Assembly (NCBI GenBank): GCA_028875575.1
Contig: JAPPDF010000095.1
Span: forward strand, 1 to 58,299
Direction of reading: 5' to 3'
Origin: Acidobacteriota bacterium
GTDB taxonomy: Bacteria; Acidobacteriota; Terriglobia; Versatilivoradales; Versatilivoraceae
DNA: 58,299 nucleotides
The notes beneath the pieces are model-generated. The model did not search any database. It worked only from the letters and a program-made list of their open reading frames with translations, and was not told the origin of the DNA. Positions 1 through 58,299 of the stretch are shown one piece after another. Position numbers and translations under genes: made by a program. Numbering within the stretch: position 1 is the first letter of the stretch; the number at the start of each line of letters is the position of its first letter.

Positions 1-242
1 CCGCATTTCTCACCAGGGGGCATGATCATGGCGCAGGAATTTTCCCTTCAGCGCGTGCTCGCGACCGAAGAGCGTAGCGGTTTCTACGGTCGAGGGAGCC
101 TGTGCGCGCTGAAGGGAAAAGGACAAGCCAGGGCATGCCCAGCGCCGTCTGTTACCCGCAACCCCTTACATGGAGCCAATCAACGTACTGAAGATATACT
201 GCTTTTCATCATGCCACCAGCGACCTGGTGAGATATGCGGGC
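1..242 (+). mobile_element. MITE-like element, copy 1 (left end clipped by window)
   Basis: This is a short non-coding element with terminal inverted repeats. The right end reads TGAGATATGCGGGC (229-242), and the left end is CCGCATTTCTCA, lacking only the first two bases of GCCCGCATTTCTCA as seen in copy 2. A second copy lies at 37106-37350 in the opposite orientation and matches along almost its whole length, with scattered substitutions. It carries no transposase, so any movement would need a transposase acting in trans. It lies 28 bases beyond the stop codon of the propeller gene. No target-site duplication can be judged because the left flank is missing. Confidence 0.8.
40..120 (+). repeat. 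Internal fold of MITE copy 1
   Basis: An outer stem is formed by TTTTCCCTTCAGCGCG (40-55) and its perfect complement CGCGCTGAAGGGAAAA (105-120). Inside it, GCGACCG (61-67) can pair with CGGTCG (87-92), and CGTAG (73-77) pairs with CTACG (84-88). Copy 2 keeps the short stem; a two-base difference between the copies falls in its loop. A structured RNA or single-stranded DNA fold is plausible. Confidence 0.6.
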
Positions 243-270
243 GATACCCGCCAACCCGGAGGGAGAACGC

Positions 271-2502
271 CTACGGAACCTTGATGGTGGCCTTTCCCAG
301 GCCCAGGTTGCCGGCGGCATCGTAAACGCGCAGAGACACCACGTGCTCGCCCTTCTCGAAGGCCTGGGTGGTGACCCGGAACTCTTCCGTCCTGGAATCG
401 ATGATGCCGTCGGTCGAGTAAACGGATTTCCACTCGCCGCCATCGGTGGAGACATCGGCCCTGCGAAGACCGGAAACACCGTCCTCTACCCGGAAACGCA
501 CCACCGCCACGCCATCCCGTACCGTCCTGGACAGGATCTCAACCGCCGGAGGCGAGTTGTCGATAATGAAGGGCGCGCTGACCAATTCTCCGGACCTGGC
601 TATGGGGGCAGGGTTGGAGGGTGAGTCGCTGGCCACTATCCTGAGTCGATAGGAGCCGTCGGGAAGCGCTCCCGATTGGAGCGTGTAGTCTCGGCGGGGG
701 TGGTCCCGCACCAGCGGCTTCCAGTTCGACTCGCCGTCGCCCCGATAATGAATGGTGTATGCCAACTTGTCGCCGTTGGGATCCGAGGCATTCCAGGTGA
801 AGGACCGGGCCCCCCTTTGGAAGGCCCGCCGCGGCCGGATGGAAGCGGCGATGGGTTCGGGAATGGCCTTGGCCGCGCCCGAAATGTCGGCAGCCTCCCG
901 GTCGGAGGGAGAGACCGGGCGTGGATTGGATGACAGAGCCTCGCTCTTCAGGAACGCCACTCCTTGAGGCAGAATCCGGATGGACTTGACTTCCGGAGCC
1001 AGATTCTGCTGGAGATAGGGAATGACGACTCGACTCAGCTCGGGGGAAGCCTGGTTGGCAGTCTCCAACACCGCCCTGTACTGAATGTAGCGGGCCGGGG
1101 GGCTCTCAACCTTCTCCCCGGAAGCTTGCGTATAGGGCCTGGACCAGTCGCTCCAGGTTCGATCGGGTCGCCGGGTATTGCCGCTGCGAGTGAAGAGCTT
1201 CAGACCGGCGCCCTTGGGAACCTCGGCCTGCCAACTCACACTACCCCACCGCGAAACCACCGTCGAGTCCTGTACCTCCGACTCGAAACTGCCCTGAGAA
1301 TTGAGCCGGTTCCTGAGGCGATAGATCTTGGCAAGATTGCTGGTGCAGGCCACCAGGCCGTCTCCGGCGGGGATCAGGCGGGTGGTCTGTTCTTCGGTGG
1401 TCTCGATCAAAAGGGTCAGCTCTCTCTTGGGGGACAGGGAGTAAATTTTCCCCTTGTCCCCACTGGAGAAAAGGACGTTCCCTCCCTTGTCGAGATACAA
1501 CCCGTAAGCCGTCTCGGTGTTGGAAGACCACAGCGTCTCCACCGAACGGTCCTTCCCGATCCGGTGCAATCGACTCTTCAGCTTGCCCCGGCCGGTGGCG
1601 GGAGCACTCGCAACCACTGGAGCGGGAGTGGAGGTGGGGACGGTTTCGCCCTTGGATATATCGGAAAGCGACAGTGCCACGGTGACGGTCGGCGCGGCCG
1701 TGACGGACTTGGCCGGCACCGCCACAGCCGTCGCCCCGGTCTCGGTACCGCCGTTGACCGCAATCAGAAAGACCTCCCCCTCGGCGTTGACCTGAATGTC
1801 GTGCACCTCGTTCATCCCGGTGTCGTACAGCACGAAGGCCTTGCCGTCGGGTGCGATGCGGTAGACATAGCCTCTGGGATCGCTGCCCGCCAGCAGGTGA
1901 TTCTCAGGGTCGACCGCCAGGCAGATCACGTTGGTCTGGCCGGTGTCGTACAGTTCCCGGGCTTCTCCCTCCGGGCTGACCTTGAACACCCTTCCCTTGC
2001 TTCCGGTGGCCACGTAGAGGGCGCCGTCCCGGCCGAAAGCCAGGTCCCAGATAAAACGGTCGTCCGGATCGAAAAAGACCGAGGCTTCCCCTTCGGACGA
2101 TATCTTGTAGACCTTGCCATTGGGAGAGGTGGCCGCGTAGACGTTTTGCCGGGCGTCCAGCGCCAGCGCCAGAACGTCCAGCTCGGCGGAGTCGAAAAAG
2201 AGCGAAGACTTGCCCGATTCGTCAATCCTGAAGACCTTCCCGTCGTGCCCGGTTGCCACGTAGAGATGGCGGCTGCCGTCATAGACAGCCGACCAGATGA
2301 GGGCTTGATCCGAATCCAGCACCGAGTCGAATTGGCGGGCCAGCGCCAGCGTTCCGTCCTGGCGCAGCGAGAGTCCTCGCAGAGTGCCCTTGGAAAAGTC
2401 GCCGAAGGAAGAGGTCGTCCAGAACCGGGGATCGACGGCCAGGGCCGGCAAGCAGAGCAGCGGCAGAAGGCCAAGGCAGACTGTCCGCAATATCGTTTTC
2501 AT
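271..2502 (-). CDS. Secreted beta-propeller protein with Ig/Fn3-like C-terminus
   Basis: This 743-residue protein starts with a clear Sec signal peptide, with cleavage likely after the ALA near residue 22. Residues about 65-250 hold four or more repeats of roughly 45 residues of the type LYVATGHDGKVFRI, typical of NHL/SMP-30-like propellers. A Thr/Ala/Val-rich linker follows (about 255-315), then more propeller blades, a beta-rich region around 420-520, and two Ig/Fn3-like modules; one begins near DPNGDKLAYTIHYRG and the last near NSPPAVEIL. No catalytic motif was recognised. The gene lies 70 bases downstream of the S55 peptidase gene on the same strand, so the two are probably co-transcribed and may work together in the periplasm or at the surface. 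Function is unknown. Confidence 0.85.
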   Translation of the reverse strand: MKTILRTVCLGLLPLLCLPALAVDPRFWTTSSFGDFSKGTLRGLSLRQDGTLALARQFDSVLDSDQALIWSAVYDGSRHLYVATGHDGKVFRIDESGKSSLFFDSAELDVLALALDARQNVYAATSPNGKVYKISSEGEASVFFDPDDRFIWDLAFGRDGALYVATGSKGRVFKVSPEGEARELYDTGQTNVICLAVDPENHLLAGSDPRGYVYRIAPDGKAFVLYDTGMNEVHDIQVNAEGEVFLIAVNGGTETGATAVAVPAKSVTAAPTVTVALSLSDISKGETVPTSTPAPVVASAPATGRGKLKSRLHRIGKDRSVETLWSSNTETAYGLYLDKGGNVLFSSGDKGKIYSLSPKRELTLLIETTEEQTTRLIPAGDGLVACTSNLAKIYRLRNRLNSQGSFESEVQDSTVVSRWGSVSWQAEVPKGAGLKLFTRSGNTRRPDRTWSDWSRPYTQASGEKVESPPARYIQYRAVLETANQASPELSRVVIPYLQQNLAPEVKSIRILPQGVAFLKSEALSSNPRPVSPSDREAADISGAAKAIPEPIAASIRPRRAFQRGARSFTWNASDPNGDKLAYTIHYRGDGESNWKPLVRDHPRRDYTLQSGALPDGSYRLRIVASDSPSNPAPIARSGELVSAPFIIDNSPPAVEILSRTVRDGVAVVRFRVEDGVSGLRRADVSTDGGEWKSVYSTDGIIDSRTEEFRVTTQAFEKGEHVVSLRVYDAAGNLGLGKATIKVP

Positions 2503-2572
2503 TCAGACTCCATTTCGAATCTGACGGGCCCCCACCGATTGGCATCAGGCGCGGACCGGAGAGAACGTGTCC

Positions 2573-4501
2573 TCAATGGACCACCTTGAGCGTCAGGGTG
2601 CGACGGCCCTGGACCACGAAGGGCATGGACGGCAACTCGTATTCATACAGGTTCGAGGCACCCATCACCGTCAGGCTGCTGCTGGCGCTTCTGGCCGAGA
2701 CCAACACCTGTCGAAACGAGGGCGGAAGGCTGGAAAATTCTTCACCATGCAGCAGGACCGCGGGTTCCGGCCGCTGTAATCGGACGTAGACCCGATCGTT
2801 CTTGCGCAGATTGTTGATGGCCCGGATCAGGTGGTCCAGGTCACGGGGGACGAACCTCCTGCCCACCATCTGGTTTTCGGCCGTGGTCATGGTTGAGCCG
2901 TCGGCAACCGTGACCAGCAGCATTCCCTCCGAAATATCCTCGGGTACCGGAATTGGAAATTTCTCCTCATGTTCTTCGCCGTTGGGCTTGCGAAACACCG
3001 CCGACAGCATGGCGGTTTCTCCGGGTTTGACCGATTCCCGGTTGGGCCAGACCCGCTCCAGGCGCCCGGTCCTCTTTTCATCGCTGGAGGTGATGTCGAC
3101 GGAAATCTCCTCGATGTCGACTCCCTCAAAGCCACTTCCCAGGATATAGCCGAGTGGCCGTCCCACCGCCATGGAGGCAAACAGCTGGGAGTTGGTGTCT
3201 CCGGAAAAGAGATTTTCAACCCGCACATCGGGACGGTCCTTGAGACGGATTCTGCCCTGAACCTTCAGCGTTGATTCTCCCAGCGCCCGTTCCTGGGAAA
3301 CAATGGTGCTGAAAACGGTGAAGTTGGTCAGAAAAGGCGTCAGGAGACGGTCGTTGACCAGCTCGAACCGGAAGGTACGGGAGGAGTTTCGGCTCGAGGT
3401 GAGGTTGATGACCAGCGGAATCAGCTTGGGAGTCTGGCCGATGGTCCCAAACAGACCCTGGGACCGGTCCTGGGTGATCGACCCGACCAGATCGGTTGGC
3501 ACCGCGATCTTGAAGGAGCTGTTCAGGTTGGGAAGGAGCGAAACCACCTGGGCCTTGGAGACCGGAAGATCGACGGGACCCAATGAAAACCAGGGATGCC
3601 CGAAGGCATAGATCTTGTCCCCCTCGCGGTGAGTCACCGTCCCGGAGGCGCTGGCTCCGAATCCCATATCTCCTCTCATCAACTGGACGGCGATCGACGA
3701 ACCCGGGACAACATCGGACCCGTCAGCCAACTCCCCGCCGACCTCTCCTGAAACCGCCCCCCCACCCTGCAACACCCTCATCCCGTAGGGCGCCAGAGCG
3801 CCTCCCAGAACAGCGGCCGCTTCGGCCGCCACTCCCGACAGAACCAGGGGCGTGTCGATATAGCGAAACAAGTGGCCGGCCAGAGGCTTCAAGGGAGATG
3901 CGCCCGCCAGCGCTTCCGAGACGGCAAAAACGGGAGCGGTCCCGGAATGGGGAGCAGACAGGATCCCGGGGCCTCGTATCCCAAGCGTACGGTGAGGAGC
4001 GATCGAGGAGACCTCGATCACAATGGGGTCGCCCCGAACCGGCTCATCCGACTGCTCGAAGGTGTCGACCAGCTGCTCGATGGGAGTGACGCCTGCCACT
4101 GCTTCCTTGGAGAAGGGGAAGGAGAAGGACACGGCCCCGATCAGCCGGCCGTCGACGTAGACCGGGCTCCCGCTCATGCCGCCCATCACTCCGGTCTTTT
4201 CCAGGGGGCCCCCGGAAAGGCGGGCCAGAATGGCGTGCTGGCGGGGGCTGATGTTCTTGAGAACTCCCAGAACTTCCGCCTCGAATTCTTCAACCTCGGT
4301 CCCCCGAAAGACGGTTTTCCCGATACCCTTCATGCCCGGCTTGACCTCATCCAGGGGCATGAAGTTGCGGTCTTGGCCCTCAGGCCCCGCATGCAGGGCG
4401 AGGGTGAGCAGGAGCGGCAGGGCCACGCCCGCTACGCAGCGCCTCCAAGTCCATCCGGATCGGACGGCACGCTCGAACCGTTGGAAACGGAAAGATTTCA
4501 T
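2573..4501 (-). CDS. SpoIVB-like peptidase S55 domain protein
   Basis: This is a roughly 642-residue exported protein. The hydrophobic stretch VAGVALPLLLTLALHA near the N-terminus is a signal peptide or anchor. The GMSGSPVYVDGRLIGAV segment (about residues 108-124) matches the serine motif of S55 (SpoIVB) peptidases. A later YAFGHPW motif may supply the catalytic His. In SpoIVB itself the His precedes the Ser, so the order here looks rearranged. S55 proteins are self-cleaving serine peptidases that act in signalling across a membrane; non-sporulating bacteria carry longer homologues of unknown role. An upstream GTG at 4531 would add ten residues; the ATG at 4501 is preferred, although neither has a strong ribosome binding site. 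It is first gene of a pair with the propeller protein. Confidence 0.8.
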   Translation of the reverse strand: MKSFRFQRFERAVRSGWTWRRCVAGVALPLLLTLALHAGPEGQDRNFMPLDEVKPGMKGIGKTVFRGTEVEEFEAEVLGVLKNISPRQHAILARLSGGPLEKTGVMGGMSGSPVYVDGRLIGAVSFSFPFSKEAVAGVTPIEQLVDTFEQSDEPVRGDPIVIEVSSIAPHRTLGIRGPGILSAPHSGTAPVFAVSEALAGASPLKPLAGHLFRYIDTPLVLSGVAAEAAAVLGGALAPYGMRVLQGGGAVSGEVGGELADGSDVVPGSSIAVQLMRGDMGFGASASGTVTHREGDKIYAFGHPWFSLGPVDLPVSKAQVVSLLPNLNSSFKIAVPTDLVGSITQDRSQGLFGTIGQTPKLIPLVINLTSSRNSSRTFRFELVNDRLLTPFLTNFTVFSTIVSQERALGESTLKVQGRIRLKDRPDVRVENLFSGDTNSQLFASMAVGRPLGYILGSGFEGVDIEEISVDITSSDEKRTGRLERVWPNRESVKPGETAMLSAVFRKPNGEEHEEKFPIPVPEDISEGMLLVTVADGSTMTTAENQMVGRRFVPRDLDHLIRAINNLRKNDRVYVRLQRPEPAVLLHGEEFSSLPPSFRQVLVSARSASSSLTVMGASNLYEYELPSMPFVVQGRRTLTLKVVH

Positions 4502-4774
4502 GGAACCGTTGCGTCTTTCGTTTCGGAGCACAATTGAAACCGTGAGGCCGAAGGGGATGTCTCCGACCCCACCCCAGGCGCGGAATTATAGCAGAACCCT
4601 ATCGAGCGGGCGGCCGCAACCGGACGGCGAGACCGGTCCTCAGGGCGTTCCCCTACAACAGGTTCCGGCAACCGAACCGGCCCGAGTTCACCTGTGACCC
4701 CGATCATTCGGGGTGAAACTTCCTCACGGTTGTGGTAACTAAAGCCAAGCTAATTCAAGCAAAGGCGGGAGGCA

Positions 4775-5419
4775 ATGGGACAGCAGTCGGGCCAATCCGA
4801 AACCGTCGCAACCCCGATTCCCTTCACGGGGTATGTCCTGGCAGGTGGCCAAAGCACCCGAATGGGCCGGGACAAGGCTTTGCTTGAATTTGGAGGACGG
4901 CCTCTGATCCAGTCCGCAGTGAGTCTCCTGAAGGCATTGACCAAGCGAGTCGTGATCCTCGGTCCTGCAGAGAAATACGGCTTTCTGGGCTTACCCGTTT
5001 TCCCCGACCTGGTGCCCTCGCGCGGACCTCTCAGCGCCATCTACACCGGCCTGGAGCGTTCGGGAACGGCCGTCAACCTCTTTCTGGCCTGTGACATGCC
5101 CTTGATGGAAGAAACCTTCCTGAAGCTGCTGCTGGAACGGGCTCCCCTGGCCGACGCCGTCCTGATGCGCCTGGACGACGGCAGCCTGGAACCCCTGTGC
5201 GCCGTCTACAATCGCTCCAGTCTTCCGACGGTCAAAGCCAACTACGGGAGACAGAGATTCAAGCTTTCCGACCTGTTCCCCGGTTTGAGGACCCACTACC
5301 TTGCCGAGGCCGATTTGCGGGATTCGGGATTGGATCGCAGGATCTTCACGAACCTCAACCATCCCGCGGACCTGGTACAGTGGGGGCTGCTTCAGTCAAG
5401 TGCAAAAGTGAAACGGTGA
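4775..5419 (+). CDS. mobA: Molybdenum cofactor guanylyltransferase MobA
   Basis: MobA transfers GMP from GTP to molybdopterin cofactor, giving the MGD form used by DMSO-reductase family enzymes. The 214-residue protein has the nucleotide-binding signature LAGGQSTRMGRDKALLEFGG near residues 17-36, followed by LACDMP near residue 106, as in the family. A GGGAGG ribosome binding site precedes the ATG. The gene is alone on this strand and divergent from the S55 gene; moaA lies about 20 kb away, so molybdopterin genes are scattered. A short CCCCGA/TCGGGG hairpin (4698-4713) lies upstream, but no function can be given to it. Confidence 0.92.
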   Translation: MGQQSGQSETVATPIPFTGYVLAGGQSTRMGRDKALLEFGGRPLIQSAVSLLKALTKRVVILGPAEKYGFLGLPVFPDLVPSRGPLSAIYTGLERSGTAVNLFLACDMPLMEETFLKLLLERAPLADAVLMRLDDGSLEPLCAVYNRSSLPTVKANYGRQRFKLSDLFPGLRTHYLAEADLRDSGLDRRIFTNLNHPADLVQWGLLQSSAKVKR

Positions 5420-5446
5420 ACAGCGGTGTCGCGCAGGGAAAGGGGG

Positions 5447-5689
5447 TTACTTTATCTGATCCAGCAATTCTGCTTTGCTGATTTCGAGATGGCTGGCAAT
5501 TTCCGTCAGGATGGCATTGGGTGTTCCAATGCGGAGGTTCTTGTGTCGTGGAATCGTAATGTGATGAGTACCCTTAGCTGTAGTTCGCGTCAACCGCTGG
5601 TGGCTTCCCGTCTGGCGAGTCTGCTTATAACCGAACCGACTGAGCTTGCGGGCAAGGTAGTCGCCGCTCAGGTCCCTGGACAACTTCAT
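5447..5689 (-). CDS. hicA: HicA-family toxin (mRNA interferase)
   Basis: This 80-residue protein has the HicA/YcfA fold signature: an early KLSRFGYKQTRQTGSHQ segment with the Gly-Ser-His catalytic motif and a following HHITIPRH strand. HicA toxins are ribosome-independent RNases neutralised by HicB. The start overlaps the hicB stop by four bases (ATGA), indicating translational coupling. The order here is hicB then hicA, the less common arrangement. Confidence 0.88.
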   Translation of the reverse strand: MKLSRDLSGDYLARKLSRFGYKQTRQTGSHQRLTRTTAKGTHHITIPRHKNLRIGTPNAILTEIASHLEISKAELLDQIK

Positions 5690-5895
5690 ACGGCAATAAC
5701 TTCATCACGCACGAAATGGAGCACGATGAGCTTGGGACATTCGCCCTTCTCAAAGTGGCACTCGGTCGCATCGCGTACAGCGGAGCGTAGCTCTTCCAGA
5801 GTGTCGGCCTCAGTGAAAATAGGGGCAGACAGTGCTCTGGCTTCGTAACCGCCTTCCGGAGATTCCCGAACGGAAAAAATGATTTCCTCAGCCAT
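5686..5895 (-). CDS. hicB: HicB-like antitoxin (short form)
   Basis: This 69-residue protein has the HicB partial RNase-H-like pattern: a first strand IIFSVRESPEGGYEARAL, then FTEADTLEELRSAVRDA. It should bind and inhibit the adjacent HicA. It lacks a C-terminal ribbon-helix-helix or HTH DNA-binding domain, so it may neutralise the toxin without acting as repressor itself. It overlaps hicA by four bases. Confidence 0.82.
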   Translation of the reverse strand: MAEEIIFSVRESPEGGYEARALSAPIFTEADTLEELRSAVRDATECHFEKGECPKLIVLHFVRDEVIAV

Positions 5896-5905
5896 TTCGC
5901 ACTCT

Positions 5906-6157
5906 TCAGTCGATTCGACCTGATGCTACCAAACTTTCCGGTTTGAAGCAGACTTCAGCCTTTGCTCTTATTGTGGGACAACCGCTTACTTCCCCTATGA
6001 TCCGCAGTTGTACTGGCTGCCACGCCCAATAATTTTCCAACGGAAGAGCGACAAATCCCTCCGGTTGCCCGTCATATTGGGTGATCTCAAGGTACTTTCC
6101 GAGTGTGAAAAGCTCGGCTTCGACCACTTGCTCCACCGTCATTCCTGTAGCCCTCAC
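5906..6157 (-). CDS. Unrecognised small protein upstream of hicBA
   Basis: This 83-codon frame has a start overlapping the glycosyltransferase stop and an end 10 bases before hicB. A second in-frame ATG at 6142 gives MTVEQVVEAELF. No family was recognised. The base composition is less GC-rich than the neighbours, like that of hicBA, so it may have arrived with that module. It could be real or fortuitous; the junction spacing is the main support. Confidence 0.35.
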   Translation of the reverse strand: MRATGMTVEQVVEAELFTLGKYLEITQYDGQPEGFVALPLENYWAWQPVQLRIIGEVSGCPTIRAKAEVCFKPESLVASGRID

Positions 6158-7797
6158 TCCGCCTTATGCCGGATCCTGAGAATGCTGCGGGATTGGTATT
6201 CCCTGCGCCCTTCTACCTGGTTTCGGGCGAAGAATCCCTTGGACTCAAAGTCGGGCGAGCTCACAAAGAAAGCTTCCCCTCCCCTCGGATAGTGCACGTC
6301 GCCTTCGGAATAGACGATCCGGGCCGGGCTGTTCAGGTAGAAGCCCAGCCCGTAGGCCACATTGCGCGAGATCCCGTAGACGAACAGGGGTTGATCCCGG
6401 AATCCCTCCTCTTCCTGAAGGTAGGTCGCCAGTTGGCGGGAGGACTCGGCGGCATCCACCTGAGGGAAGACTCCCCCTGTGACCAGAATCACAGCCAGGG
6501 CAACCGCCGCCAGGTAACAGGACACCGAGGCCGTTCGCTGGCGGCGCCAGTAGAACAGCAGGGCAAGCAAGCCCGTGCCCGCCAGCAGCCCGGAGGCGGC
6601 GCTCGCCAGCGACTCCACCGGCAGGTTCAGCCGGGTGGCGTAGAAGGGCAATGCCAGGCCCGTCACAACCAGGCACAGGGGCTGATAGAAAAAGAAGTCC
6701 TTGAACCAGGGGGGGCGGGCGTCTCCCGGGTCGGGCTTCAGCCAGAGCCGGACCTGGTGGCCGATGAGCAGGGCGATGGCGGGAGCCGCCGGCAACAGGT
6801 ACCCCGGCAACTTGGATCGGGAGAGGGAAAAGACCACCAGGGGTGTGAGCAGCCACAGCCACAGGAAGAGATCCTGGGCCGCGGCAAGCGAGCGCCAGCG
6901 GTCCCCGCGTCGAAAAAGGCCCCGGGCCGACGGAATCAGTTGCAGACTCCAGGGGAAAACCCCGATCAGGGCAACCGCCGGAAAGAACCAGAACGGCTGG
7001 GGGTGCTCATAGCGGTCGGTAAAGAAACGTTCCAAATTGTGACGGATCAGGAATTCCTCCACGAATCCCCAGCCATTGGCCAGGGTGCACAATCCGTACC
7101 AGGGCAGGACCACCGCCAGCAGGACCAGGACTCCGGTAACCGGCCTGAACCTGGCCGCCAGCTCCATTCGACCGGTGACCCCCAGAAAAACAGCCAGGCT
7201 GACCAGGGGCAGAACCAGGCCGGCCGGTCCCTTGGCCAGAGTCGCCAGTCCCAGGAACGCGTAGAAGACCAGCAGCAACCCCCGCTGCGAACCGGAAGCG
7301 GACGGTTCCCGCCAGAGCCCCTTTCCGCCAAACAACAGGAAGAACAAGGCAGTCCAGGCTACCGCCATGGCTGCCGAGAACACCATGTCCGTGGAGGCTG
7401 CCCGAGCCAGGGAGAAATAGAGAATCGAAGCGGCCAGGATGAGACAGGAGAACAGGCCCTCCAGGGAGCCCTCCCGCTGCCTGCCCACCAGGTAAACGCA
7501 AAACACGCCCAGCACGGCAGCCAGCGCCGATGGCAGCCGGGCGCCGAACTCGTTGACTCCGAAGAGCCAATAGGTTGCCGACGTCGCCCAGTAATAGAGA
7601 ACCGGCTTTTCCAGCCAGGGGTCTCCGAAGTAGCGAGGGGTCACAAAGTCGCCCGAGACCAGCATTTCTCGGGCGACCTGAGCGTAGCGCGGCTCATCCG
7701 GACCCACCAGCCCCAGACCGCCCAGACTCAGAAAGAACTGGACCCAGACGAACCCGAGAATCAAAAGCAGGTGGCTGGGTTGAATTCTTCGGAACAC
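6154..7797 (-). CDS. ArnT/PMT-like membrane glycosyltransferase
   Basis: This polytopic membrane protein of about 547 residues belongs to the GT39/GT83 (PMT_2) superfamily, which transfers sugars from polyprenyl-phosphate donors to lipid A, protein or glycan acceptors. The diagnostic N-terminal motif GPDEPRYAQVAREM contains the Asp-Glu pair of the first periplasmic loop, and it is followed by PWLEKPVLYYW. About ten further hydrophobic segments follow, then a soluble C-terminal tail. The open frame extends upstream to 8103, but that part is low-complexity and runs across the zinc-ribbon gene, so the true start is placed near the GTG at 7797, before RRIQPSHLLLILGF. No strong ribosome binding site decides it. 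The acceptor is unknown. Confidence 0.82.
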   Translation of the reverse strand: MFRRIQPSHLLLILGFVWVQFFLSLGGLGLVGPDEPRYAQVAREMLVSGDFVTPRYFGDPWLEKPVLYYWATSATYWLFGVNEFGARLPSALAAVLGVFCVYLVGRQREGSLEGLFSCLILAASILYFSLARAASTDMVFSAAMAVAWTALFFLLFGGKGLWREPSASGSQRGLLLVFYAFLGLATLAKGPAGLVLPLVSLAVFLGVTGRMELAARFRPVTGVLVLLAVVLPWYGLCTLANGWGFVEEFLIRHNLERFFTDRYEHPQPFWFFPAVALIGVFPWSLQLIPSARGLFRRGDRWRSLAAAQDLFLWLWLLTPLVVFSLSRSKLPGYLLPAAPAIALLIGHQVRLWLKPDPGDARPPWFKDFFFYQPLCLVVTGLALPFYATRLNLPVESLASAASGLLAGTGLLALLFYWRRQRTASVSCYLAAVALAVILVTGGVFPQVDAAESSRQLATYLQEEEGFRDQPLFVYGISRNVAYGLGFYLNSPARIVYSEGDVHYPRGGEAFFVSSPDFESKGFFARNQVEGRREYQSRSILRIRHKAE

Positions 7798-7834
7798 GTT
7801 TACTGGAAAGAAGTTATGACGGCCAGGTGCCAGG

Positions 7835-8020
7835 TTAGTAGTAGTCTGAGCAGGACATGTAGTAGCCGCACTTGGGGCACCGCAGCTTGCAGTGGTCGGG
7901 CTGCAACTCCAAACCGCACTGAGGACAGAACTGGCTGGGATCCTTTTGCCGGTTGGGTAGCGCCGGCAGACGTTCCCGGGAAGTACCCTTTTGCGGAAGG
8001 TGTGGGGGATAGGAATCCAA
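7835..8020 (-). CDS. Small zinc-ribbon protein
   Basis: This 61-residue protein is small but convincing. Its C-terminal half, FCPQCGLELQPDHC followed by CPKCGYYMSCSDYY, has paired CxxC motifs suited to one zinc ion, and the terminal SCSD(F/Y)Y pattern recurs in many small bacterial zinc-ribbon proteins. The first 30 residues are not recognisable and the start could be later. It lies between trxA and the glycosyltransferase on the same strand. The function is unknown. Confidence 0.65.
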   Translation of the reverse strand: MDSYPPHLPQKGTSRERLPALPNRQKDPSQFCPQCGLELQPDHCKLRCPKCGYYMSCSDYY

Positions 8021-8109
8021 AGAAGTGATTGCCGGCTTCCGGGATTCTGAGACCGAACGCCAGACCTGCAGCCGGAGGCCTGGCGATTGCTGACCGTCCG
8101 CACCCGAGC

Positions 8110-8439
8110 CTATTGCAGGTGCGGATCGATCATCTTTTCAAATTCCGACTTGGGCATGGCGCCAAGCAAGTTGCCAACCACCTGCCCATCCTTGAGAAGC
8201 AGGATCGTGGGGATGCTGCGAATGCCGTACTTGGAGGCGACCACCGGGTTATGGTCGGTATTGACCTTTCCCACCTTCACTTTCCCGGCGTAGGCGCCAG
8301 CCAGCTCCTCAATGATGGGACCCACCATCCGGCAGGGGCCACACCAGGGAGCCCAGAAATCCACCAGCACGGGCTGATCGGCCTGCAGGGCCTCCGCGTC
8401 AAAATTGGCATCGGTAAATTCCACTACGTTTTCACTCAT
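8110..8439 (-). CDS. trxA: Thioredoxin
   Basis: This is a general cytoplasmic thiol-disulfide reductant of 109 residues, the usual thioredoxin length. The active site is FWAPWCGPCRM (WCGPC) and the cis-proline motif is IRSIPTILL. The ATG at 8439 was chosen because AGGAAGGAG lies just upstream on that strand; an earlier in-frame start at 8475 would add twelve residues that do not belong to the fold. Confidence 0.95.
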   Translation of the reverse strand: MSENVVEFTDANFDAEALQADQPVLVDFWAPWCGPCRMVGPIIEELAGAYAGKVKVGKVNTDHNPVVASKYGIRSIPTILLLKDGQVVGNLLGAMPKSEFEKMIDPHLQ

Positions 8440-8509
8440 CGTTTCGCCTGCTCCTTCCTGAGATAGTTGCGTCAACGCACCCTAGTCTTGCCCCCGTCCC
8501 CGGCGCTTG

Positions 8510-9700
8510 TCAAGATTTTAATGGGGCCTGCAGCCCCACCTGACTCCCCCCGCCATTGGGCCGGGCGCGGCGGCGCGATTTCTCCGCCGTCAGGGCCTGA
8601 ATGACCCGGGAAGCGGCGGCGGTCAGAGGATAGCGACCGGCCTGGCTAAGCCAGATCCAGCGTGCGCCCGGGATCGAAAGAGTCGGTGGCAGCGGAGGGT
8701 TCAGCCGGGCCTCAAACACCGTCAGAGTAATTCTCCGATTGGTGACGGCGTGCTTGATGGTGGTCAATGCGGGACCCAACCGAACCTTCAAGTCGAGTTC
8801 ACCCTGTATCTGTCTCACCAGGGAGCCGGCGAAGTCGGATCGACCGAATTCTCCCCCGGGGAACTCCCATAGATCCTGGAGCAACCGCGAGCCGCATCGC
8901 CTGCGTATCAGGAATCGACCCCGATGCCGGATCACCGCCGCGGCCTGACGGCTCAAAATCATTTCCGACCGCCTGCCTTTTTCCGGCAGCCGTTCCTGCA
9001 TGCCCGATTTCAAGGCTTCGCAATGGGAGGACCACGGGCACAGCAGGCAGCGTGGGTTGCGGGGCAGACAAACCGTCGCCCCCAACTCCATCAGGGCCTG
9101 GTTGAAATCCCCTGGCCTGCAGGCGGAAAGCAATTGCTGTCCGGCGGCAGCCAGCACTTTCTGCAGCGGCGACTTTGCGGGGTCACCCCTCAGACAGAAC
9201 AGTCGGCTCAGCACCCGAACCACGTTGCCATCCAGGGCCGCCAGCGGCTGGTCGAAAGCAATGCTGAGGATGGCGGCAGCCGTGTAGCGCCCGATTCCGG
9301 GCAGCCCCAAGGCCTCCCGATAGCTCCCGGGAAACTGCCCTCCATGCTCCCTCACCAGGATCCGGGCGGCCTTTTGAAGATTCCTGGCGCGGGAGTAGTA
9401 ACCCAGCCCAGCCCAGTTTCGCAGCAGATCCTGGGGGTCGGCGCCGGCCAGATCCTCGAGTGTGGGGAAAGCCTTCATGAACCGCAAGAAATAGGGCACG
9501 ACGGTTTGAACCTGGGTCTGCTGGAGCATCACTTCAGAGACCCAGACGGGGTAGAAGTCGCGTGATTCACGCCAGGGAAGTTGGCGCCGGTGCTGCTGAT
9601 ACCAAGCGAGCAGCCCGGTCTGCAGGCGATGGATTTCGGCAGGAGGGAGATGGACCGCTTCGGCCGCGGCCGGCTTCGACATACCAGCAGGATCTTCCAT
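8510..9700 (-). CDS. mutY: A/G-specific adenine glycosylase MutY
   Basis: MutY removes adenine mispaired with 8-oxoguanine. The protein of about 396 residues has the early LPWR motif, the EVMLQQTQV segment with the catalytic Glu, the helix-hairpin-helix LPGIGRYTAAAI, the following LDGNVVRVLSR with the catalytic Asp, and the iron-sulfur loop with cysteines spaced C-x6-C-x2-C-x5-C (CLPRNPRCLLCPWSSHC). A C-terminal NUDIX-like domain for 8-oxoG recognition follows from about residue 230. The open frame runs to 9928, but the first 76 residues are not family-like; ATG at 9700 or 9682 is more likely. Confidence 0.93.
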   Translation of the reverse strand: MEDPAGMSKPAAAEAVHLPPAEIHRLQTGLLAWYQQHRRQLPWRESRDFYPVWVSEVMLQQTQVQTVVPYFLRFMKAFPTLEDLAGADPQDLLRNWAGLGYYSRARNLQKAARILVREHGGQFPGSYREALGLPGIGRYTAAAILSIAFDQPLAALDGNVVRVLSRLFCLRGDPAKSPLQKVLAAAGQQLLSACRPGDFNQALMELGATVCLPRNPRCLLCPWSSHCEALKSGMQERLPEKGRRSEMILSRQAAAVIRHRGRFLIRRRCGSRLLQDLWEFPGGEFGRSDFAGSLVRQIQGELDLKVRLGPALTTIKHAVTNRRITLTVFEARLNPPLPPTLSIPGARWIWLSQAGRYPLTAAASRVIQALTAEKSRRRARPNGGGSQVGLQAPLKS

Positions 9701-9874
9701 CGTTTCCCGGCTGTCAAGGCCTTCAACCACAAACCTGTCGGCCGGGATCGATTCAGGGCCGTGTCGCGCTGTCCCCAACGTAGGGGCGCCTGGCTGTTCC
9801 GGTTCCCACGGAAACGAAGTCAGCAAAACCGGCCAGCCCGGCAAGGTTCTTTGGCGGCAGAAGCAAACCTGATG

Positions 9875-9883
9875 TGGTATAGT
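9875..9883 (+). promoter_or_regulatory. Candidate extended -10 promoter for coiled-coil gene
   Basis: TGGTATAGT is an extended -10 element on the plus strand in the region of about 320 bases that separates mutY from the divergent coiled-coil gene. No clear -35 hexamer lies 17 bases upstream. The rest of this region (9701-10019) shows nothing else recognisable. Confidence 0.35.
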
Positions 9884-10019
9884 GTCTTCTGCTGGCCGTG
9901 ACTGGTGTTTATCGACTCTGGCTGTCACCGGCGTGGCCGCACCTTTCTCCCTCTTTGGATTGAATCGTTTCCACGGGTTGGGTGAGCCGAATCACCCCAT
10001 CCGGAAAGGGAGAAAGTGG

Positions 10020-10427
10020 ATGCCAGCCTCGTACAAACCTGAAACCAGCGCAATTCATCGGGCCCTGATCGACAGCGGCGCGGACCCCAAGCTGATTCAT
10101 CCCGCCATCGAGGAGATACGTCATTTGAGCGGGCAGAATGTCACGACTGCCATCGGAGCTCAACTCACCGAACTTCGGTCCGACGTGCAAGCTCAGATCA
10201 CCGAACTTCGGTCTGAGTTGCAAGCTCCGATCACCGAACTTCGGTCTGAAATGCAAGCTCAGATCAACGGGCTGCAAGCTCAAATCAACGGGCTCCGGGC
10301 GGAGATGAAGGCTCAAATCAACGGGCTCCGGGCGGAGGTGAACACCCTGAACAAGGTGATCTGGCCGCTCATCAGCTTGCTGTTCATTCCCATGCTGGCC
10401 CTGGCTTACAAGATACTCACGCAGTGA
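10020..10427 (+). CDS. Membrane-anchored coiled-coil protein with 11-residue repeats
   Basis: This 135-residue protein begins at an ATG preceded by GGAAAGGGAG. The N-terminal 45 residues include IHRALIDSGADPKLIHPAIEE. The centre is a run of near-identical repeats of the type AQITELRSELQ, mostly eleven residues each, giving a hendecad coiled coil. The C-terminus VIWPLISLLFIPMLALAYKIL is a single membrane helix. The layout resembles DUF1640/CCDC90-like proteins, but that is only a topological similarity. It probably forms a homo-oligomeric rod anchored in the inner membrane; function unknown. Confidence 0.7.
   Translation: MPASYKPETSAIHRALIDSGADPKLIHPAIEEIRHLSGQNVTTAIGAQLTELRSDVQAQITELRSELQAPITELRSEMQAQINGLQAQINGLRAEMKAQINGLRAEVNTLNKVIWPLISLLFIPMLALAYKILTQ
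10158..10343 (+). repeat. In-frame 33-bp tandem repeats
   Basis: Five 33-base units start at 10158, 10191, 10224, 10278 and 10311, and one 21-base unit starts at 10257. They encode the coiled-coil repeats. Adjacent units are nearly identical in DNA (for example ATCACCGAACTTCGGTC recurs), showing recent expansion by slippage or unequal exchange. Confidence 0.85.
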
Positions 10428-10586
10428 GCCGAGAGGATTGGGGCCGGGAGAAGAGGTTCCCTTCGATAGCAGCCGGCGTCCACATGCCGGCAGCACCTTC
10501 CACGGTTCCCTGACGGTCCAATCCTTCCAACCCTGACACGACATTTCCATGGACAGGCACCTGGAAAGTTGCTAGATAGATAGGCC

Positions 10587-11636
10587 ATGGGTGCCTCCAT
10601 TGCCGAAATCGCCCGTTATCTCCAATGTCCCTTCCACGGGGACGGCTCCCTGCAAATCCAGCGGATCTCCAACTGGGATGAAGCCGACCGGACCTCACTG
10701 ATCTACTGCGAGGGCTCGTCCAGGGCTGCCGGCCTGCCCGATCAACTGACGGCCGGCTGCATCATCACCACCGCGGACATCCGGAGGTCGGACTGGAACA
10801 CTATCGTTTCCGAACGCCCCAAGCTGGACTTTTCCAATGCGGCCCGCCTGCTTCATCCCCGCCCGGCCGGACGGGGATTGCGGGATCCCTCCGCAGTAGT
10901 ATCCCCCGAGGCCGTCGTTGGACAGCAGGTGGACCTGGGACCTCACGTGGTGGTGGGGGCCGGGGCCCGGGTGGGCGACCGGTGCATACTGCACGCGGGC
11001 GTGGTGGTGGGAGAACGTTGCCGAATCGGCAGCGACACCATAATCCATCCCCGGGTGGTTCTCTATCCCGGCACGGAGCTGGGTTGCCGGGTGACACTGC
11101 ACGCCGGTGTGGTGTTGGGGTCCGACGGATTCGGCTACGTGTTCGACGGAGCCTCCCATATCAAGTTTCCGCAAGCTGGTGGGATTGTGATCGAGGACGA
11201 CGTGGAAATCGGAGCCAATACCACCGTGGATCGCGGCTCGCTGGGCATGACCCGCATCGGCCGGGGAAGCAAGATCGACAACCTGGTCCAGATCGCCCAT
11301 AACACCCAGATCGGTTCGGCGGTGATCATTGCCTCTCAGACGGGCATATCCGGCAGCGCCGTCATCGAAGACCAGGTGGTCATCGCCGGCCAAGCCGGGT
11401 TCGGTGAGCACATTCGGGTCAAAAAGGGCGCCGTCATCGGCGGACAGGCGGGGGTTCTGCCCGGGAAGATTCTGCCGGGCAACCAGGTCTATTGGGGAAC
11501 GCCCGCCCGTCCCCTGAGGGAGTTCAAGCGTATTCTGGCTCTCCTTCCCCGTCTTCCCCAGATGCGTTCGGAGCTGGAGCGATTGAAGAAACGCCTCGAT
11601 CAGCTCCTGCGGGAAAACGAGAATTCCGGCAAGTGA
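10587..11636 (+). CDS. lpxD: UDP-3-O-(3-hydroxyacyl)glucosamine N-acyltransferase LpxD
   Basis: LpxD adds the second 3-hydroxyacyl chain during lipid A synthesis. The 349-residue protein has an N-terminal uridine-binding domain (to about residue 100), then many hexapeptide repeats of a left-handed beta-helix. The catalytic His sits in [12 protein letters not shown], and [11 protein letters not shown] is the family-specific segment. The C-terminal helices with a Leu/Arg-rich end bind acyl-ACP. Other lpx genes are not in the window. Its presence shows an LPS-type outer membrane. Confidence 0.95.
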
Positions 11637-11686
11637 CGCCCCTCCGCGCCAGTGAGGAGATCCGTCCACCGGATCGAGGCAAATTC

Positions 11687-12040
11687 ATGGACGCTGTCCG
11701 GTTCTCGCAACTCGTGGATGAGGTCCTCGCGAGCTTGCCCCAATTTTTCAAGTCCCGTCTGGACAATCTTGCAGTCATCGTCCAGGACTACCCCGAGCCA
11801 GATTTGCAGCGGCAATTCCCCGGACGTCTTCTGGGACTGTTTCGCGGCGTTCCGAAGACCCGCCAATCCATCTTTGCCGGCGCCTCTTTTCCCCAGCAGG
11901 TCTATCTCTACCAGAAAAACATCGAAGCGGTCAGCTACGGCGAAGCCGACCTGCGGCGGCAGATCGAGAAGACCCTGAAACACGAAATCGGCCACTATTT
12001 CGGGCTTTCCGAGGAAGATCTGAGGGCGCTCGGCTACTGA
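11687..12040 (+). CDS. Zincin-like metallopeptidase family protein
   Basis: This 117-residue protein fits the small cytoplasmic zincin family (PF06262 type). The C-terminal KHEIGHYFGLSEEDL contains HExxHxxG followed by an acidic residue, and YLYQKNIE precedes it. The family has no firmly assigned substrate. The start at 11687 gives the usual family length; an open frame extends upstream into the lpxD 3' end but is not family-like. It follows lpxD by 50 bases, probably in one transcript. Confidence 0.82.
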   Translation: MDAVRFSQLVDEVLASLPQFFKSRLDNLAVIVQDYPEPDLQRQFPGRLLGLFRGVPKTRQSIFAGASFPQQVYLYQKNIEAVSYGEADLRRQIEKTLKHEIGHYFGLSEEDLRALGY

Positions 12041-12075
12041 GCGACACATTCCCGCGGCCGCTGGCAGCGAACGAC

Positions 12076-12768
12076 ATGCCATTTCAGTCCTGGTTCCACC
12101 TGGAGAGAATCCCTGAGCCGGAAGTCATGGACGACCGGGATGGAGTCGAGGCTTACACGGCTTCGGCCGCTCAAGCCTATCTGGAACGGATTGACCGGAC
12201 CTTCGTCGACCACGCAATGAGGCTGGGGGTTGCCGCGGGCAGTGCCCTGGATATCGGCACGGGACCGGGGCTCATCCCCATTATGCTGGCCGCGAGAAGC
12301 CCCGGGCTGCGCCTCACCGGCGTGGACCTTTCCGAACCCATGCTGCAGAAGGCACGCAATGCCGCCGTGGAAGCCAGAGTGGCCGACCGGCTCGACTTCC
12401 GGCTGGGCGACGCCAAGTCATTGCCCTTTTCCGAGGGGAGCTTCGACCTGGTCCTCTGCAATTCCCTGCTTCACCACCTGCCCGACCCCCTGGCGCTATT
12501 CAATGAAATCTCCCGGGTGGCCAAACCCGGGTGCGCCATCCTGCTGCGAGATCTGAGAAGACCGTCCCGCCTCGAATTCCTCCTCCATGCCGGTTGGTTC
12601 GGGCGCCACTATTCAGGGGTGATGAGGCAGCTCTACCGGGATTCCCTACGCGCCGCCTACACCCGAACCGAACTTGAAGATCTGCTGCACCGCTCAAGGT
12701 TGGCCGGCGCAAGGGTGTTCCGGTCGGGCCGAACCCACATCGGTTTCGAGCGAGCCGCCTCGACTTGA
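12076..12768 (+). CDS. Class I SAM-dependent methyltransferase
   Basis: This 230-residue protein has the Methyltransf_11/25 pattern: motif I ALDIGTGPGLIPIML near residue 56, the acidic loop GVDLSEPML, motif LGDAKSLPFSEGSFDLV and LHHLPDP. These place SAM binding in the first 150 residues; the C-terminal part presumably recognises the acceptor, which is unknown. It lies 36 bases after the zincin gene on the same strand, so the run lpxD-zincin-methyltransferase may be one operon. Confidence 0.85.
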   Translation: MPFQSWFHLERIPEPEVMDDRDGVEAYTASAAQAYLERIDRTFVDHAMRLGVAAGSALDIGTGPGLIPIMLAARSPGLRLTGVDLSEPMLQKARNAAVEARVADRLDFRLGDAKSLPFSEGSFDLVLCNSLLHHLPDPLALFNEISRVAKPGCAILLRDLRRPSRLEFLLHAGWFGRHYSGVMRQLYRDSLRAAYTRTELEDLLHRSRLAGARVFRSGRTHIGFERAAST

Positions 12769-12895
12769 CCGCCAGCCTTCACCCAATGGACCCCTCACCG
12801 GATCAGCCTTCGCCATTCGGCTCGGCTTCTCCGACTCCCCCTCAAAGGGGAAGTGATAATTGAGGCCAGCACACGGCTCCTTGCCCAATTCCCTG

Positions 12896-12929
12896 GCACG
12901 ATGTAAACCATGTTTACGGTTTATCGTGC
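12896..12929. terminator. Hairpin between convergent genes
   Basis: GCACGATGTAAACC pairs with GGTTTATCGTGC with one bulged base. Inside it the sequence GTAAAC-CAT-GTTTAC (12903-12917) is a second, competing palindrome. It lies between the convergent methyltransferase and dipeptidase genes. It has no long T-run, so it is a possible bidirectional terminator or a protein-binding site. Confidence 0.45.
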
Positions 12930-12996
12930 AGACCATGAATGGATTGCACAGGGCCAGGGAAGATCGATTCCATTGGTGTGTGTTGCCTGGAGGCAT

Positions 12997-14106
12997 TCAC
13001 GAATCCGGCAGCCAACGGCGAAAGTGCCGGAGCCAGTTGGCGTGGAAGATGTTGTCCAGGTCGGCTTCGGAATATCCACGTTCCAGCAGAATGGGCTCCA
13101 GCTTTTGCAGATCGGCGATGGTGTGAAAATCGGAAGGCATGTGGTTGAGTCCTCCCACGTCGCTTCCGATGGCGGAGTGGAGACTGTTTCCCGCCAACTG
13201 GCAGACATGGTCGATGTGGTCGGCAACAGCCGCCAGGGTGACATTCTCCGGCGAAGACTTGCCGTGAACCCAACCGGGAACCAGCATCCAGGCGTCCAGA
13301 ACCGAGCCGATCACCGCAGAACGGTCCAACAGCAGGCGGATCTGCCGATCGGAAAGCTGCCGGTCCCCGGGCACCAGAGCCCGGCAATTGTTGTGGCTGG
13401 CGATCACCGGTCCGGGGAAATGGTCCAGGGCGTTGTAGAAACTCTCCTCCGCCAGGTGGGAAACGTCCAGGGTCATTCCGACTTCGGCCAGTCGGGACAG
13501 TAGTTGCCGGCCTCGCGGGGTGAGGGGCCCCTCGACGCCGGTGCCCGCCGCGTACTGGCCGTAGCCGAAGTGTGTAAGCGAGACGCTGCGCAGGCCCTCC
13601 TCCCACCACGCCTCCAACTGATCCGGTCCCAGGATGGGATCGGCACATTCCATGGAGACAATGATCCCCACCGGAAGGTCGGCATTCGGGTCCCGCTCCC
13701 ATCGCTCCCACTGCCGGTCCAGATCCTTCTCAGTGCGTATCAGTGCGGCCTGTCCCGTCTCTTCCAGCACCCGGTAGTAGGCCAACTGGCCCTGGGCGTT
13801 GGCGTAGGCCATGGCCTGGGTGCCGAAGTCCAGATCGAGGCGGCTGACCGGCTGGGTCTTGCGATTTACGCGGGCCGCCAGGGATGACTGGCAAACCGCT
13901 ATCCTTCCCCGTCTCATATCCGGCAGGCTGACGGCGCCCCGGCCCCGTTCCAACGCATCGTTCATTCCCCGCTCGCGCCGGTTGCTGACCGCCGCGGGCT
14001 CGGTCATGTCCCGGTTGTGGGCCAAGGCGAACAGGGCCAGATCCAGGTGCCCGTCAAAGATCGATCTCACTGGGGAACTCCTCTCCAGGATCCGGAGCTC
14101 AACCAT
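12997..14106 (-). CDS. Membrane dipeptidase (peptidase M19)
   Basis: This 369-residue protein belongs to the renal-dipeptidase family of binuclear zinc enzymes that hydrolyse dipeptides, often with a D-residue. Visible metal-ligand motifs are FDGHLDLALF (His-x-Asp), the Glu of VSMECADPI, the His of LDVSHLAEES, the His of VIASHNNCRAL, and the Asp of AIGSDVGGL. No convincing signal peptide is present at the chosen start, so it may be cytoplasmic unless translation starts elsewhere. It is monocistronic by spacing. Confidence 0.9.
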   Translation of the reverse strand: MVELRILERSSPVRSIFDGHLDLALFALAHNRDMTEPAAVSNRRERGMNDALERGRGAVSLPDMRRGRIAVCQSSLAARVNRKTQPVSRLDLDFGTQAMAYANAQGQLAYYRVLEETGQAALIRTEKDLDRQWERWERDPNADLPVGIIVSMECADPILGPDQLEAWWEEGLRSVSLTHFGYGQYAAGTGVEGPLTPRGRQLLSRLAEVGMTLDVSHLAEESFYNALDHFPGPVIASHNNCRALVPGDRQLSDRQIRLLLDRSAVIGSVLDAWMLVPGWVHGKSSPENVTLAAVADHIDHVCQLAGNSLHSAIGSDVGGLNHMPSDFHTIADLQKLEPILLERGYSEADLDNIFHANWLRHFRRWLPDS

Positions 14107-14284
14107 TGCAATGCGTGTGGATCCGCCGATCGGGCATGCGACCGGTGGGTCCCCGGCTCATGTCGGCAAGGGAGCGGCCGGATATTGGTACGATAGGCTG
14201 CGTCGACGGCAGCCCGGGTGATTCAGGGGAATAGTGTGGGATTCGAGTGAGGACAATCCGGCGACCGAGCGCCCGGCCAAGGGG

Positions 14285-15769
14285 CTACTCGGCCTTTCGC
14301 GATTCCTGCTGGAGTTCCTCGGGAAAGCTTTCGCCGAGCGCCTGTCCGGTCGCCTGGGAATCCGAGGCGTTCTCCAGGTATTCCTGAATGTCAGTCCTGG
14401 CTTCCTCGTCGCTGACTGCTTTGGCGCTGAGTGAAATCCGGCGGTTGTCGAGGTCCATGCCCAGCATCTTCACCACGATTTCTTCCCCGGGCTGGTAGTT
14501 GGACACGGAGGCCCGCCCGGGTGTTTCGGGAAGCTCGGAAACGTGCACCAGGCCTTCAACTCCCTCGGCCACTTCCACAAACAATCCGAAGTCGGCCGTA
14601 CGGGTCACAATGCCCTGGAGAACAGCATCCACGTCAGTGCTGCGGGCAAAAGCCTCCCAGGGATGCTCGGTTACCTGCTTCAGGCTCATGGACATCTTCC
14701 GATTTGAAGGGTCCAGCTTGGTCACCACGGCGTCGATGACGTCGTTGACCTTCAGAACCTGGTCGGCGTGGGACAACCGGCGGGTCCAGGAAATCTCGGA
14801 GATCGGCAGCAACCCCTGGATCCCCGTTTCGAGCTCGACGAATGCGCCAAAGTGCTCCAGTTTCTTCACGGTTCCGGTAATGATGGTGCCTTCCGGGAAG
14901 AGTGCAGCAGCATCGCGCCAGGGGTCGTCCTCGGGTTTGCGGAAGCCCAGCGAGATCCGGCACCTCTCCTGATCGTATTTGAGAACCGCTACTTCGATGT
15001 GGTCTCCGACCTTGAAGAGTTGGGAAGGATGCTTGATTCGCCTCCAGGACATCTCGGAGATATGAAGCAGCCCTTCGACGCCGCCGATGTCCACGAAGGC
15101 TCCGTAATCCAGGATTCTTCGAATGATGCCCGGCAGACGCTGGCCGACGGCCAGGGTAGCCAGGGTCTCCTTCCGCTTCTTGGCCCTGGCTTCGTTGAGC
15201 AGTGCCCGCCGCGACAGGATCAGCTTGCCGTTGGGCAGGTCATGCTGCATGACCTTGAGGGTCAGCGTCTGTCCCAGGTAGGGCTTGAGATCCTCGACAT
15301 AGGACTCGTCGACCTGGGATGCCGGAATAAAGCCGCGCATCCCCACGTCCGCCAACAATCCACCCTTGACGACCTCCACAACCCTGCCTTCCAGGTTCTT
15401 GCCGCTGTCGATGGATTCCTGCAAGGCCGCCAGTTGCTTGGCCCTCAGCGCCTTTCTGTAGGAAACCCTGAGCTGGATGTCGGAATCGGCCGAACCCTCC
15501 AGCATGACGGATATGGAATCGCCCATTCCGAACAGCAATTTCCCATCGGGTCCCTTGATCTCATCCTTCATCAGGGTGGCTTCGGACCGGCCGCCCGCGT
15601 CCACCAGTAGTTCGTTGTCGTAGATCCCTACGATCTTGCCTTCGACCACCTGTCCCGGTTTCAGCGGCGGGCGGGATTGTTCGTATTTGGCAAGCAGCGT
15701 GGCGAAATCTTCCTCTTCTTCCTCGTCCACGACTTCGCTACCGGCATCCACTTGATCTTTGTCTTCCAT
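14285..15769 (-). CDS. rpsA: 30S ribosomal protein S1
   Basis: S1 binds mRNA at the ribosomal platform. The 494-residue protein has an acidic N-terminus, then five S1/OB-fold repeats at about residues 39-105, 125-190, 208-280, 295-365 and 380-450, for example ILDYGAFVDIGGVEGLLHISEM and TADFGLFVEVAEGVEGLVHVSEL within their respective repeats. E. coli S1 has six; five is within the range seen in other phyla. The gene stands alone with a strong upstream -10 element. Confidence 0.93.
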   Translation of the reverse strand: MEDKDQVDAGSEVVDEEEEEDFATLLAKYEQSRPPLKPGQVVEGKIVGIYDNELLVDAGGRSEATLMKDEIKGPDGKLLFGMGDSISVMLEGSADSDIQLRVSYRKALRAKQLAALQESIDSGKNLEGRVVEVVKGGLLADVGMRGFIPASQVDESYVEDLKPYLGQTLTLKVMQHDLPNGKLILSRRALLNEARAKKRKETLATLAVGQRLPGIIRRILDYGAFVDIGGVEGLLHISEMSWRRIKHPSQLFKVGDHIEVAVLKYDQERCRISLGFRKPEDDPWRDAAALFPEGTIITGTVKKLEHFGAFVELETGIQGLLPISEISWTRRLSHADQVLKVNDVIDAVVTKLDPSNRKMSMSLKQVTEHPWEAFARSTDVDAVLQGIVTRTADFGLFVEVAEGVEGLVHVSELPETPGRASVSNYQPGEEIVVKMLGMDLDNRRISLSAKAVSDEEARTDIQEYLENASDSQATGQALGESFPEELQQESRKAE

Positions 15770-15805
15770 TAATCAAACTCCGACAGATTGAAAATTTGGA
15801 TGGGG

Positions 15806-15814
15806 ATTATAGCA
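15806..15814 (-). promoter_or_regulatory. rpsA extended -10 promoter element
   Basis: Read on the minus strand this is TGCTATAAT, a perfect extended -10, about 36 bases upstream of the rpsA ATG. A -35 hexamer is not obvious, as is common with extended -10 promoters. Confidence 0.6.
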
Positions 15815-16014
15815 AATGCGCGGTGCATTACCAGCGCAATCGGATCAGGAACATCCCCTACGGCGAGGGCTTACCGGATTCCCCAATCAGAACCCTTGCA
15901 TTGAGATCGCTGATAGCGGCGAGGGATACAGGAACGAGGTGGGACCAGGGTGAGGATTGGGGGAGCAGGTCTTGACAGGCTTTTCGGACACACCCCCCCG
16001 GAAGGATTCAACGA

Positions 16015-16644
16015 CTACCCCGCCACATGCTTCTTGTATCGGCTCTCGATCCTTTCCCAATTGAGGTTGGCGATGAAATTGTCGATGTACTTGACACGAC
16101 CGGGTCCGTCCTTGTGGTAGTAGGCGTGCTCGAACACGTCACAGGAAATCAAGGGGATTCCTCCCCAGATGGCCCCGTATTGATGCTCGTCGACCAGGAC
16201 GTTGATCAGCCGCTGCGAATAGAGGGCATCGTAGACCAGCAATCCCCAACCGCTGAGCTTTGCGGCAAAGGCCGCCGCTTTGAAATCGGCCTTCCAGTTG
16301 TCTACCGAACCGAACTCGGCGGTCAGCGCCTTGGAGAGTTCGGGAGCCTTGGAGGCGTCGCCGTCGCCACCCATGACTTCCCAGTACACATCATGGAGCA
16401 GGGCTCCCGCGTGGTTCCAGGTAAAACGGCGCTTCAACTCTCCAACCTGGCTGTAGTTGCCGTTTGCCTTGGCCCGGTCCGCCGTCTCCAACTCCTTCTC
16501 GATGTTGTTCAGGAAAGTGACATAGCCCTTGTGATGGGTGTTGTAGTGCCAGTCGCTCGTTTCGGCTGAGACCACATCCTTCAACAGATCTTTGGCTTCC
16601 TCATCGGAATAAGGCCTCGGATTGAACTTCCATTCGTAAACCAT
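16015..16644 (-). CDS. sodB: Iron/manganese superoxide dismutase
   Basis: This 209-residue enzyme dismutates superoxide to peroxide and oxygen. The metal ligands can be aligned: the His of SDWHYNTHHKGYV, the His of LHDVYWEV, and the Asp and His of CDVFEHAYYHKDG. Family residues near the metal such as SGWGLLVYD are somewhat divergent, so iron or manganese cannot be decided. No signal peptide is present, so it is cytoplasmic. An AGGAGGAGAT ribosome binding site and a good sigma70-type promoter lie upstream. Confidence 0.9.
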   Translation of the reverse strand: MVYEWKFNPRPYSDEEAKDLLKDVVSAETSDWHYNTHHKGYVTFLNNIEKELETADRAKANGNYSQVGELKRRFTWNHAGALLHDVYWEVMGGDGDASKAPELSKALTAEFGSVDNWKADFKAAAFAAKLSGWGLLVYDALYSQRLINVLVDEHQYGAIWGGIPLISCDVFEHAYYHKDGPGRVKYIDNFIANLNWERIESRYKKHVAG

Positions 16645-16746
16645 ACGGATCTCCTCCTTGGGATAGGCAACCAGGGTGATGCGCAGACGGTCCCTTTCAA
16701 GAGCCGGGCAATGGGCGCCGGCGATTCTGCTCGAAATCGTCCGGTA

Positions 16747-16775
16747 ATCATAATGAGATCGGAATCGTGCGTCAA
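16747..16775 (-). promoter_or_regulatory. sodB sigma70-type promoter
   Basis: On the minus strand TTGACG (16770-16775) and TATGAT (16747-16752) are separated by exactly 17 bases, about 100 bases upstream of the sodB start. This is the best -35/-10 pair seen in the window. Confidence 0.6.
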
Positions 16776-16800
16776 CCGTAGCCAGGTCGGTTACCGACCT

Positions 16801-17799
16801 TCAGTAAGACCAGCGAAGCAGCGCCGTGCCGACCGTGAATCCCGCACCCACCGAGGCCAGCAGGACCACATCCCCCTTGACCAGCCGGTTGTCGGAAAGG
16901 GCGTCCCTGATAGCCAGGGGAATGGTGGCCGCGGTGGTGTTTCCGTACTTGTGGAGGTTCAGAATCACCTGATCCTCACGCAATCCGAGCCGCTCCGCCG
17001 TTCCCCGAATAATCCGGGCGTTGGCTTGATGCGGAATGAGAAGTCGGAGATCGTCGGGCGAAAGATGGTTTCGTTCCAGCACGATCCTGCTGGCTTCCTC
17101 CATCTTTCGAGTGGCGAACTTGAAGACCGGCTGGCCCTCCTGCTTGACGAAGTGCAAGCGCTGCTTAACGGTCTCGCAACTGGGGGGCATCAAGCTCCCT
17201 CCGGCCGGCATGCACAGACTGGGTCCGCCCGATCCGTCGATCTCATGGTGGGCATCGATGAAGGAATTCTCCTCCTGGACCGCCGGCTCCAGCAGGACCG
17301 CGCCGGCTCCATCGCCGAAGAGCACACAGGTGTTGCGATCCTGGTAGTCAATGATGCGGGACATGGAATCGGCGCCGACCACCACCACCCGGCGGTGCAT
17401 TCCGGAAGCGACAAAGGCCACCCCGGCAGAGACCGCATAGACGAAACCACAGCAAGCCGCCGAGAGATCGAACCCCCAGGTCCGTGAAATCCCGAGCTTG
17501 TCCTGCACCAGGCAGGCAGTAGCCGGAAAGTACATGTCCGGAGTCACGGTGGCGACGATCAACACTTCGATCTCCTGGGGCTCCATCCCCGTGGAACGGC
17601 AAAGGTCCTTGATTGCCTCCACGGCCATGTCGGAAGTGGCCTTGCCGGGGTCAAGAATGTGGCGGGTGGCAATGCCGGTCCTTTGGAGAATCCACTCGTC
17701 CGAGGTGTCCACCATCTTTTCTAGATCCTGGTTGGTGAGGAGCCGCTCGGGCACATGACAGCCGACACCGCTGATCTGGACGGGACAGGCAGATCTCAT
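16801..17799 (-). CDS. fabH: 3-oxoacyl-ACP synthase III FabH
   Basis: FabH condenses an acyl-CoA with malonyl-ACP to start fatty acid synthesis. The 332-residue protein has the catalytic Cys in DLSAACCGFVYAV, the His in LLIPHQANARII, and the Asn in YGNTTAATIPLA. The ATG at 17799 is preferred because CAGGAG lies just upstream; an ATG at 17835 adds twelve unrelated residues. No other fab genes are nearby. The substrate preference (straight or branched starter) cannot be told from sequence. Confidence 0.95.
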   Translation of the reverse strand: MRSACPVQISGVGCHVPERLLTNQDLEKMVDTSDEWILQRTGIATRHILDPGKATSDMAVEAIKDLCRSTGMEPQEIEVLIVATVTPDMYFPATACLVQDKLGISRTWGFDLSAACCGFVYAVSAGVAFVASGMHRRVVVVGADSMSRIIDYQDRNTCVLFGDGAGAVLLEPAVQEENSFIDAHHEIDGSGGPSLCMPAGGSLMPPSCETVKQRLHFVKQEGQPVFKFATRKMEEASRIVLERNHLSPDDLRLLIPHQANARIIRGTAERLGLREDQVILNLHKYGNTTAATIPLAIRDALSDNRLVKGDVVLLASVGAGFTVGTALLRWSY

Positions 17800-18130
17800 C
17801 GACAGGAACTCCTGTGGGCACGGAGAAGGGTGCATCCGGCAACGGGGCCTTCCAACGCTACCGGGGACGGACGTGGCCGCCTATCTTAGGGCAAGCCACT
17901 CCAAATGTAAATGATGCGGAGGGTTGGGGTGTCCCCTGTGGACGCCCAGCAACAGGAAGGTTGGGACGACCGTGCACCACCTGACAACCACAAGGATTGC
18001 CCCTGAGGCAGGGAACGCGGAGCGGAATGGACCTGAATCGATTCCGGCCGGCATTGACAGAGGCCGAAGGGGTGTGTTACCTCTGGCAGGCTGGTTGATT
18101 CTTGAAATCCGAAGGCGGTCGAGACCGGGA

Positions 18131-18505
18131 ATGGAAAAACTCTTCTCAGTTGCCGAGGCCAACGCCCTGCTTCCTCGGCTCAGACAATTGTTGAGTCGGG
18201 TACAAACCGATAAACGGCGATTGGTTGCCATGAAGGCTGCTGTGGAAGGGGCTCGGGAAGGCCATGTGCGCGACTGGGGCACCCCTCAGGGTCCCGCTTA
18301 TATCCAGATCCTGGAGAGCTTCCAGGAGAGCGTCCACAATATCGAGGTACTGGGGGTTCTGGTCAAGGACTTCGATGCAGGCCTCTGCGATTTTCCCCAC
18401 AAACGCGATGGCCGTGTGGTTTACCTCTGCTGGAAACTCGACGAAAAGGAAGTTGCCTGGTGGCACGATCTCAATTCCGGCTTCGCCGGCCGGCAGCCCT
18501 TGTGA
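18131..18505 (+). CDS. DUF2203 family protein
   Basis: This 124-residue protein starts LFSVAEANALLPRLRQLL and ends with FDAGLCDFPHKRDGRVVYLC followed by WHDLNSGFAGRQPL, the pattern of the DUF2203 family. The family is found in Acidobacteriota, Bacillota and others and has no known function. It is small and soluble, and the N-terminal half is probably helical. The ATG at 18131 was chosen from family length. The gene is divergent from fabH and convergent with murB. Confidence 0.85.
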   Translation: MEKLFSVAEANALLPRLRQLLSRVQTDKRRLVAMKAAVEGAREGHVRDWGTPQGPAYIQILESFQESVHNIEVLGVLVKDFDAGLCDFPHKRDGRVVYLCWKLDEKEVAWWHDLNSGFAGRQPL

Positions 18506-18582
18506 GCTAACTCTTACCTGAGGCACTCCTGTTTCAGGGACCCCTCCCATGAAACGGCGGAGCGGCTAGGTGAAAAGTGAAT

Positions 18583-18727
18583 AGTGGAGAGTGAAGAGTG
18601 GATAGTTATCTGATCCCCACGTTAAGCATCTTGTCTGTCTCGGCGCATTCGTTCAATAAGTGCAACCAAGCCATCTGGCGCTTGCCTGTTCCCGAAATCC
18701 CCCGTTAACCGCTCTTCTCTCTCCACT
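18583..18727. repeat. Imperfect inverted repeat between DUF2203 gene and murB
   Basis: The arm AGTGGAGAGTGAAGAGTGG (18583-18601) matches the reverse complement of 18709-18727 at 17 of 19 bases. Purine-rich AGTGGAGAGTG-like motifs continue outward on the right side up to the murB stop. The region 18506-18748 contains no gene. It may be a degenerate MITE or a transcription-end structure for the two convergent genes. Confidence 0.55.
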
Positions 18728-18748
18728 CTCCGCGCTCCACTCTCCACT

Positions 18749-19666
18749 CTAATCCAGCTCCGCCCCCTCGAATCCAATTAATTCCTGCTCCAGTTCCAGT
18801 TCGATCCGGAATCGTCCCAGCACCTCCTCCCGGGCCAGCCGAATCAGTCCCAGCACGTCGGAAGCCCTGGCGCCTCCCAGGTTGATCACGATTCCAGCAT
18901 GCTTGGGCGAGATCTGCGCCCGACCGAGCACTTTTCCCTTGAGACCCGCATCCTCGATGAGCTTTCCGGCATAGTGCCCCGGAGGTCGCTTGAACACGCT
19001 GCCGGCAGTGGCATACTGCCAGGGCTGGCGCTGTCTCCTCCGAGCCAGGATATCCTCGCGAATGAGAAAGAGCGATTCCTTGCAACCCGGGGGAAAGCGG
19101 AAGGTGGCGCCGGTAATGTAGGTTTCCCGAATACGAAGAGCTTCGCGGTAGGAAAATTTCACTTCATCCTTTTTCAGCACCTTGAACCGGCCCTGTCCAT
19201 CCACGCACTCAACCTCGACCAAGTGGTCGGAAATTTCGGCACCGAAGGCCCCCGCGTTCATTCTCAGGGCGCCGCCCAGAGACCCCGGAATTCCCGAAAG
19301 ACACTCCAGACCCGCCAAACCCCTTCTCAGGCACGTCTTGATGAACTCGTCCAAGACCAGACCGGCGCCGGCACTTACACTTCCCTGCTGAAAGGAGAGC
19401 CGGTTGAAACGGCCGAGATGCACGGCCACCCCCGAAAAGCCCCGATCGCTGACCAGCAGGTTGGCGCCGCCGCCCAGGACAAAACTGGGCAGGTCCCTTT
19501 CCACCAGGTAGGCGTTCAGACGGCGCAGGTCCTCCAGGTCGGCGGGACAGGCCAGCAGCCGGGCTTCCCCGCCGATGCGATAGGTGGTGCGATCCCGCAA
19601 AGGCACGCCGGCCGACACCTCTCCCCGCAGGAGCCTGCCTAGTTCCTCCTGAGTCCCGGCGTCCAC
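18749..19666 (-). CDS. murB: UDP-N-acetylenolpyruvoylglucosamine reductase MurB
   Basis: MurB is the FAD enzyme that reduces the enolpyruvyl group to make UDP-MurNAc for peptidoglycan. The protein has TTYRIGGEARLL, the FAD-binding LGGGANLLVSDRGF, GIPGSLGGALRMNAGA, the catalytic Ser in AGSVFKRPPG, and KHAGIVINLGGA; this order and the 305-residue length fit the shorter (type II) group. The start is the GTG at 19666 because GGAGG lies eight bases upstream; an ATG at 19762 has no such support and adds unrelated residues. Confidence 0.93.
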   Translation of the reverse strand: MDAGTQEELGRLLRGEVSAGVPLRDRTTYRIGGEARLLACPADLEDLRRLNAYLVERDLPSFVLGGGANLLVSDRGFSGVAVHLGRFNRLSFQQGSVSAGAGLVLDEFIKTCLRRGLAGLECLSGIPGSLGGALRMNAGAFGAEISDHLVEVECVDGQGRFKVLKKDEVKFSYREALRIRETYITGATFRFPPGCKESLFLIREDILARRRQRQPWQYATAGSVFKRPPGHYAGKLIEDAGLKGKVLGRAQISPKHAGIVINLGGARASDVLGLIRLAREEVLGRFRIELELEQELIGFEGAELD

Positions 19667-19728
19667 TTCGTGACCTCCGATTGGGGATGCCCTCAAGCTA
19701 TTCGGACCAAATGGCCCTGTCAAGTGTC

Positions 19729-19834
19729 CCGCCGGTCGAACCGGTGGGGGCCCAATCGCCAAGGTTCGTAAGAGGGCCTGGTCGAACCTGGATCAACCCG
19801 CCCGGGTAAACGGCTCCGCCGGTTCGACCGGCGG
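19729..19834. repeat. Perfect 16-bp inverted repeat
   Basis: CCGCCGGTCGAACCGG (19729-19744) is repeated in inverse orientation as CCGGTTCGACCGGCGG (19819-19834) with 74 bases between. Each arm is itself nearly palindromic (CCGGT..ACCGG). It lies between murB and the divergent yggX gene, so it could be an operator pair, a small mobile-element remnant or a cruciform. Confidence 0.6.
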
Positions 19835-19914
19835 CCGGCGACCCTTGTGGAAGGCGTTCGGCGACTTCATTCCTGCAAGATGGCCAGCCGCTCCCTCCCA
19901 AAATCACACCTTGC

Positions 19915-19936
19915 CCGGGGTGCTATAATGCCCCGG
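19915..19936 (+). promoter_or_regulatory. yggX extended -10 within an inverted repeat
   Basis: TGCTATAAT (19921-19929) is a perfect extended -10, about 55 bases before the yggX start. It is tightly flanked by CCGGGG (19915-19920) and CCCCGG (19931-19936), which form an inverted repeat centred on the promoter, a position suitable for a repressor. Confidence 0.55.
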
Positions 19937-19982
19937 CGGCCGCGGTTATTCAGCCCGCTGCCAACTGAGAGGAGACGATCCC

Positions 19983-20261
19983 ATGGCAGAACGATTGGTG
20001 CAGTGTGTGAAGCTGAAGCGCGAACTACCCGGCCTGGACCACCCACCCTTCAGCGGAGAACTGGGAGAACGGATCTACCAGAACGTTTCCCAGGAAGCCT
20101 GGGCCATGTACCGCGAGCATCTCAAGATGGTCATCAACGAGTACCGCCTCACCCTGGGAACCCAGGAGGCCAACGAGATGGTCGAGAGGCACACCGAAGA
20201 CTATTTCTTTGGGCCGGGGGCATCTCTCCCCCCAGGCTATATTCCTCCCAAGACCGTGTAG
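19983..20261 (+). CDS. yggX: Fe(2+)-trafficking protein YggX
   Basis: This 92-residue protein is close to the YggX family, which protects iron-sulfur proteins from oxidative damage and is linked to iron handling. It keeps the N-terminal Cys (LVQCVKLKRELPGLD), GERIYQNVSQEAWAMYREH and KMVINEYRLTL. A GAGAGGAGACGATCCC leader provides the ribosome binding site. It ends seven bases before the stop of the convergent hpnZ-like gene, so the two transcripts must terminate inside each other or overlap. Confidence 0.9.
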   Translation: MAERLVQCVKLKRELPGLDHPPFSGELGERIYQNVSQEAWAMYREHLKMVINEYRLTLGTQEANEMVERHTEDYFFGPGASLPPGYIPPKTV

Positions 20262-20268
20262 CACCCTT

Positions 20269-21357
20269 TCAGGGCCGAATGCCGACGCGATGGGCCCGAC
20301 TGTCCACGGCGTACCGAAAAGCCTGGCTGACCTCGCAAAGCGGGTATGTCCGGGTGAGAAGCTCGGAAAAGGGAAACCGGGTGTGGTGCTGCTCGAGGAA
20401 GGCCACCGCGGCCGACAGATCTTCCGGGGCGTAATTGTGAACGCCCCGGATCTGCAGCCATCCGCGCACCACCCGCTCCGGATCCAGGGAAAGAGGACTG
20501 CTGGGAAACACGGCCCCGACCAGCACATAGCGCCCGCCGGTCCTCAGAAGAGGCACGGCCGCCGCCATGGCGCTGGCAGCCCCCGACAGTTCCAATGCCA
20601 GGTCCACTCCGCGTCCCCGGCTGATCTCCTTTACCGTTCGGGCCAGCACTTCGGGCCCCTCTCCGACAGCTACGCAGTGGCTGGCGCCAAAGCGTTCGGC
20701 CTGCTTCAGTCTGGCTTTGTCGACGTCACAGACAATAATCCGACTGGCGCCTCGGGACCGGGCCAGAGCGCAGGCGGTCAGACCCAGCATGCCGGCACCC
20801 TGGATGAGCACGATCTCGCCCCGACAGCCTCCGCCGGCCCGCATGGCAGCCATGACCGTGGCCGTGGCGCAATTGGCCGGACAAGCCACCTCGTCGGGCA
20901 GACCCTCCGGAACCGAAACCACCGGGGTACCGGCAATCAGATGGCACACCTCCGCCAGTCCCCCGTTGAAGAGATGTTCGGGCCGAAGGCTCTCGTGTCC
21001 ATACTTGAAAAGCCGTTCGCACTTCTGCGGAAGGGTATGCCGGCAGAAGAAACATTGTCCGCAACTGGCCGCAATCGACCAGGAGATGCGATCGCCCACT
21101 GTCACCGCCCTGCCGTCCAGAGTTCGCACCGGCGGCCCCGGGCCTGCTTCGATAACTCTACCCAGGATTTCGTGACCCAGGATGGTGGGTGTGGGGGTCT
21201 GGCGGCGACCCTGATAGGTGTGGAGGTCACTGCCGCAGATTGAACTGCAGCTTACCCGGACCAGCAGTTGAGAAGATTCGGGCCGGGGCAATGGAAAACT
21301 CTCCAGGCGGAGGGGCTCTCCCGGTCCCGTGAACACTGCCGCACGCGCCTTTTCCAT
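20269..21357 (-). CDS. hpnZ: Zinc-dependent alcohol dehydrogenase, phosphonate-associated (HpnZ-like)
   Basis: This 362-residue MDR-family dehydrogenase has catalytic-zinc ligands in SSICGSDLHTYQG and LGHEILGRVIEAG, and a structural zinc site with four cysteines in CGQCFFCRHTLPQKC. The NAD(P) fold begins near LIQGAGMLGL. Its position as last gene after phnA and phnY matches the clade of dehydrogenases repeatedly found in phosphonate catabolism loci (TIGR03366, HpnZ), whose reaction is only proposed. A likely role is oxidation of a 2-hydroxyethylphosphonate-type alcohol to phosphonoacetaldehyde; this is inference. A 16-base gap to phnY supports one operon. Confidence 0.78.
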   Translation of the reverse strand: MEKARAAVFTGPGEPLRLESFPLPRPESSQLLVRVSCSSICGSDLHTYQGRRQTPTPTILGHEILGRVIEAGPGPPVRTLDGRAVTVGDRISWSIAASCGQCFFCRHTLPQKCERLFKYGHESLRPEHLFNGGLAEVCHLIAGTPVVSVPEGLPDEVACPANCATATVMAAMRAGGGCRGEIVLIQGAGMLGLTACALARSRGASRIIVCDVDKARLKQAERFGASHCVAVGEGPEVLARTVKEISRGRGVDLALELSGAASAMAAAVPLLRTGGRYVLVGAVFPSSPLSLDPERVVRGWLQIRGVHNYAPEDLSAAVAFLEQHHTRFPFSELLTRTYPLCEVSQAFRYAVDSRAHRVGIRP

Positions 21358-21373
21358 CGTCGCCCCCCTGCAA

Positions 21374-22816
21374 CTACCAGGGCAGTGAGAAGGTCTTGAC
21401 CGTGGACATGAACTTCATGGCCTCGATCACGCCTTCCTTGACTCCAAGCCCCGAATCCTTGACGCCGCCGAATGGGGTGGACTCGATTCGATAGCCCGGC
21501 ACCTGGTTGATGTTGACCGTCCCGGTGCGGATTCCCTTGACAGCCCGTATAGCTGCCTGGATATCCCGGGTCACCACCCCGGAGGAAAGCCCGTAAGCGG
21601 TGGCGTTGGCCAAGGCGATCCCGTCCTCCAGATCGCGGATGGCCAGGATGGGCGCCAGCGGCCCGAAGGACTCGTTGACCACCATCTCGCAGGTTCTGGG
21701 GACGTCCGCCACTACCGTGGGTTCCAGGAGAGCTCCTTTCCGCCGCCCGCCGCGGAGGATTCTGGCACCTGCCGCCACCGCTTCCTTCACCCGCCGCTCG
21801 AGCCCGGCCGCGGCTGCCTCGTCGATAACGGTGCCGACACGGGTGGTCCACTGTTCGGGGTCGCCCGAGGTGTATTCGCCGGTTTTCTCGACAAACAGCC
21901 GGGTGAAGGGCTCCAGCACCCTTTCGTGAACCAGTAGCCGCTTGACGGCGGTGCAGCGTTGACCGGAATTGCGATAGCACCCCTCGGCCGCCAGGCCGGC
22001 GGCCAGCTCCAGATCGGCGTCCTCCAGGATCAACAGGGGCGAGTTGCCTCCGAGCTCCAGGCACAACTTCTTGTAGCCGGCGATGGCGGCCAGGCGGTGG
22101 CCGACTGCTCCACTCCCGGTAAAGGTGACCGCCTCGATGCGGTCATGCTTGACCAGAGGCTCGGCGAATTCCTCGACGGAACCCAGCAGCACACTCAGCA
22201 TCGGCCCGGGAAGGCCGGCCTGGTAGAGCAATTCCGCAAATCGGATGGCCGCCAGAGGGGTCTTCTCCGACGGTTTCAGAATCAGGGGGGCTCCGGCAGC
22301 CACGGCCGGAGCGATCTTGTGCACCACCTGGTTCAGGGGATGATTGAAAGGCGCGATAGCCCCCACCAGGGGAACCGGCTCCCGCAGTGTGAAGATTTTC
22401 CGGGACTTGCCGTGAGTCGAGACATCTCCCGAAAACACCTGGCCTTCGTCCTTGAGAGCCTCGACCGCAGCGCATTGCAGCACGTCCAGCGCCCGTCCCA
22501 CCTCGTAGGTGGTGTCTCGCAGGCACAACCCGGACTCTCGCGTCACCAGCAGGGCGAATTCCTCGGACCGCTGCTGCAGGGCGGAACGGGCTTTCAGCAG
22601 AATTTCATGGCGCTGGTAGCGGGTCAGAGACCCTTTCCAGCCCAGCGCCTCCTCGCAGGCCCGGTCGAGGTGATCCCGGCCGGCCGTGGCGACAGCGCCC
22701 ACCAACTCGCCCGAATAGGGATTGAAGACCTCCAGGGCGTTGTGGGTCCGTAGCGGCTGTCCGGCCAGATAGCCGGGCAGATCCAGAGTTTCCTCGCGGG
22801 GCCGGCTGGGCGTCAT
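21374..22816 (-). CDS. phnY: Phosphonoacetaldehyde dehydrogenase PhnY
   Basis: This 480-residue member of the NAD(P)-dependent aldehyde dehydrogenase family should oxidise phosphonoacetaldehyde to phosphonoacetate. It shows the Asn of IAPFNHPLNQVVHK, the Glu of KKLCLELGGNSPL and the catalytic Cys of YRNSGQRCTAVKR. Assignment to phosphonoacetaldehyde rests on coupling to phnA: the start codon at 22816 overlaps the phnA stop (ATGA). A longer open frame reaching 23116 lies inside phnA and is rejected. Confidence 0.87.
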   Translation of the reverse strand: MTPSRPREETLDLPGYLAGQPLRTHNALEVFNPYSGELVGAVATAGRDHLDRACEEALGWKGSLTRYQRHEILLKARSALQQRSEEFALLVTRESGLCLRDTTYEVGRALDVLQCAAVEALKDEGQVFSGDVSTHGKSRKIFTLREPVPLVGAIAPFNHPLNQVVHKIAPAVAAGAPLILKPSEKTPLAAIRFAELLYQAGLPGPMLSVLLGSVEEFAEPLVKHDRIEAVTFTGSGAVGHRLAAIAGYKKLCLELGGNSPLLILEDADLELAAGLAAEGCYRNSGQRCTAVKRLLVHERVLEPFTRLFVEKTGEYTSGDPEQWTTRVGTVIDEAAAAGLERRVKEAVAAGARILRGGRRKGALLEPTVVADVPRTCEMVVNESFGPLAPILAIRDLEDGIALANATAYGLSSGVVTRDIQAAIRAVKGIRTGTVNINQVPGYRIESTPFGGVKDSGLGVKEGVIEAMKFMSTVKTFSLPW

Positions 22817-24051
22817 TGGGATCCTCCCTCGCAAAGATAGGCAAACAGGTCGAAATTTCTCGGGTCCCTGGCTGCTCCCGCCCGCGTTCCGGACTCGGAG
22901 AGCAGCAGGGGCACCGTTTCCTCGAAGCGGCCGCCATGGGACCTCAAGTCGCCCCTCAGAGGGCTCAGGTCGTGATACTCGGGCGTGCGGCCCATCACGA
23001 CATCCCGATCCGAAAACACCATCAGGTCCCCAATGCGGTCCGGCGGGAGCTCCAGACGGGTGGCCGCCTCCGGTCGCCTGCACACCTCGGTCACACCCTG
23101 ACGTCGAGACAGCCATTGGACCACGTCCTTCTCGGAAACTCCATCAGCCAAGTGAATCGTCACTGCCGACCCCAAGGCACCGTGGTGCACCACGTAGGGA
23201 TCGGTGATGGGGCAGATCACCGTCACACCCCCGCCAAACTGCTCCCGGAGCTCGCTCTCCAGGTAGATCACGTTGGGCCGGCCGTCGGGTTTGGTCTTGG
23301 CATTCATTCCATGATCCGCCGTGGCTCCGACGACGGCGCCCAACCCCAGCAGGCGGCCCAACTGGTGGTCGATGGCTTCATAGAAGTCCAGCGCCTCGGG
23401 AGCCGACGGTGCATGGCGGTGTTGCACGTAGTCGGTCAGCGACAGATAGAGGAAGTCCGACTGGCGGCTCTCCAACAGGGACACGCCGGCGCGCAAGACG
23501 AACAGGCTGGCCTCGGCGCTGTAGATGTCGGGACTGCCCTCCCGGACGGTCTCCGCCAGACTCTCCAGACCCGGAAGATCCAGCATCTGCTCGCCGGCCC
23601 GCTCCGACGAAAAAGCAATTCCCTGAAGTCCGCGGGTCAACAGGTCGCGCAGTTTTTCCTTGGCCGTCACCATGGCCACCTTCCTTCCCGAACGGGCGGC
23701 GGCCGCCAGGATGGTGTCGCACCGCAGGTAGCGGGCCGAGTTCATCATGACCTCGGCGCCGCTTCGGGGATCGAGAAAGAAGTTGCCGGAAATACCTGTG
23801 ACGGAAGGAGGAACACCGGTGACGATACAGGCGTTGTTGACGTTGGTGTAGGTGGGCAGAGCTGCCCGGGCCAGCCCCCGGTAGCCGCCGGCAGCCATTC
23901 GGGCCAGGTGGGGCATGCAGCCCCGGGAGAGCGCCACCGTCAGGTAGTCGTCCTCGCAGCCGTCCATGCAGATCGCTACCACCGGCTTGGCCGGCGGCTC
24001 GTACCGGCGGCCGTTAACGGAGAAGGGTGAAGTGGAGAAGGTTGCATTCAT
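22813..24051 (-). CDS. phnA: Phosphonoacetate hydrolase PhnA
   Basis: This zinc-dependent member of the alkaline-phosphatase superfamily cleaves phosphonoacetate to acetate and phosphate. The 412-residue protein has the first metal Asp in VVAICMDGCEDDYL, the Thr nucleophile in LPTYTNVNNACIVTG, the metal-ligand region LSLTDYVQHRHA, and GATADHGMNAK with Asp-His. The C-terminal LRSHGGRFEETVPLL carries the last His. These features distinguish it from plain phosphodiesterases. It is followed by the overlapping phnY gene and preceded by a transporter gene at 18 bases. Confidence 0.92.
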   Translation of the reverse strand: MNATFSTSPFSVNGRRYEPPAKPVVAICMDGCEDDYLTVALSRGCMPHLARMAAGGYRGLARAALPTYTNVNNACIVTGVPPSVTGISGNFFLDPRSGAEVMMNSARYLRCDTILAAAARSGRKVAMVTAKEKLRDLLTRGLQGIAFSSERAGEQMLDLPGLESLAETVREGSPDIYSAEASLFVLRAGVSLLESRQSDFLYLSLTDYVQHRHAPSAPEALDFYEAIDHQLGRLLGLGAVVGATADHGMNAKTKPDGRPNVIYLESELREQFGGGVTVICPITDPYVVHHGALGSAVTIHLADGVSEKDVVQWLSRRQGVTEVCRRPEAATRLELPPDRIGDLMVFSDRDVVMGRTPEYHDLSPLRGDLRSHGGRFEETVPLLLSESGTRAGAARDPRNFDLFAYLCEGGSQ

Positions 24052-24069
24052 GGTTGTTGGGTGCAGCAG

Positions 24070-25332
24070 CTACCTCCGGACAAAGAGTGCAATCGCCCCG
24101 CTGAGCAGGCAGGCGCCGGCCACCAGCGGAAACACCAGACCGGTGTCGTCACCGCTCCGTTGGATCATCCATCCGATGAAGGGCTCTCCCAGTCCCGCCA
24201 GCAGGTAGGCATGCATGTTCATGATTCCGGTGCCGGTGCCCGCGTAACGGGTCCCCAGCAGATCGGGGCACAGAGCCCAGAACGCCGACTGGGGGCCGTA
24301 GGTGAAGAACCCGCAAAGTGCCAGCAATGTCATGGACCAAAAGAAATGGTACGGCAACAGGTACATGGCGGTGCAGGCCAGGGAGGCAGCCGTCATGAAC
24401 AGGAAGATGACCCGCGACCGATTGGAATGAAAGACCCGGTCGGACAGCCAGCCGCTGCTTACGGCACCCAGGGCCATGCCTGCCGGCAGCGCCACGGTGA
24501 TCCAGGTCCGACCGGCAAAGCCTCGCCAGCCCGCCCCCAGAAAGTGGACCGGCACCCAGGTCAACAGGCCGTAGCGGGCCAGGCTCTGGAAACCGATGGC
24601 CAGGCTGGCGATCATGAAGCGCCAATTGGAACACACCTGCCGGTAACGATGCCAGGTGGTTTCTTCGTTGTCTTCCTTTCCTTGGGGCGCGGACCTGCCT
24701 TCAGCCGGATTGTCTTCCAGGTGATTCGACTCGGAGAAACCGAGTTCCTCGGGGCGGTCACGAGCTACCCGGAAGTAGAACGCTCCGCCCAGCAGAAGCA
24801 GCAGCACCGGGAGACGAAAGATCCAGCGCCAGTTCAAATCCAGGGCCAGAATGAGATTGGAGGTGGTGAATGCCAGAACGGAGGACAGACCGGCCGCGCC
24901 AACGTAAAGACCGTAGACCTTCCCTCGCTCCCGGCGGCTCCACCAATTGGACAGCACCCGACTCCCCGGGGCCCAGCCCATGGACTGCGCGTAGCCGTTG
25001 ATGGCCCAGGGAACCAACAGGCTCACCAAGCCGCCGGCGAAACTGACCCCCCAATTGAACATACAGGAGAGCAGCGCCCCCAGGCTCATCATCCGGCGAC
25101 CACCGAAACGATCCCCCAGGTTCCCGTTGACGGCCTGCCCGGCGGCATAGCTCCACAACATGGCGCTGCTGACCCACCCCAGACCGGCTTTGCCGATGCC
25201 CAGTTCCTGCTCTATGCCCGGAATGGCGAAACCGAAGGTCTGCCGGCCGGTGTAGTAGAACAGGTAGCAGAGCATGGTGGCACAAAGAATACGCCACTGA
25301 GCCCGCCGAAACCGACGGTTCTCTTCCGCCAT
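24070..25332 (-). CDS. MFS transporter, GlpT/OPA-like, probable phosphonate importer
   Basis: This protein of about 420 residues has around twelve hydrophobic segments. The first helix region YLFYYTGRQTFGFAIPG resembles organophosphate:phosphate antiporters (GlpT/UhpT type), in which an Arg in helix 1 binds the phosphoryl group, and GDRFGGRRMMSLG is the MFS loop motif. A hydrophilic loop rich in acidic and polar residues separates the two six-helix halves. As first gene of the phnA-phnY-hpnZ run it probably brings in the phosphonate substrate. The ATG at 25332 is preferred; one at 25368 would add a twelve-residue Arg-rich tail. Confidence 0.83.
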   Translation of the reverse strand: MAEENRRFRRAQWRILCATMLCYLFYYTGRQTFGFAIPGIEQELGIGKAGLGWVSSAMLWSYAAGQAVNGNLGDRFGGRRMMSLGALLSCMFNWGVSFAGGLVSLLVPWAINGYAQSMGWAPGSRVLSNWWSRRERGKVYGLYVGAAGLSSVLAFTTSNLILALDLNWRWIFRLPVLLLLLGGAFYFRVARDRPEELGFSESNHLEDNPAEGRSAPQGKEDNEETTWHRYRQVCSNWRFMIASLAIGFQSLARYGLLTWVPVHFLGAGWRGFAGRTWITVALPAGMALGAVSSGWLSDRVFHSNRSRVIFLFMTAASLACTAMYLLPYHFFWSMTLLALCGFFTYGPQSAFWALCPDLLGTRYAGTGTGIMNMHAYLLAGLGEPFIGWMIQRSGDDTGLVFPLVAGACLLSGAIALFVRR

Positions 25333-25467
25333 GTCCGGCCCGCGCCTGACGCCGGGTCGTTGGTGCATGATGGCTACTTACGGGTCTTCAGCAACTTCTC
25401 GGGAATTTTGGGGGATCCTGCGGAAACAGTGAATGTCGAGCGCGCCTACGAGGGCTTCATGGCGCAA

Positions 25468-26481
25468 TCACCCACCCAGGCTGATCATCTCTATCTTCTT
25501 GTGATCTTCGGCGCGATAACCCTGGTGCGAATGGAGGGCCTCCAGCCGGGATTCCGAGTAACGGTCGCTCCTCCCATTCCAGATGGAAACCAGCCGTTCG
25601 CGAAGCTCCCGATCGGAGGCTCCTACCCGCATTGGCGTCTTGAGGTCGTGTCCGACCTCTGAAAAGAGGCAGGTGACGAACTTTCCATCCGCGGTCAGCC
25701 TGGCCCGGCTGCATCCGCTGCAAAAGGGTTCGGTGACCGAAGCGATCACACCGAAATCGCCCCCACCGTCAGCAAACCGGTAGTCGACTGCCGGCGCCCT
25801 GCCCTGCTCCCGGCCCACCTCGGTCATGGGAAAGACGGAACGGATTTGCTCCAGAATTTCCTCCTTGGAAACCATCTTTTCCGATTTCCAACTGTTGGAA
25901 TTCCCCACGTCCATGTATTCGATGAACCGAATACCGAACCCGTGGGAGCGGGAGAACTCCACCAGCGGGATGATCTCGTCGTCATTGACCCCTCGTTCCA
26001 CAACCGTGTTGATCTTGATGGGATGGAAGCCCTGGCTCCGGGCGGCAAACAGTCCCTCCAACACTTTGTCCAGGTTGCCCCGCTTGACGATCCGCTTGAA
26101 CTTTTCCGGATCCAGGGTGTCCAGGCTGACGTTGATTCGTTTCAGCCCGGCCGCCTTGAGGAGGGGGGATTGCTCGACCAGCAGGGCCCCATTGGTGGTC
26201 AGACACAAGTCCTGCAGCCCCCTGAGGGAAGCCAGCCTCTCCACCAGCCGGTGCAGGTCCTTGCGCAGCAGAGGCTCGCCTCCGGTCAGTCGAATTCTCT
26301 CCACGCCCAGCCCAATGAGAATGCGGGCCAGGCGTTCGATTTCCTCGAAGGTCAGGATCTCCTGCTTGGCGATCCAGACATACTCGTCAAAGGGCATGCA
26401 ATAGGTGCAGCGGAAGTTGCACCTATCCGTCACCGATATCCTCAGGTCCTTCAGAGGACGTTGAAAGGCATCGACCAGCAT
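25468..26481 (-). CDS. moaA: GTP 3',8-cyclase MoaA
   Basis: MoaA is the radical SAM enzyme of the first molybdenum-cofactor step. The 337-residue protein has the SAM-cluster motif CNFRCTYC, LTGGEPLLR, a C-terminal second-cluster motif FCSGCSRARLTADGKFVTC, and ends in a Gly-Gly pair, the tail needed for catalysis in characterised MoaA. The start at 26481 has GGTGG upstream; the alternative ATG at 26517 directly abuts a terminator hairpin. No moaC, moaE or moeA is nearby, although mobA is in the window. Confidence 0.94.
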   Translation of the reverse strand: MLVDAFQRPLKDLRISVTDRCNFRCTYCMPFDEYVWIAKQEILTFEEIERLARILIGLGVERIRLTGGEPLLRKDLHRLVERLASLRGLQDLCLTTNGALLVEQSPLLKAAGLKRINVSLDTLDPEKFKRIVKRGNLDKVLEGLFAARSQGFHPIKINTVVERGVNDDEIIPLVEFSRSHGFGIRFIEYMDVGNSNSWKSEKMVSKEEILEQIRSVFPMTEVGREQGRAPAVDYRFADGGGDFGVIASVTEPFCSGCSRARLTADGKFVTCLFSEVGHDLKTPMRVGASDRELRERLVSIWNGRSDRYSESRLEALHSHQGYRAEDHKKIEMISLGG

Positions 26482-26522
26482 GATGGAAACCACCGCTTCC
26501 GGAATGTTGGAAGCCATCTATG

Positions 26523-26558
26523 AAAAAAGGCCATTCCTCCTCTCGGAAAAATGGCCTT
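26523..26558 (-). terminator. Rho-independent terminator after erpA
   Basis: On the minus strand the 9-bp stem AAGGCCATT/AATGGCCTT is followed directly by TTTT, with a 14-base loop. It ends erpA transcription 50 bases after its stop and lies immediately upstream of moaA, so moaA needs its own promoter within or after it, or read-through. Confidence 0.78.
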
Positions 26559-26607
26559 CGGATCTCTGCAACCCGTATCCGCAAACGGATCTCAGACGGC
26601 TGCCGAA

Positions 26608-26931
26608 CTACACGTGGAAGGACTCGCCGCACCCGCAGGTGCTCTTGACGTTGGGGTTGTGGAACTTGAAGCCGGCGCCGGTGAGGCTTTCGATGTAGTC
26701 GATCTCGGTTCCGTCCAGATAGATCATGCTCCCCTTGTCGACGAAGACCTTGAAGCCCTGCAACTCCAGAATCTCATCCCCACCGTTGGCTTTCTTTTCG
26801 AAGCCCATCTGATACTGAAAGCCCGAACACCCGCCGCCGACGATCTGCACTCGCAGGCCGGCGTATTGCTCCTGCTGGCTGTCCAGTATTTCCTTGACCT
26901 TACCCTGCGCTTTCTCGGTGATGTTCAGCAT
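26608..26931 (-). CDS. erpA: A-type iron-sulfur carrier (ErpA/HesB family)
   Basis: This 107-residue protein binds and delivers Fe-S clusters to apo-enzymes. The three conserved cysteines are visible: GGGCSGFQYQM and the C-terminal STCGCGESF. No isc/suf genes flank it. The neighbouring MoaA, [2Fe-2S] protein and radical SAM protein are all cluster-dependent clients, which makes its location fitting. ErpA and IscA subfamilies cannot be separated with certainty by eye. Confidence 0.9.
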   Translation of the reverse strand: MLNITEKAQGKVKEILDSQQEQYAGLRVQIVGGGCSGFQYQMGFEKKANGGDEILELQGFKVFVDKGSMIYLDGTEIDYIESLTGAGFKFHNPNVKSTCGCGESFHV

Positions 26932-27008
26932 TGCGTTTGCGGCTCCTTTCAGCCCGCCAGCGATGACGACTGCTTGATGGGATTATTGTAGCGATTCCGG
27001 CAGAAAAA

Positions 27009-27986
27009 TCAATCCCCCGCGTCGGGGGAAACTTCAGGGGCGGGTTCCTGAAGCACGCCGTTCCAGGGAGGAACGACGACGGAAACGTCCCCGTAGCACT
27101 TGGATTGGCAGGCCAAGCGGACTGCCGGGTGTTTCCGGGCGATTTCCGTCGGGGGAGCGTAGCCGAAATACTCCAGGCGGCGCTCTTCGAATGCGGTCAT
27201 TTCCGAGAGATTCTCCTGTCCGGACAGAACCCCGATCCAACAGTAACCGCAAGCACCGCTACGGCACTGCACCGGCACGGGTCCGGCAACGCGCCGCGGA
27301 TCCAACTCCCGAAAATCCCTGGCGTCGCTCCCGCTGGCCATCGACAGGTCCTGCCCCTCCAGGGCCTCGTAGAAGGAATCCGGAGCGCTCTCGTCGAAGG
27401 TCACCCGGTACTTCTTGGACTTCCAGATCAGGGACTTCCAGCCCCGCCCTTTTCGCAATTTCAACACCTCGGCCGCCGACTTCGGCTGCCCGTTGGGAGA
27501 AGGTTCCCGGGCGCACGCAGCCAGGGAGGACAGTCCCACCTGCCGCAGCACCATCACACCCACCGCAACGATGCCCGTCAGCAGGGGCTGCTCCACCTGA
27601 AGCCTGACAGCCAACTGGCCGGCCAACTTCAGAATGTGGGCATCAAGACCTGCTTCCCGAGGATCCGAGGACTCCTCGGCATAGGCTACCACCGCCTGCT
27701 TGACCTCCGGCCAATAGTTCGACCCGAACAGAAAGGCCACCGAGGCATTGATCTGCTCTTCCAAACGCGGGTTCCCGTCCAACTGCAATTCCTTGAGCAC
27801 CTGGGCCGGGTCGGGGGCGCGGTCCAGAGCCAGCCGGAGCTTCAGGGGCCAGAAGGCAAACCAGATGCGGGTGGCCCGGCTGTCGGCCGGGTGAATTCGG
27901 GGAAGGATACGATCCAGCGCCTCGGCCCAATCGCCCTCGTCCAACCGATGTAAATAGGTTTCGAAAACCGTCTTGTCCGCAGCCAT
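27009..27986 (-). CDS. [2Fe-2S] ferredoxin-domain protein with helical N-terminus
   Basis: This 325-residue protein has a C-terminal plant-type ferredoxin domain: CRSGACGYCWIG gives the C-x4-C-x2-C loop and LACQSKCYG gives the fourth Cys. The first 170 residues are helical and Trp-rich with no recognised family. A hydrophobic segment, LLTGIVAVGVMVLRQVGL, may be a membrane helix or buried helix. The ATG at 27986 has GGAAGGGCGG upstream. It follows the radical SAM gene on the same strand, though a terminator lies between them. It could serve as electron donor to that enzyme; this is inference from position only. Confidence 0.75.
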   Translation of the reverse strand: MAADKTVFETYLHRLDEGDWAEALDRILPRIHPADSRATRIWFAFWPLKLRLALDRAPDPAQVLKELQLDGNPRLEEQINASVAFLFGSNYWPEVKQAVVAYAEESSDPREAGLDAHILKLAGQLAVRLQVEQPLLTGIVAVGVMVLRQVGLSSLAACAREPSPNGQPKSAAEVLKLRKGRGWKSLIWKSKKYRVTFDESAPDSFYEALEGQDLSMASGSDARDFRELDPRRVAGPVPVQCRSGACGYCWIGVLSGQENLSEMTAFEERRLEYFGYAPPTEIARKHPAVRLACQSKCYGDVSVVVPPWNGVLQEPAPEVSPDAGD

Positions 27987-28017
27987 GTTTTTGCTGTTCC
28001 GCCCTTCCCGCCCAACC

Positions 28018-28050
28018 AAAAAATGGGCTATCCATTGCGGATAGCCCATT
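28018..28050 (-). terminator. Strong rho-independent terminator after radical SAM gene
   Basis: A perfect 12-bp stem, AATGGGCTATCC/GGATAGCCCATT, has a five-base loop and is followed on the minus strand by a run of T (A at 28018-28023). It lies 37 bases past the radical SAM stop and upstream of the ferredoxin-domain gene, whose ribosome binding site begins just after it. Confidence 0.85.
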
Positions 28051-28086
28051 AATCGCCTCTGCTGGCCGCAATCCCTCAGTCCACTC

Positions 28087-30132
28087 TTACTTGGAAGGAA
28101 CCGAGATCTGGACCAGTTCGTCCGGCTTCTTGTTGAGCACCATTTCCTCGTAGACCTTGCGCATCTTGGCCTCCTCCCGGGCCGCCTTCCTGCGCATCCG
28201 CGCCTCGTCGGACGCCGTCTGCGGAGCATCTTCCAGGACTCTCACTCTGGCGGCATCCTCGGAGTCCACCTTGAGAAGGTGCTCGTAGCTCTCCAGGTTC
28301 ACATTCTTGCCCTTGGCGAACACCTCGTGTTTCCCACGCTCCCTGTACCACTCGGCCACGGTCGCGTTCTTGTGCATGTTCTCGATGATCTTGCGCCATC
28401 CCACCCCGGTGTTGTAGGCGCAGAAGGAGATCTCTCCTTCCTGGGTGGCATAGGGAATGATGCACATCTCGGTACGCCGGAAGTCGTAGTTGAAGAGATC
28501 CTGGAACCACATTCCCGCGATAAAGAGGAAATTCCAGGGATCCTCGCGGCGCTTCTTAATGTCGTCCAGGGTTCGGCTGGGGTCCGACCTGCCGTATTTT
28601 TCGTCGGCCTTGCCGGAGGTGTTCCAGGTCTTGTCGAACTTCTTGAGGATATCGGAGAGGGTCAGACTTGGCGGCGCCTTGAAGGGCGAATAGTTCTTCA
28701 GCAGCGCCATGGCCATCAGGAAGTTGGAGAAGGTCTTGCCACGAGCCGCGTCGGTAATCATGCTCATGTCGCGCATCAATCCGGGAACATTGATGAACTG
28801 GGGAACGGCCGCTACCTCTTTGTTCTCCTTGTTGATCATCACGGCCGTGCCCACACCGCAGTTGGGGTGGCAGCCGCAACTGAAGGTTCCCCATTCCCGG
28901 TCGGGGCCGTGGACCAGGTCGGCGTAGTCGGCAAAGCCGCCCATGATCGAGATCGGGAACCAGTCCCGGGTCGGCTCCGCAATCCCGGTCTGTTCCTTCA
29001 CGTCGCTGGCCATGTGTGACAGGGTGTAACGCTGCCGGTGCCGGCGATCGGGGGTGATCTCCTCGTCCCGGCCGGTGAAGGAGACCGGCTGGAAGGAGAT
29101 GAAGGAGATCTTCTTGGGGTTGTCCATGGCGAACCGGATTATGGGGCCAACCTGGTCGTTGTTGACGCCGTTGATCAGAGTGGTCACCAGAACAATCTCG
29201 ATGCCGGCTTCGTGCATGTTGTTGATCGCTCTCAGCTTGACGTCGAAGAGATTGCCGATCTGACGGTGGCTGTTGGCGTCGTTGCCGATCCCGTCGAACT
29301 GCAGGTAGGCATAGCGAAGGCCGGCCTCGGCGGCCTTGCGCGAAAACTCCTTGCTCTTGGCGAATTCAATGCCGTTGGTGGCCGCCTGCACGCTGTTGTA
29401 TCCCAGGTCGCGCGCCAACTTGACCGCCTTCAGAAAGTAGGGGGACATGGTCGGCTCTCCGCCGGAGAACTGAATGGACATCTGCCTCCTGGGCTTGATT
29501 TCCAGGGCGTTGGTCATGATCTCATGGATGTCTTCCCAACTGAGCTCGTGAACATAGCCCACTTGGTTGGCATCCATGAAACAGGGGTCGCACATCATGT
29601 TGCAGCGGTTGGTAAGGTCCACGGTCAGGACCGATCCCCTGCCGTACTTGATGGTGCTGGTGCCGTGCTTGTGCAACCGCTCGTCGTTGTGAGCCCGGAT
29701 ATCGCGGCCGGGGAAGTTGCCCTCGATCCAGCGCAGAAAGGATACGTCCTTGGCTATCATGTCCTCGAACTTGCCGCACTTCGGACATTCCTTGACCATC
29801 CAGACCTCGCCGTTCCGTTCGACGATCTCGGCCTTGATTTCACCCACGTGCTCGGTCACCAGCGATTGCCAGTCCTGCTCTCCGTTGATGATCCGCTCTC
29901 TGGCCTCCATCACGCAGACCGGGCACAGAGAGTCGGTGGTTCTGGGGAACCCCAGGGTGGGCTTGGACTTCTCCCAGGACTTCTGCAGGGGCTTGTCCGA
30001 CCATTTGGGCGTAAAAGATGCATTGGGGAAATACTTGTTGAAGAACTGGACGGAGTTGAAGACAACGCCGGCCGCCGAACATGCGGCGGAGTCCACGTAC
30101 TTCATGAGGCGCTTGCTTGTTGCGCTAGACAT
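28087..30132 (-). CDS. Radical SAM protein of the Tes / membrane-spanning lipid synthase type
   Basis: The 681-residue protein has an N-terminal pair of CxxC motifs (C70/C73 in CPVC and C116/C119 in CPKC), suited to a rubredoxin-like mononuclear metal site. The radical SAM motif CNMMCDPC (C177, C181, C184) and SGGEPTMSP follow. Further cysteines in SCGCHPNCGVG, MCIIPYA and ISFCAYN could hold auxiliary clusters. This layout matches the archaeal tetraether synthase Tes (MJ0619) family and its bacterial homologues proposed to join fatty-acyl tails into membrane-spanning iso-diabolic-type lipids in Acidobacteriota. The N-terminus begins with about 45 extra residues including a hydrophobic patch, perhaps for membrane contact. 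A pterin-dimethyltransferase-like role is the main alternative. A GGAG ribosome binding site precedes the ATG. Confidence 0.68.
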   Translation of the reverse strand: MSSATSKRLMKYVDSAACSAAGVVFNSVQFFNKYFPNASFTPKWSDKPLQKSWEKSKPTLGFPRTTDSLCPVCVMEARERIINGEQDWQSLVTEHVGEIKAEIVERNGEVWMVKECPKCGKFEDMIAKDVSFLRWIEGNFPGRDIRAHNDERLHKHGTSTIKYGRGSVLTVDLTNRCNMMCDPCFMDANQVGYVHELSWEDIHEIMTNALEIKPRRQMSIQFSGGEPTMSPYFLKAVKLARDLGYNSVQAATNGIEFAKSKEFSRKAAEAGLRYAYLQFDGIGNDANSHRQIGNLFDVKLRAINNMHEAGIEIVLVTTLINGVNNDQVGPIIRFAMDNPKKISFISFQPVSFTGRDEEITPDRRHRQRYTLSHMASDVKEQTGIAEPTRDWFPISIMGGFADYADLVHGPDREWGTFSCGCHPNCGVGTAVMINKENKEVAAVPQFINVPGLMRDMSMITDAARGKTFSNFLMAMALLKNYSPFKAPPSLTLSDILKKFDKTWNTSGKADEKYGRSDPSRTLDDIKKRREDPWNFLFIAGMWFQDLFNYDFRRTEMCIIPYATQEGEISFCAYNTGVGWRKIIENMHKNATVAEWYRERGKHEVFAKGKNVNLESYEHLLKVDSEDAARVRVLEDAPQTASDEARMRRKAAREEAKMRKVYEEMVLNKKPDELVQISVPSK

Positions 30133-30822
30133 GTTCTCATTCTCCAGAAAGGTTTTTTCGCCCCTGCCTGCAGAAAGCGAAAGGCAGATGGCCCGTCGAA
30201 TCGCGGCCCTTCCGAATAGGCGCGAATTGCGAGAGGTTGGCGCTCAAGACCCCGAACTCACCGATAAGGTCTGCCGGAAGCAGGACTGATTCCGAATGAG
30301 GTTCGGGGATGTGCCGGTTGGCGAATACTAACTCAAAATCGAAAATATTGGTAGCCCCTTGGATGATGGGCGGTGAGAGTCTTGGAGCCGGCCGTCGGGG
30401 CTGACGCCAACACACCAGATAATGCAGCCTAACTATAGGAATCTGTTGGTGCGGTCGAGAAGAACATTGCAGGGAGTGGTGCCATTTGGAGGGCGAGCGG
30501 TCCGAAATCGGGCTCCTCGCGGTTTCGCAAGCGGCTCGGTGACAACCCGGAGTCCCGCGGAGAGAATAGCAACAGATTCTCGCGATCGAGCCCGACCACG
30601 CCCTTGTGCGTGACGTCCTCCTGCCGGGCCTTGGTCGATAAAGGGCACGGTCCCTGCGTCCCGGTCTGTTCCTGAAGACATTCGACTCGACGGCCACAGT
30701 GGTCGCTATCCACCCCGTGAGCCGGCTTTCGACCTCTGCCCCGAAACCCATGCTTGGCCGGTCGAGGACGCCGCGGTTGAACCACCCTTGACCGCGGAAC
30801 AAACCTGAGGCTACCATGCCCC
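30133..30822. other. Gene-free region of about 690 bases
   Basis: No frame on either strand shows a recognisable protein, a good start or family-like composition; the open frames here are Arg/Ser/Pro-rich and look like GC-strand artefacts. The segment around 30310-30360 is AT-richer than its surroundings and may hold the promoter of the radical SAM gene. No repeat, tRNA or clear terminator was seen. Confidence 0.5.
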
Positions 30823-31446
30823 ATGACCCGCCTCCTGCCGCTGTTCCCTCTGGACATCGTCCTGTTTCCCAAGATGGTTCTTCCTCTGCATATCTTCGAG
30901 GAGAGGTACAAGGAGATGATCGGGGAATGCCTCCGCTCCAAGTCACCCTTCGGGGTGCTGTACACCCACGAGGGGACCACGGCGAGGGTAGGCTGCCTGG
31001 CCGGAATCCTCAGGGTTCTCAAGAAGTACGACGACGGCAGAATGGACCTGTTGGCCCAGGGCGGCGACCGCTTCGAGATTCTCCATTTCGACACTTCGGC
31101 CTCCTATCTGCAGGGCTGGTCCGAGTCCTTTGCCGACCGGGAGGAGGCCCAACCACCCGACCGGAAGGCAGTCCAGCAACTGCTGGATCTATTTCAGGAG
31201 ACCGCGCGCATCCTGAAGAGGAGCGAGGCCGAAAAAGTGGTGGTCTCCCCAGGCTACCAGGGGTTGAGTTTTCAGATCGCCGCGGGATTTGCACTGCCGA
31301 AGACAGTCAAGCAAAGGGTTCTGGAGGGGCGCAGCGAAACCGAGAGGGTGGCCGTCCTCATCGCCTACTTCAACGAAAATCTTCCTCGCCTTCGCCGAAC
31401 CGGTGTCGCCGTCAAGAGGGCCGGTTCCAACGGCCACGTTCGCTGA
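30823..31446 (+). CDS. LON substrate-binding domain protein
   Basis: This 207-residue protein consists of the N-terminal domain of Lon protease without ATPase or peptidase parts. It opens LPLFPLDIVLFPKMVLPLHIFEERYKEM when read from residue 5 on, the classic Lon N-domain entry, and continues through FGVLYTHEG, GRMDLLAQGGDRFEI and a helical C-terminus. Stand-alone copies occur widely and may act as adaptors or chaperone-like binders; their role is not established. It precedes the NSS transporter gene by about 115 bases. Confidence 0.88.
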   Translation: MTRLLPLFPLDIVLFPKMVLPLHIFEERYKEMIGECLRSKSPFGVLYTHEGTTARVGCLAGILRVLKKYDDGRMDLLAQGGDRFEILHFDTSASYLQGWSESFADREEAQPPDRKAVQQLLDLFQETARILKRSEAEKVVVSPGYQGLSFQIAAGFALPKTVKQRVLEGRSETERVAVLIAYFNENLPRLRRTGVAVKRAGSNGHVR

Positions 31447-31560
31447 CGCGATATTTGTGTTATGGTGTCGCCTGTTTGTCGGACCGGGGTCTAAACGGGG
31501 CGGCGTTCGGTTCCGCCCGACATCCGACAACCGTAGCGGAATAAGACCGATAGGTTACCT

Positions 31561-32928
31561 ATGGAAGCATCCTTGAACAAGCGAAGCCATTGGGGATCCA
31601 AGATCGGCTTCATCCTGGCGGCCGCCGGATCGGCGGTGGGGCTGGGCAACATCTGGAAGTTCCCCTACGTCACCGGCGAAAACGGTGGAGGGATCTTCGT
31701 CGTCATCTACCTGGCCTGCGTGGTTCTGGTCGGCCTGCCGGTCATGATCGCCGAGATCCTTATGGGGCGCGCCGCCCAAAGCTCCCCCGTGGGAGCCTTC
31801 AAAACTCTGGCGGGTGGCCGGAGTCCCTGGGTAGGGGTGGGTTGGCTGGGAGTCTTCGCCTCTTTCGTTCTCCTTTCCTACTACAGCGTGGTGGCGGGAT
31901 GGTCTCTCCATTACACCTGGCTCTCCATCAGCGGACAGTTGGCGGGACTGGGGCCGGAAAAAGTGGCGCCCGTTTTTGGAAGCCTCTACGGGTCGGCCGA
32001 GACGAACCTCTTGTGGCACCTGGTCTTCATGGGACTGGCCATCGCGGTGGTCTTTGGAGGGGTCGCAAAAGGAGTCGAACGCTGGTCGCGGATCCTGATG
32101 CCGGCCCTGCTGATCATGATGCTGGTGCTGCTGGGCAAGTCCCTGACGCTGGATGGATTCGGCAAGGCGTTCCACTTCCTGTTCGGCTTTCACCAGGACA
32201 AGTTCACGGCCGCGGGAGCCTTGGAAGCCCTGGGACACTCCTTTTTCAGCCTAAGCCTGGGGATGGGAGCGATGATTACCTACGGCAGCTACCTGCGCCG
32301 CCAGGACGACGTCGTGGGAGCCTCGGTCACCATCTCCGCCCTGGACACCTGTATCGCTCTAGGCGCCTCGCTGATGCTCTTCCCCATCATCTTCAGCTAC
32401 GGCATGGAGCCGGCGGCAGGACCCGGCCTGGTGTTCGTCAGCGTGCCTATCGCCCTGAGCCAGATGCCGGGAACCACTTTCCTGGCAACCGTCTTCTTTG
32501 GCCTGCTGGTCTTTGCCGCCCTGACCAGCGCCATCTCCATGCTGGAGGTCGCCACCTCCTATTTCATCGACCAGCGGGGCTGGCAGCGCCGTCGGGCAGT
32601 GGTGACAGCGGGATTGACCATTGCCGCGGTGGGGCTGCCGTCAGCACTCAGTGGCGGGACCCGGCTGTTCGGCGCCGGCATGGAGGCGCTGGTGGGCAAG
32701 AACTGGTTCGACAGCCTGGACTACCTGGTTTCCAACTGGATGCTTCCGCTGGGGGGACTGGGGATCGCCCTTTTTACCGCCTGGCGCATGAACCGGCAGT
32801 TGCGCCGGGAGGAATTCCTCTCGGGCAGCCGGCTACGCGTGTTCTACAAGGGATGGGTATTCCTGCTGAAGTATCCGGTTCCCGTGGCCATCCTGCTGGT
32901 CTTCCTGAAAGCCGTGGGCGTACTCTAG
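31561..32928 (+). CDS. Sodium-dependent transporter, NSS/SNF family
   Basis: This 455-residue membrane protein has the LeuT-fold signature at the N-terminus: GFILAAAGSAVGLGNIWKFP then ENGGGIFVVIYL, with the unwound helix 1 used for sodium and substrate binding. About eleven to twelve hydrophobic segments follow, including the scaffold helix SLGMGAMITYGSYL. The family imports amino acids or related amines in bacteria. Substrate is not determinable. No close operon partner is obvious; the vkor-like gene follows by about 170 bases. Confidence 0.93.
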   Translation: MEASLNKRSHWGSKIGFILAAAGSAVGLGNIWKFPYVTGENGGGIFVVIYLACVVLVGLPVMIAEILMGRAAQSSPVGAFKTLAGGRSPWVGVGWLGVFASFVLLSYYSVVAGWSLHYTWLSISGQLAGLGPEKVAPVFGSLYGSAETNLLWHLVFMGLAIAVVFGGVAKGVERWSRILMPALLIMMLVLLGKSLTLDGFGKAFHFLFGFHQDKFTAAGALEALGHSFFSLSLGMGAMITYGSYLRRQDDVVGASVTISALDTCIALGASLMLFPIIFSYGMEPAAGPGLVFVSVPIALSQMPGTTFLATVFFGLLVFAALTSAISMLEVATSYFIDQRGWQRRRAVVTAGLTIAAVGLPSALSGGTRLFGAGMEALVGKNWFDSLDYLVSNWMLPLGGLGIALFTAWRMNRQLRREEFLSGSRLRVFYKGWVFLLKYPVPVAILLVFLKAVGVL

Positions 32929-33102
32929 AAGAAGGATGGGGATAGCAACTCATCCAGCATAATTCCGCGCGCTGCCGGCGCCGGAATTGGTTCGGCAAAC
33001 GGTGATTCCGAGGCAAGACGGCGGTCTGTTCGCCCATTTTCACCACGTCTCCGGGAGTTTCGCGGCGGAACAGCCCACAACCCTCCTTTAAGAGAGCACG
33101 CC

Positions 33103-33522
33103 GTGGTTTCCGTTGCGCTCATCCTGCTGGCCGCTGTCGGTCTGACGATTTCCAGCTACTTTACGGCCGTTGCATACGGCTGGATCGACCCCACGGAAGA
33201 GTGGATCCCATCCTTCTGCCGCATGGGAGAGCAGACCTGCAGCCGGGTGATTTATTCCCCCAGGGCCCGCGTCTTCGGGCTCCCTAATTCACTGCTGGGC
33301 CAGATCTTTTACCTCGCCATCCTGGCAGCGGTCTTCGCCGATCTGATCTTTCTGAAACCTTATATCTGGCTGTTTCTCTCGGCCGGCTTCCTCACCGTAC
33401 TTCTGGGAATATACCTCAGTTACTCTCTGCTCTACCTGACCCGGATACGCTGTGTGCTTTGCTTTACCTCTCACGCCATCAACGGGATCATCTTCCTGCT
33501 CCTGCTGCTGGCTGAACCGTGA
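33103..33522 (+). CDS. VKOR-family membrane oxidoreductase
   Basis: This 139-residue protein with four hydrophobic helices belongs to the vitamin K epoxide reductase family, which reoxidises DsbA-like thiol oxidases using quinone. Loop cysteines C39 and C46 lie in SFCRMGEQTCS, the conserved segment GLPNSLLGQIFY follows, and the active-site C117-x-x-C120 is in RIRCVLCF at the last helix. A DsbA partner was not seen in the window. The start is GTG at 33103 with a weak AAGAGAG upstream. Confidence 0.85.
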   Translation: MVSVALILLAAVGLTISSYFTAVAYGWIDPTEEWIPSFCRMGEQTCSRVIYSPRARVFGLPNSLLGQIFYLAILAAVFADLIFLKPYIWLFLSAGFLTVLLGIYLSYSLLYLTRIRCVLCFTSHAINGIIFLLLLLAEP

Positions 33523-33687
33523 TCATGGACGCAGGAAACTGTCGCGAGAGCCTGTAACCCTGGAGTTGGAATTGATGGGGGTTGAGTGGACAGTCCACCG
33601 TCGTCGCCATCGCCCACCGCCCGGATGCTGATTGGCCGACGACAGGACATCGTACCCGCGAGAAACGCACTTGGAGGCTGACCGGAA

Positions 33688-34461
33688 ATGAATATGCGCG
33701 CGGCTCTGGATCAGATGGGCGTTGGGGATGCCCTGCTCTCGGCCGAGGAAAAATCCTTTCTGGACGAGAACGGATACCTGGTCTTTCCGGACATCCTGAC
33801 CCGGAGCCAGGTCCGGATCTTCAATGATCACCTGGCGGCGCTGGCCGAGCAGGAGGAAAACAGCGGGCTGGTGGAAGAGGGCTTTCAGCACGGCACCGTG
33901 GTGGTGCTGGACCTGGTCAACAAGGACCCCGTCTTCGACATCTGTATCAGCCATCCGAGGATTCTGGCAGCCGTGGACCGCGTCTTGCCCAAGGGGTTTC
34001 GGCTCTCTTCTCTCTGTTCCCGGTCAGTGCTCCCCGAGGGCGGACACCAGGACCTTCACCCCGACTGGCACCCCGCCTGGTGGCGGGACCGCAAGCAGCC
34101 CAGCGACCACTTTTCCTGCAATACTCTCTGGATGCTGGACGACTTCACGCCCGACAACGGCGCTACCCGGCTTGTTCCGGGATCACACCTGGGACTGACG
34201 TTCCCCGAGGATGAGATGCAAGACATGCAGCAGCCGCATCCCCGGGAAATCTGCGTCACCGGATCCGCAGGCACGGTGGTGGTTTTCACCGGACACACCT
34301 GGCACAGCGGGGTCAAAAACCGAACCGATGCGCCGCGGCGGTCCCTCACGGCCTATTTCTGCCGAAGGGATCAGCCCCAGCAGACCGATCAGCGCGAGGT
34401 TCTTCGACCGGCCACCTCCCAACGACTCAGCCAGGCGACCCTGTACCTGCTGGATGTTTAG
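33688..34461 (+). CDS. Phytanoyl-CoA dioxygenase (PhyH) family protein
   Basis: This 257-residue Fe(II)/2-oxoglutarate-dependent oxygenase has the metal triad region HQDLHPDWHP (His-x-Asp), a distal His in FTGHTWHSGVKNR, and the 2-oxoglutarate-binding Arg in APRRSLTAYF. NGATRLVPGSH is typical of the family. Such proteins hydroxylate diverse small molecules; the substrate is unknown. It lies 72 bases before the Tat-exported propeller gene and may be co-transcribed. Confidence 0.88.
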   Translation: MNMRAALDQMGVGDALLSAEEKSFLDENGYLVFPDILTRSQVRIFNDHLAALAEQEENSGLVEEGFQHGTVVVLDLVNKDPVFDICISHPRILAAVDRVLPKGFRLSSLCSRSVLPEGGHQDLHPDWHPAWWRDRKQPSDHFSCNTLWMLDDFTPDNGATRLVPGSHLGLTFPEDEMQDMQQPHPREICVTGSAGTVVVFTGHTWHSGVKNRTDAPRRSLTAYFCRRDQPQQTDQREVLRPATSQRLSQATLYLLDV

Positions 34462-34533
34462 CCCGCGTTTCGAACGACGGGTCCGTCACGCTTCCCATTC
34501 AACGAGATCGCCAACCACGGCAGGAGCGCGCAG

Positions 34534-36327
34534 TTGAACCGCCGTAGATTTCTAAAACAGCTCACCGGACTCACCGGCGGCCTGGCGCTGGCTCGGCTGG
34601 CGGCGCCTGCCTCATCCCCTCCGTTGACGTCCTCAGGCCAGCCTCGTCCCCAGGAGAGCGCCGGCCATGAAACTCTCTACAACGGCATCCGGCTCCCGGA
34701 TCCCTGGCCTCCCCGCTATCCGCCGGAAGACTTCCGCACGCCTGTCGCGCCTCCCTACCTGGCGGATATTCCCGAGGTCATCCCCATTGACCGGGGACGT
34801 CAACTGTTCGTGGACGACTTCCTCATTTCCGAAAGCACCCTCAAGCGCTCTTTTCATAGGGCTCGCCTGCACCCGGAGAACCCGGTCCTGAAGCCGGAGA
34901 CCCCTCTGGAGATGAACCGGGGCCTTCAGCCGGTGGCCTGTCCCTTCAACGACGGCGTCTTCTACGACCCCGAGGACCGTTTGTTCAAGATGTGGTACCA
35001 CGCCGGCTGGTTCGACGGCATCGCCTACGCCACCAGCCGGGATGGAATTCACTGGACCCGACCGCGCCTGGACGTGGAACCGGGCACCAACAGGGTCCTG
35101 GTTCGGGGAAAGGGATACGAAAGGGACGGAGTGGGAATCTGGCTGGACCAGGAGACTTCCGACCGGCAGCAGCGATTCAAGATGTTTGCCTTCTTCAGGG
35201 GGCCGGACAACTTCCGCAGGGGAGAGGTCTATACCTCGGCGGACGGCATTCATTGGGGCGAGCCCACGCCCACCGGCCCCTGCGGCGACAACACCACCTT
35301 CTTCTACAACCCCTTCCGCAAGGTCTGGGTTTACAGCATTCGCACCTTCCAATTCCAGCCCAGGCTGAGCCGGTTGCGAGGCTATCGGGAACATCCCGAC
35401 TTTGCGGAGGGAGCCGCCTGGGAAGAGAGCGACGTCCACCACTGGGCCGGGGCCGATGAGCTGGATCCGCCGGCGCCCGACCTGGGCCATCCCACCCAGC
35501 TCTACAACGTGGACGCGGCCGGCTACGAGAGCCTGATGATCGGCCTGCTGGCCATCCACCGGGGACCTCCCAACCAGATCTGCCTGGAGGGCGGGTTCCC
35601 GAAGCTCACCGAGTTATGCCTGGGATTCAGTCGAGACGGATTCCACTGGCACCGTCCCGACCGGCGTTCCTTCATCGCCCCCTCCCGGCGCAAGGGCACC
35701 TGGAACCGTGCCTACCTCCATTCGGCCGGGGGCTGCTGCCTGGTGGTAGGAGACCAGCTCTACTTCTACTTCGGGGCCTGGTCCGGGGAGTCCCCCAAGC
35801 TGGGAGGCCACATGTATGCGGGCGGCAGCACCGGCCTGGCCGTCCTGCGCCGGGACGGCTTCGCCTCGCTGGACGCCCCGGCTTCGGGGGGAGCGGTCAC
35901 CACCCGACCGCTACGTTTCCAGGGTCGTCACCTGTTCGTCAACCTGCAGGCCCCGCGGGGACGGCTCCAAGCCGAGGTCCTTGACGCACAAGGCGTCCCG
36001 ATTGCCCCCTTTTCCAGGCAAAATTGCCTGCCGGTGAGCGGAGACAGCACGCTCAGCCAAGTCGCTTGGAGGGATGCCGCCGATCTTTCGCGGCTGGCCG
36101 GCCGGCCCGTCCGCTTTCGCTTTCACCTGACCAACGGCAAGCTCTATTCCTTCTGGGTCAGCCCATCGCAGACCGGTGCCAGCAACGGCTACCTGGCCGG
36201 CGGCGGTCCCGGTTTCACCGGTCCCAGCGATACGGTAGGAGAGCCGCGGGATGAGGGACAGTGGCGGGATCAACCTACGGCAACCCGATGGTCAACACAT
36301 CGAATCTCGTCCCGTTTGACATCTTGA
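34534..36327 (+). CDS. Tat-exported propeller protein (GH32/sialidase-like fold)
   Basis: This 597-residue protein has a twin-arginine signal (NRRRFLKQ, then a hydrophobic stretch). Repeated YATSRDGIHW and YTSADGIHWGEP units resemble blades of five-bladed GH32/GH43-type or sialidase propellers. The motif RQLFVDDFLI opens the fold. The C-terminal module (from about residue 440) contains GGAVTTRPLRFQG and DLSRLAGRPVRFRFHL and is shared with the protein at 37357-38907. The start is TTG with GGAG upstream. Enzyme activity and substrate are unknown; catalytic acids could not be assigned. Confidence 0.8.
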   Translation: MNRRRFLKQLTGLTGGLALARLAAPASSPPLTSSGQPRPQESAGHETLYNGIRLPDPWPPRYPPEDFRTPVAPPYLADIPEVIPIDRGRQLFVDDFLISESTLKRSFHRARLHPENPVLKPETPLEMNRGLQPVACPFNDGVFYDPEDRLFKMWYHAGWFDGIAYATSRDGIHWTRPRLDVEPGTNRVLVRGKGYERDGVGIWLDQETSDRQQRFKMFAFFRGPDNFRRGEVYTSADGIHWGEPTPTGPCGDNTTFFYNPFRKVWVYSIRTFQFQPRLSRLRGYREHPDFAEGAAWEESDVHHWAGADELDPPAPDLGHPTQLYNVDAAGYESLMIGLLAIHRGPPNQICLEGGFPKLTELCLGFSRDGFHWHRPDRRSFIAPSRRKGTWNRAYLHSAGGCCLVVGDQLYFYFGAWSGESPKLGGHMYAGGSTGLAVLRRDGFASLDAPASGGAVTTRPLRFQGRHLFVNLQAPRGRLQAEVLDAQGVPIAPFSRQNCLPVSGDSTLSQVAWRDAADLSRLAGRPVRFRFHLTNGKLYSFWVSPSQTGASNGYLAGGGPGFTGPSDTVGEPRDEGQWRDQPTATRWSTHRISSRLTS

Positions 36328-36351
36328 TGTCTATCTGATACATGTTGATGT

Positions 36352-36588
36352 ATGCCACGGACGACACTTGCCATTGAAGACCGTCTTCTCCGCCGTCTCA
36401 AGGAGAAGGCAGTTCGCGAGGGACGTACTCTTCAGGATACTGCCAACGATCTGTTGAGGCAGGGTCTGGACATGCGACCGCAACGGTTGGACTACCAGCT
36501 CAAGCTCGAAGGCTGGGATGCTGCGGAACTGCCGGGTGTCGACCTGCTCGACCGGGAAAAGCTGTTGGATATCCTGGGAAAGAGATGA
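36352..36588 (+). CDS. VapB-like ribbon-helix-helix antitoxin
   Basis: This 78-residue protein has the MetJ/Arc/RHH pattern: RTTLAIEDRLLRRLKEKA is the strand plus first helix, then REGRTLQDTANDLLRQGL. The C-terminal tail should wrap the PIN-domain toxin encoded three bases downstream. It probably represses its own promoter just upstream of 36352. Confidence 0.82.
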   Translation: MPRTTLAIEDRLLRRLKEKAVREGRTLQDTANDLLRQGLDMRPQRLDYQLKLEGWDAAELPGVDLLDREKLLDILGKR

Positions 36589-36591
36589 TCC

Positions 36592-37023
36592 GTGCGCGCC
36601 TTCGACACCAACGTCCTGGTCTTCGCTGAAATCAGGACCAACCCTTTTAACGAAACTGCACGCCAACTCCTAGGTGAGGCAGCCGAAGGGGCCAACCCCT
36701 GGGCTCTACCGTGGCCATGCGCTTACGAATTCCTTCGTGTCGTTACCCACCCACGGATCTATTACCCGCCGGTTCCTGTGCCAAGGGCTCTTCAAGACCT
36801 CGGTCGCATCCTCGCCTCTCCGACCCTCATCCTGCTATCGGAAACCGAACGTCATATCGAAATTTTTCAGCAGGTCATCAGAACATCCGGAGTGGCGGGC
36901 AACCTGATTCACGATGCCCACATAGCGGCGCTTTGTCTGGAGCATGGCGTTTCCGAACTGGTCACCGGGGATCGGGATTTCCTGAGGTTCCCGGATCTCC
37001 GAGTCACCAATCCGTTCATGTAG
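36592..37023 (+). CDS. vapC: VapC-like PIN-domain toxin
   Basis: This 143-residue PIN-domain ribonuclease has the acidic catalytic residues in FDTNVLVF, YEFLRVV, IHDAHIAA and VTGDRDFLRFP. VapC toxins cleave tRNA or rRNA when not bound by VapB. GTG at 36592 is the start; the close 3-base spacing to the antitoxin indicates translational coupling. Confidence 0.85.
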   Translation: MRAFDTNVLVFAEIRTNPFNETARQLLGEAAEGANPWALPWPCAYEFLRVVTHPRIYYPPVPVPRALQDLGRILASPTLILLSETERHIEIFQQVIRTSGVAGNLIHDAHIAALCLEHGVSELVTGDRDFLRFPDLRVTNPFM

Positions 37024-37105
37024 TCACAAACCCTGAGGTTCTCGGCCAGCCTGGGGCTTTCGAGCAAAGCTTCACACCCCGTTTGCCGAATCTACAGCGA
37101 TTCTA

Positions 37106-37350
37106 GCCCGCATTTCTCACCAGGTCGCTGGTGGCGTGATGAAAAGGAGTTGATTTTCAGTACCTTGATAGGCTCCATGGTAAGGGCTTGGGGGTAACAG
37201 ACGGCGCTGGGCATGCCCTGGCTGGTCTTTTTCCCTTCAGCGCGCACAGGCTCCCTCGACCGTAGTGACCGCTACGCTCTTCGGTCGCGAGCACGCGCTG
37301 AAGGAAAAAATCCTGCGCCATGATCAAACCCCCTGTTGAGAAATGCGGGC
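37106..37350 (-). mobile_element. MITE-like element, copy 2 (complete)
   Basis: This complete 245-base element has perfect 14-base terminal inverted repeats, GCCCGCATTTCTCA and TGAGAAATGCGGGC. It is the reverse-orientation match of the element at 1-242. The internal fold is kept on this strand: the 16-base outer arm at its CGCGCTGAAGGGAAAA side is unchanged, the partner arm has one substitution and a length change in the T-run. No coding gene is present. It lies six bases beyond the stop of the next gene and in a convergent intergenic region. No target-site duplication was evident (flanks TTCTA and TCGGA). Confidence 0.85.
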
Positions 37351-37356
37351 TCGGAG

Positions 37357-38907
37357 TCAATCCCCAAAGCGGAAGGAGAACAGGTCGGCGTCCTTCATTA
37401 CGAAACGGAGGCGCACCGGCTCACCTGCCAACCGGCTCACATCCCGGCTGCCCTCCCAGGCCACGATCGGGGTCTGGTAGCTGAGATTGCTCTCGGCTCT
37501 GGTGCTTTCTGGATCTCGGCCGGTGCTCAGCGGGGGCGGCACCTTTCCCCAAGCCACGATACGCGAGATCTCGTCTCCGATGATCTCCGGACACTCCGCC
37601 AGCGAAAAGCCCGGAATGGGTCTCCCATCCGCGGTCTGGACCTCAACCCGAATGCTGCCGGCGGCGCTGGTGGAATAGTTGATCTCGAGCCGGCTCCCCT
37701 CGAAGGTAATGGGCTTGGTCACCATCTCTCCCCCGTGATAGGGAGCATGCAGCGCGGCAAAACCGTCCAGGCGTAGCGACATCCGTTGCAGGTGGGCGGT
37801 GGACTGGCCGTAGTCCCGCTGCACGTAGAGAGACATCTCCGCCGGGCCGGTCTGCACGACCCCCAGGCCCGGGTAGTTGGTGCGAGTGGACCAGTTGCTC
37901 TGACCGAGGCCGGGCCTGAGGAAACTCTCCTTGAAAGTGAAGTCGTAGCGGGTTGACCCTGGCCGCGACGACAGCAACACGGAGTCGGAAACATCCCGCA
38001 TGCCCCCGCTGATGCGGTTGTGGCGAAGCTCCAGGAACTGCAGTTCTTCCGGCGTGAGGAGGCGCCGGCCGAAATGGATGCGGGCCGGGAGAGCGATATA
38101 GATCTGCGGGGCTCGGAAATAGGGTTGGGTCTGGTTGGTGTAGAGGTGCTGAGAGGGCCTGGTGGTGCCCGTGTCGCTGTAGGTCATGAGCGTCTGCGGG
38201 CTCCATTGGAGGAAGTCCCTGGAGGTGGCCCGGGCCGTGGCTCGGCGGCCTTCCACCATGTGGCGGGCGTAGAGCACGTACCGCTGTTCCGCCTCCGACC
38301 AGAATATGACGTTCTGCGAATCGAAGTTGTTTTCCATGGCATAGTCGACGAGGGGAGCTTCCCGGATCTTTCGCCAGCGAACGCCGTCTTCCGAAACGTA
38401 GCCCACCAGGCTGTACGGGGTCCCGACGTCTCGCGCATTGGCCTTGAGGCGTTCCGACCGGGGCACGCCGGGACGACCATCCAGGAAGGCGCAGAACTGA
38501 CCTGCAACGGGCAGGATAACGTTGTTGGCGGTGGAGCCGTCCACTTCCACCAACCCCAGCTGGGGCTTGGTCCAGTGGATCCCGTCCCGGCTCTCGGCAT
38601 AGCAGGTCAACCGGGGCCTGGTGAGTCGGCAACGGTAGTACATCCGGTAGGTGTCGCCATCCTTGAGAACGGTGGTGTAGAAGGCCAGCCTATCCTCCCA
38701 GGGCTGGTCATACTTGATGGCGATGTTTTCCGGTCTGGGTTGCTGGAGTCTCAGCTCCAGTCCTTCCAGACGGTCGATCAGATACCGATCCACAAAGAGC
38801 TGCCGCTCCGAGCCCAGCGGCAGCGCCTGGGGAATCCCCACGACCGGGAAGGCCAGGACCAGGACTGCCACTCCCGCCACCAAACTGTTCAATCGATTGA
38901 ATTTCAT
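37357..38907 (-). CDS. Secreted propeller protein, paralogue of the 34.5-kb gene
   Basis: This 516-residue protein has a Sec signal peptide (hydrophobic stretch LVAGVAVLVLAFPVVG). It opens with RQLFVDRYLID, matching RQLFVDDFLI of the Tat-exported protein at 34534-36327, and has YAESRDGIHWTKP blade repeats. It shares the C-terminal module (GGEMVTKPITFEGS and DVSRLAGEPVRLRFVM). The two are diverged paralogues with different export routes. The fold suggests glycoside recognition or hydrolysis; no catalytic residues could be fixed. The gene is divergent from the amidohydrolase pair. Confidence 0.8.
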   Translation of the reverse strand: MKFNRLNSLVAGVAVLVLAFPVVGIPQALPLGSERQLFVDRYLIDRLEGLELRLQQPRPENIAIKYDQPWEDRLAFYTTVLKDGDTYRMYYRCRLTRPRLTCYAESRDGIHWTKPQLGLVEVDGSTANNVILPVAGQFCAFLDGRPGVPRSERLKANARDVGTPYSLVGYVSEDGVRWRKIREAPLVDYAMENNFDSQNVIFWSEAEQRYVLYARHMVEGRRATARATSRDFLQWSPQTLMTYSDTGTTRPSQHLYTNQTQPYFRAPQIYIALPARIHFGRRLLTPEELQFLELRHNRISGGMRDVSDSVLLSSRPGSTRYDFTFKESFLRPGLGQSNWSTRTNYPGLGVVQTGPAEMSLYVQRDYGQSTAHLQRMSLRLDGFAALHAPYHGGEMVTKPITFEGSRLEINYSTSAAGSIRVEVQTADGRPIPGFSLAECPEIIGDEISRIVAWGKVPPPLSTGRDPESTRAESNLSYQTPIVAWEGSRDVSRLAGEPVRLRFVMKDADLFSFRFGD

Positions 38908-38989
38908 TGGACCCTCCCTGGCCGCTGGACATCAATCGCTTCACGGCCAATGGTTGCACACTGTTTGCACGGGTTGAAACAGAGCAGGC

Positions 38990-40063
38990 ATGAGGATATC
39001 ATCCCTGCCCCGCATTTCTCAGCGGGCTCCCAGGCATCGATGGATCCCGGTCAGCGGCCTCCAAAGCATTCCCGGCAAAACCTTGGCGATCATCCAACCC
39101 GAAGACCGCGATTTCTTTGAACGGGAACTGGCTTCCTTCCTGCCCGACCGGGTCTTCGACGCCCACGCCCACGTCTGGGGCCACCACAACATGCACCCCG
39201 GCCGCAGGATCGCCTCCCTGCCCAGGGACGGAGACTACCGGGAATTCTCCGGAATGCTGCAGGCCCTGCATCCGGGGAGAGCCTGCGCCGCCAACGTATT
39301 CCACCGCATCTGCCCGCGCGAACATTTCGAGGGAGCCAATCGCTGGACCAGCCGGCAGGTCGCCTGCAATCCCCGATACCGGGGTCTCTTCCTGACCGGT
39401 CCGGAGGCTGACCCCGAGTGGCTGCGGCAGGAGGTGCGGCGGCTGGGACTGGCCGGGCTCAAGTGCTACCACGTCTACGCCGGCGTCAGACCGACCTGGG
39501 AGGCTCAGATTCCCGACTTTCTCCCGGAATCCCACGTCGAAATGGCTCACCAGGAAGGATGGGCCATCATGCTGCACATGGTGAGGTCCAGGGCCTGCGC
39601 CGACCCCGGCAATATTCGCTGGATCCGCCACTACTGCACCACCTACCCCGACATGAAGCTGATCCTGGCCCATTCGGCCCGGGGATTCCAGCCGGCCCAT
39701 AACCTGGAGGGATTGCCCCACCTGAGGGGGCTGGACAATCTCTGGTTCGACACCAGCGCCAACTGCGAAGCCATGGCCCACCAGGCCATCATCCGCATCA
39801 TCGGGCACCGGCGACTCATGTACGGCACCGACATCCCCGTCAGCCACTTGCGCGGGAGGTCGGCCGCCGCGGCCGACACCTTTTTCTGGGCTTACCAGGA
39901 CTCGCCGGTCTGGGGTGAAAAGCACTCCGAGATCAAGCCGGTGCTGATCGGACTGGAGCACTTGCGCTCGCTCAAGTGGGCCTGCTGGTCGGAACGACTC
40001 AGCGACGCCCAGGTCGAAGACATCTTCTGGAACAACGCGGCCGAACTCTTCGCAGTTGAATAA
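38990..40063 (+). CDS. Amidohydrolase family 2 protein (copy 1)
   Basis: This metal-dependent hydrolase of up to 357 residues belongs to the TIM-barrel amidohydrolase superfamily (PF04909). VFDAHAHVWG carries the His-x-His metal site, LILAHSARGF a later His, and YGTDIPVSH the catalytic Asp. It is a tandem paralogue of the following gene, with blocks of near-identical DNA. The first 31 residues are unlike the paralogue and contain a solitary MITE end, so the native start is probably closer to the TTG at 39083; no ribosome binding site settles it. Confidence 0.83.
   Translation: MRISSLPRISQRAPRHRWIPVSGLQSIPGKTLAIIQPEDRDFFERELASFLPDRVFDAHAHVWGHHNMHPGRRIASLPRDGDYREFSGMLQALHPGRACAANVFHRICPREHFEGANRWTSRQVACNPRYRGLFLTGPEADPEWLRQEVRRLGLAGLKCYHVYAGVRPTWEAQIPDFLPESHVEMAHQEGWAIMLHMVRSRACADPGNIRWIRHYCTTYPDMKLILAHSARGFQPAHNLEGLPHLRGLDNLWFDTSANCEAMAHQAIIRIIGHRRLMYGTDIPVSHLRGRSAAAADTFFWAYQDSPVWGEKHSEIKPVLIGLEHLRSLKWACWSERLSDAQVEDIFWNNAAELFAVE
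39009..39021 (+). repeat. Solitary MITE terminal repeat
   Basis: CCCGCATTTCTCA is an exact 13-base match to the terminal repeat of the two MITE copies and stands alone, with no element interior beside it. It is followed by GCGGG, which lets CCCGC/GCGGG pair. It may be a remnant after excision or deletion. Confidence 0.55.
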
Positions 40064-40086
40064 CTTCAAGGCCACAGGAGGCACCT

Positions 40087-41079
40087 ATGGCATCCGACAA
40101 TCCCGACTATATCCCTCGCGAGGAAGACCGGGAGTTCTACCAGCGCGAACTGGCCTCGTTCATTCCCGACAAGGTGTTCGACGCCCACACCCATGTCTGG
40201 CACCCGGGCCACAACGTCTTTGCGGGGAGTTTCCCTCCCGTTGTGGACTACGAGAACTACATCCGATTGATGGGGGACCTCTATCCCGGAAGCGTCGCCA
40301 AGGGCTTGTTCATCCCCACCTTTCGCGACCCCGTGAATATCCCCGCGGCCAACCAATGGACGGGAGAGCAGACCGCCAAGGATTCGAACTGCCGGGGGCA
40401 TTTCTTCATCACTCCCGAGGACGATCCCGAGTGGGTGCGCCAGGAGGTCAAGCGCCTGAAGCTCCACGGCCTGAAGTGCTACCACACCCTGGCCCGCAAC
40501 GCGGACCCGACCTGGGAGGCCGAGATCCCCGACTACCTGCCCGAGGCACACATCCGGGTGGCTCACGAAGAGGGCTGGACCATCACCCTGCACATGGTCA
40601 AGGCCCGCGCCGCCGCCGATCCCGGCAACATCCACTGGATCCGGCACTACTGCGAGAACTATCCCGACATGCAGTTGATCCTGGCCCATTCGGCCCGGGG
40701 CTTCCAGCCGGCCCACAACCTGGAGGGACTGCCCCACCTGACCGGATTGGACAACCTCTGGTTCGACACCAGCGCCAACTGCGAAGCCATGGCCCACCAG
40801 GCCATCATCCGCATCATCGGACACGACAAGCTGCTCTATGGAGGCGACCTGCCGGTCACCCACGCCCGGGGCCGCTCGGTTTCAGTAGAGGATTCTTTTC
40901 TCTGGCTGGGCAACGACTCACCGCACTGGCGGGAAAAACATCTACAGCTCAAGCCGGTGCTCACCGGCCTGGAGCACCTGCGCTCGCTCAAGTGGGCCTG
41001 CTGGTCCGAGCGTCTCACCGACACCCAGGTGGAAGACATCTTCTGGAACAACGCGGCCCGGCTGTTGGGATTGGAGTGA
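40087..41079 (+). CDS. Amidohydrolase family 2 protein (copy 2)
   Basis: This 330-residue protein is the tandem paralogue of the preceding gene. VFDAHTHVWH gives the His-x-His site, LILAHSARGF and YGGDLPVTH the remaining metal and catalytic residues. An AGGAGG ribosome binding site precedes the ATG and shows the true length. Divergence between the two copies is concentrated before residue 120 and around residues 270-285, so substrate specificity may differ. The family includes decarboxylases and lactone or amide hydrolases; the substrate is unknown. Confidence 0.88.
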   Translation: MASDNPDYIPREEDREFYQRELASFIPDKVFDAHTHVWHPGHNVFAGSFPPVVDYENYIRLMGDLYPGSVAKGLFIPTFRDPVNIPAANQWTGEQTAKDSNCRGHFFITPEDDPEWVRQEVKRLKLHGLKCYHTLARNADPTWEAEIPDYLPEAHIRVAHEEGWTITLHMVKARAAADPGNIHWIRHYCENYPDMQLILAHSARGFQPAHNLEGLPHLTGLDNLWFDTSANCEAMAHQAIIRIIGHDKLLYGGDLPVTHARGRSVSVEDSFLWLGNDSPHWREKHLQLKPVLTGLEHLRSLKWACWSERLTDTQVEDIFWNNAARLLGLE

Positions 41080-41171
41080 AGGGAGAGCGGTCCGGGGGTC
41101 GGAGCTTACCTAAAACAAACGAAAAAAGAGTGATCCACGAAGTGACACGAAGGGGCCTCCAAGCGTGACGG

Positions 41172-41278
41172 CCCTGCCGCATCGGCAGGGTTGCAGCCCG
41201 GCAAACCGGCGCGCGCGCCCTCGAGGAGCAAGAGCGATGGGAGGAGGCGCCCCCCGGGAGCGCGGGCGTCCCGCCCGC
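41172..41278. repeat. Two hairpins in convergent intergenic region
   Basis: CCCTGCCG-CAT-CGGCAGGG (41172-41190) is a perfect 8-bp stem with a three-base loop, and GCGGGC-GTCCC-GCCCGC (41262-41278) a 6-bp stem. They lie in the region of about 280 bases between copy 2 of the amidohydrolase and the second hicA gene, which has no other recognisable content. The first may be a terminator without a T-run. Confidence 0.5.
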
Positions 41279-41358
41279 ATGCACTCCCGTTGCGTGCCGC
41301 TCAGATTCCCTGTAATGCGGCACCCGGCCACCCCGCCGGCAGGAAATGAGAACCCGAA

Positions 41359-41553
41359 TTATTTCGTCCCGACCTCCGGCACCGAAAGGTTACGACAGAT
41401 CTTGCGGGCCAGGCGGTTGGGAATTTCCGTATGGCGTGGAACGGTCTCGACGGCGCCAGTATTTGAATTGCCCCACAGCGAATGAGAACGCCCTTCGCGT
41501 TTGAGGGAACAACCGTGCCGCCGAAGATGTCGGAGCAAACTGACCCGTTTCAC
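41359..41553 (-). CDS. hicA: HicA-family toxin (second module)
   Basis: This 64-residue HicA has RHLRRHGCSLKREGRSHSLW with the central Ser-His motif and the ending AVETVPRHTEI followed by LARKICRNL when read with its neighbours. It differs clearly from the HicA at 5447-5689, so the two modules were acquired separately. Its start overlaps hicB by four bases. Confidence 0.87.
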   Translation of the reverse strand: MKRVSLLRHLRRHGCSLKREGRSHSLWGNSNTGAVETVPRHTEIPNRLARKICRNLSVPEVGTK

Positions 41554-41765
41554 GGGATGATGACCGTTTCTCGGATGGCCTCTGGCGGCACACCGCGCAA
41601 CCCCTCCTCCCGGCGGTCCGTGAGAATAAGCACTATGGCCTCAGCTAAATTCTCGCGTGCTTCCTCCCTGGTCTTGCCTTGACCGTTGGCCCCGGGAATT
41701 TCAGGGCAGTAGGCAATATACCATTCCCCATCCTGCTCAATAATCGCCGTGAACTCGTTTCTCAT
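41550..41765 (-). CDS. hicB: HicB-family antitoxin (second module)
   Basis: This 71-residue protein has the HicB fold pattern FTAIIEQDGEWYIAYCPEIP, followed by GANGQGKTREEARENLAEAI. It should neutralise the overlapping HicA. Like the first HicB it lacks an added DNA-binding domain. Confidence 0.87.
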   Translation of the reverse strand: MRNEFTAIIEQDGEWYIAYCPEIPGANGQGKTREEARENLAEAIVLILTDRREEGLRGVPPEAIRETVIIP

Positions 41766-41886
41766 CGATCACCCTTCGTGAAGACCATTACGCTCCAAGA
41801 CGAAATTTTACTCGTTACATGAAGAAACATCGAGGCATTCCAATGGGTCGATGAAGTTGAGAGCTTCTCTCCCATACGGCGCTTCG

Positions 41887-42408
41887 TTAGTCTGCAAAAA
41901 GTATCGCCTCGTTTTCCGCCCGACGGTCGGCGTGCGGATCTTCTTCAGACTTGAATACTCGAAGCCACTCCACATAGCTACTGGGAAGGTCGTGCTCGAC
42001 AGCACCAGACACCACCAGTGCCTTGTACCAATGATACGGTCGCAACCCCCGCTCCTTTCTGGTGGCGATGTAGGTTTGCGCCAAAGCTGTTCCTTGTTTC
42101 GTAATTACCTCGACAGTCTCGAGCTCGTATCCTTTCCCACGACCCTCTGCCCTGTTTAAATCACATTTGTCCGAGAAGCTGATTTCAAAGATGACGCCGT
42201 AGACACGGTCTGTGGCGTTTCCAGTCTCCTCGGCATCGCATTTTCCAGAGCCATCCCGGCTTCGTTTGTCAAAAGTCAGCCTGCGACCAGCAATGTATCC
42301 GGTTCCTATGGACACGGCGGAGGGTGCTCGCTTGGGCTTGGGCGAAGTGAGCCGACGTGTGAGCATGTTTGAGCCATATGCAAAATAGTGAAACGTCTCA
42401 TGTGCCAT
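41887..42408 (-). CDS. Gamma-glutamylcyclotransferase-like protein
   Basis: This 173-residue protein has the GGCT/AIG2 entry motif HYFAYGSNML and the following GTGYIAGRRLTFDKRS, then VYGVIFEIS. The family forms 5-oxoproline from gamma-glutamyl compounds. The expected catalytic Glu is probably in LNRAEGRGKGYE. The base composition is less GC-rich than the neighbourhood, suggesting recent acquisition. ATG at 42408 is preferred over an upstream TTG. Confidence 0.8.
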   Translation of the reverse strand: MAHETFHYFAYGSNMLTRRLTSPKPKRAPSAVSIGTGYIAGRRLTFDKRSRDGSGKCDAEETGNATDRVYGVIFEISFSDKCDLNRAEGRGKGYELETVEVITKQGTALAQTYIATRKERGLRPYHWYKALVVSGAVEHDLPSSYVEWLRVFKSEEDPHADRRAENEAILFAD

Positions 42409-42487
42409 GGCGATAATCAATTCCAGTTTACGTACTGTTACGCGGCTCCTCTATGCGGCAACCGCATAGATGAAGTGCGGTGTGGCC

Positions 42488-42703
42488 TCACGCGGAGACA
42501 GGCGTGAGAGTGTACACGCGGGAGAATTTTGCGGCGGTCCTAGTATCACCTCTACGGAGGGCCTGCCTTACATCGTCGAGGCGATACGCATCTTCAATGG
42601 ATAGGTAGGGAGACCATCCTTCAGGCTCCTCGAGTAGTTCCACGTCAACTTCCGCAACGTAGCATCCTTCGTGAACAAGCTTCGTCCGTTTTTTCTTGCT
42701 CAT
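42488..42703 (-). CDS. Small partner protein of a DUF4258-type gene pair
   Basis: This 71-residue protein begins MSKKKRTKLVHEGCYVAEVD and ends KFSRVYTLTPV. Similar small proteins are regularly encoded directly after DUF4258 genes, which suggests a toxin-antitoxin-like or regulatory pair; no function is proven. Its ATG overlaps the stop of the DUF4258 remnant (ATGA). Confidence 0.7.
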   Translation of the reverse strand: MSKKKRTKLVHEGCYVAEVDVELLEEPEGWSPYLSIEDAYRLDDVRQALRRGDTRTAAKFSRVYTLTPVSA

Positions 42704-43011
42704 TGGCGACTCCGCTTAAACCCGGGTCCCCATATTTTCGGATCAGGCAAGTAAGCTGTGACCAGCACTGCTGGACTTGTCTGGCCAGCGGCAATTCCCC
42801 AGGCGACATGGACCGAGCGCCCATCATTCGTTCGCTGGAGCACTAAAACGCACGGTCCCTTGGGGTAGTCAGCGTAATGCTCAATGACTTCCGCGGCCTC
42901 AACACCTTCGATGAGTTCTCTCGCAAACAGTCCATCAGCAGCAATTTCGTCATAGCCGTGCTCCGAAATTCAGACACTACCATTCGAAATCAGTGCCCGA
43001 ATGACCCAGGC
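42700..43011 (-). pseudogene. Degenerate DUF4258 gene
   Basis: From 42969 down to 42700 the minus strand encodes ISEHGYDEIAADGLFARELI, then DYPKGPCVLVLQR and VHVAWGIAAGQ, a good DUF4258 match. No start codon opens this frame: a TGA (42970-42972) lies just before ISEHG, where relatives carry Arg (a CGA to TGA change would do it). Upstream of the stop the frame still reads VIRALISNGSV, the expected N-terminus, but has no ATG/GTG/TTG before running into the stop codon of the Gfo/Idh gene. The gene is therefore probably dead, or its start was deleted when the upstream gene was joined. Confidence 0.7.
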
Positions 43012-44244
43012 TTACTCCTTCCCCGCCGCCTCGGTGGCCGATTGGGGCCGGCCGGAGACGTCGCCTCCCAACCAGCGATAGGGCCGCGGATAGAGGGCCA
43101 AGGAGCGGTCCTCCAGCGGCAGCTTGACGGGCACGCTGCCCCGCTGGGCCGAGATCTTGCTGGCGATGGCCACTTCCAGGGCGTGGCGCTGGGTCTCTCC
43201 GGTGATACGGGGCGGAATCCCCTTGGCCACGGCGTCGATCAGGCAACTGATGGGGGCCAGCACGTAATGCCGCTCCGACCCGTGGTGGCCGATTCGGTCC
43301 AATAGTGGGTCCAGCTGCTTGGATACCGGCGCCCAGGACCAAGGCCGATAGCCGTGGCCCACTTCCTTGCGCCCCCCCTTGGCGTCAAAGCCCTGGAAGA
43401 TCTGGGTCAGGGGCTCTCCGTGGCGGTCCCATCTCACCAGAGCATCCTCCGTCCACACTTCCACTCCCCGGTGGGGGGCCTCCTCCTCGCTGCCAAAGAC
43501 CTGGCACTCCAGCCCGGAGGTCAGCCGGAAACGGCCGTTGATGTTGAGGCCATAGTCGGTGGCGGCATCGTCCAGAGCCTCAGGCGGGCTTCCCCAGGTG
43601 ATCAGTTCCTCCACCCGGGCCTGGGCGAAGTGCTCCAGAACCAGGATGCGTGCCGATCCTCCAGCCAGGATTTCGCCTCGGTAGCTGTGGACGGCTGCCC
43701 CCTGGCGCTTCCCCAGTTCTCCCGAGGCCAGTCGCCTTCCGGCCTCCTCCACCTCCCAGTTGGCCCTCTCCAGGGCGCCCCCTGCCAGCACCGTCCCCCG
43801 CTGCTTGCAGGTCTCGATCATCCGGTCGGCGTCGGACAGCTTGGCGGCGAAGGGCCGGTCGGTCTGGACTCCCTTGACTCCCGCCTCGGCGCAGGCCACC
43901 ACGCCGGGCGTCATATATTTGGTGGGGGTGATGATGGCCGCCAGGTCGGGGACCACCTCCTTCAGCAGGGCGTCGGCGTCCCGGAAGAGAGCCTTCACCC
44001 CGAAGCGTTCTCCCACGACCTTGCGCCGCTCGGGGTTCCACTCCGCGATGGCCACCAGGTCGGTCTGGGGGAGAGCCCGGTAGATCTCGGCGTATTGCTG
44101 CCCCAGGCGGCCGCAGCCGATGATGGCCACGCTCAGCCTGTCCTTTGCAGTAGCCCCCGCGGCCTTGCGAGGATAGAGCCCTCCGGCCGCTACCGCTGCC
44201 GATACGGATTGAATGAGGAAGTCCCTTCTGTTCACCGTGTTCAT
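43012..44244 (-). CDS. Gfo/Idh/MocA oxidoreductase, Tat-exported, with altered EKP motif
   Basis: This 410-residue protein has a Tat signal (NRRDFLIQS), then a Rossmann fold with AIIGCGRLGQQY. The family active-site motif E-K-P is replaced by DRP in GVQTDRPFAAKL, so the usual catalytic Lys is an Arg; activity may be changed or lost. The C-terminal domain is of the usual GFO_IDH_MocA type. Exported family members usually keep a tightly bound NAD(P) and act on sugars. Its start overlaps the stop of a Phd-like gene. Confidence 0.85.
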   Translation of the reverse strand: MNTVNRRDFLIQSVSAAVAAGGLYPRKAAGATAKDRLSVAIIGCGRLGQQYAEIYRALPQTDLVAIAEWNPERRKVVGERFGVKALFRDADALLKEVVPDLAAIITPTKYMTPGVVACAEAGVKGVQTDRPFAAKLSDADRMIETCKQRGTVLAGGALERANWEVEEAGRRLASGELGKRQGAAVHSYRGEILAGGSARILVLEHFAQARVEELITWGSPPEALDDAATDYGLNINGRFRLTSGLECQVFGSEEEAPHRGVEVWTEDALVRWDRHGEPLTQIFQGFDAKGGRKEVGHGYRPWSWAPVSKQLDPLLDRIGHHGSERHYVLAPISCLIDAVAKGIPPRITGETQRHALEVAIASKISAQRGSVPVKLPLEDRSLALYPRPYRWLGGDVSGRPQSATEAAGKE

Positions 44245-44537
44245 GCTTTCCGCTCCTCCGGAGTTTCTGCCGGTTGCCCGGGCTTGGATGGGTTCGGCCC
44301 CGGCCCGTCAGTTCTCTTCGGGCCGAGGCCAGTCGTCAAAATATCTCCTCGAATCCTGATCTTGTGTCGCAGGCTGCCGATCAGGTCGGCATGCTGCCGG
44401 TCATCATGCTGCCGGTCATAAGGAACAACGCGCGCGACCGGCTTGCCATGCTTGGTGATGATCAAGCCGTCAGCGTCAAGCCGGTCCAACAAGGCCAGGC
44501 ACTGCTCCCCGAACTTTGCAACTCCAATCGTTCGCAT
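44241..44537 (-). CDS. Phd/YefM-like antitoxin, orphan
   Basis: This 98-residue protein opens IGVAKFGEQCLALLDRLDAD, followed by LIITKHGKPVARVVPY, the Phd/YefM N-terminal DNA-binding dimer pattern. The C-terminal 40 residues are Pro/Gly-rich and not family-like. AAGGAG lies seven bases before the ATG. No PIN, RelE or Doc toxin follows; instead its stop overlaps the start of an oxidoreductase gene. Confidence 0.75.
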   Translation of the reverse strand: MRTIGVAKFGEQCLALLDRLDADGLIITKHGKPVARVVPYDRQHDDRQHADLIGSLRHKIRIRGDILTTGLGPKRTDGPGPNPSKPGQPAETPEERKA

Positions 44538-44816
44538 CTCACTTCTCCTTCCAGAATGGACATAAGTATACGACTTGATTTCTTGAGTCGAAACGACATT
44601 GACGGATGGGTCAAGGATTGCGAATTGGAATTGGAGATTGTTCGCAGAAAGAGCACCGAAACCGGGAGGCAAAAGTCTCGCGGCAACAGGGGTTCATGAT
44701 ATCCTGCACATCCTTCAAAACCTCTGTGGACCGGGAAGCCGCGGCGACAGCCTCCACCGTGGATCGCTTCGCGCAAACTGGTGGCTTCAGGTCCGCTCCG
44801 TGCAAGGAGATTTGCC

Positions 44817-46514
44817 ATGATCAGACGCCAATTCATGAAAACAGCCCTGGCCGCCGGTCTGACCTCGGCCGCCGTTCCGGCGGCATCGGGGGCGGCGCGG
44901 CCGGCCTCCGCAGCCGGCGGTCACGGGGGCAGGAAGAAACCCCGGATCATGTTTTATAACGACGCTCGCCATCCGGCCATCTACATGTACGAACCTCCCA
45001 TGGAGAAAGAGCAGTTCGAGGCCGCGGTAGATGAAGTGCTGGGAACTCCGGTCGATGCCATGGTGTTCGGTCTGGGGGACGGGCGCACGGTCTTTCACAA
45101 GACCGAGGTCGGGGAGCTGTGGGGAGATCCGGTCGAGAAGTGGCCCCACCTGATCTTCCGCCGGGCCCACCAGAACGCCAAGATGATGCTGGAATCGGGA
45201 CGGGACCCCTTGCGCATCGTGTGCGACCACGCCCGGGCAAACGGACTGATGCTCTATCCGTCTCTGTTGCTCAATAGGGGGCGGGGAGCCGACCGCCATC
45301 GGGACGTTCGCGCGGCCAATTTCACCTGGGAAAACCGGCACCTGGAAATTGGAGCCAGTGGCAACCTGGACGAGAGCTTCAACGGGGCAAGGCAACTGGA
45401 CTTCAAACACCAGGAGGTGCAGGACGAGCGTTTCGCGCTCATCGAGGAAGTGCTCAAGAATTACCCCATCGACGGGTTCGAGTTGTGGTTCGGCCACCAC
45501 TACTTCTTCCACCCCAAGGAGGTGGAAGCCGGCCTGGAAATCATGACCAAATGGGTCAAGCGGGTCCACAAGGCCGTCAAGGCCAGCGGCAAGGACCGCG
45601 AACTGGCGGTTCTGGTCCCCGCCAACATCGCGTGGGCGCGCTCGCTGGGGCTGGATGTGCCGGAGTGGATCCGGCAGGGCATCGTGGACGTGATCAACGG
45701 CCAGAACTACTATCAGAAGATCGACAACCTGGCGGACTTCCGGCCGCTGCTCGAGATTGCCAAGGGCACCTCCTGCCGCATTCACGCCGGCACCAACGCC
45801 GTTCTGAACTCGGACCGCGTGAGCGGCGGCACCATCGAAATGATTCGTGGCGTGGCCTGCAACTACTGGGCCCAGGGAGTCGACGGCCTCTACCTCGGCC
45901 AGTGGTTCGCCGGCACCAACTGGCCCTACCAGGCTCCCTTCTACGAGCGGTTGAGAGAGGTCGCCTATCCCAAGCTCATGGCCCCCAAGGACAAGTTCTA
46001 CATGGTCCCCACGGCCGATCAGACTCGAAGCAGGCCTCCGACCCAAACGGCTCCGCTCCCTGTCGAGCTGAAGGAGAACCGGCCCGTCAAGTTCGAGCTG
46101 CCCATTGCCGACGATCTGCCTTACTGGGACAGGCAGAAACGGGTTCACGAAGTCCTGCTGCGAATCCGTCTGGCCGACAGCACCGAACTCGATCGAGTGA
46201 CGTTCAGGTTCAACGGCAAGGAGCTGCCCCAATCCCAGGCGCGCAAGATCAATCACCTCTACCGCATGCATGCGCCTCGTTTCCGGGTCAACAACGCCTA
46301 CTGGTACATCTACCGGCTGGACCGGGACCACTGGCCCAGGCAAGGCAAAAACACCATCGAGGTCACCCTCAACAAGCGGGACCCCGACATCACTCCTTCG
46401 CTGAAACTTCGCGACATCGAGATCGAGACACGATACTTGATGGGGAAAAACTACTATCGAAGCAACGAGGATACCGACCTCGGTCCCGCGGCCATCGCGA
46501 GGCCCCGAGCCTAG
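44817..46514 (+). CDS. Tat-exported TIM-barrel glycosidase-like protein
   Basis: This 565-residue protein has a twin-arginine leader (IRRQFMKTALAAG). The centre looks like a TIM barrel of the glycoside-hydrolase-like type: LMLYPSLLLNRGRG, YPIDGFELWFGHHYFF with a candidate Glu, LAVLVPANIAWA and VDVINGQNYYQKI. From about residue 420 a beta-sandwich follows (VTFRFNGKELPQSQ, then WYIYRLDRDHWP). A paralogue is cut by the right window edge. AAGGAG precedes the ATG. It starts the plus-strand catabolic locus. Substrate unknown. Confidence 0.8.
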   Translation: MIRRQFMKTALAAGLTSAAVPAASGAARPASAAGGHGGRKKPRIMFYNDARHPAIYMYEPPMEKEQFEAAVDEVLGTPVDAMVFGLGDGRTVFHKTEVGELWGDPVEKWPHLIFRRAHQNAKMMLESGRDPLRIVCDHARANGLMLYPSLLLNRGRGADRHRDVRAANFTWENRHLEIGASGNLDESFNGARQLDFKHQEVQDERFALIEEVLKNYPIDGFELWFGHHYFFHPKEVEAGLEIMTKWVKRVHKAVKASGKDRELAVLVPANIAWARSLGLDVPEWIRQGIVDVINGQNYYQKIDNLADFRPLLEIAKGTSCRIHAGTNAVLNSDRVSGGTIEMIRGVACNYWAQGVDGLYLGQWFAGTNWPYQAPFYERLREVAYPKLMAPKDKFYMVPTADQTRSRPPTQTAPLPVELKENRPVKFELPIADDLPYWDRQKRVHEVLLRIRLADSTELDRVTFRFNGKELPQSQARKINHLYRMHAPRFRVNNAYWYIYRLDRDHWPRQGKNTIEVTLNKRDPDITPSLKLRDIEIETRYLMGKNYYRSNEDTDLGPAAIARPRA

Positions 46515-46539
46515 AGCAATCGTTGGAGGAACTGACGGC

Positions 46540-48690
46540 ATGCGTCCCTTCACCAGACTGGGGACAATCCTTTTCCTGCTGCTATGCTGGTGCGGCAGCT
46601 CGGCGTTTTGGGGACAACCGCCCCCGGAAGTCCCCATGACCCAGATTTCCCACATCGCCCCGTTCGCCCGGGACCGGGAGATCGCCGACCGCTTTACCGG
46701 CCTGGCCGAGTTTTCCATCCGACTTCTGCAGTGGAAGGGCACGAAACGTCCGTCAGTGATCAAGGCGCAACGGTGGCTCAAGTCGGAAATCTACAAGCAG
46801 ACAGCGCTGGGCGGCGGCGCCGGGACTCCGACCCGGGCCGAGGCCGACCGCATGGCCAGCGACGGCTACTGGTCGCTGGAGAGTCCCCATCTGGTTAGAA
46901 TCGAGGTTGGGGAAGACATCGAAGTGATCGCGAAGCCGCGTGCACTGCGCCTCCTGAGGGGCAAGCCCTATCCGCTTCCGGTGGTCCTGCGAAACGGCGC
47001 CTCCGCCCCGCAGACAGTCACCCTCAAAACGACCAGCGGAAAAGGATCGGCGACCCACAGTTTTCGTCTGATGCCCGGCCAGGCGGCGGGCACCTACATG
47101 ACGCTGCACACCGAGGCGGACTCGGAGGCCATGCCCAGCCTGGAAGTACTGGCCCAAGGCCGGACCAGGCCCATTCCTCTGGAGGGTGCGGTGGTCCAGG
47201 CGGGCCGCATGAAAGTGCGTGTGCTGGATGAGGAGGGCTCGGTGACGCCGGCCCGGATCTACCTCACCGGCTCCGACGGGCGGGACTACCGGCCGGCGGG
47301 GACGCAGGCCCGGGTGTCCAATGCCGACTACGGGCAGCCCTTCGGCGGGGACTATTACTTTTACAGCGGCGGCGAGTTCCAGGTGGATCTGCCTCCCGGG
47401 GAAGCTACCCTGGAGATAGTGAAGGGCTTCGAATACCAACCGGTCTCCCGGGAAGTTTCCATCCTGGCCGGCGGTTCGGGCACCGTCGAAGTCCGGCTGC
47501 AAAAGCCGTTCGACCTGCGCCGGCAGGGTTGGTTCTCCGGAGACACCCACATTCACCCCAACGTCTATAACGATCATCTCATCCGGCCCGCCGAGGTTCG
47601 ACTCATCTCCAGGGCCGAAGACCTCAACCTTCCCCACTTGCTGGTTTGTAATGACGTTGACTCGCACATCAACGACCGGCAGTACTTTCAGGGGCGGCCC
47701 CATCATCTCTCCGGGGAGCACACCATCCTCTATTGGAACCAGGAGATGAGGGCCGGGGACGTCAACAACCACGTGGGCTACCTGGGCTTGAAGACTCTGG
47801 TTCAGCCGGCCTACGTGGGCTGGCCGGGGACCCCCCTTCCCTACGACTATCCACCCAACTACCACATGGGACTGGCAGCCAAGGCCCAGGGAGCCGTGGT
47901 CACCTACGTGCATCCCGGCCTGCCTTCCCAATACCCGGCAGATATTGCGCTGGGAGCCGCAGACACCATCGACGTAATTTGCCAGCGCAACGAGGATGTC
48001 AACACCGAACACTGGTACCAACTGCTCAACTGCGGCTTTCAGTGCCCCATCTCGGCGGGAACCGATGCCTTCCTGAACGTCCCCTATCACCTCATCCCGG
48101 GCGCCGGACGGCTCTATGCCCGGATCGACTCCCCCCTCACCTACGACGCTTGGCTCGAGGCCTACCGGAAAGGCCGCAGCTTTGCCACCAACGGGCCCCT
48201 GCTGAAGTTCCGAGTCAATGGCAAGGAAGCCGGAGAGGAAATCCGCTGGAAGACCGGGAGCCTGCCGTTGGAGATCGAGGCCGAGGCCGTCTCCCACGTG
48301 CCCATGACCCGCATGGACCTGATCGTCAACGGCAAGGTTGCCGCCAGCCAGGAGGCCGAGGAAGGCGGGAAACTCATTCGACTGATCCGCGAACTGGAGA
48401 TCTCCGACAGCTCCTGGGTTGCCGTGCGGGTCCACGGCGAAGCCCACAAGCTGATCCCCAACGATGTGGCTCTTTACGCTCATAGCAGTCCCGTGTATTG
48501 TTACCGGGGCAACAGGAGGATCGCCGTCAGGGAGTCGGCCGCCTTCCTCATTCAACAACTCGATCAGCTCATCCACAGGGTGGAAACCCGAGGGGTATTC
48601 AGGGAAGCGGCCGACAAAGAGGCCATGTTGGAATGGTTCAGAAAGGGACAGCAGGTATACCGCAAGATCGAGGCCGAGGCGGCGTGGTGA
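46540..48690 (+). CDS. CehA/McbA-type PHP-domain metallohydrolase, secreted
   Basis: This 716-residue protein has a signal peptide (ILFLLLCWCGSSAF, possibly a lipobox). After about 300 residues of beta-rich sequence, WFSGDTHIHPNVYND opens a PHP-like metal domain, continuing with HVGYLGLKT, VVTYVHPGLP and ISAGTDAFLN, all with potential metal ligands. The family is named for carbaryl hydrolase CehA/McbA but most members have unknown substrates. It follows the TIM-barrel gene by 25 bases, so the two are co-transcribed. Confidence 0.85.
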   Translation: MRPFTRLGTILFLLLCWCGSSAFWGQPPPEVPMTQISHIAPFARDREIADRFTGLAEFSIRLLQWKGTKRPSVIKAQRWLKSEIYKQTALGGGAGTPTRAEADRMASDGYWSLESPHLVRIEVGEDIEVIAKPRALRLLRGKPYPLPVVLRNGASAPQTVTLKTTSGKGSATHSFRLMPGQAAGTYMTLHTEADSEAMPSLEVLAQGRTRPIPLEGAVVQAGRMKVRVLDEEGSVTPARIYLTGSDGRDYRPAGTQARVSNADYGQPFGGDYYFYSGGEFQVDLPPGEATLEIVKGFEYQPVSREVSILAGGSGTVEVRLQKPFDLRRQGWFSGDTHIHPNVYNDHLIRPAEVRLISRAEDLNLPHLLVCNDVDSHINDRQYFQGRPHHLSGEHTILYWNQEMRAGDVNNHVGYLGLKTLVQPAYVGWPGTPLPYDYPPNYHMGLAAKAQGAVVTYVHPGLPSQYPADIALGAADTIDVICQRNEDVNTEHWYQLLNCGFQCPISAGTDAFLNVPYHLIPGAGRLYARIDSPLTYDAWLEAYRKGRSFATNGPLLKFRVNGKEAGEEIRWKTGSLPLEIEAEAVSHVPMTRMDLIVNGKVAASQEAEEGGKLIRLIRELEISDSSWVAVRVHGEAHKLIPNDVALYAHSSPVYCYRGNRRIAVRESAAFLIQQLDQLIHRVETRGVFREAADKEAMLEWFRKGQQVYRKIEAEAAW

Positions 48691-48805
48691 CCTCCCGCGG
48701 AGCCTGTTACCGCCTGGCAGCCGGGCTTTCGCGGCAGAGCCCTGGCCGGAATTTCGAAACTCTCCGGCACGGACTCGGAATCGCTATCTCACAGGGAGGA
48801 TTCTT

Positions 48806-50044
48806 GTGATCAGACGTCAATTCATCAGTTCGGCCGCGGCTCTGGGTGCGGTATCGGCCGGCGGACTCTCGTTGGGTGCGGCGCCCGCCGCCTTGCCCAA
48901 GAAGAAGGGAAAAGCCAAGTACCGGGGCGGCGTGGTGGGCCTGGGCTGGATGGGCGTGCTCTACGACATGGGCACGCGCGACTACGAAAACATCGGCGGG
49001 TCCTACAAGACCCCCAAGTACGACCTGGAGAGCGCCAAACGTCCCACTCCCGACTGGCTGGACGTTCACCGCAAGTTCCACCACCACGACCATCCGGGCA
49101 AGGAAGGGCTGGTGGCCACCTACGCCGAGGCCATCTGGGACCGTCCCGAGGTGGAGCTGGTGGCCGGCGCCGACCGGGACAAGAAGCGGTTGTCCATGTT
49201 CGGGGAGCGCTATGGCATCACCGCCCTCTACACCGACGCCCTGGAGATGTACGAGAAGGAGAACCTGGACATCCTGGCCATCGCCACCAACACCAGGGGT
49301 CGCTCCTTCCTGACGGTCAAGGCGGTGGAGGCCGGAGTGAAGGGGATCTTCGTGGACAAGCCCATGACCTTCACCCTGAAGGAGGCCGACGACATGGTCA
49401 ACGCCTGCGCCAAGGCCGGCGTCCCGCTGGTGGGCGGCGCCACCACCGTCTCGCACCCCTCCTTCCAAAAAGCCAAGGAGCTGATCAAGGGCGGGGCCAT
49501 CGGAGAGGTAACCTCGATCGAGGCCCAGGTGCCGCTCACCTCTCAACATCAGGACTGGAGCTATTTCGTGGACAGCGAGCTTGCCTGGGTCAGCGGCACA
49601 GGGGACAAGCCCCGGCGCGAGCGCGGCAGCAGCGAATTCATGGGACAGGGGATCATCGTAGCCAGGGACGGCACGGTCGTCCATATCCGGGACGGCGCGC
49701 CCATGGTGCGGATCTCCGGCAGCAAGGGCGAGATGAGTTTCGACAGGAGTCAACACTACTGGCGGCTGTGGCAGGACAGCGACACACCCGCCGGCAAGCG
49801 GAGAGTCCGGATGCCCTGGCCGAACCCGCAGTTCGGTCTGGGAATGCGCACGGTCTACTGCCTGGACGACCTGATCGCCTGCATGGAGGGCCGCATGGAC
49901 GAGCCCAAGAACTCGGGCCGCCTGGTGGCCGTGGCCCTGGAGGCGGAATTGGCCATGAAGCAGTCCTCTGCACGAGGGGGCGAGCGGGTGGAGCTGCCTC
50001 TCAAGGACCGCAGCCTGGGTTTGACTTACGACTGGTTTCGTTAG
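48806..50044 (+). CDS. Gfo/Idh/MocA oxidoreductase A, Tat-exported
   Basis: This 412-residue protein begins at a GTG preceded by GGGAGGA. It has a Tat-type leader IRRQFISSAAALGAVSAG, a Rossmann motif GVVGLGWMGVLYD and IFVDKPMTFTL with the active-site Lys (DKP form of EKP). An insertion rich in His, VHRKFHHHDHPGKEG, follows the Rossmann entry and is shared by all three tandem copies. It contains the first copy of a 512-base stretch identical to gene B. Confidence 0.88.
   Translation: MIRRQFISSAAALGAVSAGGLSLGAAPAALPKKKGKAKYRGGVVGLGWMGVLYDMGTRDYENIGGSYKTPKYDLESAKRPTPDWLDVHRKFHHHDHPGKEGLVATYAEAIWDRPEVELVAGADRDKKRLSMFGERYGITALYTDALEMYEKENLDILAIATNTRGRSFLTVKAVEAGVKGIFVDKPMTFTLKEADDMVNACAKAGVPLVGGATTVSHPSFQKAKELIKGGAIGEVTSIEAQVPLTSQHQDWSYFVDSELAWVSGTGDKPRRERGSSEFMGQGIIVARDGTVVHIRDGAPMVRISGSKGEMSFDRSQHYWRLWQDSDTPAGKRRVRMPWPNPQFGLGMRTVYCLDDLIACMEGRMDEPKNSGRLVAVALEAELAMKQSSARGGERVELPLKDRSLGLTYDWFR
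48926..49437 (+). repeat. 512-bp direct repeat, copy A
   Basis: This segment, compared by eye base by base and supported by identical translations in several frames, equals 50277-50788. It covers the Rossmann half of oxidoreductase A. The sequence diverges sharply at both ends, as expected from gene conversion. Confidence 0.88.
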
Positions 50045-50156
50045 CGAGACCGCCAGCCGTAGCCTGAAATCGGTTTGTCGGGACCCAGGCGCCGACCCCG
50101 CCTGCACTCCCGCGGTCGGCGCGATCTGCAATCAATAACAAATAAGGAGAACCAAG

Positions 50157-51389
50157 ATGATTCGACGTGACTTCATGAAGTCGGCCGTGACCCTGGGGGC
50201 GGTTTCGGCCAGCGGACTTTCGCTGGGTGCGGCTCCCGCCGCCTTGCCCAAGAAGAAGGGAAAAGCCAAATATCGAGGCGGCGTGGTGGGCCTGGGCTGG
50301 ATGGGCGTGCTCTACGACATGGGCACGCGCGACTACGAAAACATCGGCGGGTCCTACAAGACCCCCAAGTACGACCTGGAGAGCGCCAAACGTCCCACTC
50401 CCGACTGGCTGGACGTTCACCGCAAGTTCCACCACCACGACCATCCGGGCAAGGAAGGGCTGGTGGCCACCTACGCCGAGGCCATCTGGGACCGTCCCGA
50501 GGTGGAGCTGGTGGCCGGCGCCGACCGGGACAAGAAGCGGTTGTCCATGTTCGGGGAGCGCTATGGCATCACCGCCCTCTACACCGACGCCCTGGAGATG
50601 TACGAGAAGGAGAACCTGGACATCCTGGCCATCGCCACCAACACCAGGGGTCGCTCCTTCCTGACGGTCAAGGCGGTGGAGGCCGGAGTGAAGGGGATCT
50701 TCGTGGACAAGCCCATGACCTTCACCCTGAAGGAGGCCGACGACATGGTCAACGCCTGCGCCAAGGCCGGCGTCCCGCTGGTGGGCGGGGCCACCACGAC
50801 TTCGCATCCGTCGTTCGCCAAGGCCAAGGAGCTGGTCACCGGCGGCGCCATCGGAGATGTCACCTCCATCGAGGCCCGAGTCCCCCTCTTGTCCCAACAC
50901 CAGTGCTGGGTCTACTTCGTGGACAGCGAGCTGGCCTGGGTCAGCGGCATCGGCGACAAGCCCCGGCGCGACCGCGGCAGCAGCGAGTTCATGGGACAGG
51001 GGATCATCGTGGCCAAGGACGGCACGGTGGTCCATATCCGGGACGGAGCCCCTCAAGTCAAGATCTCGGGAAGCACGGGGGAGATCGTCTTCGACGGCAA
51101 GCGCTGGATCCTGCGGCAGGACGTGGACACCCCCTCGGGACGCAAGGGGCGGGTGGAGATTCCCTGGCCCGATCCCCAGTTCGGGGGCATGCGCACCCCT
51201 TGGTGCCTGGACGACCTGATCGCCACCATGGAGGGCCGCATGAAGGAGCCCAAGAACTCGGGACGCATCGTGGCCATGGCCCTGGAGGCGGAATTGGCGA
51301 TGAAGCAGTCCTCTGCACGAGGGGGCGAGCGGGTGGAGCTGCCTCTGAGGGACCGCAGCCTGGGGCTGACCTACGACTGGTTCCGTTAA
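50157..51389 (+). CDS. Gfo/Idh/MocA oxidoreductase B, Tat-exported
   Basis: This 410-residue tandem copy has its own Tat leader (IRRDFMKSAVTLGAVSASG) and an AAGGAG ribosome binding site. Its NAD-binding half is identical in amino acids to gene A; the C-terminal substrate-facing half differs at many positions (for example VPLLSQHQCWVYF against VPLTSQHQDWSYF). A shared end ARGGERVELPL then closes both. This arrangement keeps the cofactor half uniform while the substrate half varies. Confidence 0.88.
   Translation: MIRRDFMKSAVTLGAVSASGLSLGAAPAALPKKKGKAKYRGGVVGLGWMGVLYDMGTRDYENIGGSYKTPKYDLESAKRPTPDWLDVHRKFHHHDHPGKEGLVATYAEAIWDRPEVELVAGADRDKKRLSMFGERYGITALYTDALEMYEKENLDILAIATNTRGRSFLTVKAVEAGVKGIFVDKPMTFTLKEADDMVNACAKAGVPLVGGATTTSHPSFAKAKELVTGGAIGDVTSIEARVPLLSQHQCWVYFVDSELAWVSGIGDKPRRDRGSSEFMGQGIIVAKDGTVVHIRDGAPQVKISGSTGEIVFDGKRWILRQDVDTPSGRKGRVEIPWPDPQFGGMRTPWCLDDLIATMEGRMKEPKNSGRIVAMALEAELAMKQSSARGGERVELPLRDRSLGLTYDWFR
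50277..50788 (+). repeat. 512-bp direct repeat, copy B
   Basis: This is the second copy of the repeat at 48926-49437, offset by 1351 bases. The first mismatches outside it are at 50276 and 50789. Confidence 0.88.
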
Positions 51390-51536
51390 TCCTTCGAGGC
51401 GGGATCGAGCCGGCGGTCACCAAGGCGACAATCAGTCGAACTGCCAACCCCCGGGGGGACTATCGCCTCCCGCACAGTTGCAAAGATTCCCGTCACGCCC
51501 CTACCGGCGTTCGACCGGGAACCAAGGAGGACAATC

Positions 51537-52769
51537 ATGATTCGACGCGACTTCATGAGGTCTGCCCTGACCCTTGGGGCTGCCTCCGGGACCGGTCTCT
51601 CTCTGGGGACGGCAACCCTGTCGGCGGCCAAGAAGACCTCCAAGCCAAAGTATCGGGCCGGCGTGGTTGGCCTGGGATGGACGGGGGTCCTCTATGACGT
51701 CGCCAAACGGGACGGTTCACACCGCCAGGGCCCCTGGTGGGATCCGGCCTACAAAGTGGAGGACACCCGGCGCATTACCCCCGAGGTGGATGTCCACCGC
51801 AAGTTCCACCACCACGACCATCCGGGCTTCGAGGGATTGCCCTCCTCCTATGCCGAGGCTCTGTGGGATCGTCCCGAAGTCGAGCTGGTGGCCGGGGCCG
51901 AGCGGGATGTGGACCGCCTGAAGATTTTCGGGGATCGCTACGGCATCAAGGCCCTCTACACCGACGCCCTGGAAATGTACGAAAAGGAGGCGCTGGACAT
52001 CGTGGCCGTCTGCACCAACACCAAGGGTCGGGCCTTCCTGACGGTCAAGGCTGCCGAGGCCGGAGCCAAGGCCATCTTCACCGAGAAGCCCATGGCCTTC
52101 ACCCTGGAAGAGGCCGACCGCATGGTGAAGGTCTGCGCCGACCGGGGGATCCCCCTTTCCTGCGGAGCCATCACCACCACCCACCCCTCTTTCGCCAAGG
52201 CCAAGGAACTGGTGACCGGCGGCGCCATCGGTGAGGTGACCTCCATTGAAGCCAGAGGCGCCAGCGCCCAGCACCAGAACTGGTCCTACTTTCTGGACAG
52301 CCCGCCGGCCTGGGTGAGCGCCACGGGAGACCCGCCCCGCCGTCCCGGCGGCAGCACCGAGTTTGGCGGCCAGGGCATGCTGGTGGCGGAGAACGGACAG
52401 GTGGTCCACTTCAGAAAAGGGGCCCCGGGTGTGAGGATCAGCGGGACCAAGGGCGAAATCCAGTTCAGTTTCCGCCCCGGCTGGCAGTTGTTTCAGGAAG
52501 TGACTCCGCCCGGAGGCAGAAAGCAGATGGTGGAAATGCCCTGGCCGGCGCCTCGGTTCATTCCCCCTTATGGAGCGGTTTACAGCCTGGACGACCTGAT
52601 GAGGTGCCTGGCCGGAGAGATGGATGAACCCAAGAACTCCGGCCGGCGGGTGGCCACCGCCATCGAGGTCGAAGTCGCCCTCAAGCAGTCCTCGGCCCAG
52701 GGCGGCGCCCGGGTCTCCCTGCCGCTCGAGGATCGGTCCCTGGGCCTGCTCTACGACTGGTTCCGTTAG
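51537..52769 (+). CDS. Gfo/Idh/MocA oxidoreductase C, Tat-exported
   Basis: This 410-residue third tandem member has an AAGGAGG ribosome binding site, leader IRRDFMRSALTLGAASGTG, GLGWTGVLYD and the canonical active-site EKP (IFTEKPMAFTL). It keeps VHRKFHHHDHPGFEG but is clearly more diverged than A and B, so it predates the A/B exchange. The close spacing of the three genes and the cyclase gene supports a single transcript. Confidence 0.88.
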   Translation: MIRRDFMRSALTLGAASGTGLSLGTATLSAAKKTSKPKYRAGVVGLGWTGVLYDVAKRDGSHRQGPWWDPAYKVEDTRRITPEVDVHRKFHHHDHPGFEGLPSSYAEALWDRPEVELVAGAERDVDRLKIFGDRYGIKALYTDALEMYEKEALDIVAVCTNTKGRAFLTVKAAEAGAKAIFTEKPMAFTLEEADRMVKVCADRGIPLSCGAITTTHPSFAKAKELVTGGAIGEVTSIEARGASAQHQNWSYFLDSPPAWVSATGDPPRRPGGSTEFGGQGMLVAENGQVVHFRKGAPGVRISGTKGEIQFSFRPGWQLFQEVTPPGGRKQMVEMPWPAPRFIPPYGAVYSLDDLMRCLAGEMDEPKNSGRRVATAIEVEVALKQSSAQGGARVSLPLEDRSLGLLYDWFR

Positions 52770-52792
52770 AACTCAAAAGGAAACATTCTTCC

Positions 52793-53473
52793 ATGACCGA
52801 GTCCATCCTGGATTTTGACAAGCTGAGAGTCGTTGACCTTTCCAAGCCGCTGGACCCCGCCACCGAGAAGAGGCGATGCAAGCTCCATCGCCACCACACC
52901 TTTATCGGCGGGGTGGACGGATACCATGCCCACATCGACATCACCTCCCACCTGGGGACTCACCTGGAGTTTCCCTACCACTTCAGGCACGAGTGGAAGG
53001 ACGGCATGCAGCTCCCGATCGAGAACTTCCTGGGACGGGGCATCCTGCTGAACCTGGAGACCGCCCGCCCGCGGGAGCTGATCCGGACCGAGGACCTGGA
53101 ACAGGCGGACCGGGGCCGGATACGGCCGGGGGACACGGTCCTGCTGGATTCTCCCTTTCACAGCACGCCCTTCGTACACTCGCCCGACGACCAGCGCCCT
53201 GACATGTCCGAGGAAGTCGGACGCTGGTTTCTGGAAAAGAAGGTCAAGTGCGTCGGCTGGGGCGACGGCATCGCGATCGAAAACCACGTCCAGGGGTGCA
53301 TCGCCTGTCACGAGTTGCTCCTGGGCAATGACATTCTCCTGCTGGAGGTGGTTTGCAACATCGATCAGCTTCGGGCGGAGACCTTCATGATCACCTTCAC
53401 CCCCCTGCCCATTCATGGCCTGGACTCCTGTCCGGTACGGGTGGTGGCAGTGGAGGGGATTCCGGGAGTCTAG
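52793..53473 (+). CDS. Cyclase family protein (kynurenine formamidase-like)
   Basis: This 226-residue metal-dependent hydrolase matches the cyclase family (PF04199). The signature HxGTHxDxPxH appears as SHLGTHLEFPYHF, with Glu in place of the usual Asp. A later HVQGCIACHELL contributes further possible ligands. The family contains arylformamidases, isatin hydrolase and polyketide cyclase-like enzymes. It follows oxidoreductase C by 23 bases and is likely cytoplasmic, as no signal peptide is seen. Confidence 0.85.
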   Translation: MTESILDFDKLRVVDLSKPLDPATEKRRCKLHRHHTFIGGVDGYHAHIDITSHLGTHLEFPYHFRHEWKDGMQLPIENFLGRGILLNLETARPRELIRTEDLEQADRGRIRPGDTVLLDSPFHSTPFVHSPDDQRPDMSEEVGRWFLEKKVKCVGWGDGIAIENHVQGCIACHELLLGNDILLLEVVCNIDQLRAETFMITFTPLPIHGLDSCPVRVVAVEGIPGV

Positions 53474-53653
53474 CTCGCACACCTAAACCGGGCGCGACCG
53501 CATGGTGAGGGGCTTCTATTCCTGTCCCTTCCGGCGCCCAATCATCCAAAGTTCGGATCGACCGTACCATCCGGGCCATGCCGGCAATCGAAGACCGCAA
53601 CCCGGCCCCACCGCAACCGAGTCGTCGAATCCACCTGACGGAGGCAAATAGCG

Positions 53654-55345
53654 ATGCTGGGACTGCAGGCCCTGGACTGGGCCATCCTGATCCTCTACAT
53701 CTGTATCGTGGCCTACCTGGGACTCTTCCTGGGCGCCAGGAAGACCCGATCCCTGGGCGATTTCTTTATTGCCGGCGGATCCTGGGGCAAGCTGCCGGCC
53801 TTTCTCTTCAACTTCAGCTCGGCCTTGGCCGGGGCCGAAGCGGTGGTGGTCAGCGCCGCCGCCTACCGCAGCGGGCTGTCGGGCATCTGGCTCTGGTGGT
53901 CCCAGTTGTTCGCCACGCCCATGTACTACCTCTTCTCGGTGGTCTACAAGCGGGCCCGAGTCTTCAACATGGCCGAATTCTTCGAGCTGCGCTTCGGTCC
54001 CGGCGTAGCCACCCTCTATTCGGTCCTGGGACTGCTCATCTCGGTCAACTTCATCGGCATCTTCATCACCGGAGGGGGAAAAGTCCTGGCGGCCATCACC
54101 ACCCTCTCGGTGGACTCGGCCGTGCTGATCTGCTGCACCCTGGTGGCCCTCTACGTGGCCACCGGCGGCGCCATGTCGTCCCTGCTGACCGATCTCTTTC
54201 AGGGCATCCTCTGCCTGGTGGTGCTGAGCTTCGGCCTCCTGCCCTTCCTCTGGAAAGCGGCCGGCGGGCTGGACGCCCTGGCGGCCCTGCCCGACGCGAC
54301 CTGGTCGCTGCAGTCTGTGGAGATCCCCTGGACCTATGTGATCGCGCTGCTCTTTTCCGGCGCGGTGGGCTCGGTGGTGGCACCCAACATCCTGACCTGG
54401 ATCGCCATTGCCCGCGACGAGAGGACAGGCACCCAGTGCGGCTGGGCCCACGTCTGGAAGCGGCTCATCACCATCCTCTTCGCCCTTTACGGCATTCTCT
54501 TCGCCATCTACTATCCCGGCCTGGAAGACCCGGAACTGGCCTGGGGGACGCTGATGAAGTCGCTGCTGCCCGCCGGAGTGCTGGGACTGCTGGTGGCCAG
54601 CTTTGCCGCCGCCCTGATGTCCTCGGTGGACACCTTCGCCACCACCACCTCGGGGCTGGTGGTCGACTACCTCTACCGGAAGCGGCTCTTCCGCGCTCGC
54701 TCGCCGCGCTTCTACATCACCCATGCCCGGATCTGGGGGTTCATCGCCGTCTTCCTGGGATACGTCACCACCCGCTTTCTGGAGAACATCATTCAATACA
54801 TCGAGTTGGGCTGGTCGCTGATTTCCTTCATCTCGGTTCCCCTCTACTTCGGCCTGGTATGGAGACGCGCCAATCGCCAGGCGCTCTGGGCCGGGGTGAC
54901 GACCGGCGCCCTGCTGTTCCTGTGGCTCAAGGTGTGGCTGCAGGCCTCCTTCGAGTACACCGTCTTCATCCCCACGCTGGCTTGCACCCTGGTCACCTGG
55001 CTGGTCAGCCTTCGCACGCCCCCGGAAGACGAGACCTTGCTCAACCGCTTCTACGCCATCCTGAGCACCCCGGTGGGCCAGGACGAGAAACTGCGCCAGG
55101 CCGGCATTCAACTGCCGGCCATGGCCGGTACGGATGCCGCTCAACCTCCGGCGCCGGACCCGGAGAAGATCGGTGAGCTCTACCGGTTCTACGCCCGGGA
55201 CAAGATCTACGGATCCTCCAGCACCATCGAGCTGCGGCGGGAAGCAGGGCTGCAGTGGTTCTACAGGGGGTTCGTGTCGATCACCCTCTGGTGCCTGGGC
55301 CTGATCGGGGCGGCTTTGGCCTTCTCCTGGTGGATGCAGTCCTGA
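53654..55345 (+). CDS. Sodium:solute symporter (SSS family) 1
   Basis: This 563-residue membrane protein has about thirteen to fourteen hydrophobic segments. DFFIAGGSWGKLPAFLFNFS is the SSS entry motif and AALMSSVDTFATTTSGLVVD the sodium-site helix. A hydrophilic loop of about 100 residues near the C-terminus ends in one last helix. GGAGG precedes the ATG. It should import a product of the upstream hydrolases with sodium. Confidence 0.9.
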   Translation: MLGLQALDWAILILYICIVAYLGLFLGARKTRSLGDFFIAGGSWGKLPAFLFNFSSALAGAEAVVVSAAAYRSGLSGIWLWWSQLFATPMYYLFSVVYKRARVFNMAEFFELRFGPGVATLYSVLGLLISVNFIGIFITGGGKVLAAITTLSVDSAVLICCTLVALYVATGGAMSSLLTDLFQGILCLVVLSFGLLPFLWKAAGGLDALAALPDATWSLQSVEIPWTYVIALLFSGAVGSVVAPNILTWIAIARDERTGTQCGWAHVWKRLITILFALYGILFAIYYPGLEDPELAWGTLMKSLLPAGVLGLLVASFAAALMSSVDTFATTTSGLVVDYLYRKRLFRARSPRFYITHARIWGFIAVFLGYVTTRFLENIIQYIELGWSLISFISVPLYFGLVWRRANRQALWAGVTTGALLFLWLKVWLQASFEYTVFIPTLACTLVTWLVSLRTPPEDETLLNRFYAILSTPVGQDEKLRQAGIQLPAMAGTDAAQPPAPDPEKIGELYRFYARDKIYGSSSTIELRREAGLQWFYRGFVSITLWCLGLIGAALAFSWWMQS

Positions 55346-55346
55346 C

Positions 55347-56858
55347 ATGGCGACAATCGACTGGTTGATCCTGGCGGCTTACCTGGTGCTGATCGTCTTC
55401 ATGGGGGGATGGTTTGCGCGCCGCCAGAACAGCACCGAGGACTTTTTCCTGGGCGGGCGCTCCGTGCCCTGGTGGGCGGTGGGCTTCTCCTTCTTCGGCT
55501 CCTCCATCAGCACCGGGACCTTTCTGGCCTTTCCGGGTCAGGGGTACGGGGGCGACTGGATCCCCCACCTCTCCCACCTGATCTTTCCCGTCATCGCCGT
55601 TCTGGCCGCCTGCTGGGTGATTCCCTACTACCGGCAGCGGGTCCGCATGAGCGCCTATGAATTCCTGGAGCAGCGCTTCGGGTACGGCACCCGCTGCTAC
55701 GCCTCGTTGATCTACGTCCTTTACCACCTCTTCCGCAACGGAATGATCCTGTTCCTGATGGCCAAGGCCCTCAACGCCATGACGGGATGGGACCCGGTGA
55801 CCATTCTGGTCGTGTGCGGCATCCTGGCTCTCCTCTACACCATGTTCGGAGGACTGGAGGCCGTGATCTGGACCGACGTCCTGCAATCGGTCACCCTGTT
55901 CGGCGGGGGGTTGTTCTGCCTCTGGTTTCTGACCCTCGGCTCGGACGAGGGCGCCTTTCACCTGTTCCAGGTCGCCGGGGACGCCGGCAAGTTCAAGCTG
56001 GTGGACTGGTCCCTGGACCTGTCTCATCCGACCATCGTGGTGATCATTCTCTACGGACTTGTCCACCACGGCACCTACTACACGACCAGTCAGGACGTGG
56101 CTCAGCGCTACCTGGCCGCCTCCAGCACCCGTTCCTCTCAAAAGGCTCTCTTGTGCGGCGGGTTCAGCATCGTGACCACCTGGACCCTCTTTCTGCTGAT
56201 TGGCTCCCTTCTCTATGCCTATTACCAGATTCACCCCGGCCAACTGCCGGCTGAAATCGCCGCCAAGGAGACCCAGATCTTCCCCTTCTTCGTGATGAAC
56301 TCCATTCCCCCGGGAATCTCCGGACTCATCCTGGCCGGAATGTGCGCGGCCGCCATGTCCAGCCTGGACACCACCATCAACAGCCTGGCCATGATCACGG
56401 TTCGGGACTTCTACCTGCACTTCCGTCCGGAAGCCAGCGACCACCGCCAGCTTGTGCTGGGGCGGATCGCTTCCGGTTTTTGGGGTGTTCTGGGAATAGG
56501 CTCGGGGTTGTTGATGCTGGCTGGCGTAGAGAGGGCCTACTATTTCGGCGCCACCGTGAGCTCCTTCATCGGCGGCGGTATTCTGGGACTCTTCCTGCTG
56601 GGAATGTTCGTCCCGAGAGCCCATACCCGCGGCGTCTGGGTGGGCGTGATCACCGGAATAGCCATCTCGGTCTGGGGGGGAGCAGACACGATTCTGGAGA
56701 TGCTGGGCGCCTCGTCAGCCCTCATCGACAGCGTGCGCTTCCCCTGGCACCCCTGGATGATCATGGGCCTGGGAAACATCGCCTCCTTCACCGTGGGCTG
56801 GCTGGCCAGTGTGGTGCTGCCCGACGGGAGGAACACTGCTCCCGCGGCCGCCCCGTAG
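55347..56858 (+). CDS. Sodium:solute symporter (SSS family) 2
   Basis: This 503-residue protein starts one base after the stop of symporter 1, so translation is coupled. It has DFFLGGRSVPWWAVGFSFFG, the classic SSS motif, and AAAMSSLDTTINSLAMITV for the sodium site. It differs strongly from symporter 1, so two substrates or a heteromeric arrangement are possible. It closes the plus-strand run. Confidence 0.9.
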   Translation: MATIDWLILAAYLVLIVFMGGWFARRQNSTEDFFLGGRSVPWWAVGFSFFGSSISTGTFLAFPGQGYGGDWIPHLSHLIFPVIAVLAACWVIPYYRQRVRMSAYEFLEQRFGYGTRCYASLIYVLYHLFRNGMILFLMAKALNAMTGWDPVTILVVCGILALLYTMFGGLEAVIWTDVLQSVTLFGGGLFCLWFLTLGSDEGAFHLFQVAGDAGKFKLVDWSLDLSHPTIVVIILYGLVHHGTYYTTSQDVAQRYLAASSTRSSQKALLCGGFSIVTTWTLFLLIGSLLYAYYQIHPGQLPAEIAAKETQIFPFFVMNSIPPGISGLILAGMCAAAMSSLDTTINSLAMITVRDFYLHFRPEASDHRQLVLGRIASGFWGVLGIGSGLLMLAGVERAYYFGATVSSFIGGGILGLFLLGMFVPRAHTRGVWVGVITGIAISVWGGADTILEMLGASSALIDSVRFPWHPWMIMGLGNIASFTVGWLASVVLPDGRNTAPAAAP

Positions 56859-56984
56859 AGAGGTGAGGGCCGCCGATTACGGGAGCCTTGTGCAAATTTC
56901 GCAACGGCGCAGGTATCTTGCCGATAATCTCGATGTTCTGCCTCTTTCAATATCGGCTGCGACCCGGTGAAAAACGCTGTGTAA

Positions 56985-57032
56985 CCACAAAAAGCACAAA
57001 AGTCATAAATTATGATTTTGTGCCCTTTGTGG
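56985..57032. terminator. Long hairpin between convergent genes
   Basis: CCACAAAAAGCACAAAAG (56985-57002) continues into TCATAA, and the complementary TTATGATTTTGTGC continues to 57032, giving about 23 paired bases with one bulge, two mismatches and a one-base loop. It lies between symporter 2 and the convergent cupin gene. A bidirectional terminator or a small repeated element are both possible. The rest of 56859-57076 shows nothing else. Confidence 0.6.
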
Positions 57033-57076
57033 CCACTCCCGGCAAACGTCCGGCTGCCGAAATTTGCAAGAGGCTC

Positions 57077-57499
57077 TCAAGGATTAGTCGGCGCGGTGCA
57101 GACCAGGATCTCCATGGTTTCCTCGCCGGTGTTGTCCACGGCGTGCTCGCACCAGGCGGGAAGGTGGACGAACACTCCCGGCTTTACGGGCACCCTGCGG
57201 CCCGCCAGAATCATGTCGCCGCTGCCCCGCAGAACCAGATAACACTCCTCGGTGTAGTGACTTGCCGTCTCCGAGGTCACGTGGGGCGGCAGATAGTACA
57301 TGGTCAACCCGAAGTTCTTGGAAGGAGCCTTGGGGTTGGTGGGATGCAGCACCCGTACCCCGACCCCTTCGCTGCCCGGAAACTGGAGCGGCAATCCGTC
57401 CTGGACGGTCACCACGTTGGGCTGAACCGGTTCCGCCGGCTTGGGGACCGGCGGCTCCCCGCCACTTTGATAGCCCTTGTACTGGGTAATCTTGGCCAC
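57077..57499 (-). CDS. Cupin-domain protein
   Basis: This 140-residue single-domain cupin has SHYTEECYLVLRGSGDMIL for the first metal-binding motif and GVFVHLPAWCEHAVDNTG for the second. No signal peptide is seen. Small cupins can be isomerases, dioxygenases or sensors; the position between symporters and the TIM-barrel gene suggests a role in the same catabolic locus. Confidence 0.85.
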   Translation of the reverse strand: MAKITQYKGYQSGGEPPVPKPAEPVQPNVVTVQDGLPLQFPGSEGVGVRVLHPTNPKAPSKNFGLTMYYLPPHVTSETASHYTEECYLVLRGSGDMILAGRRVPVKPGVFVHLPAWCEHAVDNTGEETMEILVCTAPTNP

Positions 57500-57569
57500 T
57501 TGAGCACCTCGTTTCTCTGCGGGGGCAACCCCTGAATATCAGCTCCAACTACCCGGCAGCCACTGTCCA

Positions 57570-58299
57570 CTACGGCGTCCACACACGGTAAGGCCCCGTG
57601 TCCGGATCCTGGCCGCGGGCGAAGTTCTTGCCGTCCAGGTATTTCACCTCTATCTCCACGTCCTTCAGGGCCAGCTCGGGGATGATGTCGTCGTCGCGAT
57701 GGTGCAGCGTCACTTCCACCTGGTTCTTGCCCTGCATGGGCCAGTGGTCCCGCGGCAGCCGGTAGATGTACCAATAGCCGAAGACGCGGTAACGCGGGGC
57801 CCTCATGCGGTAGACCCGGTTGATTTTTCTCAGGCTCGATTTGGGCAGCTTCTTGCCGTTGAAGCGGAACTCCATGCGGTCGGTTTCGGTGGCTCCGGTC
57901 AGCCGGAAGCGGAGCAGGACCTCGTGGACTCGGCCCATCTTGTCCCAACGCGGCAGGTCATCCGAGACCGCTAGGTGGGTCTTTACCGGCTGGTTCACTT
58001 TCAGAGTCTTGGGCAGAGGCATCTGAGGTCCGGTCGCCCTCTGCCTGGTAGGGACGTAGTAAAACTTATCCTTGGCGGTCATGATATCGGGGTGGCTCAT
58101 CTCCCGCAACTGGGCATAGAACTCAGCGCGGTAGGGATAGGCCGTGAACCACTGGGATAGATAGAGTCCATCGATGCCCTGGGCCCAATAGTTGCAGGCC
58201 ACGGCTCGAATGAACTCGATGGTGCCGTTGTCCAGCCTGTCGGATTGAACTTCGGGCTGGATGACGGCATGCACCCGGCAATCCCTGTTCCGGGCCGCT
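57570..58299 (-). CDS. TIM-barrel glycosidase-like protein, partial (5' end beyond window)
   Basis: The frame is open to the right edge, and only the C-terminal 242 or so residues are visible. CRVHAVIQPE, RAVACNYWAQGIDGLYLSQW and YWYIYRLPRDHWP match CRIHAGTNAV, RGVACNYWAQGVDGLYLGQW and YWYIYRLDRDHWP of the protein at 44817-46514, so the two are paralogues placed at opposite ends of the locus and on opposite strands. The beta-sandwich end is complete. Confidence 0.82.
   Translation of the reverse strand, partial: AARNRDCRVHAVIQPEVQSDRLDNGTIEFIRAVACNYWAQGIDGLYLSQWFTAYPYRAEFYAQLREMSHPDIMTAKDKFYYVPTRQRATGPQMPLPKTLKVNQPVKTHLAVSDDLPRWDKMGRVHEVLLRFRLTGATETDRMEFRFNGKKLPKSSLRKINRVYRMRAPRYRVFGYWYIYRLPRDHWPMQGKNQVEVTLHHRDDDIIPELALKDVEIEVKYLDGKNFARGQDPDTGPYRVWTP

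Follow-up and report, generated by a model that had tools for sequence, protein, structure and literature searches.

The gene designated P0001 lies in a 58,299-nt stretch of DNA (the window, that is, the whole of the sequence analysed, to which all positions below refer unless another contig is named) from an Acidobacteriota bacterium (GCA_028875575.1, contig JAPPDF010000095.1). It encodes a Tes-like radical SAM protein of what we term type A (Table 1). Its cysteines are C18, C70, C73, C116, C119, C177, C181, C184, C419, C421, C425, C557 and C571. The layout singled out by a sequence-only reading of this DNA (CxxC-CxxC, C177NMMC181DPC184 and a Cys-rich C-terminus) is indeed present and is far beyond chance; nearly all of these cysteines are invariant in 113 type-A sequences, which were drawn from two collections with some genomes in common. 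The N-terminal extension is predicted to form a helix that may possibly contact the membrane.

Besides the two iron-sulfur genes listed in Table 1, a MoaA gene is found downstream of P0001 on the same strand. Only in the four closest relatives (L037–L040) does the gene for the 325-aa [2Fe-2S] protein directly follow type A, with one short motif match elsewhere; the protein is plausibly a candidate electron donor in this clade and not a general partner. A conserved lipid operon around type A was sought and not found in the neighbourhoods compared, and there was no Rfam match to a structured RNA within the window. Genes for PhnA (phosphonoacetate hydrolase) and an MFS phosphate-ester-type transporter lie side by side at 22813–25368 on the minus strand; L037 and L039 have the same pair downstream of their type-A gene, and phosphonate use is possible.

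Table 1. Position of P0001, its parts and its downstream neighbours in the window
Feature	Position	Strand	Evidence
P0001, Tes-like radical SAM protein, type A, 681 aa	28087..30132	-	ORF, ATG start, profile matches
P0001 N-terminal extension, predicted helix (residues 3-32), not in MjTes	30037..30126	-	model
P0001 rubredoxin-like site, first knuckle C70xxC73	29914..29925	-	alignment
P0001 rubredoxin-like site, second knuckle C116xxC119 (CxxH in nearly all relatives)	29776..29787	-	alignment
P0001 linker, residues 140-176, conserved HxHG, no Cys; position of the Tes N-terminal [4Fe-4S] ligands C73/C77/C80	29605..29715	-	alignment
P0001 radical SAM cluster motif C177xxxC181xxC184	29581..29604	-	alignment
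P0001 C419xC421xxxC425, extra invariant CxC and first C-terminal auxiliary cluster ligand (MjTes C338)	28858..28878	-	alignment
P0001 M541, counterpart of MjTes labile ligand Met439	28510..28512	-	alignment
P0001 C557, C-terminal cluster ligand (MjTes C455)	28462..28464	-	alignment
P0001 Y561, counterpart of conserved MjTes Tyr459	28450..28452	-	alignment
P0001 C571, C-terminal cluster ligand (MjTes C470)	28420..28422	-	alignment
325-aa protein, C-terminal plant-type [2Fe-2S] domain, downstream of P0001	27009..27986	-	Pfam
A-type Fe-S carrier (ErpA/IscA family), third gene in same-strand run	26608..26931	-	Pfam, NCBIfam

Family, fold and metal sites of P0001

Searches of NCBIfam gave Tes (NF045702) as the best family for P0001 (E 9.6e-96), the score of 321.3 bits lying under the equivalog cut-off of 450. 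Among sequences in the PDB the top match was MjTes (E 3.8e-62, 32% identity), followed by MoaA (E 3.7e-8). A model was built with AlphaFold2 fed 50 relatives (pLDDT 73.3, pTM 0.81), in which pLDDT falls below 50 at residues 145–166, 178–194 and 544–577, near the cluster-binding stretches. Foldseek placed the archaeal GDGT-MAS structures 7tom and 7tol first (E 5e-24, TMt 0.75–0.77; next match 3e-6). With VIA-align, 462 and 466 of the roughly 495 residues of these two structures aligned with the model (Z 28.3 and 25.2, respectively) and MoaA gave Z 18.2 over 275 residues, so that the fold match reaches past the common radical SAM core. The overall MjTes fold, including the helical lipid-binding cap, is reproduced in the model, with low local confidence around the clusters. 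In the tree, type A falls together with two related groups, A2 and B, on one fully supported branch of length 2.79 nested among Tes-like sequences, the branching order among long branches being uncertain, A2 not forming a clean group and one sequence, L125_B, being misplaced or misassigned.

The metal sites were compared in a MAFFT alignment of P0001, MjTes and relatives, the MjTes ligands being taken from the structure paper (PMC9433317). The radical SAM cysteines C177, C181 and C184 align with MjTes C98, C102 and C105. The rubredoxin-like CxxC...CxxH site is present with Cys for His36, a conservative ligand change; the second knuckle is CxxH in 112 of the 113 type-A relatives and in archaeal Tes, and Cys is found only in P0001 and L038. 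The C-terminal auxiliary [4Fe-4S] site is complete, C425, C557, C571 and M541 aligning with three cysteines and the labile Met439 of MjTes, and the MjTes loop residues Q268, S271 and R275 together with Tyr459 are all kept (Q348, S351, R355 and Y561).

The exception is the N-terminal auxiliary [4Fe-4S] cluster. None of its cysteines (MjTes C73, C77 and C80, with a His) is found in P0001, where the columns hold a gap, H156 and S159. The same cysteines are absent from 113/113 type-A, 7/7 A2 and 10/10 type-B sequences (130 acidobacterial sequences) and are kept in 18/18 sequences of a further type, C; a conserved HxHG takes the place of the cluster in A, A2 and B. In addition C419 and C421, adjoining C425, are invariant across A, A2 and B. 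These proteins have some 60–70 residues or more ahead of the first CxxC, compared with 8 in MjTes (published numbering), and their C-termini are also longer. One type-C sequence that branches beside A and B (L142, G101:C102) has both the extra CxC and the N-terminal cluster ligands and may be an intermediate; the first Cys of the extra CxC also occurs in four other type-C sequences (L137–L140). This pattern suggests, subject to the uncertain branching order, that the CxC was gained before the N-terminal cluster was lost.

Membership of P0001 in the Tes superfamily, and its place in a divergent bacterial subfamily, both suggested from sequence alone, are thus well supported by profile, fold, tree, catalytic residues and distribution (below). 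P0001 nevertheless departs from Tes in detail, one of the four metallocentres being absent and the equivalog cut-off lying above the score.

Distribution of the three types and the ether question

We sampled 199 Acidobacteriota genomes and typed matches by score with hand-set thresholds; the class and family names of these genomes are inferred. Type A (including A2) was found in about 87 of the 199, type B in 20 and type C in 29. Only three genomes carry A and C together and 70 carry type A alone. All 20 sampled genomes of the host class have type A, and its named hosts include Pyrinomonadaceae, Aridibacter (MAGs) and Solibacteraceae. Type A is accordingly phylum-wide in Acidobacteriota. Identity to MjTes is 29–34% for type A and 36–44% for type C. 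Plasmid-borne relatives amounted to distant haloarchaeal matches and one match in Persicobacter. Selenocysteine was considered for in-frame TGA/TAG codons in the type-B genes of family f29 and rejected, the stops being natural C-termini.

The nearest named relative of P0001 comes from Acidobacteria bacterium SB0661_bin_38 (98% protein identity); three more are 94–95% identical, one of them titled Terriglobia. Judging by isolate names we take this clade to be sponge-associated. The host also has a type-B paralogue (G000:C100:97154-98947, L117:6044-8056; 54% identity to P0001), and the A and B pair is common to the host and its four closest relatives. Directly downstream of the host type-B gene, on the same strand, lies a PhyH-family dioxygenase gene. 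In two genomes of one genus A and C are a few kb apart (G121:C21, at L144:3995-6154 and 9576-11231, and G073:C24); these are the only type-C members of their sampled family and have two matches each to PF09989.

PF09989 is part of PlsA/Ger. Its profile matches in T. maritima, used as a control, and gave no match in the host genome or in those of the four closest relatives. With PlsA/Ger lacking from the host genome, the products are by default predicted to be ester-bound. Strong PF09989 matches occur in 18 of the 29 genomes with type C versus 8 of the 170 without it (odds ratio 33, p 2e-12, p-values here ignoring relatedness among genomes), and in 2 of 84 genomes with type A and no C versus 24 of 115 others. 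Counted by family, 11 of 12 type-C families have PF09989 in a C-bearing genome, and 9 of 32 type-A families have it in a genome bearing A and lacking C. The exception among type-C families is f5, which adjoins A and B in the tree. Type C, then, co-occurs with the PlsA/Ger family and type A does not; since PF09989 is also found in other proteins, we regard the association as a lead and not as proof.

The host carries fatty acyl-CoA reductases and two proteins combining AMP-ligase, carrier and acyltransferase; the full ElbD domain set was not found in any one host protein. Sponge Acidobacteriota have been reported with ElbD-like ether-lipid clusters (PMC9426513) and, taken with the host proteins, this makes an Elb-like ether route in the host possible. 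Three PF02913 matches, two of them adjoining, were considered as alkylglycerone phosphate synthase and set aside as probable subunits of glycolate oxidase and a probable lactate dehydrogenase.

Elsewhere in the host genome a tandem pair of B12-binding radical SAM proteins carrying DUF4070 (L169:3311-6888, G000:C82) adjoins a dehydrogenase/carrier protein of polyketide type and a fusion of fatty acyl reductase and sulfotransferase, and is possibly part of an undescribed lipid or polyketide cluster. Another region (L168:4539-18180, G000:C54) encodes myo-inositol-1-phosphate synthase, a HAD-fatty acyl reductase fusion, a second reductase, a pyruvyl-transferase-like protein and two AMP-ligases, followed by a lipid kinase and an acyltransferase (L172); it looks like an unusual lipid pathway.

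Proposed function

We propose that P0001 is a Tes-superfamily radical SAM carbon-carbon coupling enzyme and a candidate iso-diabolic-acid synthase, a reading to which we give a probability of roughly 70% and in which reaction, substrate and product are inferred from residues, model and analogy. As in MjTes, SAM would be cleaved reductively at the CxxxCxxC cluster to yield a 5'-deoxyadenosyl radical. An iso-C15 acyl tail would lose a hydrogen from its terminal carbon to this radical, and the substrate radical so formed would be held at the C-terminal auxiliary [4Fe-4S] cluster (C425, C557, C571 and the labile M541). With no N-terminal cluster at its surface, P0001 must receive electrons in another way than archaeal Tes. 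Pyrinomonas is rich in iso-diabolic acid and also has ethers (PMC4644332), and iso-diabolic acid makes up 12–30% in Edaphobacter strains, with no ethers seen in that study (PMC11354219); the overlap of type-A hosts with these iso-diabolic-rich lineages counts for the proposed role. The sequence-only expectation of iso-diabolic-type lipids thus gains backing from profile, fold, tree, residues and distribution, and is weakened by the score under the equivalog cut-off, by the missing metallocentre, by a gene neighbourhood in which no lipid operon was found and by the low confidence of the model around the clusters.

The enzyme could instead be a Tes-family coupling enzyme with another target, such as a ring-closing second coupling, a chain cross-link as in GMGT-like lipids of bacteria, or chains different from iso-C15; type B would then make the bulk of the iso-diabolic acid. 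The presence of both types in the host and its closest relatives, with catalytic residues kept in each, speaks for this, and the type-B paralogue could be the real coupling enzyme of the host. As type A is far more widespread than type B (87 versus 20 sampled genomes) and often occurs alone, however, it must by itself explain iso-diabolic acid in most producing lineages if the family is responsible, and we consider a different target unlikely.

Still less probable, in our estimate, is a radical SAM enzyme of some other function: a TrsS-like protein, a pterin methyltransferase or an enzyme of lipid methylation at C5/C6. TrsS is the second NCBIfam family (226.8 bits, under its cut-off of 490), and the Pfam matches are Radical_SAM and Zn_ribbon_HMPTM, the latter covering the N-terminal zinc ribbon only. 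The HMPTM name, though, goes back to an earlier annotation of MJ0619 that is judged wrong in the structure paper (PMC9433317), and the match in P0001 is a consequence of that annotation. Tes outscores TrsS, and other radical SAM families, the intein-containing Tes model aside, reach at most 71 bits. P0001 retains the C-terminal cluster of Tes as well as its Met and Tyr, and the fold match covers the whole length of MjTes, so that a placement with pterin methyltransferases or other radical SAM groups, which would have spoken against the sequence-only reading, was not borne out. That P0001 is an inactive or degenerate relic of Tes, as the loss of one of four metallocentres might hint, is very improbable, given that the loss is shared and old and that catalytic residues are invariant in type-A orthologues 55–98% identical across 32 families.

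Returning to the coupling enzyme, type A is the best candidate, on the comparisons made here, for iso-diabolic acid synthesis in Acidobacteria. The matter bears on soil and lake palaeothermometers, for which it is still asked which bacteria make iso-diabolic acid and branched GDGTs and by which enzyme. More tentatively, and with more doubt than confidence, we suggest that A and B form a separate class of bacterial membrane-spanning lipid synthases. It would have arisen inside Tes by gain of the CxC and then loss of the N-terminal cluster, with HxHG in its place and another means of electron delivery; it would act on ester phospholipids of largely aerobic bacteria and be split from the Ger-associated type C, which would make ether brGDGTs. 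If so, one of the four archaeal Tes metallocentres is dispensable for the coupling chemistry.

Comparison with known systems

Like archaeal Tes/GDGT-MAS (MJ0619, 7TOL/7TOM), P0001 has the radical SAM core, the rubredoxin-like site, the C-terminal cluster, the Q/S/R loop, the Tyr459 counterpart and the fold; unlike it, P0001 is without the N-terminal [4Fe-4S] ligands, has the extra invariant CxC, an N-terminal extension of about 60 residues and a longer C-terminus, and presumably acts on bacterial ester lipids. The Mss of Thermotoga maritima reportedly yields diabolic or iso-diabolic acid (Sahonero-Canavesi, 2022). This bacterial enzyme is said to share the catalytic architecture of Tes and a SAM cofactor site (PMC13274423). 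The archaeal GMGT synthase Gms also couples sp3 carbons of lipid chains by radical SAM chemistry with auxiliary clusters, and differs, by description, in belonging to the SPASM proteins and in having a beta-hairpin and a helical domain at its N-terminus (PMC11186832).

A role in brGDGT synthesis was put forward for Tes homologues of bacteria by Zeng 2022 (PMC8941075), and Halamka 2022 suggest one or both of the homologues in Solibacter (PMC10087280), so that the general idea is already known; according to a 2025 paper the activity of these homologues is unconfirmed (PMC11868695). The top bacterial homologues were those of Koribacter (42%) and Solibacter (40%), and E. aggregans, a producer of iso-diabolic acid and brGDGTs, has a single homologue at 32% identity (PMC8941075). 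By identity level the last probably corresponds to type A and the former two to type C, a correspondence that is suggestive only since the query of Zeng was another archaeal Tes and not MjTes. The available portions of Zeng 2022 and Halamka 2022, which treat Edaphobacter, Koribacter and Solibacter, describe neither a split into two types nor a missing cluster. Set beside these systems, with Mss compared by description only, what the present sequence comparison adds is the anatomy of the variant, its fixed phylum-wide occurrence and its separation from the Ger-associated type C.
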